A stretch of DNA of 41,848 nt from a bacterium (GTDB taxonomy: Bacteria; SZUA-79; Acidulodesulfobacterales; Acidulodesulfobacteraceae). Position 1 is the stretch's first letter, and each line of letters begins with the position of its first letter. The notes below the pieces were generated by a model. That model was given only the letters and a program-made list of their open reading frames with translations. It had not been told where the DNA came from and searched no databases. Below are positions 1 through 41,848 of this stretch, piece after piece. A program made the position numbers and the translations under genes. The stretch covers positions 1-41,848 of the forward strand of contig JAJYRF010000011.1 of assembly GCA_021794255.1 (NCBI GenBank), read 5' to 3'.

Positions 1-745
1 CGTATATATTTGTAGGATCGCTTTCTAAAGGCATATTTATGTCTAATCTGTTATGAAATACTGAAGATACCGTTTTCATGTCCTTACCGCCGTTTGTTTC
101 TTTAATAATTAGCGAAGCTATAATTAAATCTTTATAAGATATTTTTAAATTTTTAGTTTTTAATTTAAATTCATTAAACATTTTTTTTAAAACACTCATA
201 GAGGTTGAATTTATTTTAAATATATATGTATCTGGATACAAAAACCCTTCCGCGCTTTTTTTATCCGCACCTATTCTTAATAAAATATCTTTGTTAAAAC
301 TTGCTTTGATGAAATTAATTTCTTTTACGATATGTTTTTTATTCAGAAGCATTGCAATTTGAAAAATATTCATACCGGGAACAACCGTTATTTTTGCTGT
401 CGCAATTTTTCCGTTGACAAATTTATAATAAATTGAAGCGGGGGATTCATTCAAAGAAATATAATATGTACCTGACTCAATATATCTTGAATATCCGGTT
501 ATGAAGCCTATAAAATAAAATAAATATGGATTTAATACAATATTTTTCTTATATAATTTAAAAGCAATTGTTTTTAATGAGTACCCTTTTTTTATCTTAA
601 ATAAAATTATATGTTTTTTTAGATATGATTGTGGGGTAAAAGCATAAAATAAAATATATAAAATCAAGAAAAGAGGAATAAAATATAAAAAATTTTTTTT
701 TATTTTATTTATTTTCTTGAAAGTTTTATAGTCAAAATAGCACAT
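1..745 (-). CDS. mltG: endolytic murein transglycosylase MltG (YceG family), partial, 3' end outside window
   Basis: MltG cleaves nascent glycan strands at the inner membrane to release or terminate peptidoglycan chains. On the minus strand an open frame runs from an ATG at 745 to the window edge (248 residues visible). It has a short basic N-terminus, one hydrophobic membrane segment at about residues 19-37, and then YceG landmarks: EGFLYPDTY, LIIKETNGG (the Glu of this block is the catalytic residue in the family), and VSSVFHNRLDINMPLESDP near the edge. The C-terminal end of the family lies beyond position 1. It follows ruvX by 24 bases on the same strand, a common mltG/ruvX pairing. No clear Shine-Dalgarno is visible. 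Confidence 0.9.
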   Translation of the reverse strand, partial: MCYFDYKTFKKINKIKKNFLYFIPLFLILYILFYAFTPQSYLKKHIILFKIKKGYSLKTIAFKLYKKNIVLNPYLFYFIGFITGYSRYIESGTYYISLNESPASIYYKFVNGKIATAKITVVPGMNIFQIAMLLNKKHIVKEINFIKASFNKDILLRIGADKKSAEGFLYPDTYIFKINSTSMSVLKKMFNEFKLKTKNLKISYKDLIIASLIIKETNGGKDMKTVSSVFHNRLDINMPLESDPTNIY

Positions 746-769
746 ATAATAAATTATTCAATTATATTT

Positions 770-1222
770 TTATGTATTATTATTTGTACTATTTATACCG
801 TTCAAATATGATTGAAGAATAAATGAAGCAGCTATAGAATCTATAGTCTGCTTTCTTTTTTTTCTTTTCACGTCTTTTTCTATTAAACTTCTTCTGGCTT
901 GAGCCGTTGAAAATCTTTCGTCATAAGCAATTACGGGTAGGTCTTTAATTGGCAGGTCTTGAATGATTTTTTTAAGTTCATTAATAAATTTTTCCACTTC
1001 TAATGAAAGCGATGAAAGTTTTCCGCTAAGTCCGATAGGCATTCCAACTACAATTAAAGAAACATTTTCTTTAATAATAATATTTTTTAATTCATCTGCA
1101 GCATTATTAAAATTTTCGTTAAGTATATGTTTTTGAGGAAATGCGATAGTTCCTCTGTCATCGCTTAAAGCTACGCCTATCCTTTTAAGTCCGTAATCAA
1201 TGCATATAACTTTTTTATTCAT
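770..1222 (-). CDS. ruvX: RuvX/YqgF-type nuclease (pre-16S rRNA processing, Holliday junction resolvase fold)
   Basis: This protein (150 aa, normal family length) has an RNase H-like fold and is known for pre-16S rRNA 5' maturation or resolvase-like activity. Visible landmarks are the first acidic strand CIDYGLKRIGVALSD, the VVGMPIGLSG segment, the DERFSTAQA block, and the C-terminal DSIAASFILQSYLN helix carrying the last conserved Asp. The ATG shares one base with the TAA of bioB (TAATG at 1220-1224), so translation is probably coupled in the bioB-ruvX-mltG series. Confidence 0.93.
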   Translation of the reverse strand: MNKKVICIDYGLKRIGVALSDDRGTIAFPQKHILNENFNNAADELKNIIIKENVSLIVVGMPIGLSGKLSSLSLEVEKFINELKKIIQDLPIKDLPVIAYDERFSTAQARRSLIEKDVKRKKRKQTIDSIAASFILQSYLNGINSTNNNT

Positions 1223-2298
1223 TATGATGCTTCAAATCCCAAGTCGTTAATTAGCTCAACATCTAATTCTGTACTTCTACCCGATGTCACTAAATAATTT
1301 CCCAGAAGAAATCCGTTAGCTCCTGCCATTAAGGCGAATGGCTGTAATTGCCGTAAATTTAATTCCCTGCCTCCTTGCGCAAGTATGTTTTTTGATTGAT
1401 TAATCAGGCGGAAAATAGAGATTGTTTTAAGGCATTCCATAGGTGTTAATTCATCAATATTTTCAAGAGGAGTTCCTTTTATAGGATTTAAAAAATTAAT
1501 AGGGATATTGTCAACGTCAAGTTCTTTTAATTGCTTTGCCATTTTAATTCTGTCGAGGCGCGATTCTCCCATACCGATTATAACGCCGGAGCATACTTTA
1601 AGATTAGCCTTCTTTGCTTTATTTATTGTTTCAATATTATTTTCATAAGAATGAGTAGTACAAATATTGTTAAAAAAATCTTTGCTTGTTTCTATATTGT
1701 GGTGAAAAATTTCCAATCCGTTAGATTTTAAATATTCCAAATCTTCTTTTTGCATTAAACCTAAAGATGCGCATGCCGTGATTCCTATATCGTTTTTAAT
1801 GGTTTTAATCGCTTCGGCTATGATATAAAGTTCTTTTTTATCACTTACGGATGTCCCGCTCGTGACTATAGAAAATTCATTCGCGCCGTTTTCTTTTGCA
1901 GTTCTGGCTGCGTCAACTAATTCATTTACGGAAAGAAGTTTATTTATTTTTTTATCAATTTTCGGTATTTTTGAAGATTGTCCGCAGAAAGCGCAATCTT
2001 CCGAACATAAACCTGTCTTTGCACTGACGATTGAACAAAAATTAATTTTATTGCCCGTCCATTTTTCCTTAAGTTCTAATGCGATAGAAAAAACCGCAAG
2101 AAGTTCTGATTTGCTGCAATCATAAATAGACAAAAGAATATTATCCGGAATTTCTTTATCTTCGGCAATATAATTTTTTAACGCGGCTATTAAATTAGTA
2201 GCTTCTAAATTAGTAGCTTCTAAATTAGTAGCTTCTAAATTAGTAGCTTCTAAATTAGTAGCTTCTAAATTAGTAATATCTAAATTCATAATTTTCAC
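1222..2298 (-). CDS. bioB: biotin synthase BioB with N-terminal pentapeptide repeats
   Basis: BioB is a radical SAM enzyme that inserts sulfur into dethiobiotin. The [4Fe-4S] Cys triad is in the motif CSEDCAFCGQS (C98, C102, C105), and typical BioB blocks follow (VTSG, HHNIETS, SGVIIGMGES, NFLNPIKGTPLE, a C-terminal ANGFLLGNYLVTSGR). Residues 5-34 are NLDIT followed by five NLEAT units, then NLIAA. The five units come from five perfect copies of a 15-base unit, and this stretch is not part of the enzyme fold. An alternative start after the repeats is not obvious, because no internal ATG follows until well into the protein. bioF and bioC lie on the opposite strand at 4498-6655; bioA and bioD are not in this window. 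Confidence 0.96.
   Translation of the reverse strand: MKIMNLDITNLEATNLEATNLEATNLEATNLEATNLIAALKNYIAEDKEIPDNILLSIYDCSKSELLAVFSIALELKEKWTGNKINFCSIVSAKTGLCSEDCAFCGQSSKIPKIDKKINKLLSVNELVDAARTAKENGANEFSIVTSGTSVSDKKELYIIAEAIKTIKNDIGITACASLGLMQKEDLEYLKSNGLEIFHHNIETSKDFFNNICTTHSYENNIETINKAKKANLKVCSGVIIGMGESRLDRIKMAKQLKELDVDNIPINFLNPIKGTPLENIDELTPMECLKTISIFRLINQSKNILAQGGRELNLRQLQPFALMAGANGFLLGNYLVTSGRSTELDVELINDLGFEAS
2192..2281 (-). repeat. 15-bp in-frame tandem repeat in bioB (5 perfect copies plus one degenerate)
   Basis: On the plus strand the unit aaattagtagcttct occurs five times head to tail (2192-2266), followed by a related unit, aaattagtaatatct, at 2267-2281. In bioB this codes for repeated NLEAT. 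The period is a multiple of three, so copy-number change would keep the reading frame. Confidence 0.97.
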
Positions 2299-2322
2299 CT
2301 ATAAATTCAAAAAATCAAACAA

Positions 2323-2727
2323 TTAAAAATTAAAAAACCCGCAATTTTTTAAATTATTGAGTATTTCTTCAACATCGGTGGTTTTTTTTAGCGAATTTGC
2401 AATAATTTTAAACTTATTTTGATAATTTATGACCTTTTCCCTCATACTTAATATGACGGATATTCCTTCATTATTGATATCAAGGTCGTTTTTTAAATGA
2501 GAAATAGTTTTAAGTTTATTAATGCTTGCTGAATCCATAAATAAGCAATTATTTTCTTTGCTTATTGCAATTAATCCTTCGTCAATAAAAAAATAAACAG
2601 TATTTCTGCTCAGGCAAAATGTCGTGCAAATATTAGATAAACTTGTAAATTTATAAATATTATCCGAGCAGTTATCTAATGAAGAAATTTTTTGTATTGT
2701 CATATTAGAATCAGATTTATTCATCAA
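2323..2727 (-). CDS. MerR-like chaperone modulator (CbpM/HspR-type)
   Basis: A 134-residue protein with a MerR-type helix-turn-helix at about residues 28-75 (SNICTTFCLSRNTVYFFIDEGL) and a C-terminal segment, DINNEGISVILSMREKV, that resembles the helix after the DNA-binding domain in HspR/CbpM proteins. It lies 94 bases downstream of a DnaJ/CbpA-type gene on the same strand, the usual context for CbpM (which binds the J-domain protein and modulates it) or HspR (a heat-shock repressor). The sequence alone does not decide between the two. No HAIR-like operator was recognised upstream of dnaJ. The bioB start is 24 bases downstream. Confidence 0.75.
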   Translation of the reverse strand: MMNKSDSNMTIQKISSLDNCSDNIYKFTSLSNICTTFCLSRNTVYFFIDEGLIAISKENNCLFMDSASINKLKTISHLKNDLDINNEGISVILSMREKVINYQNKFKIIANSLKKTTDVEEILNNLKNCGFFNF

Positions 2728-2821
2728 AAATATATATCTCGGATACTTCGTCTTCTATAAGGCAAAAATGAGAGATACCCTTATTGTTTTAAATGGTTTA
2801 AATTAATTTTTATTTAATAAA

Positions 2822-3727
2822 TTAATAGCCCTCTTTAGCTAATTCCGTGAAATGTTTTTTGGCGTTATCAGAAATATTAGACGGCAATTCTACTTGAATA
2901 TTTACTATTTCATCGCCATAAACTTTTAAAGCGATATCCGGAGAACCTTTTTTAGGTATTCTGAATTTAGCGCCGTTTTGTGTTCCAGGAGGTATAGTAA
3001 GCATTACCTTTCCGTCAATAGTCGGAACTTCGACTTTTGCCCCAAGAACCGCTTCCGTTAATTTTATTTTTTTATTTACATAAATATCATTGCCTTTTCT
3101 TTCAAAAATATTATCGTTCATAACGCCGATTTTAATATATAAATCACCGTTTTTTCCTCCGTTTATTCCGGCGGAACCTTTGCCTTGGATTCTGATTTTT
3201 CCGTCGTTGGCAATGCCTGCAGGTATTTTTACTTTTATTTTTTCGTTATTAATAACAACTATTTTTTCAATTCCTTTAACGCTTTCTTGAACAGAAATAT
3301 TGAGTTTAGCCTGAATATCAGGACCGGCTTGGGGTCCTCTTTGTTTTGACGATCTATTAAATAAGTCCGAAAAAACATCCTCAAAGTTAAACTCGCTTCC
3401 GCCGGCATTAAAATTAAATCCTGATTGCCCGCCGCCCATATTGCCGCTATAATAATATTGATTTTGTCCTTGAGCTCCTGCCCCTGCGGCGCCGTTTTTA
3501 AAATTAAAGTAATTGCTGCCGAGATCATCGTATTCTTTCCGCTTTTTTTCGTCTTTAAGAATATCGTACGCTTCCTGCAGTTCTTTAAATTTGTTTTCGG
3601 CTGTTTTATCGTTAGGATTGACATCGGGATGATATTTTCTGGCTAATTTCCTGTAAGCTTTTTTTATACCATCCGGCGTAGCTTTTTTGTCTACTCCTAA
3701 AATTTTATAATAATCTTTTGTTTCCAT
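2822..3727 (-). CDS. cbpA: DnaJ-family co-chaperone, CbpA type (no zinc finger)
   Basis: The 301-residue protein has an N-terminal J domain (residues 1-70) with the HPD motif that stimulates DnaK ATPase, then a Gly/Phe-rich linker (about 75-115, [24 protein letters not shown]). Two C-terminal beta-sandwich client-binding domains follow directly. The four CxxCxGxG zinc-binding repeats of classical DnaJ are absent, which makes it CbpA-like. It appears to head the minus-strand series with the CbpM/HspR-like gene. The upstream gap to 3897 is A/T-rich, and I see no convincing operator in it. Confidence 0.92.
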
Positions 3728-3896
3728 ATATTATATTTATATCAAAATTTTAAAATCTAATCAATATTTTATTTAAAAGAGCTGGTTTAATTCTATGTCT
3801 ATAAAAATAATTATTTTGTGCGCTAACTTTGATATTCATTTTTTTAATTGTTTATATTATAATTTGAAATATATTATAATATAATGAGGTGTAAAA

Positions 3897-4382
3897 TTGG
3901 GAAATTTAAATTTTAAAATAGGAAAAATTGATGGTGTAATTGTAATACCTGTAACAAAAAATATAGATGAAAGAGGTTGGCTTGCCGAACTTTACAGAAC
4001 AGATGAGATTGATGAAAGCATATTTCCTAAAATGGCTTATATTTCATTGACAAATCCGGGGGTTAAAAGAGGTCCTCACGAACATAAAACGCAAACAGAT
4101 TATTTTTGTTTTATCGGACATTCTAACTTTAAAATAGTTTTATGGGATAACAGGCAAAGCTCAAAAACATATATGAATAAAACAGTTTTATTTCTTGGAG
4201 AAGACAAGCCTGCTTCCCTTATTGTTCCCCCGGGAGTGGTTCATGCATATAAAAATATAGGTCTAACAAAAGGAATCGTGGTTAATGCCGCCAATGAGCT
4301 ATACGCCGGGTACAAAAAGAAAGAGCCTGTCGACGAGATAAGATATGAAAACGATAACGAATCAATTTTTAAATTTAAATAA
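3897..4382 (+). CDS. RmlC-like cupin, dTDP-4-dehydrorhamnose 3,5-epimerase family
   Basis: A 161-residue cupin-fold protein. Blocks match the RmlC/sugar-epimerase superfamily: DERGWLAELYR near the N-terminus, RGPHEHKTQTDYF carrying the conserved His pair, KIVLWDNR, and VPPGVVHAYKNIG. It starts at TTG (3897) with GAGGTG at 3886-3891, five bases upstream, and no better ATG precedes it. The usual rmlA, rmlB and rmlD neighbours are absent and the next gene is bioF, so the sugar substrate is unknown. An isomerase of the same fold acting on a nucleotide sugar is equally possible. Confidence 0.82.
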   Translation: MGNLNFKIGKIDGVIVIPVTKNIDERGWLAELYRTDEIDESIFPKMAYISLTNPGVKRGPHEHKTQTDYFCFIGHSNFKIVLWDNRQSSKTYMNKTVLFLGEDKPASLIVPPGVVHAYKNIGLTKGIVVNAANELYAGYKKKEPVDEIRYENDNESIFKFK

Positions 4383-4497
4383 AATAAAATAAAATAATAA
4401 GTTTCAAATATATTATATGTTTTATAACTTAATTAATAATTGTTTATCTATTATTATATATATATAGTAGATATTAGAACAATAAATATTTAAATAT

Positions 4498-5649
4498 ATG
4501 CTTATTAGAGAATTTTTATCAAATGAAATTGAAAATATTAAAATTAAAGGTTTTTACAGACAGCTTAACGAAAATAAAAATGATGATACTGTTATTAATT
4601 TGTCCTCTAACGACTATCTTGGATTGGCTTATAATTCTAAAATAAAAAGAACTGCAAAGCAAATAATTTCTGAATATCCTTTGTCAAGTTCATCTTCTCC
4701 TTTAATATACGGTTATTTTAAGCCCCATATTGATTTGGAAAATAAATTATGTAAATTTAAAGGTGGATATGAAAGATGTATGCTTTACCCGTCAGGTTAT
4801 CAGGCTAATTTAGGAATTATTTCCGCATTATCAAAATTATCGCTTAATAAAACATTTATAGCATTTGACGAATTGTCCCATGCATCTATTATTGACGGAG
4901 TACTGTGCTCAAAGGCAAAATTCGGCAGGTTTAAACATAACGACGCGAATCATCTTGGCGATTTATTGAAAAAAAATAAGTCTTATGAAATAAAAATTGT
5001 TATAACCGAAGGCGTATTTAGTATGGACGGCGATATTGCCAATTTACCCGATATAATAGATGTGTCCAAATTTTATAATGCAATTACAATTGTTGATGAT
5101 GCGCATGCAACAGGAACTATAGGATCTTTTGGAGGAGGCAGCTGTAATTACCATAATGGCGTAAAACCTGACATTATAATGGGAACATTAGGGAAAGCTC
5201 TTGCTTCGGAAGGAGCATTTGTTTTATCCGATAGTTTAATGATTGATTATTTTATAAATAAAAGCAGACCATATATTTTTTCTACCGCAATATCTCCTGT
5301 TGCCGCAGGTATTGCATTAGAAGCTTTAAATATTATTGAAAACAAGCCTGAATTAGTTAGTAAATTACAAACATTGTCGCAAAACATCAGAATGTTTTTA
5401 AAAAATAACGGATTAAATATTTTAAATTCAAATACACATATTATCCCTATATTAATAGGAGATGAAAAAAAAGCTGCGGCAATTGAAAAATATTTATCTA
5501 TAAAAGAAGGCATACTTCTTAAGTCGGTTAAATATCCAACCGTTGCTAAAGGACAAGCAAGATTGCGGTTTAGCGTAAATGCCGGTCTCCGCAATATTGA
5601 TATTAAAAAAATTTTAAAAAAATTATCTGAATTAAATAATATTAAATGA
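4498..5649 (+). CDS. bioF: 8-amino-7-oxononanoate synthase (BioF) or close alpha-oxoamine synthase
   Basis: A PLP enzyme that condenses pimeloyl thioester with alanine, an early step in biotin ring building. Landmarks: NLSSNDYLGL, SGYQANLG, FDELSHASIIDG, EGVFSMDGDIANLPDI, VDDAHATG, and the PLP lysine in GTLGKALASEGAF (K233). At 383 aa it has family-typical length. The sister enzyme 2-amino-3-ketobutyrate CoA ligase shares these motifs, but the immediately downstream bioC (7-base gap) supports BioF. No strong ribosome binding site is visible before the ATG. Confidence 0.92.
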   Translation: MLIREFLSNEIENIKIKGFYRQLNENKNDDTVINLSSNDYLGLAYNSKIKRTAKQIISEYPLSSSSSPLIYGYFKPHIDLENKLCKFKGGYERCMLYPSGYQANLGIISALSKLSLNKTFIAFDELSHASIIDGVLCSKAKFGRFKHNDANHLGDLLKKNKSYEIKIVITEGVFSMDGDIANLPDIIDVSKFYNAITIVDDAHATGTIGSFGGGSCNYHNGVKPDIIMGTLGKALASEGAFVLSDSLMIDYFINKSRPYIFSTAISPVAAGIALEALNIIENKPELVSKLQTLSQNIRMFLKNNGLNILNSNTHIIPILIGDEKKAAAIEKYLSIKEGILLKSVKYPTVAKGQARLRFSVNAGLRNIDIKKILKKLSELNNIK

Positions 5650-5656
5650 ATATTAA

Positions 5657-6655
5657 ATGAATATAGATAAAAACAAAATAAAAAAAAATTTTTCAAATTC
5701 CCGTCAATATGATAGCGCAATATCATATCACAAAATAACTCTTGAGATGACGGCAGGCGGCATACTTGATTTTATATTAAAGCATTATGCTGATAATGCA
5801 AATAATAATTATATAAATAAATTAAATATACTTGATGCCGGCTGCGGAACGGGTAACGGACTCTTATATATTAAAAACAAAATAAATAAGAATTATGCAG
5901 GCGATTTTAATTTTCTATATTTAGGTATTGATTTAGCATTAGGAGCTTTAAAAAGAGGAAAATTAAAATTTAAAACTAATGAAATCGGCAATGCATATCT
6001 TTGCTGTTCTGATTGCGAAGATATGCCGATAAATAACAAAACGATAAATATTGTTTTCTCCAATATGGTTTTGCACTGGTTAAACAAACCTTTAGAATTT
6101 ATAAAATCGATAAAAGACAGCTTAAACTTAAATGATGACAATTTATTTATATGTTCATTTCTTTCTGAAGGAACATTAAAAGAACTTAATATATGCTACG
6201 ATAAATATTTAAGCAATAATAATGCAGGCAGCATAGCGCTTCACAAATTTCCCGATGCCAATCATATTAAAAATTTATTAATTTCACAGGGATTTATTAT
6301 AGAAGAATTTAAAATTATTGAATATAAGGAATATGCAAAAACTGCATTAGAATTATTTAAAAAAATTAATATTATAGGTGCTAAAAATTCTATTAATAAT
6401 ACTGTCAGAGTAAATAGTTTGAATCAGCTTATCGGCAAAACCGATAATAAGTCTTATGAAAATGATAAAATTAAAATAAATAAAAATTACGATAACAAAA
6501 ATATTAAGGAAAATTTTAATTTATCAAAAAACTCAAGATATTCAATCCTTAAAAAAGTTTTAAAAGATTATGAAAATCAATATACTACTGTAGAAAAAAA
6601 TGTTTTTGCATCGTATAATTTGGTTTATATTAAAGCTAAAATTAACAAACATTAA
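5657..6655 (+). CDS. bioC: malonyl-ACP O-methyltransferase BioC
   Basis: A SAM-dependent methyltransferase that caps malonyl-ACP to start pimelate synthesis. The N-terminus FSNSRQYDSAISYHKIT is the BioC-type entry. The SAM site is ILDAGCGTGNG (motif I), with GIDLALGAL and NIVFSNMVLHWLNKP further on; the last resembles the BioC N-M-x-x-Q/H-W block. At 332 aa it is longer than typical BioC (about 250-270), because of an Asn/Lys-rich segment at about residues 240-300. The start follows bioF after 7 bases, within a short duplicated stretch (atgaatattaa twice at the junction). BioH or an equivalent esterase is not seen nearby. Confidence 0.88.
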   Translation: MNIDKNKIKKNFSNSRQYDSAISYHKITLEMTAGGILDFILKHYADNANNNYINKLNILDAGCGTGNGLLYIKNKINKNYAGDFNFLYLGIDLALGALKRGKLKFKTNEIGNAYLCCSDCEDMPINNKTINIVFSNMVLHWLNKPLEFIKSIKDSLNLNDDNLFICSFLSEGTLKELNICYDKYLSNNNAGSIALHKFPDANHIKNLLISQGFIIEEFKIIEYKEYAKTALELFKKINIIGAKNSINNTVRVNSLNQLIGKTDNKSYENDKIKINKNYDNKNIKENFNLSKNSRYSILKKVLKDYENQYTTVEKNVFASYNLVYIKAKINKH

Positions 6656-6743
6656 AATTTCGGCAGTGTAAAATAAACTATATAAATTCCTTTTTGTCTG
6701 CTATAAACTTATTACACAGTTCTAAATTAAATTTAAATAAAAA

Positions 6744-6829
6744 AATCCCTTTAATGAAATTTATCTGAATTGATTTAATTCATTTAATTCTCATTTAATT
6801 CTATGATAAATAAATTCATTAAAGGGATT
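6744..6829 (-). terminator. probable rho-independent terminator of pal
   Basis: Inverted arms at 6744-6763 and 6811-6829 are complementary over 19 pairs with one bulged base (core TCCCTTTAATGAA / TTCATTAAAGGGA). Read on the minus strand the stem is followed by TTTTTATTT, as expected for a terminator downstream of pal. The loop is long, about 47 bases. Confidence 0.7.
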
Positions 6830-6840
6830 AATATAATAAA

Positions 6841-6873
6841 TTTTAGAATAAATAAAGTTTATTTATTCTAAAA
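6841..6873. terminator. perfect AT hairpin immediately after pal
   Basis: The arms 6841-6856 and 6858-6873 are perfectly complementary around a tiny loop. The hairpin begins within a few bases of the pal stop (6878), between pal and the second hairpin at 6744-6829. It may protect the pal mRNA 3' end or assist termination in either direction. Confidence 0.55.
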
Positions 6874-6877
6874 TAAT

Positions 6878-7438
6878 TTATTTTGAAGCAGGTACAAAAT
6901 GGTCTCTTCTGTTCATAGCGTAACAAACTCTTGTATGAGCATTGCATAAAGGTTTTTCTTTGCCAAAGCTTATTGTTTTAAGTCTGCCTGAATTTATGCC
7001 AAGGTCTTGTAAATATGCTTTTGCAGCATTTGCTCTTCTCCAACCTAGTGCCAGATTATAGCTTTCCGAACCTCTTCTATCGCAATTACCCTGAATTTGG
7101 ACAGCCGTATTTCTATGATATTTTAAATATATTGCATCTTTTCTTAAAATCATCTTGTCAAGAGGGGTAAGAATAGATTTGTTAAATGCAAAATGGATAT
7201 TGTTGTTGTTTGATTGAATATTGTAAGATGCAAGCCATGGATACTTTCTTAAATAAGGATTTACTTTTTTAGTGATTACGGGTTGCGTCGGCTGCTGAAC
7301 TGCAACTGCCGGTTTTTTTGCAGGTGGCAAAGCGCTTGAAGATACTTTTGTTATTTTTGGAGCGCAGCCCGAAAGAACTGCGGATACTCCAAAAACCAAT
7401 CCAAGAATAGATAATCCTATCTTTGTTTTTTTGTTCAT
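6878..7438 (-). CDS. pal: peptidoglycan-associated lipoprotein Pal (OmpA-C domain)
   Basis: An outer-membrane lipoprotein that binds peptidoglycan and works with the Tol system. The N-terminus is a signal peptide ending in lipobox LSGC (acylated C25). The residue after Cys is Ala, not Asp, consistent with outer-membrane sorting. A Pro/Lys-rich linker follows, then the OmpA-like domain: NIHFAFNKSILTPLDKMIL, IQGNCDRRGSESYNLALGWRRANAAKAYL and the end block around FGKEKPLC. The GNCDRRGS segment matches Pal's G-x-CDERGT peptidoglycan-binding loop. A clear AAGGAG lies just upstream of the ATG. tolB and other tol genes are not in this window. At 186 aa the length is normal. Confidence 0.94.
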   Translation of the reverse strand: MNKKTKIGLSILGLVFGVSAVLSGCAPKITKVSSSALPPAKKPAVAVQQPTQPVITKKVNPYLRKYPWLASYNIQSNNNNIHFAFNKSILTPLDKMILRKDAIYLKYHRNTAVQIQGNCDRRGSESYNLALGWRRANAAKAYLQDLGINSGRLKTISFGKEKPLCNAHTRVCYAMNRRDHFVPASK

Positions 7439-7915
7439 TTTACTCTCTCCTTAAAAATAAAATTAATAAATTAGTTTAAAAATTTTAAAACTCGCATTAA
7501 TTTTTATTAATATAAATAATAAAACATACTTTCAGTATAATTATAATAAATAATTGAACAAAATATAAATTATCTTCAAACTATTTTAATATAATAAATT
7601 ATTAATATATTATTAATTATACATTATATTAATATTATAACAAATACATTTAATTTTAATATATATTTATTATAAATCTTTTTTATACATCTATATTATA
7701 ATTTATTATAATAATAATTATAATAATAAATTATAATAATAAATATTGAATAGGCTATACCTCCGTCATTAAATAGAAACTATTAATATAGAAATCATAG
7801 AAATTATGAAATTATAAAAAATTAAATAAGTTGTTTAAATACAAAATATATAATAATTATTTTAGCTTACAATTTATATATATCATTATTTGAAAAAAAA
7901 TCAATATTTTTTTTA
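7439..7915. other. AT-rich intergenic region without recognisable gene
   Basis: Almost entirely A/T with many short ATTA/TATAAT-like strings, so individual promoter calls here would be meaningless. One GC-containing island, ctatacctccgtc at about 7752-7765, gives GGAGGT on the minus strand, but no start codon with an open frame follows it. A 13-mer, tagaaactattaa, occurs here (about 7777) and again in the structured leader at 8021. Confidence 0.6.
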
Positions 7916-7946
7916 TTGACTTGTTGAAATATTTTTTTTATATGAT
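7916..7946 (+). promoter_or_regulatory. candidate sigma-70-type promoter of the 8117 peptide gene
   Basis: TTGACT at 7916-7921 and TATGAT at 7941-7946, separated by 19 bases. A TATATG at 7939-7944 would give 17 bases. It lies upstream of the structured leader and peptide gene in an otherwise geneless stretch. The -35 match is the persuasive part, because -10-like strings are abundant here by composition. Confidence 0.5.
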
Positions 7947-8007
7947 AAGCTTTAGTTATGGATAATTATTCTATCAATAAAAAAATTAATTTTAAAAATA
8001 ATATTAC

Positions 8008-8076
8008 CTTAAATCACCGTTAGAAACTATTAAAATTGTTTTAACATAAAAAATAAATTTATAATGGTGATTTAAG
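8008..8076 (+). promoter_or_regulatory. structured 5' leader (long inverted repeat) of the peptide gene
   Basis: CTTAAATCACC at 8008-8018 is exactly complementary to GGTGATTTAAG at 8066-8076. The pairing continues inward through a G-U and three A-U pairs, giving 15 pairs around a 39-base loop. The loop contains a smaller nested inverted repeat (TTAAAA/TTTTAA, about 8029-8043). It lies 24 bases before the Shine-Dalgarno, so it could be a leader RNA structure or an operator. It does not resemble a riboswitch class I know. Confidence 0.55.
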
Positions 8077-8100
8077 ATATTAATTAAAATAATTAAAATT

Positions 8101-8109
8101 AAGGAGGTG
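8101..8109 (+). promoter_or_regulatory. near-perfect Shine-Dalgarno of the peptide gene
   Basis: AAGGAGGTG sits seven bases before the ATG at 8117. It is the strongest ribosome binding site in the window, where most genes have weak or no visible Shine-Dalgarno. It fixes the start of the small open frame. Confidence 0.85.
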
Positions 8110-8116
8110 CAAAAAC

Positions 8117-8221
8117 ATGAAAATCAGTTACGAAAAACCCATATTGGAAAGTTTAGATGCTGAAGAATTTTACTTAAATCTAATGGAAAATTACGGAATT
8201 AAAGATTCGTGTTATTCTTGA
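8117..8221 (+). CDS. small peptide gene, RiPP-precursor-like; stop TGA may encode selenocysteine
   Basis: A 34-codon frame starts MKISYEKPILESLDAEEF and ends GIKDSCYS before TGA (8219-8221). Seen: a very strong Shine-Dalgarno, an upstream promoter-like pair, a structured leader and a strong terminator after it, so it looks like its own transcription unit. The N-terminal YEKPIL fits the YxxPxL pattern found in leaders of lasso peptides and some other ribosomally made, modified peptides. The C-terminus is short and Cys-containing. No modification enzyme lies next to it. If TGA is read as Sec the frame continues KSCK, a second TGA, then NVQLAHKN and TAA at 8261, giving an SCYSU/KSCKU arrangement of alternating Cys and potential Sec. 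The genome clearly uses Sec (SelA, SelD with Sec). I do not recognise the family. Translation of the 34-aa form is likely; the Sec extension is a hypothesis. Confidence 0.6.
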   Translation: MKISYEKPILESLDAEEFYLNLMENYGIKDSCYS

Positions 8222-8237
8222 AAATCCTGCAAGTGAA

Positions 8238-8254
8238 ATGTGCAGTTGGCACAT
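8238..8254 (+). promoter_or_regulatory. candidate bacterial SECIS-like hairpin
   Basis: ATGTGC at 8238-8243 pairs perfectly with GCACAT at 8249-8254 around the loop AGTTG. The loop begins 22 bases after the TGA at 8219-8221 and has a G in its first two bases. Both features fit the loose bacterial SECIS pattern of a short hairpin just downstream of the Sec codon. A competing stem, CTGCA/TGCAG (8227-8231 with 8241-8245), is possible. It could be chance or part of the 3' structure. Confidence 0.35.
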
Positions 8255-8256
8255 AA

Positions 8257-8310
8257 AAATTAAGCGTCTTATTCTTTGAATAGTATAACTAAAGAAAAGA
8301 CGCTTAATTT
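8257..8310 (+). terminator. strong rho-independent terminator after the peptide gene
   Basis: AAATTAAGCGTCTT (8257-8270) and AAGACGCTTAATTT (8297-8310) form a perfect 14-pair stem. After a single bulged A, six more inner pairs form (TTCTTT/AAAGAA), leaving a 13-base loop. T-rich sequence follows (attttgttatatttttt). The TAA that would end the read-through frame (8261-8263) lies inside the left arm. Confidence 0.88.
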
Positions 8311-8415
8311 ATTTTGTTATATTTTTTGATTTAATTAATTATTAATTATTGATATGCAATATTCTATAATTGCAATAAATAATTTAAGTTGAATATAATA
8401 TATCGGTTGTTTTAT

Positions 8416-9195
8416 TTATATTGTTTTATTAATTATTTTTTTTAAATCTTTTATATCTTTTCTTGCATTAATTTCAAAATTATTGTCAATATTAATATTA
8501 TTTTTTATAATTATTTCGTCAAGAGCAATTTTATATTTATTATTAACAGCTATATCTATAAGCATATCACAGAATTGAAAATTTTTAGGTAAAATACTTC
8601 CATGCGCATATGTACCGTAAAAATTATTAGAAATTGCTCCCTCGGTTTTATCTATTCCGTTATTGCCAAACCCAAACAGAACTTTTCCAAAGTTTTGTTG
8701 TGATTCGGATAAATATGTTCTTCCTCCATGATTTTCAAATCCCACAATTATAATATCTTTGAAAACTGAAGCAATATTTCCTGTCAATCTGGGTTTTTCA
8801 GGTTCCGCTGCCGTATACCCGTCAAAAATAGAAATACCTTCGATTATTTTATCATCTAAAGTTTTATAATAATTAAGTAAAAGCTGGTAGCCTCCGCAGA
8901 TTGCAAGCATTATTTTACCTGTATCTTTAGCATCTTTAAGCATATTTTTTTTGTTAGCTATAAAATCTTGATAAATCAAAGCTTGTTCGGAATCTTGTCC
9001 GCCTCCTATAAACATAATATCGGTCTTATTTATATCAATTTTGCCACCTATAGAACATGGCTTGATATCCACGCTTATTCCGTATAATGAAGCTCTATAT
9101 TTAAAATAAAGAATATTCCCTCTATCTCCGTAAATATTCATTATTTCGGGATAAAGATCAATAGCGTTCAGATTTAGCTTTAAGTTATAATTCAT
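8416..9195 (-). CDS. gatD: GatD-type glutamine amidotransferase subunit of lipid II isoglutaminyl synthase
   Basis: A class I (CobB/CobQ-like) glutaminase that supplies ammonia to MurT, amidating the alpha-carboxyl of D-glutamate in lipid II. Landmarks: DLYPEIMNIYGDRGN at the start, GGGQDSEQ, the nucleophile in MLAICGGYQLL (C100), GFENHGGRTYL, and the catalytic His in YGTYAHGSILPKN (H198). The overall layout is that of GatD rather than cobyric acid synthase (no ATP-grasp or dethiobiotin-synthetase domain, 259 aa). The partner murT is at 14701 on the other strand. In Gram-positives the two normally form one operon. Confidence 0.88.
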   Translation of the reverse strand: MNYNLKLNLNAIDLYPEIMNIYGDRGNILYFKYRASLYGISVDIKPCSIGGKIDINKTDIMFIGGGQDSEQALIYQDFIANKKNMLKDAKDTGKIMLAICGGYQLLLNYYKTLDDKIIEGISIFDGYTAAEPEKPRLTGNIASVFKDIIIVGFENHGGRTYLSESQQNFGKVLFGFGNNGIDKTEGAISNNFYGTYAHGSILPKNFQFCDMLIDIAVNNKYKIALDEIIIKNNINIDNNFEINARKDIKDLKKIINKTI

Positions 9196-9219
9196 TTTAA
9201 TTTTTATTATTTATTTTAA

Positions 9220-9286
9220 TAATTATATTATTATGATAAAATATTCATAATTCAATTGTAAATGTTTTATCATAATAATATAATTA
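9220..9286. repeat. perfect 22-bp inverted repeat between gatD and the glyoxalase gene
   Basis: The arms 9220-9241 and 9265-9286 (core ATTATTATGATAAAA / TTTTATCATAATAAT) are perfectly complementary, with a 23-base loop. The repeat sits in the 180-base divergent intergenic region, so it could be a shared operator, an RNA hairpin in one leader, or a mobile-element relic. No T-run marks it as a simple terminator. Confidence 0.75.
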
Positions 9287-9375
9287 AATTAATAAAATGT
9301 CGTAAATTTTAAATAAATTAAGTTTTAAATAAATATAATATAATATTTTAATAAATTTAATACAAAAATAATATC

Positions 9376-9768
9376 ATGAAATTAGTGCATGCAGCTGTAA
9401 AAACTAAAGACTTAAATCAATCATTGACTTTTTATACTAATATATTAAATCTAAAAATTAAAGAAAAAAAATATATTAAAGCTCATAAAGCAACTTTAGT
9501 TTTTTTAAAAGATGAAGAATCAGACTTTGAGTTAGAACTTATTCATGAAGAAAAAGAAAATTTACATTCTATATTTACAAATGACAAAGATTGCAGTTTT
9601 GCCCATTTTGCTTTTATGACCGATAATATTGACAAAGATTTTGTTACTATGAAAGAAAAAGGCGCAATATTTACAAGAGAGCCTTTTTATTCGCTTGATA
9701 AAAGCATGAAACTTGCCTTTATTAAAGACCCTAATGATATTATGATAGAATTAATACAATATTTTTAA
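9376..9768 (+). CDS. glyoxalase I-like VOC metalloenzyme
   Basis: A 130-residue protein of the vicinal-oxygen-chelate superfamily. All four metal ligands of bacterial glyoxalase I can be placed: H5 (LVHAAVKT), E54 (FELELIHE), H77 (FAHFAF) and E125 (IMIELIQ), and the length is close to GloA (about 135). It would detoxify methylglyoxal using a thiol cofactor. Methylmalonyl-CoA epimerase is a less likely alternative within the same fold. It stands alone, divergent from gatD and separated by a 22-bp inverted repeat. Confidence 0.8.
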   Translation: MKLVHAAVKTKDLNQSLTFYTNILNLKIKEKKYIKAHKATLVFLKDEESDFELELIHEEKENLHSIFTNDKDCSFAHFAFMTDNIDKDFVTMKEKGAIFTREPFYSLDKSMKLAFIKDPNDIMIELIQYF

Positions 9769-9874
9769 ATTATCTATTTTTAATTAATTTTATTTATCTC
9801 TATTTATTAATTTATTATTTATTTATATCTTAATATATAAATATTTTAATTAATTAATTTTTTATTTTTATAAT

Positions 9875-10318
9875 TTATTTTTCAACATTTACGGCATTGT
9901 ACTCGACCCTTACTACCGTATCAAGTCCGCCTCTTGATTCAAATTTTGCCTCAATTTTCATATGTTCTGGTTCTAATAAGTTTACTAAATCATTTAATAT
10001 TCTGTTTACGGCGTGTTCTTGAAGTATTCCTATATTTCTGAAAGATAGCAGGTAATATTTCAATGATTTCATTTCAACAAGATGATTGTTAGGCGTATAT
10101 GTTATATTAAGCTCTGCGGTATCGGGTAGTCCGCTCCAAGGACAAACGGAAGTAAATTCTTTTGTTGTTATAGAAACTTTAGTTTGGCTTAAAGGATAGT
10201 CAAAAGGAATTGTTTCTAAAACTTTCACGTCTGCGCTATCTTCGGTTTTAATGTCGAATCTTTTTTCTTTATATTTATTATCGTCATAGTGGTTGTATTG
10301 TTCGTATAAATTTGCCAT
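9875..10318 (-). CDS. queF: NADPH-dependent 7-cyano-7-deazaguanine reductase QueF
   Basis: QueF reduces preQ0 to preQ1 in queuosine synthesis. It is the short unimodular type. The active-site block is TSVCPWSGLPDTAEL (C59 and D66 from the start used here), where most QueF have CPxTGQPD. The family signature EMKSLKYYLLSFRN and the QEHAVNRI helix follow. The frame is open to a TTG at 10345, but AAGGAG at about 10332-10337 lies inside that stretch and serves a downstream ATG. The ATG at 10318 (MANLYEQ) is therefore the better start, with a spacer of about 13 bases; the ATG at 10330 is too close. Other que genes are not nearby. Confidence 0.92.
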   Translation of the reverse strand: MANLYEQYNHYDDNKYKEKRFDIKTEDSADVKVLETIPFDYPLSQTKVSITTKEFTSVCPWSGLPDTAELNITYTPNNHLVEMKSLKYYLLSFRNIGILQEHAVNRILNDLVNLLEPEHMKIEAKFESRGGLDTVVRVEYNAVNVEK

Positions 10319-10335
10319 ATATATTAGCATTCTCC

Positions 10336-10424
10336 TTAAAATCAAGCAATTTTATAATTGAAATTATTTGACCGTCTTATAAAATAAAATATCAACATCA
10401 GTTAAAATCAAGCAATTTTATAAT
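10336..10424. repeat. 23-bp direct repeat in the queF leader
   Basis: The 23-base sequence beginning ttaaaatcaagcaattttat occurs at 10336-10358 and exactly again at 10402-10424, 66 bases apart. The first copy abuts the queF Shine-Dalgarno. It is probably a local duplication; a regulatory double site is possible. No preQ1 riboswitch was recognised. Confidence 0.85.
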
Positions 10425-10981
10425 AATTATTATAAAAAATTTTCTATATTTTTATAAATATTTTATATTGTTTTGTATAAGTTTTAAAAAAAATTAATAG
10501 CCGATATTCATATTTTTATTAGTCTTTCTTTCTTTTTTATTTGATAATATATAATTTTTAATTTAATATATTTATATACAAATATATATAGAAAAATAGA
10601 TTATTTTGTTAGAATATAATTTTATATAATATAGCATAAAAAATTTTGTTTTTAAATTAATAAATTATTGCAACTAACATATTAATCATATTAATTAAGC
10701 AAAAAAGTTTGTCAATCTGTCAATTTAATGATGTAGCATTGTGAAATATAATTTAAAATATAAAATAATGGTTAAAAGAATATTATAATATTCTTTAATT
10801 GTTCAAAAATTTATTACAAAATATAATCTAAAACAGCAATTTAAAACAGCAATCGCATAACATTTTACATCTTTACATCTAAATTTTAATTTTATTAAAA
10901 CTTAATATTATCTTAACCTTGAACTCAACCTTAATAAATATTAATTAACATTAAATATTAATATTAAAGTATATCATAATT
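10425..10981. other. AT-rich intergenic region, no gene seen
   Basis: This separates divergent queF and murI. I found no RNA gene or credible small frame. The only clear structure is a 22-base perfect palindrome at 10776-10797 (AAAGAATATTA and its complement). Short repeats such as aaaacagcaatttaaaacagcaat near 10835 and acatctttacatcta near 10870 reflect local duplication. Confidence 0.6.
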
Positions 10982-11857
10982 ATGTCAATTAATCAGCAGC
11001 CTATAGGTATTTTTGATTCAGGATTGGGCGGTCTGACCGTATTTAAAGAAATCAGGCAATTGCTTAAATATGAAGATATCATATATTTTGGCGATACGGC
11101 AAGAGTTCCTTACGGAAACAAATCAAAAGAAACAATTGTAAAATATTCAAAAGAAATTACAAAATTTTTATTAAAACACAATGTAAAACTTATTGTTGCA
11201 GCATGCAACACGGTATCAAGTTTAGCGCTTGATGAATTAAAAAAAGAATTTAATATACCTATTTTCGGAGTTATAGAACCGGGTGCCCGCCGTGCATATA
11301 AAAAATTAATTAAAAAAATTGATAATCATGAACACAATGAATATAATTCAGATATAGAAGTTAATACTATCGCTGTTATAGGAACTACAGCAACAATAGG
11401 AAGTAAAGCTTATTCAAATGCGATAAGCAGGTTAAATAATCATGACAAAGGCACTAATATTACAATAATAGAGAAAGCTTGTCCTTTGCTGGTTCCGCTT
11501 GTGGAAGAAGGCTGGATTGATTCGGATATTGCCAGCGAGATAATAAAATATTATTTAGAGCCTGTTATTGAAAGCAATCCATCGTCTATTGTTCTTGGAT
11601 GTACTCATTATCCCATGCTAAAAACTATTATTTCAAAAATTATAAATAAGAATACGGAAATTATTGATTCAGGAAAAGAAGTTTCTATTGAAGTAAGGAA
11701 TTTTCTAATTAATAATAATATGTTAAACACTGCATCGGATAAACCTTTTGAAAAGTACTATGTGAGTGATGATCCAGAAAAATTTAAACTGCTCGGAAGT
11801 AATTTTCTCGGTAATAATATAACAAAAAATATTGAAGTTATTATTGATTTTATTTGA
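10982..11857 (+). CDS. murI: glutamate racemase MurI
   Basis: Converts L- to D-glutamate for the peptidoglycan stem peptide, with two cysteines acting as the acid/base pair. Seen: GIFDSGLGGLTV (D12), IVAACNTVSS (C75), FGVIEPGARRA, and VLGCTHYPML (C207). At 291 aa it is slightly longer than usual because of an Asn/His-rich loop at about 112-125. D-Glu is also the residue that MurT/GatD would amidate, and both partners are encoded within 6 kb. No Shine-Dalgarno is evident. Confidence 0.96.
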   Translation: MSINQQPIGIFDSGLGGLTVFKEIRQLLKYEDIIYFGDTARVPYGNKSKETIVKYSKEITKFLLKHNVKLIVAACNTVSSLALDELKKEFNIPIFGVIEPGARRAYKKLIKKIDNHEHNEYNSDIEVNTIAVIGTTATIGSKAYSNAISRLNNHDKGTNITIIEKACPLLVPLVEEGWIDSDIASEIIKYYLEPVIESNPSSIVLGCTHYPMLKTIISKIINKNTEIIDSGKEVSIEVRNFLINNNMLNTASDKPFEKYYVSDDPEKFKLLGSNFLGNNITKNIEVIIDFI

Positions 11858-12110
11858 TGAAAAATTAAATTAATCAAAGAAATATTTTAATTTAAATAAA
11901 ATAATTATATTATTTTATTATATTACTGCTTTGTTACTTTAATTATTTTATTAAATTTAACTTCTTTATAATGCATAAAAAATTATCAATAAATTATTTT
12001 ATTTCATTATTTTTTCATTTAACATTTATACTATTTACATTAAATTTTACATTAAATTTATTTAGCTATTATAGATTAATGGCATAAAATATAAAACAGG
12101 TTTAAAAATT

Positions 12111-14546
12111 ATGATAAAAAATTTTAGAAACGAATTAAAAAAAAGATTAATTTTATCGGATGGGGCTATGGGAACGATTCTGCAGCTTCAAGGACTTCTT
12201 CCTAAAGGTTTATTGCCTGAGAGTTTTAATATTTCAGAAAAGATTAATCATATTATAGCTATTCATAAAAGCTATGCCGAAGCAGGAAGCGAAATATTGG
12301 TTGCCAATACTTTCGGAGCTAATAAAATAAAACTTGCAGAATACGGTCTTGAAAATAAATTATATGAAATTAATTATAATGCGGTAAAAGCAGCGCAAAA
12401 AGCATCTAGCGGCAGTTGTCTTGTTGCTATGTCTTTAGCGCCTACAGGACAATTTATTTACCCTGTGGGGAAATTAACTTTTAAAGAAAGTGTTAAATTA
12501 TATAAAGAACAGATAAAAGCAGGACTTGATGCGAAAGTTGATTTATTTCAACTTGAAACAATGATAGATCTTCAGGAAGTAAGAAGCGCTATTATTGCTG
12601 TGAAAGAGCTGACAGATAAACCTATCATTGCAATGATGACATTTGACAATACTTATAGAACAATTTTGGGTACTACTCCTGAAGTTTTTGCTATTACCGT
12701 AGACAGTCTCGGCGCCGATGTTATCGGAGCAAATTGTTCTGTCGGACCGGAAGATATTTATGAAATTTTAAAAAAAATGGCATCCGTTACGGATATTCCT
12801 CTTATTTCTAAACCTAATGCGGGCATACCGTCTTTAGTCAACGGAAAAACTATATTTCCGGGCAAGCCCGATGATTTTTCTAAATTAATAGAAGAACTTG
12901 CATTAATAGGAGTGAGGATTGTATCTGCCTGTTGCGGTAGCAACGATAAATTCATTAAAGGAATGTCCGATAAATTAAAAATAATCAATAATAGCGAACT
13001 GCCTGAAAAAGGCATAAAAAGAGAGGCAGGACTTTTTTTAACCTCAAGGACTAAATTTATTTCAATCGGCGCGTATCATCCGCCTGTAATGATAGGGGAG
13101 AGAATAAATCCGACTGGAAAAAAAGAATTTATAGAAGAATTAAAAAACGGCAAAACCAATTATATTAGAAAAACTGCCAAAATTCAAACCGATGACGGCG
13201 CTTCTTTGCTAGATATTAATGTCGGGGTTCCGGGAACAGATGAAATTGAACTTATGAAAAAAGCAATTCTGGCGGCTTCTAATGTTGTGCAGACTCCTCT
13301 TGTTATTGATTCTTCTAATCCAGATGCTGTTGAAGAAGCTCTTATGCTGTATCCCGGCAAAGCATTAGTTAATTCTATAAGCGGCGAAGAAAAAAAAATA
13401 AATAAATTAATGCCGCTGATTAAAAAATACGGCGCTGCCGTAATCGTTCTTGCATTAGATGACAGCGGTATTCCAGAAACATCGGATGAGAGAATAAAAA
13501 CTGCCTATGCAGTTTACAACAAGCTTACAGATTTTGGCATAAAACCTTACAACATTATGGTAGATTTTTTAACTCTTCCTGTAAGCGCAGGACAAGATAA
13601 GGCTTTAATAACATTAGACGCTATTAAAAAAAATAAAACTATTTTAAATCTTCCGACGGTTCTGGGTGTTAGTAATATTTCATTCGGTTTGCCAAAAAGA
13701 ACATATATTAATGCAGCCTTTTTAATAATGTGTTTTTCTGAGGGTTTGAGCGCAGCAATAGTTAATCCGGAAGACGAACTTTTAACAGGCAGTTTTTATG
13801 CCGTAAAAGTTTTAATAGCTAAAGATTATCTTGCAAAGACATATATAAACCATTTCTCAGAAAAAGCAAACAGCTATAATAATGAAAAAAATTCAAATAA
13901 TATAAGCGATATTCTGAGCCCCGGCGAAAAATTATATAACGCTGTTTTAAATGGAGAAAAAGAAGGCGTCGTTTCTTTTGTGGAAAACTTATTATCGGAA
14001 GGCGGACCTCCTTTAGAAATCGGTAATAAATATTTAATACCCGCATTAGAAGAAGTCGGAAGGCTTTTTGATAAAAATATATATTTTTTGCCGCAGGTTA
14101 TGGAAAGCGCAGAAGTTATGAAAATAGCTTTTGCGAGAATTAAGAAAGATTTGCCTAAAAATACAAATTCTAATACCGTAAAAATTTTAATGGCAACTGT
14201 TGAAGGAGATGTTCACGATATAGGCAAAAATATTGTTGCAACACTTTTGGAAAATAACGGCTTTGAGGTTATAGATCTCGGCAGAAACGTTAAGACTGAA
14301 AAGATTGTTAAAGAAGCGATAAAAAACAAAGTTAATTTCGTAGGATTGTCCGCTCTTATGACTACAACCGTAGGTGAAATGGAAAATGTTATTAAAAAGT
14401 TGAAAAAAAACGGCATAAATGTTTTTTCAATGGTTGGAGGAGCTGTCGTCAATGAAGATTATGCAAAGTCCATAAATGCAGACATTTATGCAAAAAATGC
14501 AATGGAAGCTGTTGAAAAAATTAAACAATCAATAAATAAAAATTGA
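12111..14546 (+). CDS. metH: cobalamin-dependent methionine synthase lacking the C-terminal reactivation domain
   Basis: Transfers methyl groups from methyl-THF via cobalamin to homocysteine. Domains in order: homocysteine/Zn domain, about 1-290 (zinc ligands C209, C274, C275 in GANCSVGP and SACCGSN); pterin-binding domain, about 315-570 (MIGERINPTGKK, DINVGVPG, VIDSSNP, NSISGEE); helical cap, about 600-685; and cobalamin-binding domain, about 685-811, with the lower-ligand motif DVHDIGKN (H702). At 811 aa it ends right after the cobalamin domain, so the SAM-binding reactivation domain of the E. coli-type enzyme (about 1200 aa) is missing. Similar short forms exist in other bacteria and need a separate reactivation partner. 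A RACo-like gene lies at 25353-26738. No cobalamin riboswitch is seen upstream. Confidence 0.93.
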   Translation: MIKNFRNELKKRLILSDGAMGTILQLQGLLPKGLLPESFNISEKINHIIAIHKSYAEAGSEILVANTFGANKIKLAEYGLENKLYEINYNAVKAAQKASSGSCLVAMSLAPTGQFIYPVGKLTFKESVKLYKEQIKAGLDAKVDLFQLETMIDLQEVRSAIIAVKELTDKPIIAMMTFDNTYRTILGTTPEVFAITVDSLGADVIGANCSVGPEDIYEILKKMASVTDIPLISKPNAGIPSLVNGKTIFPGKPDDFSKLIEELALIGVRIVSACCGSNDKFIKGMSDKLKIINNSELPEKGIKREAGLFLTSRTKFISIGAYHPPVMIGERINPTGKKEFIEELKNGKTNYIRKTAKIQTDDGASLLDINVGVPGTDEIELMKKAILAASNVVQTPLVIDSSNPDAVEEALMLYPGKALVNSISGEEKKINKLMPLIKKYGAAVIVLALDDSGIPETSDERIKTAYAVYNKLTDFGIKPYNIMVDFLTLPVSAGQDKALITLDAIKKNKTILNLPTVLGVSNISFGLPKRTYINAAFLIMCFSEGLSAAIVNPEDELLTGSFYAVKVLIAKDYLAKTYINHFSEKANSYNNEKNSNNISDILSPGEKLYNAVLNGEKEGVVSFVENLLSEGGPPLEIGNKYLIPALEEVGRLFDKNIYFLPQVMESAEVMKIAFARIKKDLPKNTNSNTVKILMATVEGDVHDIGKNIVATLLENNGFEVIDLGRNVKTEKIVKEAIKNKVNFVGLSALMTTTVGEMENVIKKLKKNGINVFSMVGGAVVNEDYAKSINADIYAKNAMEAVEKIKQSINKN

Positions 14547-14700
14547 CAATTTCACAAGGGCTGTAAAATTTTTTAATAAAAACTTAATTGTTAAAACCTG
14601 AATAGTTAGAAAAATAGAAAACTTAATCATATTGCACAATTTTTAATCAATAGCTAAGTAATTAAAATATTAGAGTAATTTATAACTTATTAAAATTATT

Positions 14701-16314
<1,614 letters not shown>

Positions 16315-16365
16315 TAAAAACATTATCTATAAACTTTTAATTTATACATTTATATATAAAATATT

Positions 16366-16728
16366 ATGAATCCATATTATTATATGATTTTTGCCGTTGT
16401 TTTTTCGTCATTTGGTCAGCTTTTACAAAAAATAGGATCTGGAAAAGTTAAAGATGAACATTTAAAGGTGGGCTTTAAATCTATTCTTGTATTTTTAAAC
16501 CCTTTTATTTTTACCGCTCTCATACTTCTTTTTTTTGCTACTTTGTTTTATCTTATAGCTTTGTCTAAACTTCCGCTGTCGATTGCTTATCCGCTATTAT
16601 CAAGCGGCTATGTGCTGGTGCTTTTGCTTTCAAAATTTTTTTTAAGAGAAAAAGTCGGAATTAAAAGATGGCTTGGAGTTTTTGTTATTATTACGGGAAT
16701 ATGCATTGTTTTTTTATCCGGCATATAA
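16366..16728 (+). CDS. small multidrug-resistance/EmrE-like four-helix membrane protein
   Basis: A 120-residue hydrophobic protein with four predicted membrane segments (about 5-22, 38-63, 70-90 and 98-118). The third and fourth helix pattern, SIAYPLLSSGYVLVLLLSKF followed by REKVGIKRWLGVFVIITGI, is typical of the SMR/EamA superfamily, including half-size flippases such as ArnE. The membrane-embedded Glu of true EmrE is not obvious near the N-terminus, so a lipid-linked sugar flippase-like role is as likely as drug export. It lies 51 bases after murT. Confidence 0.75.
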   Translation: MNPYYYMIFAVVFSSFGQLLQKIGSGKVKDEHLKVGFKSILVFLNPFIFTALILLFFATLFYLIALSKLPLSIAYPLLSSGYVLVLLLSKFFLREKVGIKRWLGVFVIITGICIVFLSGI

Positions 16729-16842
16729 ATTAAATTAAATTAAAATTAAAATTAGATTAAATCAACAAAGCAATAAATAATATTAATTAATTAACAAATA
16801 AACAATAAAGTCGTTTAAATAAAATAATTTAAATAAAATAAA

Positions 16843-17598
16843 ATGAACGTATTATCATCAAAATCTTTTATTGTTTCTATAAAAAAAATGAACGAAGCTG
16901 ATTTATTAATTATTTATGTTACCGAGGATTATGGAAAAATTGTATGCTTTGCCAATAATGCAAGAAAAAGCAGAAAAAGATTTCTCGGAAAACTTGAACC
17001 TGCTATGCTGACTAATATTAAATTTTACGAGAAAGCAGGGATGTCTTTGGCAATACTTTATGAAGTAGATTCTATTGAGGAATATAAAAATATCAGAAAA
17101 AATATTGATGCTTACATATCTATCTCAAAGATGTTGGAAATTACAAAAGCATTAGTTCCCGAAAAAGACAAAAACATAATGATTTTTAATTTATTGAGAA
17201 ATACTTATTTGAGTTTAGATAACGCTGTAGGAAACAATTGCGGCGAAGATATTATTTTTAAACATGAACTTTATTTTATCGCTAATTTTTTAAAATATCT
17301 CGGTATATTTCCTAATTTTACGACTTGTACATTATGTTCGCAAAAAAATATTGATAATTATTTTGCTTTTAGTATAGCTAAGGGCGGAACAGTTTGCAAT
17401 AATTGCGCTAAAACCGTAAAAACAGTAAATTTATCTGCTAATGCTATTAAGATAATTAATCTTATGGTAAATTCCAATACTTCTATTATTTCCAAATTAA
17501 GCGTTAAAGAATTAGTTTTAAAAGACTGCCTTAATTTTTTAGAAAATATTTTATCGTTTTATGCCGGAAATTCTTTTAAATCATTTCAAAAAATATAA
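16843..17598 (+). CDS. recO: DNA repair protein RecO
   Basis: RecO loads RecA with RecR and anneals SSB-coated single strands. At 251 aa it has an N-terminal OB-fold (residues 1-80, with GKIVCFANNARKSRKRFLGKLEP) and a helical C-terminal region containing the zinc-binding cysteines CTLCSQ and CNNCAK around residues 165-190. Start ATG at 16843; no strong Shine-Dalgarno. Confidence 0.92.
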   Translation: MNVLSSKSFIVSIKKMNEADLLIIYVTEDYGKIVCFANNARKSRKRFLGKLEPAMLTNIKFYEKAGMSLAILYEVDSIEEYKNIRKNIDAYISISKMLEITKALVPEKDKNIMIFNLLRNTYLSLDNAVGNNCGEDIIFKHELYFIANFLKYLGIFPNFTTCTLCSQKNIDNYFAFSIAKGGTVCNNCAKTVKTVNLSANAIKIINLMVNSNTSIISKLSVKELVLKDCLNFLENILSFYAGNSFKSFQKI

Positions 17599-17698
17599 TT
17601 AATTAAATATAATTAATTGATGAATAAGTTAAATAAATAAATATAAAAAATAAATTAAACAAATATAAGACGCTTTTAATCAATTAAAATAATAAATT

Positions 17699-19153
17699 AT
17701 GTATAGTTTAAATGAATATTTAAGAAAATTTCCTAAAATTCAATTAATTTTGCAAGATAGCGATGTTATAAAATTAATTGGTGAATATTCATATAATGCC
17801 GTAAAAAATAAATTGGATGAAATATTATCCGAAGAAAAAGAAAAAATAAAAATAAATTTGCAAAACAACAAAATACCTCAAGATAATATTTTTGAGATAA
17901 AACATTTTTTATTCTTGTTGCAAGAATATTTTGACAATTTTTCATTTAGCCTTAAAAGAGTTATTAACGGGACAGGGGTTGTTATTCATACTAATCTCGG
18001 AAGATCTATTTTGTCTAAAGCCGCAGTTGAAAATGTTTATAAAGTAGCTTCTTCATATTCAAATCTTGAATTTAATCTTGAAGAAGGAAAAAGAGGAAAA
18101 AGATATTCGCATATTGAAATATTACTTAATAAAATTTTAAATTGTGAAGCCGCTCTTGTGGTTAATAATAATGCTGCCGCTGTTTTTATGGCGCTAAATA
18201 CTTTTGTCGCAGGAATTAAAAAAGAAGTTATAGTTTCAAGAGGAGAGCTTGTTGAAATAGGCGGGTCTTTTAGAATTCCGGATATAATGAAAGCGTCGGG
18301 AGCGCGGCTTATTGAAGTTGGAACTACCAATAAAACTAAAATTAATGATTATGAATCAGAAATAAATGAAAATACTGCATTATTACTTAAAGTTCATCAT
18401 AGTAATTTTAAAATGACCGGATTTGTCCATGAAGTCAATTCCAGAGAACTTGTAGAAATTGGAGAAAAATATAATGTTCCTGTAATGGAAGACCTTGGTT
18501 CGGGAAGTTTTATTAAATTAGAAAAATTTGGTTTTCCAAAAGAACCTACTGCTCAGGAGGTTGTTAATACAGGAATTGACATAGTGACGTTCAGCGGAGA
18601 CAAGCTTCTTGGAGGACCGCAGGCAGGTATTATAGCAGGTAAAAAAAAATATATTGATTTGATTGCAAAAAACCCGCTAAACAGAGCTTTTAGAATTGAC
18701 AAGATGACTTTGGCGGCGCTTGAAGCAGTTTTATTTGAATATTTAGATATAAATAATGCTATTAAAAATATACCTACCATTTGTTTGCTTTCCCAAAATA
18801 TTTCAGAAATAAAAAAAAGAGGCTTTAAACTTTTAAATAAAATTAAAAAACTTGAACATATTTGTAAAACTATGTATAATTTTAATATTAATATCGTAGA
18901 AGATTTTAGTATCGTAGGGGGCGGAGCAATGCCCGATTATAAGCTTAAAACATACTGTTTAAGCATTACTAATAAAATTTTTGAAACAGAAAAATTAAGC
19001 GAAATTTTTAGGAGTATGCAGATTCCTATTGTCGGAAAAATTAAAGAAGATAAATTTTTGATTGATTTAAGGACGGTTTTAGATATTGATGTAGATGATA
19101 TAGTAGATAATTTCAAAAAAGTTTCTCAAATAGCTATTAAAGAAACTAATTAG
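17699..19153 (+). CDS. selA: L-seryl-tRNA(Sec) selenium transferase SelA
   Basis: A PLP enzyme that converts Ser-tRNA(Sec) to Sec-tRNA(Sec) using selenophosphate, the product of SelD. Landmarks: RVINGTGVVIHTNLGRS, VNNNAAAVFMALN, VSRGELVEIGGSFRIPDIM, VGTTNKTKINDYE, MEDLGSGSFI, and the PLP lysine in TFSGDKLLGGPQAG (K302). At 484 aa it is normal length. Its presence shows that bacterial-type Sec decoding operates; selB and the Sec tRNA must lie elsewhere. selD is 4 kb downstream on the same strand. Confidence 0.97.
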   Translation: MYSLNEYLRKFPKIQLILQDSDVIKLIGEYSYNAVKNKLDEILSEEKEKIKINLQNNKIPQDNIFEIKHFLFLLQEYFDNFSFSLKRVINGTGVVIHTNLGRSILSKAAVENVYKVASSYSNLEFNLEEGKRGKRYSHIEILLNKILNCEAALVVNNNAAAVFMALNTFVAGIKKEVIVSRGELVEIGGSFRIPDIMKASGARLIEVGTTNKTKINDYESEINENTALLLKVHHSNFKMTGFVHEVNSRELVEIGEKYNVPVMEDLGSGSFIKLEKFGFPKEPTAQEVVNTGIDIVTFSGDKLLGGPQAGIIAGKKKYIDLIAKNPLNRAFRIDKMTLAALEAVLFEYLDINNAIKNIPTICLLSQNISEIKKRGFKLLNKIKKLEHICKTMYNFNINIVEDFSIVGGGAMPDYKLKTYCLSITNKIFETEKLSEIFRSMQIPIVGKIKEDKFLIDLRTVLDIDVDDIVDNFKKVSQIAIKETN

Positions 19154-19188
19154 TAAAACTAATTATATTATTATGGGGGGACTTGCTT

Positions 19189-19785
19189 ATGCTATCTTCT
19201 AATGTACTAGTGTTAAACAAATCCTTTTTACCCGTGCATATCACTTCTCTTAAGAGAGCCCTTATACTTTTGTATCAGGGAGTTGCTAAAGCCGTTGATG
19301 AAAATTACCGCACATTTGCTTTTGATTCTTGGAAGGATATCGCCGTTTTAGACAAGACCCAGTCAGTCGGTCTTGTAAATAAATTTATTAGAGTTCCAAG
19401 AGTAATTCTGCTTATTAATTATGATAAAGTTCCAAAAAGATATATTAAATTTTCAAGAGCCAATATATTTCTCAGGGATAAAAATAAATGCCAGTATTGC
19501 GGAAAAGAATTTAAAAAAAATGATTTAAATTTGGACCATGTGATTCCGAGAGCATACGGAGGAATATCTTCATGGGAAAATATCGTTTGCAGTTGTATTA
19601 AATGCAACAGAATCAAAGGCGGCAGAACGCCAGAAGAAGCGGGAATGAAATTAACGCGGAAACCTAAAAAACCTGAGTGGTCCCCATATTATCATATATC
19701 TTTAACAAATATATTACATAAAGAATGGATGCCGTTCCTTAATCTTGTGGATAATGCATATTGGCATGTTGAACTTGAAAAATAA
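19189..19785 (+). CDS. HNH endonuclease domain protein
   Basis: About 199 residues. The C-terminal half holds a classical HNH zinc-bound nuclease motif: CQYCGKEF (first Cys pair), LDHVIPRAYGG (metal-binding DH), WENIVCSCIKCNRIKGG (second Cys pair and the final catalytic Asn/His region). The N-terminal part, SSNVLVLNKSFLPVHITSLKRALILL, is typical of a widespread small HNH family of unknown role that is chromosomally encoded and not linked to a toxin or phage. The frame is open from a TTG at 19183, but GGGGGGA at 19175-19181 is well placed for the ATG at 19189. mlaE follows after 20 bases. Confidence 0.87.
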   Translation: MLSSNVLVLNKSFLPVHITSLKRALILLYQGVAKAVDENYRTFAFDSWKDIAVLDKTQSVGLVNKFIRVPRVILLINYDKVPKRYIKFSRANIFLRDKNKCQYCGKEFKKNDLNLDHVIPRAYGGISSWENIVCSCIKCNRIKGGRTPEEAGMKLTRKPKKPEWSPYYHISLTNILHKEWMPFLNLVDNAYWHVELEK

Positions 19786-19805
19786 AATTATAAGGTATAT
19801 AGTCA

Positions 19806-20585
19806 ATGAATTTTATATTATATTATTTTGAAAAAATAGGATTTTATGTTCTATATTTAATAAATGAGTTAGGTTCTCTAATTATTTATATATGGAATTG
19901 TATCTTGTCGATATTCAGATATTCCATAAATTTAAATAATCTTTTTGATCAGATGGTTTTCATAGGCGTAGATTCATTTTTTATTATCGGATTAACCGGA
20001 CTTTTTGTCGGCATGGTTTTATCGCTTCAATCTTATTATGCTGCCAGAATAGTAGGCGTTACATATATGATTGGTCCTACCGTTGCTCTTTCTATGACTA
20101 GAGAGTTAGGACCTGTTCTAACCGCTTTAATGATTACTGCCAGATGCGGTTCTTCCATGGCTTCAGAAATAGGCACTATGAAAATTTCAGAACAGATTGA
20201 TGCCCTTGAAGTAATGTCCGTAGATCCTTATTATTTCCTTTCTATGCCGCGTATTATCGCTTCAATGATAATGCTCCCTATATTGTCCATTATATCTTCT
20301 TTAGTAGGGATATTAGGCGGCTATGTTGTTTATAAATTTTTTCTTGGATTAAACGGAACTATATTTGTGGATATGATTTATAAATATATGAAACTTAGCG
20401 ATATTTATAACGGTTTGTTAAAAGCTGTATTTTTTGGAATTATACTTGCAACGATAAGTACATATAAAGGGTATGAAGCATCAGGGGGTTCTAAAGGCGT
20501 AGGACGCGTTACAACGCAGGCGGTTGTATTAAGCTCAATTTACATTCTTTTCGCAGATTACATTCTTACTTCAATTTTATTTTAA
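19806..20585 (+). CDS. mlaE: MlaE-family ABC permease (phospholipid/MCE transport)
   Basis: The inner-membrane permease of the MCE lipid-transport ABC system. The 259-residue protein has 5-6 hydrophobic segments and the family blocks GLTGLFVGMVLSLQSYY, VALSMTRELGPVLTALMITARCGSSMASEIGTM, EQIDALEVMSVDPYYFLSMPR and STYKGYEASGGSKGVGRVTT. The coupling helix EIGTMKISEQIDALEVM would contact MlaF. The order mlaE-mlaF-mlaD is conserved. Confidence 0.95.
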   Translation: MNFILYYFEKIGFYVLYLINELGSLIIYIWNCILSIFRYSINLNNLFDQMVFIGVDSFFIIGLTGLFVGMVLSLQSYYAARIVGVTYMIGPTVALSMTRELGPVLTALMITARCGSSMASEIGTMKISEQIDALEVMSVDPYYFLSMPRIIASMIMLPILSIISSLVGILGGYVVYKFFLGLNGTIFVDMIYKYMKLSDIYNGLLKAVFFGIILATISTYKGYEASGGSKGVGRVTTQAVVLSSIYILFADYILTSILF

Positions 20586-20599
20586 CGTAATTTCTGTAA

Positions 20600-21343
20600 A
20601 TGATAATTCTTGAGAATCTAAATAAATCCTTTAAAGGCGTAAAAGTTTTAGATAATCTTAATATAAGTTTTGAAGATAAGAAAATTACTGTTGTGATAGG
20701 CAGAAGCGGAGAAGGAAAAAGTGTTATGCTTAAGCATATAGTAGGGCTTATAAAACCTGATTCAGGAAGAGTTTTATTTAACGATATTGATTTAAATACT
20801 ATAAATAAAAAAGAGTTAAATGAATTAAGAAAAAAATTCGGAATGGTTTTTCAAGACGGAGCATTATTTGATTCAATTAATATTTTTGAAAATATTGCAT
20901 TTCCTTTAAGGCAGCATTTAAAATTATCAGAAGGAGATATTATAAAAAAAGTTATGTCGAGATTAAACGATGTGGGCTTAAACGGAATAGAATCAAAAAT
21001 GCCCTCGGAGTTGTCGGGAGGCATGAGAAAAAGGGTAGCAGTAGCAAGAGCTATGATATTAGAGCCTGAGGTAGTTCTTTTTGACGAACCTACAACAGGA
21101 CTTGATCCTATCATGTCGGATATAATAAATAATCTTATAATTTCAACGCAGAAGCAGCTCAAATATACAGGCATTATTATAAGCCATGATATTGAAGGGG
21201 CGTATAAAACAGCAGATACTATTGCAATGTTATATGAAGGTGCTATAATTGAAATAGGAAATGCCGAAAAATTTAAAACATCCGATAATCTTGTCGTGAG
21301 ACAATTTGTGACGGGAAGTATGGTTGGCCCCATAGTTATATAG
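20600..21343 (+). CDS. mlaF: MlaF-family ABC ATPase
   Basis: The ATPase of the MCE transporter. Walker A is GRSGEGKS, the Q-loop is in GMVFQDGALFDSINIFENIAFPL (the long Mla-type sequence), the signature is LSGGMRKR, Walker B is VVLFDEPTTGLDP, and the switch His is in IISHDIEGA. At 247 aa it has normal length. It follows mlaE by 14 bases. Its last codons (ATA GTT ATA TAG) lie within an 8-bp tandem repeat, so the C-terminal IVI was probably shaped by repeat slippage. Confidence 0.95.
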   Translation: MIILENLNKSFKGVKVLDNLNISFEDKKITVVIGRSGEGKSVMLKHIVGLIKPDSGRVLFNDIDLNTINKKELNELRKKFGMVFQDGALFDSINIFENIAFPLRQHLKLSEGDIIKKVMSRLNDVGLNGIESKMPSELSGGMRKRVAVARAMILEPEVVLFDEPTTGLDPIMSDIINNLIISTQKQLKYTGIIISHDIEGAYKTADTIAMLYEGAIIEIGNAEKFKTSDNLVVRQFVTGSMVGPIVI

Positions 21344-21395
21344 TTATATAGTTATATAGTTATATAGTTATATAGTTATATAGTTATATAGTTAT
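21332..21395 (+). repeat. 8-bp tandem repeat (about 8 copies of atagttat)
   Basis: Eight head-to-tail copies of atagttat span the mlaF stop codon and the start of the spacer to mlaD. The first units supply the last mlaF codons. Copy number may vary between strains. An in-frame TAG arises at the second unit, so extra copies would not lengthen MlaF. Confidence 0.95.
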
Positions 21396-21590
21396 ATTAT
21401 CTTAATTTGCATAATACAATTTTTATAATATATATATCTTATTTTAAAATTGATTATTCTTAATTTTATTATGTTTATATTATATTTATATTTGTTTAAT
21501 AGCATTATCTTAGCATTTAATTGTTCATTATTTAATAATCAAATAAACGTAAATGAATAAATTAACCTGTATTGCATTATTAAATATATT

Positions 21591-23171
21591 ATGAAATTAA
21601 ATAAAGAAACAAAAGTAGGCATTTTTACCGTTGTAATTTTATTAATACTTGTTTATTTTTCTATGAAAGTGGGTAATATTAATATTTTTAAACCGCCTAC
21701 CTATACTATTTCCGCTTATTTCACATCTGCAAACGGCATAGCAGTAGGAACAAATGTTGAAATGGCAGGAATAAAAATCGGAACGGTCAAAAGAATTAAG
21801 CTCGAACAAGGCAAAGCCCGTGTTTATATGGAAATAAATTCTAAATATAAAATTTATCCCGATTATATTGCTTCAATAAGATCTATGAGTCTTCTCGGGG
21901 AAAGCTATATTACTATCACTCCCGTCAATACTATTCAGTCATTAAATTCGCAACCTATACAACAAAATGAAATAATCAGAAGCCATAAGTCGCCTGAAAA
22001 TATGTCTAATTTGATTTTAAAATTCGCTAAGACTGCTAATAATCTTGAAGATATCACAAAATCGCTAAAAAAATCAATCGGCACTAAAACAGGGGAACAT
22101 AAAATAAAAGCTATACTGTCTAATATTGCGGAACTTTCCGATAATTTAAACAAGTTAGTATATTTAAATCAAAAGAATTTTAATGTAATTATGACTAATT
22201 TTGCAGGCTTTTCGCGCAATATTAACGGATTAACCGTAAAAAATGATAGGGCTTTAACGAGAACAATTCATAATTTTAAAACAATATCCGATAATTTGAG
22301 GCAGGAGCTTCCTGCTATTACTAATAATATCAAAATAGTATCAGCAAATTTAAGCGATATTTTAACTAAAAATAAGTCTAATATAAACAGAAGCCTTGTT
22401 CATATCAGGAAAGACACTAAACAGCTCCAGTTATCTTTAAATCAAATATACGGAATATCGTCAAAAATAAATGAAGGCAAAGGAACTATAGGTAAACTTG
22501 TAAATAGAAATTCCGTATATGATAATCTTAACGGTTCGCTTAAAGGTATTAATAATTTAGTCGGGGGTTTTAACAGTTTTAAAATAAAAATGAATATGAA
22601 TTCCCAATATCTTGTTAATTCTAACGGATCTGTAACAGAAGTTAATGTCCAGCTTCAGCCTTCTCCTGGGCATTATTACGTTCTAGGAGTGGATTCGGCG
22701 CCTGTTAATTATGGAAATTCATTCGGAGAAACCCAAACTACAACTTATACTACAAACAATCCTCCGTCGGGAGAGTTTTATCCTTCAAGTATTACAACGA
22801 ATACAACGCAATACTCTAATTCTAATACTCTTAAATTTAATGCAGAAATTGCTAAAAATTTTTATAATTTCACCTTTTTGGCAGGTCTTATGTATTCAAC
22901 CGGAGGAGTCGGCGTTAACTACTATGTTCCTGAAACTCATAAAAATTTGAAGTTATACGCAAGAGCATTCGGATTTAATTCAAATAACGGCTCTGCGGAA
23001 GCTTACGTTAATGCCGGCGTCAGTTATACATTTTTCAGGCATCTTTTTATAGATACGGGATATGATGATATTTTTAGCAAAAATAACAACAGGTCGCTGT
23101 TTATCGGCGGCGGTATCAAATTTACCGATAAAGATTTGGAATATTTGATAGCAGGAAGTAAAATGCCGTAA
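21591..23171 (+). CDS. mlaD: MlaD-type MCE-domain protein with long C-terminal beta-rich extension
   Basis: A periplasmic lipid-binding partner of MlaE/F, anchored by one N-terminal helix (residues 8-27). The MCE domain is at about 37-115 (YFTSANGIAVGTNVEMAGIKIGTVKRI, YIASIRSMSLLGESYITITP). Residues 140-330 are helical and polar. The last 190 residues switch to alternating aromatic/polar strands (LKFNAEIAKNFYNFTFLAG, NLKLYARAFGFNSN, AYVNAGVSYTFFRHLFIDTGY, SLFIGGGIKFTDKDLEYLIAG) that look like an outer-membrane beta-barrel or beta-sheet end. At 526 aa it is far longer than E. coli MlaD (183 aa). selD begins 33 bases after its stop. Confidence 0.88.
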   Translation: MKLNKETKVGIFTVVILLILVYFSMKVGNINIFKPPTYTISAYFTSANGIAVGTNVEMAGIKIGTVKRIKLEQGKARVYMEINSKYKIYPDYIASIRSMSLLGESYITITPVNTIQSLNSQPIQQNEIIRSHKSPENMSNLILKFAKTANNLEDITKSLKKSIGTKTGEHKIKAILSNIAELSDNLNKLVYLNQKNFNVIMTNFAGFSRNINGLTVKNDRALTRTIHNFKTISDNLRQELPAITNNIKIVSANLSDILTKNKSNINRSLVHIRKDTKQLQLSLNQIYGISSKINEGKGTIGKLVNRNSVYDNLNGSLKGINNLVGGFNSFKIKMNMNSQYLVNSNGSVTEVNVQLQPSPGHYYVLGVDSAPVNYGNSFGETQTTTYTTNNPPSGEFYPSSITTNTTQYSNSNTLKFNAEIAKNFYNFTFLAGLMYSTGGVGVNYYVPETHKNLKLYARAFGFNSNNGSAEAYVNAGVSYTFFRHLFIDTGYDDIFSKNNNRSLFIGGGIKFTDKDLEYLIAGSKMP

Positions 23172-23204
23172 AAATTCAAAATATATAATTATCCGTAAAA
23201 TAAT

Positions 23205-24266
23205 ATGACAAATAAAAAATATAAATTAACTTCTATGACATCGGCTCACGGCTGAGGGTGTAAGCTGGGTCCGGAGGACCTTTCTTCAATAATTGATGAT
23301 TTGCCTATTCTGCCAAATGAAAATGTTCTTGTAGGTTTTGGTTATAAAGACGATGCAGGTGTATATAAAATATCGGATGATAAATGTCTCATTCAGACGG
23401 TAGATTTTTTTACGCCTGTTGCAGACGACCCTTATGTTTTCGGGCAAATAGCAGCAGCTAATGCTTTGTCGGATGTTTACGCTATGGGCGGGCAGCCTAT
23501 CACCGTTTTAAATATTGCATGCTTTCCTATAGATAAAATTGAAAAAGATGTTTTTAGAGAAATATTGCTTGGAGGACTGAATAAAATAAACGAATCCGGC
23601 GCTGTGCTGCTTGGCGGACATTCAATTGACGATAAAGAGCTAAAATACGGTTTAAGCGTCACAGGAATTTGTAAAATAGATGAGATATATTCCAACAAAG
23701 GAGCTATGCCCGGCGATGTTTTATATTTGACAAAAAAATTAGGAACAGGATTTATTGTAAGCGCTTTATGTACCGATTTTTTGCAGCAGTCTGTTTTAGA
23801 CGAAGCTATAAATTCTATGGCAAAATTAAATAAAATAGCGTCCGAATTAGCTGTTTCTTTAAAAGCAGTAAATGCTATGACGGATATTACAGGATTTGGA
23901 CTCGCGGGACATACATCTGAAATGATGATGGCAAACAAAACTTCTTGCGAATTACATCTTGAAAATATCCCTTTGATTAGCGGAAGTTTAGAATTGATAA
24001 ATAAAGGAATTAATCCATCAGGTACAAAACGAAACAGAAAGTTTTTTTCCCGATATGTGAATATTGCAGAAAATATTGACGAAAGTCTTGTATGGGCTGT
24101 TTTTGGAGCTGAAACATCCGGAGGGCTTTTAGTTTGCATTCCCGAAGAAAAAACATCCGATATTGAAAATTTATTTAAAAATGCAGGAGAACCTCTTTAT
24201 AAAATTGGGAAAATATTGGATAAAGCAGAAAATAAAACCGAACAAATAATTAACTTAATTAAATAA
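23205..24266 (+). CDS. selD: selenophosphate synthetase SelD containing selenocysteine (in-frame TGA at 23253-23255)
   Basis: SelD makes selenophosphate from selenide and ATP. Conventional gene calling would start after the TGA (TTG at 23301) and lose the active site. From the ATG at 23205 the reading is MTNKKYKLTSMTSAHG, then TGA, then GCKLGPEDLSS, in frame with the rest. The TGA is codon 17 and the catalytic Lys is K20, the same numbering as Cys17/Lys20 in E. coli SelD. The Gly-rich loop GFGYKDDAGVY, the Asp-rich FFTPVADDPYVFGQIAAANALSDVYAMGG blocks, and GGHSIDDKELKYGLSVTG and TDITGFGLAGH are intact. The total is 353 residues including Sec. A hairpin follows the TGA. The protein needs Sec decoding (SelA at 17699) for its own synthesis. 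Confidence 0.95.
23256..23281 (+). promoter_or_regulatory. SECIS hairpin of selD
   Basis: Directly after the Sec TGA, GGTCC (23268-23272) pairs with GGACC (23276-23280) around the loop GGA, with a possible outer G-U pair. The loop starts 17 bases after the TGA and begins with G, matching the general bacterial SECIS layout recognised by SelB. It lies inside the coding sequence, as usual in bacteria. Confidence 0.75.
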
Positions 24267-24450
24267 TTAAAAAATAAGTTATAAATAAATTATTGATTAT
24301 TAGATAATTATTATTTGTATATTTGGAAATAAAAATATAATTAATTATATCGGTAAAAATAATTAATAATCAAAGAACTAAATTATAATTAAATAAAGAT
24401 TATAGAAATAGATTTCGTCGATAATTGTTTTGATAAAATTTTAAAAACTT

Positions 24451-25362
24451 TTAAAATTTTCTAAAATTAAAAGTTTTGTTTTTTTTAAATTCTAATCTTG
24501 ATTCATCTATGAGCAAATTCCAATTTTTAAAATGTCTTTTAATATCAAATTCTGAAATTCCATAATATAGCATAGGTTGCAGCGAGCCGTTAAATTTTAC
24601 GGCTTCCGAAATTGACTTCTTTATTTTCTCAAATTTAACTACGGCAACATCAAAATGAGTATGGGTCAATATCGCAAAAAAATCGTTAAAATCAAATCTG
24701 AACAGGTAATCTGTTTTTCTGAATTTTTGATTTAAAAACATTCCATAATATTTAATAAGTTTATTTAATTTTTCCTGTCCATATGCTTGGCCTATTAAAG
24801 CTAAATTTTCAAAACTAAAGTATGTTACGGAAAAAGTCGTGCTGTATCGTTTGCATCTTTCTGCCTCTTTTTCGGCAATTTCGTCAAATTGGCTTTTTAA
24901 TAAAAAACCTGTCAATTCATCATATATTTTGTAGCTATTGCAGGAAGAAAATTTAATGATATTTTCTGCAAATTCAGTTTTATCAAAAAATATAAATAAA
25001 GTACCGTAAAATAATCCAAAATTATTAAAAAGCGTGATAGTTTCAATTTGAAAATATTTTTTTTGAGAAGCAGAATGAGGAGATGTTATATTAATAACTT
25101 TATTTATTGATGTTAAACCGTTTTTATTAATTTCCTTTATTTCATCAGGCAGGTCTTCATCAAAAGATATGCAAATATCGTCATTAGTGGACAGTCTGAG
25201 ATTTTTAGCCTGTTCGTTCAGATAAATTATATCGCCTTTCATATCTTTAATTATAACAGATTTGCTAAATGATGAAAACACTTTGGCAAAATCAACCCCA
25301 AGCAAATAATCATTTTGCAATTTTTCATTTCCAAATATTTTTGTATCCATATTTATTGCCAT
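24451..25362 (-). CDS. PAS-domain protein with degenerate GGDEF domain
   Basis: A 303-residue, apparently cytoplasmic protein. Residues 25-135 look like a PAS sensor (SVIIKDMKGDIIYLNEQAKNL, LFYGTLFIFFDKTE). Residues 145-290 look like a diguanylate cyclase fold (IYDELTGFLLKSQFDEI is the DxLTGL-like entry; YSTTFSVTYFSFENL). The signature loop reads DYLFRFDFNDFFAIL, where active enzymes have R-x-GGDEF, so cyclase activity is unlikely; it may bind c-di-GMP or GTP, or act as a scaffold. Its ATG lies 10 bases inside the end of the RACo-like gene, implying translational coupling and a functional link. A hairpin spans its stop (24444-24477). Confidence 0.75.
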   Translation of the reverse strand: MAINMDTKIFGNEKLQNDYLLGVDFAKVFSSFSKSVIIKDMKGDIIYLNEQAKNLRLSTNDDICISFDEDLPDEIKEINKNGLTSINKVINITSPHSASQKKYFQIETITLFNNFGLFYGTLFIFFDKTEFAENIIKFSSCNSYKIYDELTGFLLKSQFDEIAEKEAERCKRYSTTFSVTYFSFENLALIGQAYGQEKLNKLIKYYGMFLNQKFRKTDYLFRFDFNDFFAILTHTHFDVAVVKFEKIKKSISEAVKFNGSLQPMLYYGISEFDIKRHFKNWNLLIDESRLEFKKNKTFNFRKF

Positions 25363-26738
25363 GATAAATTTTTAACAAATAATCTTTCAAAAAGTTTGCT
25401 TCCCGACAGAGGAAAATTTTTTGAAATACCTATAATTTTTGATATATCTTTTTTTCTTATGCAATATTCTGAAATTAAATATTTTTTGCATCCTTCAAGA
25501 GAACTATCGTAAATATAATTTATTTTTTTATTCTTAAAAGGAAAAATATCAATAATATCTATATTTTCGTTTTTTATATAATTGCCGAAAGAACCGGATA
25601 TGTAAACATCAAAATTATCGTTAACATCTATTTTATATTTATTTATCAATATTTCAGCTGCCGATTTTACGGCAGATTTTGCAAATTGAAATTGTCTTAC
25701 GTCATCTTGATAAAATCTTATATCTGTTTTATTATCTCTATAAACAATAACTTCATTTTCTTCATTATTTAATCCCTTGCCGACAACTGAGTAGCTTTCC
25801 GACTCAATAAGTTCCGTAGGCATTATTCTTCCGTTCTTATCTATTATTTTTTCACGAAGTAAAGATGCCATTAAATCAATTATACCGCTTCCGCAAATTC
25901 CTTCGGGAATTTTTGATTCGTTAATTGTTTTAAAATTAAATATTCCGTTTTTAAGCTCTATAGAAGATATCGCAGAATCTTGCGCTAACATTCCGCACCT
26001 TATATTTCCGCCTTCAAAGGCAGGTCCTGCAGGGGCAGATGTAGTAAAAATTTTATTTTTGTTTCCTATCGCTATTTCTACATTTGTACCAAAATCAGCT
26101 ATAAAAACAGGATTATCTTTGTTGTGCATATCTAAATAATAAATTGATGATACGGTATCGCCTCCGACAAACCCGTCTAAGATAGGGAATATAAATAAAT
26201 CGCTGTTTAATGTACCGATGTTTTTGTAGGGGATGAAATTATTAGGAGAAATTGAACCTGACGAAATTAAATTTACATCTATTAAATTTACATCTATTAA
26301 ATTTACATCTATTAAATTTACATCTATGCTGCTATCTAATCTTAATTCATTTATGTTTTTCGGAAATACTATATTAAAAGCCGGTTTATAAGGAGGTTTT
26401 GAAAGATCGGCTAAAGGATAACCGCAAAAAGATAATTCCATTGCCGTATTCCCTGCAAGAGCTATTTCATTTATATCGGTCAATTCAATACCCCTCTCTT
26501 TTATAAAATAATTTAAAAGGTTTGCAATTGTTAATAATGCTTTTTCCTGTAATTTTTTAACAGATTCTATATTAAGGCCGTTTTGTATCCTTTTTACCGA
26601 ATCTAATCCAAATTCTGGATATTGCAAGTTTAAGGAACTTTTCTCCAAAATTACTTTATTATCTTTTTTATCTATTAAAGCGGCGGCAATTGTTGTAGTT
26701 CCTAAATCAATGGCTATTGAATATTTTTTTAACGACAT
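25353..26738 (-). CDS. RACo-like ASKHA ATPase (reductive activator of corrinoid proteins, DUF4445), lacking the 2Fe-2S domain
   Basis: RACo proteins use ATP to reduce inactive Co(II) corrinoid proteins back to Co(I). This 461-residue protein starts directly at the ASKHA domain: SIAIDLGTTTIAAALID (phosphate 1), FIADFGTNVEIAIGNKNKIFTTSAPAGPAFEGG (phosphate 2 region), GICGSGIIDLMASLL and VYISGSFGNYI. The N-terminal plant-type ferredoxin domain and linker of classical RACo (about 600+ aa) are absent, so electrons must come from elsewhere. Residues about 146-165 consist of four VNLID-type units encoded by a 15-bp tandem repeat. A short MetH is encoded at 12111 and is a plausible client. Gap to rlmN is 25 bases. 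Confidence 0.82.
   Translation of the reverse strand: MSLKKYSIAIDLGTTTIAAALIDKKDNKVILEKSSLNLQYPEFGLDSVKRIQNGLNIESVKKLQEKALLTIANLLNYFIKERGIELTDINEIALAGNTAMELSFCGYPLADLSKPPYKPAFNIVFPKNINELRLDSSIDVNLIDVNLIDVNLIDVNLISSGSISPNNFIPYKNIGTLNSDLFIFPILDGFVGGDTVSSIYYLDMHNKDNPVFIADFGTNVEIAIGNKNKIFTTSAPAGPAFEGGNIRCGMLAQDSAISSIELKNGIFNFKTINESKIPEGICGSGIIDLMASLLREKIIDKNGRIMPTELIESESYSVVGKGLNNEENEVIVYRDNKTDIRFYQDDVRQFQFAKSAVKSAAEILINKYKIDVNDNFDVYISGSFGNYIKNENIDIIDIFPFKNKKINYIYDSSLEGCKKYLISEYCIRKKDISKIIGISKNFPLSGSKLFERLFVKNLSWQ
26266..26325 (-). repeat. 15-bp in-frame tandem repeat in the RACo-like gene (4 copies)
   Basis: Four perfect copies of attaaatttacatct lie head to tail (26266-26280, 26281-26295, 26296-26310, 26311-26325) and encode repeated VNLID. 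The unit length is the same as in the bioB repeat but the sequence is unrelated. The frame is preserved. Confidence 0.97.
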
Positions 26739-26763
26739 ATTTATTATATGAAATAATATTTAT

Positions 26764-27840
26764 TTATGCAGATCCTTTTAACTGTCCGCATCCGCCGTAA
26801 ATACTTTGAGCCTTAGAATGTCTTATTATAACTACAAACCCGGCTTTCATTAATTTATCCTGAAAATTATTATAATCAGCTTCATTTGTCCTTTCATAAT
26901 TGTTCTCAAGTTGTTTTTGGTTAGTATCTGCAGTTTTACCTGTGTTTTCAATATCAAATTTGTTAAACGGTATCAGATTAAATTTTACATTTTGCGGGGA
27001 AAATAATTTTATTAATTCTTTTGCATTATTGATTGTATCATTAAAATTTTTTATTAAAACATATTCTAAAGTTATTTTATTATGCCCGAAATATTTTCCG
27101 CTGCCTATAAATTTTACAATATCTTCTATGGAGTATTTTTTATTAATAGGCATAATTTGATTTCTTAAATAATTATTTGAAGCATTTAGAGAGATAGCAA
27201 TTTTATATTTTAAATCTTTAATTTCATTTAATTTATCTATTATACCGCATGTTGAAATAGTAATTTTCCTACGGGCTATTCCTATAAAGTTAGCGTCGGA
27301 AATAATTTCAAGCGCTTTTTTTACTTCGGATAAATTATCTAAGGGTTCGCCCATTCCCATAAATACAATATTTGTAATTTTAATTTTTAATTCATTTTCT
27401 ATTAATAGAAGCTGGGATATAATCTCTCCCGAAGTTAAATTTCTTTGAAAACCAAAGTTACCGGTAGCGCAAAAATTGCACAGCATTTTACACCCTGCTT
27501 GAGATGAAACGCACAATGTTTTTCTTTTGCCGTAATCAATAAATACAGACTCTATTGCAGAACCGTCATTCAGTTTAATAAGATATTTCATCGAATAATT
27601 GCCTTCACCGCCGCTTTCTCTGCTGCTGTTTGTAATCTCCGGCATTTTAAAATTAAAATTTAAATCTAAACATTCCCTTAGCGGTTTTGAAATATTTGTC
27701 ATATCATTAAAATTATATATTTTAGCATTATAAATCCATTTCATTATCTGAAAAGCATTAAATTTTTTTGCAGAATTGATTACGCAAAAATTTTCCAATT
27801 CTTTTAATGAAAGGTCGAATATAGAATTTTGATTGTTCAT
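26764..27840 (-). CDS. rlmN: 23S rRNA/tRNA adenine C2-methyltransferase RlmN
   Basis: A dual-specificity radical SAM methyltransferase that modifies A2503 of 23S rRNA and A37 of some tRNAs. The [4Fe-4S] motif is SSQAGCKMLCNFCATG. Downstream are FGFQRNLTSGEI, VFMGMGEPLDNL, ITISTCGI, ISLNASNNYLRNQIMPINKKY and the C-terminal Cys region GGCGQL, which carries the methylated/resolving cysteine. The frame is open from a TTG at 27852, but the ATG at 27840 (MNNQNS) is the more plausible start; neither has a clear Shine-Dalgarno. It is the first gene of the minus-strand rlmN-RACo-PAS series. Confidence 0.95.
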   Translation of the reverse strand: MNNQNSIFDLSLKELENFCVINSAKKFNAFQIMKWIYNAKIYNFNDMTNISKPLRECLDLNFNFKMPEITNSSRESGGEGNYSMKYLIKLNDGSAIESVFIDYGKRKTLCVSSQAGCKMLCNFCATGNFGFQRNLTSGEIISQLLLIENELKIKITNIVFMGMGEPLDNLSEVKKALEIISDANFIGIARRKITISTCGIIDKLNEIKDLKYKIAISLNASNNYLRNQIMPINKKYSIEDIVKFIGSGKYFGHNKITLEYVLIKNFNDTINNAKELIKLFSPQNVKFNLIPFNKFDIENTGKTADTNQKQLENNYERTNEADYNNFQDKLMKAGFVVIIRHSKAQSIYGGCGQLKGSA

Positions 27841-27852
27841 AAAATATAGCAA

Positions 27853-28162
27853 TAATTATTTAATTTAATTTAAAATTTTTAGATTCTTTATTTTATTTTT
27901 TTTTGCGCATTTTTATTTTTAAATTATTATAAAAATAATAAAATAAATATAGCAAAATTTTTTTATTTTTTAGTTAATTTTTATTGTATAATTTGCTATT
28001 TATATAATTAAGAAATGGTGAAATTTATGTTATTTTATTTGTTTAGTTTATTTTAATATTATATAATTTAATTACATAATAAAACAACTATATTATTCTT
28101 GAAAATAAGCGCATAAATTTTTATAATAAATAATAAAAAAACTAAATAAATATTTAAATATT
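27853..28162. other. intergenic region between divergent rlmN and cbiC
   Basis: A/T-rich DNA with no gene I can support. TATAAT-like strings occur (for example around 27985-28005), but the background composition makes promoter assignment unsafe. A 9-codon ATG frame at 28028 follows ggtg and is too short to call. Confidence 0.6.
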
Positions 28163-28927
28163 ATGAATATATCAAATTCTAATTTAGGAAATTCAGGAAT
28201 AGATATTTACAATGAAAGTATTTCAATAATAAACTTATTGCTCGCAGAGGATGATATTTTTAACGGTAAATATTCAGAATCTGAAAAAATTGTAATAAAA
28301 AGAGTTATACATGCTTCAAGCGATATTGCTTATTCAAAGACTATGTTTTTTACAGAAAATTCTATTATAAATTCTATTAATTTTATCAAACAAAAGTCTA
28401 AATTAAATAAACCTATAAAAATAGTTTGCGACAGCAGGATGACTGAAGCGGGAATAAGCAGCACCGTCAATAAAAATGTTATTGTAGAAGCTCGCTGTTA
28501 TATAGGATTAAACAGTGAAGAATTAAATGAAAAGTTTTATGGTTTAATATCAAATTATAATTTAAAATCAGAATTCAATAATACAAATAAAAATAATACT
28601 AATAATATTATAGGTACTAATGGAATTACAAGGTCTGCCTATTCTATAAGAGTTGCCGTTATTGAAAATTTGCCGGATTTTATAATCATCGGAAATGCCC
28701 CTACAGCATTAATAGAAACAATGAATACATGTAAAATATTATTCAAATCGCTTAATTACAAGCCGAATCTTATAATTGGCATGCCTGTCGGATTTGTCGG
28801 CGCTGACGAATCAAAAAAAAATCTTATGAAAGATGATTTTTTTTCATCCATAGGCAATATAGGCAATTTAGGAGGCAGTGCAGTAGCGGCGGCGGCAATG
28901 AACGCTATTTTAAAAGAGAGCATATAA
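28163..28927 (+). CDS. cbiC: precorrin-8X/cobalt-precorrin-8 methylmutase (CbiC/CobH)
   Basis: Moves the C11 methyl to C12 in cobalamin ring synthesis. The family active-site His is in KRVIHASSDIAYS. VCDSRMTEAGIS, ARSAYSIR-like TRSAYSIRVAVI, FIIIGNAPTALIE, and IIGMPVGFVGADESKKNL complete the pattern. At 254 aa it is slightly long because of an Asn-rich insert at about 140-155. No other cobalamin genes flank it. With MetH and the RACo-like protein it shows that the cell makes or finishes corrinoids and uses them. Confidence 0.93.
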   Translation: MNISNSNLGNSGIDIYNESISIINLLLAEDDIFNGKYSESEKIVIKRVIHASSDIAYSKTMFFTENSIINSINFIKQKSKLNKPIKIVCDSRMTEAGISSTVNKNVIVEARCYIGLNSEELNEKFYGLISNYNLKSEFNNTNKNNTNNIIGTNGITRSAYSIRVAVIENLPDFIIIGNAPTALIETMNTCKILFKSLNYKPNLIIGMPVGFVGADESKKNLMKDDFFSSIGNIGNLGGSAVAAAAMNAILKESI

Positions 28928-28964
28928 TGAATATATATTATTTTGTAAAATGTGAAATAAAACT

Positions 28965-29010
28965 TTAATCCTGCGATAGAACTTATAAATAGCATTTATT
29001 ACAGGATTAA
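28965..29010 (+). terminator. possible hairpin terminator/processing site after cbiC
   Basis: TTAATCCTG (28965-28973) and CAGGATTAA (29002-29010) pair over nine bases. The right arm sequence caggattaagg is repeated once more just downstream (about 29014-29025). No T-run follows, so simple intrinsic termination is uncertain. Confidence 0.35.
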
Positions 29011-29065
29011 GGTGCAGGATTAAGGCAAAAATATAAAAATAAAGACTATATACAAATACAACTTT

Positions 29066-29719
29066 ATGTATAAATTTATGAAAATTATTTACAGCGAATT
29101 ATTTAATTTACCGCAAGTTATAAAAAAAATAAATAGTAAAGTTTATATATCTATTTTATTTTTTTTAATTTTAATATTTTTTGTTCATATAAATAATGCA
29201 AATGCTAATATTTATATGAGACACGGAAAAAGGGGAACTATTTATTTCTCTAACGTGCCGGTTTCAAACACCTATAAAGTTTTTATGATTACTGCTAAAA
29301 AACATCATAAAAATAAAAGTTCTTATAAAATATTAAAATATAGAAAATTGATTCAAAAAGCTGCAAAAAAATATAATATTAATCGGGGTCTTATAGAAGC
29401 AGTAATTAAAGCAGAATCGGGATACAGAAAAACCGCCGTGTCTGATAAAGGCGCTGAAGGGCTTATGCAGCTTATGCCTGCAACTCAAAGGATATTAAAT
29501 GTTTCTAATCCTTTTAATCCGGCGCAGAATATTTATGCAGGAACAAGATACTTAAAAAGTCTTCTTATCAAATATAACGGCGATGTACCCCTTGCTCTTG
29601 CCGCATATAACGCAGGAAAAAATGCAGTTAAGCAATACGGAGGAATACCTCCTTATGCTCAGACGCAGAATTATGTTAAAGAGGTTTCCGGCTATTACCA
29701 AAAATACAGAAAAAAATAA
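29066..29719 (+). CDS. soluble lytic murein transglycosylase-like (SLT) protein with N-terminal anchor
   Basis: Cleaves the MurNAc-GlcNAc bond of peptidoglycan in the periplasm. Residues 26-47 are a hydrophobic signal/anchor. Residues 48-75 (NIYMRHGKRGTIYFSNVP) resemble a DUF4124-type beta element. The SLT domain runs from about 95 to 215, with catalytic Glu E117 in VIKAESGY, then KGAEGLMQLMPAT, NIYAGTRYLKSLL, and LALAAYNAGKNAV. It starts at ATG 29066; a second ATG at 29078 is also possible. At 217 aa it fits the short SLT class common in Deltaproteobacteria. Confidence 0.9.
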   Translation: MYKFMKIIYSELFNLPQVIKKINSKVYISILFFLILIFFVHINNANANIYMRHGKRGTIYFSNVPVSNTYKVFMITAKKHHKNKSSYKILKYRKLIQKAAKKYNINRGLIEAVIKAESGYRKTAVSDKGAEGLMQLMPATQRILNVSNPFNPAQNIYAGTRYLKSLLIKYNGDVPLALAAYNAGKNAVKQYGGIPPYAQTQNYVKEVSGYYQKYRKK

Positions 29720-29760
29720 TTTTAATTTTAATTTAAATTTAAATTAAAATTAAAATTAAA

Positions 29761-29897
29761 TAATTGTTTTAACTTAATATTTAATTAATCTTGAACAAAC
29801 TAAAATAAATGAATAATAATATTTTAAATAATTGTTTTAATTGTTTTAACTTAATATTTAATTAATCTTGAACAAACTAAAATAAATGAATAATAAT
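29761..29897 (+). repeat. 60-bp direct repeat duplicating the pgsA leader and start codon
   Basis: The 60 bases at 29761-29820 recur exactly at 29838-29897 (offset 77). Each copy contains aaataaATGAATAATAAT. The second copy is the real start of pgsA (29886). The first copy would open a short frame (MNNNILNNCFNCFNLIFN, then stop) ending before the real start. Confidence 0.95.
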
Positions 29898-30446
29898 AAT
29901 AATAATATTTATAATTTGCCTAACATTTTAACTATATGCCGGATATTAATTGTTCCTGTTATTTTTGCATTATTATTTTTCAAAAAAGAAATATACGAAT
30001 TATATGCTGCTTTGTTTTTTGTTTTGGCTATGGGAACAGATTTTATAGATGGATATATTGCAAGAAAAAGGAATATTGTTACCACTCTTGGAATTTTTCT
30101 CGATCCTATTGCAGATAAGATATTAGTTATTACCATTCTTATTATGCTCATACCTTTAAATAGAATTCCTGCATGGATGGTTGTAATAATAATAATCCGT
30201 GAAATATTTATTACAGGTTTGAGGGCAATTGCCGGTGAAAAAGGGTTAGTTATTCCGGCAGGCAAAATAGGCAAATGGAAAACATCTTTTCAAATGTTTG
30301 GGATTTTATTTCTGCTTATATATTATACCCATTTTTATATAAATTTTGGCGCAATAGGATACTGGCTGATTTTATTTAGTATATTATTATCTATTTATTC
30401 TTCTTATAAATATCTTATCGGCGTTTCTAAAATTATTTTAAGTTAA
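29886..30446 (+). CDS. pgsA: CDP-diacylglycerol-glycerol-3-phosphate 3-phosphatidyltransferase PgsA
   Basis: Makes phosphatidylglycerol phosphate in the inner membrane. The CDP-alcohol phosphotransferase signature is complete: GTDFIDGYIARKRN then GIFLDPIADK (D-x2-D-G-x2-A-R-x8-G-x3-D-x3-D). There are several membrane helices (about 15-32, 35-50, 85-105, 135-160 and 160-178). At 186 aa it has normal length. The N-terminus MNNNNNN comes from an AAT run just after a duplicated leader; NLPNILTICRILIVP is the true family start. hdrBC follows 90 bases later. Confidence 0.94.
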   Translation: MNNNNNNIYNLPNILTICRILIVPVIFALLFFKKEIYELYAALFFVLAMGTDFIDGYIARKRNIVTTLGIFLDPIADKILVITILIMLIPLNRIPAWMVVIIIIREIFITGLRAIAGEKGLVIPAGKIGKWKTSFQMFGILFLLIYYTHFYINFGAIGYWLILFSILLSIYSSYKYLIGVSKIILS

Positions 30447-30536
30447 TTTTTGAATATTAAAATATAATAAAATATATTATAATATAATAAATAGCAATTA
30501 CAACTTTAATGCAATAAAATAAAAATAAATAAAATT

Positions 30537-31862
30537 ATGAGCAAAGAAAATGCTTTTTTTTGGGGATGTACAATTCAGGCAAAATTTCCTTTTATGGAAA
30601 AAGCTACGCGCTTAGTATTAGATAAGTTAGAAATTAAATATAAAGATATAGATTCTTTCACATGCTGTCCTGAAAAATCTTTGGTGAAAAATATAGATGA
30701 AACTTTATTTGATTTAACGGCTATCAGGAATATTGCTCTTGCAGAAAATGAAAATATCAATATTATGTCGGTCTGCACAGGCTGTTACTCTAATCTTAAA
30801 CAGGCAAGAGCCAAAGTTATATCTAATCCCGATTACCAAAAAAATATAAATAAAAAACTTGATAAAATAGGATTAAATTTTTCAGGAAGCTCTTCCATTT
30901 TGCATTTAATAGAATATCTTCATGATGAAGTAGGCATCAATAGAATAAAAGCCAGCGTAAAATACCCTTTACGGGGCATAAATATTGCAATTCATTACGG
31001 ATGTCATCTTGTTAGGCCTTCCCATGCTATAAATTTTGACAGCCCTTTTGATCCTGTAAAATATGACAATATTTTAAAAGCGCTGGGAGCAACCGTCGTA
31101 AATTACAATAATAAAATGATGTGCTGCGGTCAGTCTTTAGACAGAGTAGATGAACATGAAAAAGCGCTGGTTATGACCAGAATTAAAATGGATGCTATTA
31201 AAGAGGTCTCAGTTGATGCGCTTACGACTGTATGTCCATCATGTTTTACTCAATTTGATACCAATCAATTTATGCTTATAAAAGAAGGTTCAAAATACGA
31301 TATACCTGTTATTACATTAGAAGAGCTTATGTGTTTTGCTTTCGGAATAGAAGGAACCGAAGAACTTATTGAAATGCATAAAGTAAAGGCAAAAAAATTT
31401 ATTGATAAATTTAATTTAACAAAGATATTTAAAGATTATTCGCTAATGTTTGATAAAGAATCTCTAGTTAGATGCTATGACTGTAAAGCTTGCATAAATG
31501 ATTGCCCTATGTCGTTAAATTTTACGTCGTACAACCCTCCTTTAATAATTAAAATGATATTAGATAACGATGTTGAACGCGCTATGTCCTCTAAAATTGT
31601 CTGGGAATGTTTGGAATGCCATACCTGTTCCGAACTTTGTCCTCAGAATTATAGCTGGGAAACGGTATTGACAACTTTAAAAAATATTGCTATAAAAAAT
31701 CATGTAAGTCCGCAAAAAGTAAAAAAAGCGGAAGAATTATTTTTTAAAACATTAAGATTAGGAGACCCTCAGGAAGGAGCAAGGAAAAAATTAGGACTTC
31801 CGCCTGTTAAAAAAAATATCGCGTCAGATTTTAAACAAATTTTAGATGAAAATATTTTGTAA
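30537..31862 (+). CDS. HdrB-HdrC fusion (heterodisulfide reductase-like Fe-S protein)
   Basis: A 441-residue electron-transfer protein. The N-terminal HdrB part has two complete CCG motifs: C11-x31-C43C44-x35-C80xxC83, and C156-x39-C196C197-x35-C233xxC236. These are the pattern for non-cubane [4Fe-4S] clusters. The C-terminal HdrC part has two ferredoxin motifs, CYDCKACINDCP (C313-C323) and CLECHTCSELCP (C358-C368). The order is B then C, opposite to methanogen HdrD (C-like then B-like). There are no membrane helices. The three genes downstream are parts of a split glutamate synthase, so it may deliver electrons to it. A link to sulfur or thiol metabolism via HdrA-type proteins is the alternative; no hdrA is in the window. 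Confidence 0.86.
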   Translation: MSKENAFFWGCTIQAKFPFMEKATRLVLDKLEIKYKDIDSFTCCPEKSLVKNIDETLFDLTAIRNIALAENENINIMSVCTGCYSNLKQARAKVISNPDYQKNINKKLDKIGLNFSGSSSILHLIEYLHDEVGINRIKASVKYPLRGINIAIHYGCHLVRPSHAINFDSPFDPVKYDNILKALGATVVNYNNKMMCCGQSLDRVDEHEKALVMTRIKMDAIKEVSVDALTTVCPSCFTQFDTNQFMLIKEGSKYDIPVITLEELMCFAFGIEGTEELIEMHKVKAKKFIDKFNLTKIFKDYSLMFDKESLVRCYDCKACINDCPMSLNFTSYNPPLIIKMILDNDVERAMSSKIVWECLECHTCSELCPQNYSWETVLTTLKNIAIKNHVSPQKVKKAEELFFKTLRLGDPQEGARKKLGLPPVKKNIASDFKQILDENIL

Positions 31863-31893
31863 AAAATTATCGGCAATTTTGAGATTGTATAAA

Positions 31894-31921
31894 ACATACA
31901 TATATGTTAATATATGTATGT
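31894..31921 (+). promoter_or_regulatory. perfect 12-bp hairpin between hdrBC and the amidotransferase gene
   Basis: ACATACATATAT (31894-31905) is exactly complementary to ATATATGTATGT (31910-31921) across the loop GTTA. It may act as a terminator/attenuator after hdrBC or as a processing site. A 15-bp tandem repeat (atagatttaatttat, two copies plus a partial, 31936-31970) follows. Confidence 0.5.
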
Positions 31922-32052
31922 AATTAAAATTAATTATAGATTTAATTTATATAGATTTAATTTATATAGATTTTTTAGAATAGTTTTTTCGGAATAGTTT
32001 ATTCAAATAGATTATTCAAATAATTGTTAATAATTGTTTTGAGGATAAAAAA

Positions 32053-33192
32053 TTGCTTAGATTAAAAAATAATTTTTCAATAGAGCACGATATTGCAGGA
32101 TGCGGATTATGCGGTATTATAAATATAAGAAAAATAAGAACTAATGGTGAAGATATTAAGAAAGCCATAGCCCTTGAACATGACAGAGGGAACGGTCTCG
32201 GCGGCGGGTTTGCCGTTTACGGATGCTATCCCGGATATGCCGACCTTTACGCTTTTCATGTTATGTATGACGACCTTGCCGCTAAACATGATACGGAAGA
32301 ATATTTTAAAAATAATTTTATAATTGAAAAGCAGGAATCCATACCTGTTTTTAAGACATCTAAGATTAACGATAACCCTATTCTTCACAGATATTTTATG
32401 AAACCTAAAAGCGATCGCGAAGACAGATTATTACATGATCTCGGAGATGACGATTTTGTCGTTAGGAGCGTTATGCTGATTAACTCGGAATATGACGGAG
32501 CGTATGTATTTTCAAGCGGAAAGAATATGGGAGCTTTTAAAGGGGTTGGCTATCCGGAAGACATTGCTGATTTTTATATGCTTGATAATGTTGAAGGATA
32601 TATGTGGACGGCTCATAACAGATTTCCTACCAATACTCCCGGATGGTGGGGCGGGGCTCATCCATTTACTTTGCTTGATTGGTCAATCGTTCATAACGGC
32701 GAAATATCTTCATACGGAATTAATAAAAGATATCTTGAGATGTTTAAATATAATCTGGCTTTAAAAACCGATACGGAAGTTATAGCATATATTCTGGATC
32801 TGCTTATAAGAAAGCATGGACTTCCAGTAGAATTAGCAATGAATGTTTTAGCCGCTCCTTTTTATCAAACTATTGAAAAAATGGAGCCTAAACAAAAAGA
32901 ACTTTATACTGCTTTGAGACAAATATACGGTAGTGCGCTTCTTAACGGACCTTTTGCAATTATATTAGGATATCCTGACGGAATGGTTGCATTAAACGAC
33001 AGAATAAAACTTAGACCTCTTGTTGCAGGAACTAAAGGAGATTTTACATATATAGCTTCCGAAGAAGCATCTATTCGTGAAATTTGTCCTTCTCCAGATG
33101 TTGTCTGGTCTCCTAAAGCAGGTGAACCTATTATAATAAAAACTATAAATACTGAAAATATATCTCAAAAACAAAGGTTGATTATTTCATGA
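32053..33192 (+). CDS. split glutamate synthase: class II glutamine amidotransferase subunit
   Basis: The glutaminase part of an archaeal-type split glutamate synthase, feeding ammonia to the next gene product. Starts at TTG 32053 with GAGGA at 32041-32045. The Ntn-type nucleophile is probably C17 in IAGCGLCGI (aligned with CGIFG of other class II amidotransferases), so a 16-residue propeptide would have to be removed. Other landmarks: MWTAHNRFPTNTPGWWGGAHPF, the loop WSIVHNGEISSYG, LKTDTEVIAY, and LNDRIKLRPLVAGTK. It overlaps the synthase gene by four bases (ATGA). Confidence 0.88.
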   Translation: MLRLKNNFSIEHDIAGCGLCGIINIRKIRTNGEDIKKAIALEHDRGNGLGGGFAVYGCYPGYADLYAFHVMYDDLAAKHDTEEYFKNNFIIEKQESIPVFKTSKINDNPILHRYFMKPKSDREDRLLHDLGDDDFVVRSVMLINSEYDGAYVFSSGKNMGAFKGVGYPEDIADFYMLDNVEGYMWTAHNRFPTNTPGWWGGAHPFTLLDWSIVHNGEISSYGINKRYLEMFKYNLALKTDTEVIAYILDLLIRKHGLPVELAMNVLAAPFYQTIEKMEPKQKELYTALRQIYGSALLNGPFAIILGYPDGMVALNDRIKLRPLVAGTKGDFTYIASEEASIREICPSPDVVWSPKAGEPIIIKTINTENISQKQRLIIS

Positions 33193-34709
33193 CAAAATCA
33201 TCATTTACAAATATACAATCTGAATATTTAGCTGTTATAGACCACGCAAAATGTGTAAGATGCAAAAGATGCATCCAAAATTGCGGCTGGGGAACATATA
33301 GTTTTGGCGGCGACAAAATTATAGCTGACCATTCTAAGTGTGTTGCATGCGGAAGATGCTATACATATTGCCCGGAAGGAGCTATATCTATATTAAAAAA
33401 TCCGACTGTTATGCGCGAAAACGGAAATTGGCAAGATTACCATATAAAAAATATTTGGAGGCAGTCTGAAACAGGAGGTATTGCTATATCAGGTATGGGA
33501 ACTCCTTTAAAATACAAAAAGTATTTTGACCATATTTTATTAGATGCATGTCAGGTTACAAATCCTCCGATTGATCCCTTGCGCGAACCTATGGAATTAA
33601 AAACTTTTCTCGGCAAAAAACCGTCTAAGCTTGAATTAGATTTTAACGAAGATGGTCAGCCTGTTTTAAAAAATCCGATGCCTCCTCAAATAGAACTGTC
33701 TACGCCTTTTATATTTGCCCCGATGTCTTACGGCTCAATATCCCTGAATGCTCAAAAAGCAATGGCTTTAGCTGCAAGAGCATTAGGAATAGTTATGAAT
33801 ATAGGAGAAGGAGGATTGCATGACGAGATGGTTCCTTTCGGCAAAAATATTATTGTTCAGGTAGCTTCTGGCAGGTTTGGCGTTAATAGAGATTATTTAA
33901 ACAGCGGAGTTGCAGTGGAAATAAAAATAGGACAGGGTGCAAAACCGGGCATAGGAGGTCATTTGCCAGGAGAAAAAATTGGAGCGGATATATCTAGGAC
34001 AAGAATGATACCTGCCGGAACAGATGCAATATCTCCTGCGCCGCATCATGATATTTATTCCATTGAAGATTTAAGGCAGCTAATTTATGCTATAAAAGAG
34101 GCTATTAATTATGAAAAACCTGTTTCGGTTAAAGTTGCGGCAGTTCATAATATTGCTGCTATTGTTAGCGGAATTGTAAGAGCGGGAGCCGATATTGTAT
34201 ATATTGACGGATTCACGGGAGGAACTGGAGCAGCGCCTATAATAATTAGAGATAATGTAGGCATACCGATTGAAATTGCTCTTGCTCAGGTTGACCAAAG
34301 ATTAAGAGAAGAAGGAATTAGAAATGATGCTTCTTTGATAGCGGCAGGAAGTATCAGATCAAGCGCCGATGCGGTAAAAGCGATAGCATTAGGTGCGGAT
34401 GCCGTAGCTATTGGAACCGCAGCCCTTGTTGTTATGGGGTGCCATATATGCGGAAAATGTCACACTGGAAACTGCAGCTGGGGAATTACGACTCAAAGAA
34501 CTGAATTAACTAGAAGACTTGATCCTGAGGAATATGGAGAAAAACTTTATAATTTGATTAATGCATGGAGCCATGAAATAAAAGACATTCTTGGAGCTAT
34601 GGGGGTAAATTCTATTGAAAGTTTAAGAGGCTCCAAAGAGAGACTGAGAGGAATTGAATTGACAGATTTAGAATTGAAGGCTCTCGGTATTAAACATGCA
34701 GGCATGTGA
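33189..34709 (+). CDS. glutamate synthase FMN/Fe-S catalytic subunit (archaeal type) with ferredoxin domain
   Basis: Reductively aminates 2-oxoglutarate with ammonia. The N-terminal 2x[4Fe-4S] ferredoxin region is KCVRCKRCIQNC and KCVACGRCYTYCPEGAI. The FMN-binding TIM barrel starts at about 165 (PFIFAPMSYGSISLNAQKAM) and includes GEGGLHDEM, GQGAKPGIGGHLPGEK, the DGFTGGTGAAPI loop and AAGSIRSSADAVKAIALGADAVAIGTAAL. The 3Fe-4S cysteines lie in MGCHICGKCHTGNC. At 506 aa it lacks both the amidotransferase and GXGXG domains, which are separate neighbouring genes. No NAD(P)H-binding small subunit is adjacent, so the electron donor is probably a ferredoxin or the HdrBC-like protein. Confidence 0.93.
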   Translation: MTKSSFTNIQSEYLAVIDHAKCVRCKRCIQNCGWGTYSFGGDKIIADHSKCVACGRCYTYCPEGAISILKNPTVMRENGNWQDYHIKNIWRQSETGGIAISGMGTPLKYKKYFDHILLDACQVTNPPIDPLREPMELKTFLGKKPSKLELDFNEDGQPVLKNPMPPQIELSTPFIFAPMSYGSISLNAQKAMALAARALGIVMNIGEGGLHDEMVPFGKNIIVQVASGRFGVNRDYLNSGVAVEIKIGQGAKPGIGGHLPGEKIGADISRTRMIPAGTDAISPAPHHDIYSIEDLRQLIYAIKEAINYEKPVSVKVAAVHNIAAIVSGIVRAGADIVYIDGFTGGTGAAPIIIRDNVGIPIEIALAQVDQRLREEGIRNDASLIAAGSIRSSADAVKAIALGADAVAIGTAALVVMGCHICGKCHTGNCSWGITTQRTELTRRLDPEEYGEKLYNLINAWSHEIKDILGAMGVNSIESLRGSKERLRGIELTDLELKALGIKHAGM

Positions 34710-34877
34710 TAGTAAAGATTAATTATTTTAAGATTTAATTAAACTGCGGTAAATAATTGCTGTTATAAATTATCTTGCCGATACTTTTATAATATAATTT
34801 AATTTTTTTAATATTAATATATTGTTAATAATTTGGTGGTTATATGATTATTGGTGATATATGATTACAGGTGATAT

Positions 34878-35621
34878 ATGATTACAATAGACGCAAAAAA
34901 TATACATTATAAAGAATTAAATAAAATTATCAGAGAAAGTATTGCGTCGGGTGTAAAAAATGTTTTTCTTGAAAATGTAAACGGGCAATATTACATCGGG
35001 GACGGCCTTCAAGGAGACGATATAACTATTACGGTCAACGGAGTTCCAGGGAACGATCTCGGAGTATTTATGGATGGACCCTCGATTATTGTCAACAATA
35101 ATGTTCAGGATAATGTAGGTAATACAATGAATGCCGGTAAAATAACTATAAAAGGGGATGCGGGGGATGTAGTAGGTTACGGCATGAGAGGAGGCAGAAT
35201 TTATATTCGCGGCAATGCAGGATATCGTATAGGCATTCATATGAAAGGATACAATAAACAAATTCCGGTTATAATTATAGGCGGAAAAGTAGGCAGTTTT
35301 TTCGGAGAATATATGGCAGGAGGAGTAATGGTTCTTTTAGGACTTAATAATTCTGAAGAACTGGCGGGAGAATATTTTGGAGTCGGAATGCATGGAGGTA
35401 CTATTTATCTAAAAAAAAAGATAGATTTTTCAAAATATTCAAAAGAAGTAGAATTTTTAGAAGCAAATGACGACGATATGGCTTTCTTAAAAAAATACCT
35501 TTTAGAATATGCTAATGATTTTAGTTTACAAGCTGAAGATTTGATTGGCGGTCCTTTTTATAAAATAGTTCCGTCAAGCGCCAGACCTTATGCTCATTTA
35601 TATACTTCTTCATCTTTGTAA
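34878..35621 (+). CDS. glutamate synthase GXGXG-domain subunit
   Basis: The third part of the split glutamate synthase, a right-handed beta-helix structural domain (also seen in FwdC). Repeated G-x-x-x-G turns are visible: GDDITITVNGVPGNDLGVFMDG, GKITIKGDAGDVVGYGMRGG, GRIYIRGNAGYRIGIHMKG, GEYMAGGVMVLLG and GEYFGVGMHGG. At 247 aa it has no catalytic residues. The start has three nearby ATG-containing copies of a ggtgatatatgattac-like element (34845-34881); the last, MITIDAK, is in frame. It is separated from the synthase core by 168 bases. Confidence 0.9.
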   Translation: MITIDAKNIHYKELNKIIRESIASGVKNVFLENVNGQYYIGDGLQGDDITITVNGVPGNDLGVFMDGPSIIVNNNVQDNVGNTMNAGKITIKGDAGDVVGYGMRGGRIYIRGNAGYRIGIHMKGYNKQIPVIIIGGKVGSFFGEYMAGGVMVLLGLNNSEELAGEYFGVGMHGGTIYLKKKIDFSKYSKEVEFLEANDDDMAFLKKYLLEYANDFSLQAEDLIGGPFYKIVPSSARPYAHLYTSSSL

Positions 35622-35786
35622 AATCTGTATTTAATAATTTTGTTTTAAATTATAACTTTGTGTGATAATATTAATACATAGCAGTAATAAAATTAATTTT
35701 GCTTAAAGTAAAAACATTTATTGTTAACAATCTAAATAAAAAAAGAAAAAATTTAATAAAAAATAATACAAATTTAAATATCATTT

Positions 35787-36044
35787 ATGAATGACTTATT
35801 TATAGGATTGCAAAAGATGGATATTAAAAATTTAAATTTAATTGAAGAGAAGATTGTTCTTTTAAAAAATGCATTCGAAAAAATAAAAAATGAACGTGAC
35901 AGATTATTAACGGAGGTAAAAATTAAAGATGAGGAAATTGATATATTAAACAATAAAATAAAAGATATTGAAACTGAAAACGATATGGTTATAAAAAAAA
36001 TTGATGATATTATAAATAATTTGGAAAATATTAATTTAAATTAA
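35787..36044 (+). CDS. short coiled-coil protein, ZapB-like
   Basis: An 85-residue, almost entirely helical, heptad-patterned protein (LIEEKIVLLKNAFEKIKNERDRLLTEV followed by further Leu/Ile heptads). It is 24 bases upstream of zapA. A small coiled coil in front of zapA is typical of ZapB-like division proteins. Sequence similarity cannot be proven for such composition, so the function is inferred from context. Confidence 0.68.
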   Translation: MNDLFIGLQKMDIKNLNLIEEKIVLLKNAFEKIKNERDRLLTEVKIKDEEIDILNNKIKDIETENDMVIKKIDDIINNLENINLN

Positions 36045-36068
36045 TTGTATAGTTTTTATAAATAAAAT

Positions 36069-36353
36069 ATGAATGATGTCGTAGAATTAAAAATATTAAA
36101 TCAAAAATATTTAATAAATAGCGATAAAACTAAAAAATACTTAGAAGAATTGGCAGCTTATATAAATAATAAAGCAGATGAAGTATCTAAGAAGACTAAA
36201 TCCGTTGATTCCTTAAATATTGCTGTTTTAACGGCTCTCAATATAGCTGATGATTATCTTTCTATGCAAATGGAAACAAATAATGAAAGCAAAAGAGTGT
36301 TAGACAAAGTAAATAATATATATAAATATATTTCCAATTCGTATAACGATTAA
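36069..36353 (+). CDS. zapA: cell division protein ZapA
   Basis: Crosslinks FtsZ filaments at the division ring. At 94 aa it has an N-terminal beta-hairpin region (VVELKILNQKYLINSD, the ZapA entry with the usual nucleic-like V-x-I-x-G-x-x-Y pattern, here NQKY), the EELAAYINNKADEVSKKTKS helix, and LNIAVLTALNIADDYLSM followed by a C-terminal coiled coil. The zapA - 6S RNA - 5-formyl-THF cyclo-ligase order downstream is a classical bacterial synteny and supports the call. Confidence 0.9.
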   Translation: MNDVVELKILNQKYLINSDKTKKYLEELAAYINNKADEVSKKTKSVDSLNIAVLTALNIADDYLSMQMETNNESKRVLDKVNNIYKYISNSYND

Positions 36354-36523
36354 CCTGTTTAAAGTAAAATAAAATTTATTTTAAAGAGAAAAACATATTA
36401 AGATTATAATATATAGTGTTATTTAAAGTATTTTCTTTCGCATAGGGTTTTTATAGTTTTCTAGTTTATTTTGATTTTATAGTTTATTTTAATAATATTA
36501 TAAGTGCATATTTTATTTTGTTT

Positions 36524-36706
36524 AACCCTGCGGTGTTCGATTGGATTATTAAAATTGACCCAACAGTTGGATAGATTGGGATTGTCCCTAATTTTCTCAA
36601 TGGAAACAAATTTAAATATTTGATTCCTAACGATGATTATTATATGATTACCACCTTATTTAAATAGGTCCAATTTTATCGTCCATTCGGCACATGTGGG
36701 GTTTTA
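36524..36706 (+). ncRNA. ssrS: 6S RNA (ssrS)
   Basis: 6S RNA mimics an open promoter and sequesters the sigma-70 holoenzyme. It sits between zapA and the 5-formyl-THF cyclo-ligase gene, the standard ssrS position. The ends form the closing stem: CCCTGCGGTGTTCG (36526-36539) against CGGCACATGTGGGG (36688-36701), with several G-U pairs. The next long helix is TGGATTATTAAAATTGACC (36542-36560) against GGTCCAATTTTATCGTCCA (36667-36685). An inner hairpin has GGGATTGTCCC (about 36578-36588), with single-stranded stretches on both sides as in the central bubble. The length, about 180, is typical. It is clearly richer in G/C than its surroundings. TTTT follows the 3' end. Exact ends are approximate. 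Confidence 0.85.
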
Positions 36707-36832
36707 TTAAATCCTTTTAAATTTATTTTCCTTTTTTCTGTTCATTTCTTAAAAATCATCAATTAAATAAAATGCAATAAAACTAATTTTTTTAAATATT
36801 TAGTTGTATTTATTCAGGTTTGTCTAATTTAT

Positions 36833-36994
36833 ATGTACTCAAAAATATAAATAAACGAAAACGTTAAAACGTAAAAAACTTACATTATTATTTAAGTTTG
36901 TATAAATTATATGTACTCAAAAATATAAATAAACGAAAACGTTAAAACGTAAAAAACTTACATTATTATTTAAGTTTGTATAAATTATATGTAC
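36833..36994 (+). repeat. 78-bp tandem repeat duplicating the start region of the 5-formyl-THF cyclo-ligase gene
   Basis: Two full copies and the beginning of a third have a 78-base period. atgtactcaaaaat occurs at 36833, 36911 and 36989. The first two are followed by a TAA stop after MYSKI; the third is the real gene start. The unit includes acgaaaacgttaaaacgtaa, which holds the small palindrome aacgtt. Confidence 0.97.
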
Positions 36995-37573
36995 TCAAAA
37001 ATTGCCGTCCGACAGGAGATGATATATAAAAGATTAAGTTTAGACAGCGAAGAAATTGTTTATTTTAGTAATATTATTTCTGACAAAACATATTATTTTA
37101 TAAAACAGAAGTCTATTAAATCCGCTGCTTTTTATATGAGCATGAAAAATGAAGTTAAAATTGAGCTTGTTATTGATAAAATAGTAACTGAAAATATAAA
37201 AATTTATTTACCGTATTGTAAAAAAAAATCTAATATTTGTTTTTACAAATTTAAAGGAATAGATAATCTTATTAAAGATGATTATGGAATATTATCTTCA
37301 AAATGTGGTCGAAAAACAGATATTAATGAAATTGACGCTTTTTTTGTTCCGGGCGTCGCGTTTGATATATCAGGTAATAGAATAGGCTATGGAAAAGGAT
37401 GTTACGATAAAGTTTTGGCTAAATCAAAAATGGATTCTATTTTTGTAGGTATATGCTATAATTTTCAAATTTATAACAGAAATGAAATTGAAATTACGCA
37501 AAATGATATTAAAATGCACTATTTAATATGTGAAAGCGGGATTATTAATTGTTCCGACTATAATTTAAAATAA
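36989..37573 (+). CDS. fau: 5-formyltetrahydrofolate cyclo-ligase
   Basis: Recycles 5-formyl-THF to 5,10-methenyl-THF with ATP. At 194 aa it begins MYSKIAVRQEMIYKRLSL (the family's R-x-x-x-K/R-R entry). YMSMKNEVKIE and YLPYCKK are followed by the signature VPGVAFDISGNRIGYGKGCYDKVL. It lies directly after 6S RNA. Its start codon is the third copy of a 78-bp tandem repeat, and no Shine-Dalgarno is visible. Confidence 0.92.
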   Translation: MYSKIAVRQEMIYKRLSLDSEEIVYFSNIISDKTYYFIKQKSIKSAAFYMSMKNEVKIELVIDKIVTENIKIYLPYCKKKSNICFYKFKGIDNLIKDDYGILSSKCGRKTDINEIDAFFVPGVAFDISGNRIGYGKGCYDKVLAKSKMDSIFVGICYNFQIYNRNEIEITQNDIKMHYLICESGIINCSDYNLK

Positions 37574-37655
37574 ATACAACAAATACATTATTATTTTATA
37601 TTAATTAATAAAACTTAGACTAATACTTTCAAATAGATAAGGAGAAAATAATATA

Positions 37656-39209
37656 ATGGCAGAAGTTATTATAGTTTTAATTAGCGCCGTAATTTTTTTT
37701 ATAGGCGGATTTTTTGTAAATAAATTAATTGAAAATATTTCATTAAAAAAAAGTCAGTTTAAAGCAAAAGATATTATTATTGATGCAGAAAAAAAGGCAG
37801 AGGAAATAAAAAAGGATACTTTATTAAATACTAAAGCCGAAATCATAAAACTAAAAGAAACTGCAGATGAAGATATCAAACAAAAAAATCAAGAATTAAT
37901 AAGGCTTGAAAAAAGAGTTACGGCAAAAGAAGACAATTTGGATAAGAGAGTAGATATTATTGAAAGAAAAGAGGTTGATATTTTAAGAAGAGAAAAAATC
38001 TTAATGCAAACAGAAAAATCTATTTCTGAAAAAGAAAAAAAAATTGAATCAATTTTTAAAGAAAAAACCTATGAACTTGAAAGAATATCAAGTTTGACTG
38101 TTATTGAAGCCAAAAATGAATTAATTAATTCAATTATAGATGAAGCAAAACATGAAGCAGCTAAATCTGTCAGAAAAATAGAAGACGAAACTAGAGAAAT
38201 CGGCGACAAAAAAGCTAAAGAAATTATTGCTACCGCCATTCAAAGATATGCAGGCGACTATGTCGCAGAAAAAACCATATCTTCGGTTCCGCTGCCGAGC
38301 GACGATATAAAAGGAAGAATTATAGGCAGAGAAGGCCGCAATATTAGAGCGTTAGAGGCTGCAACGGGGGTTGATTTTATAATAGACGAGACTCCTGAAG
38401 CCGTTGTTCTTTCTTCTTTTAATCCCGTGAAAAGAGAAATTGCAAGACTGTCTCTTGAAAAATTGATAGCTGACGGCAGAATACATCCTGCGAGAATTGA
38501 AGAAGTTGTTGCAAAAGTTGAAGAAGAACTTAATATGGCTATGAAAGAGGCGGGAGAACAAGCTACATTTGACGTAGGGGTGCATGGTATCCATCCTGAA
38601 ATATTAAAATTGCTCGGAAGGCTGAAATACAGAACAAGCTACTCTCAAAATGTCTATAATCATTCTATTGAGGTAGCATTTTTATGCGGAATTATGGCCT
38701 CCGAATTAGGCATAAATGTCAAACAGGCAAAAAGAGCAGGGCTATTACATGATATCGGAAAAGCGGTTGACCACGAAGTTGAAGGTTCTCATGCTATAAT
38801 AGGGGCTGAAATAGCAAAAAAATACGGAGAGTCTCCGAAGGTTGTCCATGCAATAGCGGCTCATCACTATGATGAAGAACCAAACAGCGTTCTTGCAATT
38901 TTGGTTTCTGCCGCCGATGCATTAAGCGCCGCAAGACCAGGGGTTAGAAAAGAAATGTTTGAAACATATGTTAAAAGACTTGAAAATTTAGAAGCTATCT
39001 CAAATTCTTTCGCAGGCGTGGCAAAAAGCTATGTTATACAAGCAGGAAGAGAAGTCAGAGTGATTGTACAGAGCCAAAATGTTTCGGATGACGATTCTGT
39101 TATGCTCGCTAAAGATATTGCTAAAAAAATTGAATCTAATTTGCAATATCCAGGACAGATAAAAGTATCTGTTATCAGAGAAACAAGGGCAACAGAATTT
39201 GCCCGATAA
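37656..39209 (+). CDS. rny: ribonuclease Y
   Basis: A membrane-anchored endoribonuclease that starts mRNA decay. At 517 aa it has an N-terminal membrane helix (residues 2-24), a long coiled coil (about 28-190), a KH RNA-binding domain (about 205-270, with [29 protein letters not shown]), and an HD metal-dependent phosphodiesterase domain (about 325-425; [35 protein letters not shown]). The length matches the family. AAGGAG lies 11 bases before the ATG. ymdB follows after 11 bases, as in Bacillus. Confidence 0.97.
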
Positions 39210-39220
39210 TAAAAATTAAT

Positions 39221-40012
39221 ATGAGTATTGAAAAAATTTTATTTATAGGCGATATTATAGGAAAACCGGGAAGAATAGCGGTCCAAAATTTTTTGCCCGC
39301 TTTAATTAAAGAATATAATCCAGACTTTATTATTGTTAACGGTGAAAATGCGGCGCATGGTATGGGTATAAATCCAACCATAGCAAAATTTTTATTTGAT
39401 ATGGGCATTGACGTTATTACGTCAGGGAATCATATTTGGGATCAAAGGCAGATAATAGGCTATTTACCTGGAGAAAAGAGACTACTCAGGCCTGCTAATT
39501 ATCCTTCGGGAGTTCCCGGCTTTGGTTACGGAATATATATGTCTAAAAGCGGAAAGAAAATAGCCGTAATAAATCTTGAAGGCAGAGTTTTTATGAAAGG
39601 ATTAAGCGATTCTCCTTTTACGGTTTCAAAAAGTATAATTGAAAAAATTAAAGATAATACAGATGTTATAATTGTAGATTTTCATGCTGAAGCAACATCC
39701 GAAAAAGAAGCGCTTGGTTTTTATCTTGACGGCGAAATTTCTGCATTAATAGGTACGCATACGCATGTTCAAACGAATGACAGTATGATATTGCCTAAAG
39801 GAACGGCATATATCAGCGACGCAGGAATGGTAGGTTCAAGGTATTCCGTACTGGGAACTCAAAAAGAGATAGCGGTTAATAAATATTTGACAAATATGCC
39901 GGCGAAGTTTATTCCCGAAGAAAATAATATAATGCTTAACGGAGTTTTTATAATAGTGGATGCAGATACAAAATTAAGTATATCTATTGAAAAAATAAAC
40001 ATTGATATATAA
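39221..40012 (+). CDS. ymdB: YmdB-family metallophosphodiesterase
   Basis: A binuclear metallophosphoesterase; in Bacillus YmdB hydrolyses 2',3'-cyclic nucleotides and interacts with RNase Y. At 263 aa the metal ligands are in LFIGDIIGKPGR, VNGENAAHGMG, TSGNHIWDQ, VDFHAEATSEKEALG and GTHTHVQTND. The paired position right behind rny supports a role in RNA turnover. It is complete and of normal length. Confidence 0.94.
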   Translation: MSIEKILFIGDIIGKPGRIAVQNFLPALIKEYNPDFIIVNGENAAHGMGINPTIAKFLFDMGIDVITSGNHIWDQRQIIGYLPGEKRLLRPANYPSGVPGFGYGIYMSKSGKKIAVINLEGRVFMKGLSDSPFTVSKSIIEKIKDNTDVIIVDFHAEATSEKEALGFYLDGEISALIGTHTHVQTNDSMILPKGTAYISDAGMVGSRYSVLGTQKEIAVNKYLTNMPAKFIPEENNIMLNGVFIIVDADTKLSISIEKINIDI

Positions 40013-40038
40013 AAATGTATGAAAAAATAGATTTCAAT

Positions 40039-40160
40039 AATAAAATAATATAATAACGTCATAATTTTGTTTGTATTTTTAATAAAATAATATAATAACG
40101 TCATAATTTTGTTTGTATTTTTAATAAAATAATATAATAATGTCATAATTTTGTATCTTT
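40039..40160 (+). repeat. 42-bp tandem repeat (about 2.9 copies)
   Basis: The unit starting aataaaataatataataacg is repeated at 40039-40080, 40081-40122 and partially at 40123-40160 (with one C/T difference). It lies between ymdB and tyrS and is not part of a supported gene. The minus-strand frame it opens is a by-product of the repeat. Confidence 0.95.
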
Positions 40161-40208
40161 TTTATTTATTTTTTAGTAAGGTTATATAAAATATTAAAAA
40201 GTAAATAA

Positions 40209-40258
40209 AAATTTATTTATTTATTTAATTAATTAATTAAATAAGTAAATAAATAAAT
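40209..40258. terminator. AT-only palindromic hairpin upstream of tyrS
   Basis: ATTTATTTATTTA (about 40211-40223) is complementary to TAAATAAATAAAT (about 40246-40258), with an AATTAATTAATT centre. It could terminate ymdB transcription. Just before tyrS the 13-mer attatagacatat is present twice in tandem (40279-40304). Confidence 0.4.
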
Positions 40259-40308
40259 ATTAAAGAAATTTAAAAAACATTATAGACATATATTATAGAC
40301 ATATTTAG

Positions 40309-41739
40309 ATGAATAAAAATCAAAAAAATATTGATTTATTAATAAACGAACAGATTAAAGCCATAAAACGCGGTTCAGTTGAGCTGATTAAGGAAGATGA
40401 ACTGTATGAAAAATTAAAATTTTCAATACTTAACAATATTCCATTAAAGATTAAAGCCGGCTTTGACCCTACTTCGCCCGATATTCATCTTGGACATACT
40501 GTTTTATTAAATAAATTAAGAGTATTTCAAGAATATGGACATGAAGTTTTTTTTATTATCGGCGATTTTACTGCAATGATAGGAGACCCGACCGGAAAAT
40601 CAGAAACAAGAAAGCCGCTCCCTAAAGAAACTGTGCTGAAAAATTCTAAAACATATAAAGAACAGGCTTTTAAAATATTAAAAAAAGATAAAACCAAAAT
40701 ATTATTTAACAGCTGGTGGCTATCAAATATAAGACTTGATGAATTTATCAAAATTTCCTCAAATTATACCGTTGCAAGAATGCTTGAAAAAGATGATTTT
40801 GAGAAAAGATTTGCCGCCAACAGACCTATAGCGGTACATGAATTTATATATCCGCTGCTGCAGGGATATGATTCTGTTTTTATAAAGGCTGACTTAGAAT
40901 TGGGAGGCAATGATCAAAAATTTAATTTGGTTGTAGGCAGAGAACTTATGAAAAGTTTTAAGCTGAGCCCTCAGACGATTATGACTATGCCTTTATTGGA
41001 AGGGCTTGACGGAATCAATAAAATGAGCAAATCATTAGGAAATACAATAGGAATATTTGATGAACCAAACGATATGTTTGGAAAGATTATGTCTATTTCA
41101 GACGAAATGATGCTGAAATATTATGAATTATTAAGTTCTATCGCAGTTAACGATTTTAATAAATTAAAGGAAAATATTAAAGAAGGTTTAAATCCGCTTA
41201 TTGCGAAAAAAAAATTGGCTGAAGAAATTATAGAAAGATTTCATGGAGTAGAATCGGCGCATAGAGCTTTAATATACTTTGAAGAAGCTCATCAAAAAAG
41301 AATAAATCCCGAAGATATTGAAACAATAAGTATTGATATTAAGGAATGTATGATAAAAACAAACGGCAATATAAATTTTGAGGAAAAAATTTTAAGCGGT
41401 GATAATAATTTATATATCAATATAATATCGCTATTAAATAGTATTAACGCGGCGGCGTCAAACAGCGATGCAAAAAGACTTATAAAGCAAGGTGCCGTTA
41501 AGGTAAGGCTCGGCGGTTTGGAGGCGAAAATCCACGATATAAAAAAAGATGCAATCTCAAATGTGGAAAATTTTAAAAAGTTAGAAACAAATAATGAAAA
41601 AAATAATTCAGAAGAAAAATTATATAAAGAAAACGAAATTAAAATAAATTCTGACGTTTTGCAGCTCCCTGATTTTATAGATGAATTTGTTATAAAAATA
41701 GGAAAGAAAAAAATATATAAAATTAAAATAAATTGTTAA
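40309..41739 (+). CDS. tyrS: tyrosyl-tRNA synthetase
   Basis: A class I synthetase charging tRNA(Tyr). HLGH (residues 60-63, the HIGH motif) is in GFDPTSPDIHLGH; IIGDFTAMIGDPTGKS follows, with HEFIYPLLQGYDSV, LGGNDQKFN, and KMSKS at 238-242 (GINKMSKSLGN). It is the TyrZ-like form with HxGH/KMSKS. An S4-like RNA-binding domain is at about 360-476 (NAAASNSDAKRLIKQGAVKVRLGG), interrupted by an Asn/Glu/Lys-rich segment at about 420-445. At 476 aa it is longer than the typical 400-430. No Shine-Dalgarno is seen. Confidence 0.96.
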   Translation: MNKNQKNIDLLINEQIKAIKRGSVELIKEDELYEKLKFSILNNIPLKIKAGFDPTSPDIHLGHTVLLNKLRVFQEYGHEVFFIIGDFTAMIGDPTGKSETRKPLPKETVLKNSKTYKEQAFKILKKDKTKILFNSWWLSNIRLDEFIKISSNYTVARMLEKDDFEKRFAANRPIAVHEFIYPLLQGYDSVFIKADLELGGNDQKFNLVVGRELMKSFKLSPQTIMTMPLLEGLDGINKMSKSLGNTIGIFDEPNDMFGKIMSISDEMMLKYYELLSSIAVNDFNKLKENIKEGLNPLIAKKKLAEEIIERFHGVESAHRALIYFEEAHQKRINPEDIETISIDIKECMIKTNGNINFEEKILSGDNNLYINIISLLNSINAAASNSDAKRLIKQGAVKVRLGGLEAKIHDIKKDAISNVENFKKLETNNEKNNSEEKLYKENEIKINSDVLQLPDFIDEFVIKIGKKKIYKIKINC

Positions 41740-41756
41740 CAAATCATTAAAAAAGC

Positions 41757-41785
41757 TTGACATAATTTTAACCGTATAATATACT
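41757..41785 (+). promoter_or_regulatory. consensus sigma-70 promoter at the window end
   Basis: TTGACA at 41757-41762 and TATACT at 41780-41785 with an exact 17-base spacer, then a transcript start near 41792. It is the best-matching promoter in the window. It is followed by repeated cagttaaa elements (cagttaaaaa, cagcagttaaa, cgcagttaaa). The gene it drives lies beyond the window; the strength suggests a stable RNA or another highly expressed unit. Confidence 0.75.
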
Positions 41786-41848
41786 TGTAAAACACTTCGA
41801 AATATGGCAGTTAAAAACAGCAGTTAAACGCAGTTAAAAAAGCCAGCA

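Follow-up and report, generated by a model that had tools for sequence, protein, structure and literature searches.

A probable selenocysteine-containing RiPP precursor accompanied by radical SAM/SPASM and PqqD-like genes in the phylum of Ca. Acididesulfobacter

The peptide gene and its surroundings

The window analyzed here is the whole stretch of 41,848 nucleotides from contig JAJYRF010000011.1. It carries a short plus-strand gene (Table 1) between two minus-strand genes, one for a Pal-like lipoprotein (6878-7438) on the 5' side and one for a GatD-like glutamine amidotransferase (8416-9195) on the 3' side. Both neighbours match Pfam over cut-off and NCBIfam below it. As the preliminary description of this DNA had it, the frame at 8117-8263 contains two TGA codons and a TAA, reading MKISYEKPILESLDAEEFYLNLMENYGIKDSCYS-TGA(8219)-KSCK-TGA(8234)-NVQLAHKN-TAA(8261). 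The Shine-Dalgarno site of the gene is strong, and a AGGAGGTG-like ribosome-binding site is found upstream of at least 30 of the 32 family members defined below. The TAA was also correctly placed within a terminator stem, since position 8261 falls inside a long inverted repeat (8257-8310) that folds into a terminator-like hairpin; a simple scan for terminators reported none between 7400 and 9000. Stop codon usage in the 37 window ORFs of at least 110 aa (29 TAA, 5 TGA and 2 TAG, with one ORF cut off) indicates that TGA is not generally reassigned in the window. Upstream of the peptide gene, at 8009-8075, we also observed a perfect 10-bp inverted repeat, TTAAATCACC / GGTGATTTAA, a pair for which no exact match is present in the four closest related loci (L001-L004) or in L049.

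The window encodes SelA and a Sec-containing SelD, as previously noticed, and both proteins score over the cut-offs of their models. The mechanical ORF list starts selD late, at 23301; the reading given in Table 1 passes through the TGA at 23253. Among 30 related genomes, selB is found over cut-off in 27 (controls 2/14) and tRNA-Sec in 25 (controls 5/14). Genomes with Sec-type peptides and no selB over cut-off are G011 and G020, and those with no tRNA-Sec over cut-off are G011, G013, G015 and G027; these absences may be assembly gaps.

Table 1. Positions of the peptide gene, its predicted recoding signals and the selenium genes in the window.
Feature	Position	Strand	Basis
Shine-Dalgarno site AAGGAGGTG	8101..8109	+	Sequence; similar site 5' of at least 30/32 members
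Predicted gene for the selenopeptide precursor (39 residues, Sec at position 35), ending with the TGA at 8234-8236	8117..8236	+	Frame and family comparison
UGA predicted to be read as selenocysteine, site 1	8219..8221	+	TGA in 24/32 members, Cys codon in 8/32
UGA predicted to act as stop codon, site 2	8234..8236	+	TGA/TAA/TAG 11/8/5 in 24 TGA members
Predicted bacterial SECIS hairpin AUGUGC-AGUUG-GCACAU	8238..8254	+	Fold, covariation, controls; stretch first read as NVQLAHKN
Long terminator-like hairpin 3' of the gene	8257..8310	+	Fold of 8219-8310
selA	17699..19153	+	TIGR00474 575.8 bits, cut-off 267.9
selD, in-frame UGA 23253 (Sec) with hairpin behind	23205..24266	+	TIGR00476 362.4 bits, cut-off 125; hairpin fold z-score only -0.29

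A peptide family across the phylum

A scan of genome contigs for the read-through frame returned five loci, four of them close (L001-L004, of which L002 bears the name Ca. Acididesulfobacter diazotrophicus) and a fifth, L005. When the single sequence was searched against the phylum to which Ca. Acididesulfobacter belongs, 28 of 30 genomes gave matches, one match being an unrelated 255-aa ORF in G019, and a profile search found the peptide in 27 of the 30 with 37 matches. After orientation and removal of identical copies, 32 distinct members remained, the window included. Five weak or degenerate matches of the 37 were left out (G013:C1:116617, G013:C66, G026:C44:173998, G028:C88 and G010:C24; two of these carry a TGA), as was the G015 copy, which is identical to that of G025. 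The G012 member L041 was kept among the TGA-containing members despite its broken leader start. Viral contigs were also searched and yielded no relative.

The aligned peptides share an invariant Y5 and an invariant AEEF at positions 15-18, a nearly invariant P8 and the core C32-x-x-[U/C]35-K-x-C38, in which the invariance of position 35 in our alignment is by construction because U was written as C in all TGA members. A peptide tree, built on few columns, needs three Sec/Cys changes, which may have run either way.

The Sphingobacteriia locus L005/L010, which reads CYSCKSCKCNV, was considered as a relative carrying Cys in place of both TGAs and rejected. The search pattern itself held those letters, the locus has no start codon 5' in frame, no maturase was matched in its genome (G005) at E 1e-50, and the NV that the locus shares with the true family belongs to SECIS RNA there.

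The first UGA is almost certainly read as selenocysteine

At the position of the first TGA (8219), 24 of the 32 members have TGA and 8 have a Cys codon (TGC or TGT). The four closest loci keep both TGAs, the KSCK and the tail, and all their changes between the first TGA and the TAA are synonymous. In every one of the 24 TGA members, the codons that follow are AAR, TCN or GAR, TGY and AAR; the K and C codons thus vary only between AAA and AAG and between TGC and TGT, and the second codon encodes Ser or Glu. The synonymous-only changes together with these K and C codons argue that the frame beyond the TGA is not maintained by chance. The eight Cys members continue in a similar way, with KSCK in five, KGCK in two and KSCT in one. 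Both conserved coding sequence past an in-frame UGA and homologues with Cys in its place (8/32), by which bacterial selenoproteins are recognized, are thus seen in this family.

We then considered the hairpin that had been noticed 22 bases past the first TGA, with a G in its loop. In the window it comprises 6 bp at 8238-8254 with the loop AGUUG, at a UGA-to-loop distance of 22 nt. All 24 TGA members have a counterpart, with a loop that starts AG[GU]U and an inner stem that starts 14-21 nt after the UGA. This strict hairpin is found in none of the 8 Cys members and behind none of 58 ordinary TGA stops, taken as controls from the ends of ORFs of at least 150 aa in the same loci as the peptides. 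The bacterial SECIS model in the part of PMC13188914 consulted has a stem of 4-16 bp, a loop of 3-9 nt with G in the first two loop positions, a distance of 16-37 nt from the UGA and an energy limit of -7.5 kcal/mol. With this general model and a limit of -5 kcal/mol, we recovered 24/24 TGA members, 1/8 Cys members and 0/58 control stops. For the window hairpin the folding energy is -7.1 kcal/mol against the published limit of -7.5 (z -2.82 over a 23-nt stretch, -0.79 over 38 nt); the published limit is reached by 8 of the 24 TGA members for the hairpin alone and by 13 for a 36-nt stretch.

Covariation is also seen among the 16 distinct hairpins when they are aligned on the loop. In 92.7% of cells the bases pair, and four of the six pairs have changed on both sides, which 5 of 500 shuffles reach. 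Covariation scores 0.383, where shuffles average 0.181 and 0/500 are as high; by another measure, the number of additional pair types, the hairpins do not exceed shuffles (140/500). Rfam has no family over the hairpin at gathering score.

The alternation of TGA and Cys codons (24/8) and the presence of a hairpin with compensatory changes in all 24 TGA members lead us to conclude from this comparison that the UGA at 8219 almost certainly encodes selenocysteine, as the preliminary description had proposed. A gene ending at the first TGA with a 34-residue product is how gene callers have it: among 23 family proteins in public sets, 16 stop at ...CYS, the position of the first TGA, while 6 are full-length Cys members and 1 apparently reads TGA as W. 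The K[S/E]CK that persists beyond the TGA in all 24 members, the reading on of the Cys members and the universal hairpin are all at odds with this shorter product, and we regard it as hardly credible; the case that would have spoken against recoding, conservation ending at SCYS, is not what the family displays. The public family protein P0017, from a 550-base contig, has both TGA positions read as W, apparently because its gene was called with a different genetic code.

The second UGA behaves as a stop codon

Selenocysteine had also been proposed for the second TGA (8234), giving two similar Cys/Sec blocks (SCYSU KSCKU) and a peptide that continues through NVQLAHKN to the TAA. The window and six genomes of its clade (G001, G002, G003, G004, G006 and G008) do keep both TGAs, and they keep the tail with a single K to M change in G008. 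Across the 24 TGA members, however, this site is TGA in 11, TAA in 8 and TAG in 5, and in the homologues with Cys at the first site it is TAA or TAG in 8 of 8. At the -5 kcal/mol limit, none of the 11 second TGAs is followed at a suitable distance by a SECIS-like hairpin, and the tail varies among clades, its DNA being that of the hairpin described above. A product with two selenocysteines is thus very improbable. Since members use any of the three stop codons here and lack a separate SECIS for the site, this comparison identifies the codon at 8234 as a stop, and the repeated Cys/Sec blocks and the NVQLAHKN tail fall away. By the same comparison the NVQLAHKN stretch is SECIS RNA and not protein, which places the SECIS of this family behind or across the stop codon and not within the coding part.

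The window peptide is therefore most likely MKISYEKPILESLDAEEFYLNLMENYGIKDSCYSUKSCK, a predicted product of 39 residues with one Sec.

A radical SAM/SPASM gene and a PqqD-like gene accompany the peptide in most relatives

The gene had been described as a solitary transcription unit. This holds in the window but not in most of its relatives. We clustered the ORFs around the peptides of the 27 genomes and the window and found that two partners recur at differing chromosomal sites: a radical SAM/SPASM protein of 338-349 aa and a PqqD-like protein of 86-99 aa. The PqqD-like gene lies directly 5' of the peptide in 18 of the 27 genomes, and in 17 of those the radical SAM gene precedes it. The other neighbours, annotated in part, may include an exporter or a protease. 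The radical SAM gene is present at E 1e-30 or better in 23 of the 30 genomes, among them 22 of the 27 that have a peptide. The PqqD-like gene is present in 22 of the 30. In both pairs scanned (n=2), the Pfam domains Radical_SAM, SPASM and PqqD (PF05402) score over cut-off. Plasmids were searched as well, with no maturase match at E 1e-30.

An alignment of 21 maturases (17 from the phylum, 4 from outside) has ten invariant cysteines, three in the CxxxCxxC motif and seven in the SPASM region. In 17 of 27 genomes a radical SAM/SPASM maturase is encoded in one operon with its precursor, a set to which the window does not belong, and the PqqD domain matches are those expected of a leader-binding protein, leader binding itself being predicted. 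The notion of a RiPP, first raised from the leader of one peptide, is thereby strengthened. The precursor is short, with a leader and a Cys/Sec core, and it comes with a PqqD-type protein and an enzyme of the radical SAM/SPASM kind; such components make up a RiPP system, suggesting that the peptide is a Sec-containing RiPP precursor.

In the nearest kin of the window, G001 and G002, the pair lies away from the peptide. We saw no peptide gene beside the relocated pair in either genome (the G001 contig ends about 600 bases past the pair), and so the pair presumably acts in trans on the peptide. G011 likewise has the pair away from the peptide, and in G030 the two genes of the pair are also apart from each other. 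A tblastn search of the window with the maturases and PqqD-like proteins returned nothing near the gene, the best match having E 0.005 at 31772-31888. In the window and in 12 of the 27 genomes, the peptide adjoins the Pal gene or has only the pair in between, an arrangement that vertical inheritance would produce.

Not every genome with a peptide has a maturase. At E 1e-30 none was found in G007, G009, G010, G023 and G024 (5/27), yet G009 and G010 carry Sec-type peptides. Short fragments of maturase genes occur at G010:C22, G010:C24 and G007:C55, some near contig ends; the finding of only such fragments suggests that the copies in G007 and G010 are decaying.

Two further arrangements were observed in passing. 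One contig of Ca. Acididesulfobacter (L071 5926-10452, G002:C33) carries a second radical SAM cluster. Its maturase has 342 aa and about 36% identity to the peptide-associated one, and the cluster also has a PqqD-like gene, a further radical SAM gene and an ORF of 27 residues, MSFMFDTINKPKYKVICRQCSSCHACR. At L042 7878-9582 and L044 10149-11502, genes for Cys-type peptides are flanked on one side by a DsrE-like gene (Pfam PF02635; N-terminus signal-like) and on the other by another gene of secreted appearance, which has LTxxQ-like motifs and no Pfam match and which we take to be Spy/CpxP-like. These neighbours are a hint of sulfur or metal handling.

Relation to known systems

Among the closest known systems is SbtA/SbtM, which likewise pairs a short Sec precursor with a radical SAM/SPASM maturase. 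Three phylum maturases align to residues 199-515 of the 516 of SbtM (TIGR04082) at 103-145 bits against a cut-off of 350. The SbtA core is SGUG with two Sec (PMC13188914, Table 1), whereas the phylum peptide has the core CYSUKSC with one, and unlike SbtA/SbtM the phylum system has a separate PqqD-like gene. The SbtA model TIGR04081 matched 0/22 peptides and 0/30 genomes, though no control matched in the genome scan either. The best reading is that the peptide family lies outside the SbtA/SbtM family.

NCBIfam models for ACGX (TIGR04340), SbtM, heme b synthase and others match these three maturases, all far below cut-off. The ACGX radical SAM/SPASM model is the best match for two of the three (141 and 150 bits); for the third it comes second with 121 bits, behind heme b synthase with 124, the TIGR04340 cut-off being 400. 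The phylum peptides have no ACGX repeat, a motif that we took from the name of the model. By sequence, the nearest solved structure is that of SkfB. Among the best 120 of 326 matches, maturase relatives outside the phylum, at 46-51% identity, carry the names Desulfitibacter, Omnitrophota, Aminicenantes and others.

The PQQ, mycofactocin and GeoRSP systems likewise combine a radical SAM/SPASM enzyme, a PqqD-type chaperone and a short precursor, and the mycofactocin, GeoRSP and PqqD models of NCBIfam match phylum proteins below cut-off. No PQQ, mycofactocin or GeoRSP precursor is known to carry Sec. Small bacterial selenoproteins such as KCU-star, the CC/Se motif proteins and others are short and have Sec near the end, and several have CxxU like the phylum peptide. 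With regard to the YxxPxL-type leader, the only lasso model with matches was NF033528, in 2 of 22 peptides at a best E of 0.17, which does not point to a lasso peptide.

A total of 119 families of prokaryotic selenoproteins is given in the review PMC13188914, and the selenobacteriocin TIGR04081 is among the rows of its Table 1; by the names, domain identifiers and motifs in that table, no family is recognizable as the phylum peptide. Among the top matches in the open-licence literature, no title naming such a peptide was found, and in the main text of the description of the order, as far as covered (PMC6776010), the terms 'seleno' and 'radical SAM' are absent.

A proposed role for the peptide and its partners

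The gene is, very probably, that of a 39-residue RiPP precursor with one Sec in a CxxUxxC core, partnered by the radical SAM/PqqD-like pair. The preliminary description is thus supported in reading the first TGA as Sec, in proposing a RiPP and in expecting Cys homologues; it is not supported for the Sec at the second TGA and the tail.

The PqqD-like protein would bind the conserved leader (Y-x-x-P ... AEEF) and deliver the SCYSUKSCK core to its radical SAM partner. By analogy with related systems, this enzyme may modify the Cys and Sec of the CxxUxxC motif, with a thio- or selenoether cross-link or a heterocycle as the perhaps resulting modification. In the lineage of the window, the peptide would have become separated from the enzyme pair, which would then work in trans.

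Alternatively, the product could be a small redox selenopeptide that stays unmodified, the radical SAM and PqqD-like genes serving another substrate. The five peptide genomes that lack the maturase fit this account, as do the distance between peptide and maturase in G001, G002, G011 and G030 and the empty surroundings in the window. It sits poorly with a PqqD-like gene immediately 5' of the peptide in 18 of 27 genomes, with the single family member in G002, where none is seen beside the relocated pair, and with the invariance of the leader residues Y5 and AEEF. We consider an unmodified product unlikely, and keep to the modified RiPP in what follows.

Its near-universal presence in the phylum and the chromosomal site shared by many genomes suggest, with less confidence, that the product may be a housekeeping peptide for redox, metal or sulfur handling and not an antibiotic. 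It is possible, though we lean against it, that this sulfur and iron phylum of acid mines has a near-universal housekeeping seleno-RiPP in which selenium is part of a radical SAM-made structure, acting as a small redox or sulfur/metal cofactor in the manner of PQQ and mycofactocin.

If the modified RiPP is correct, the family would be the second of Sec-containing RiPP precursors, beside the selenobacteriocin SbtA, the only other one in the sources covered. It is present in 27 of 30 phylum genomes and is mostly clipped at the UGA in public protein sets. Its members also carry nearly the same core with either Sec or Cys, and these natural pairs would allow a direct test of what selenium contributes to a peptide modified by a radical SAM enzyme.

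Elsewhere in the window, a 6S RNA is found at 36522-36706 (Rfam RF00013, 53.5 bits).
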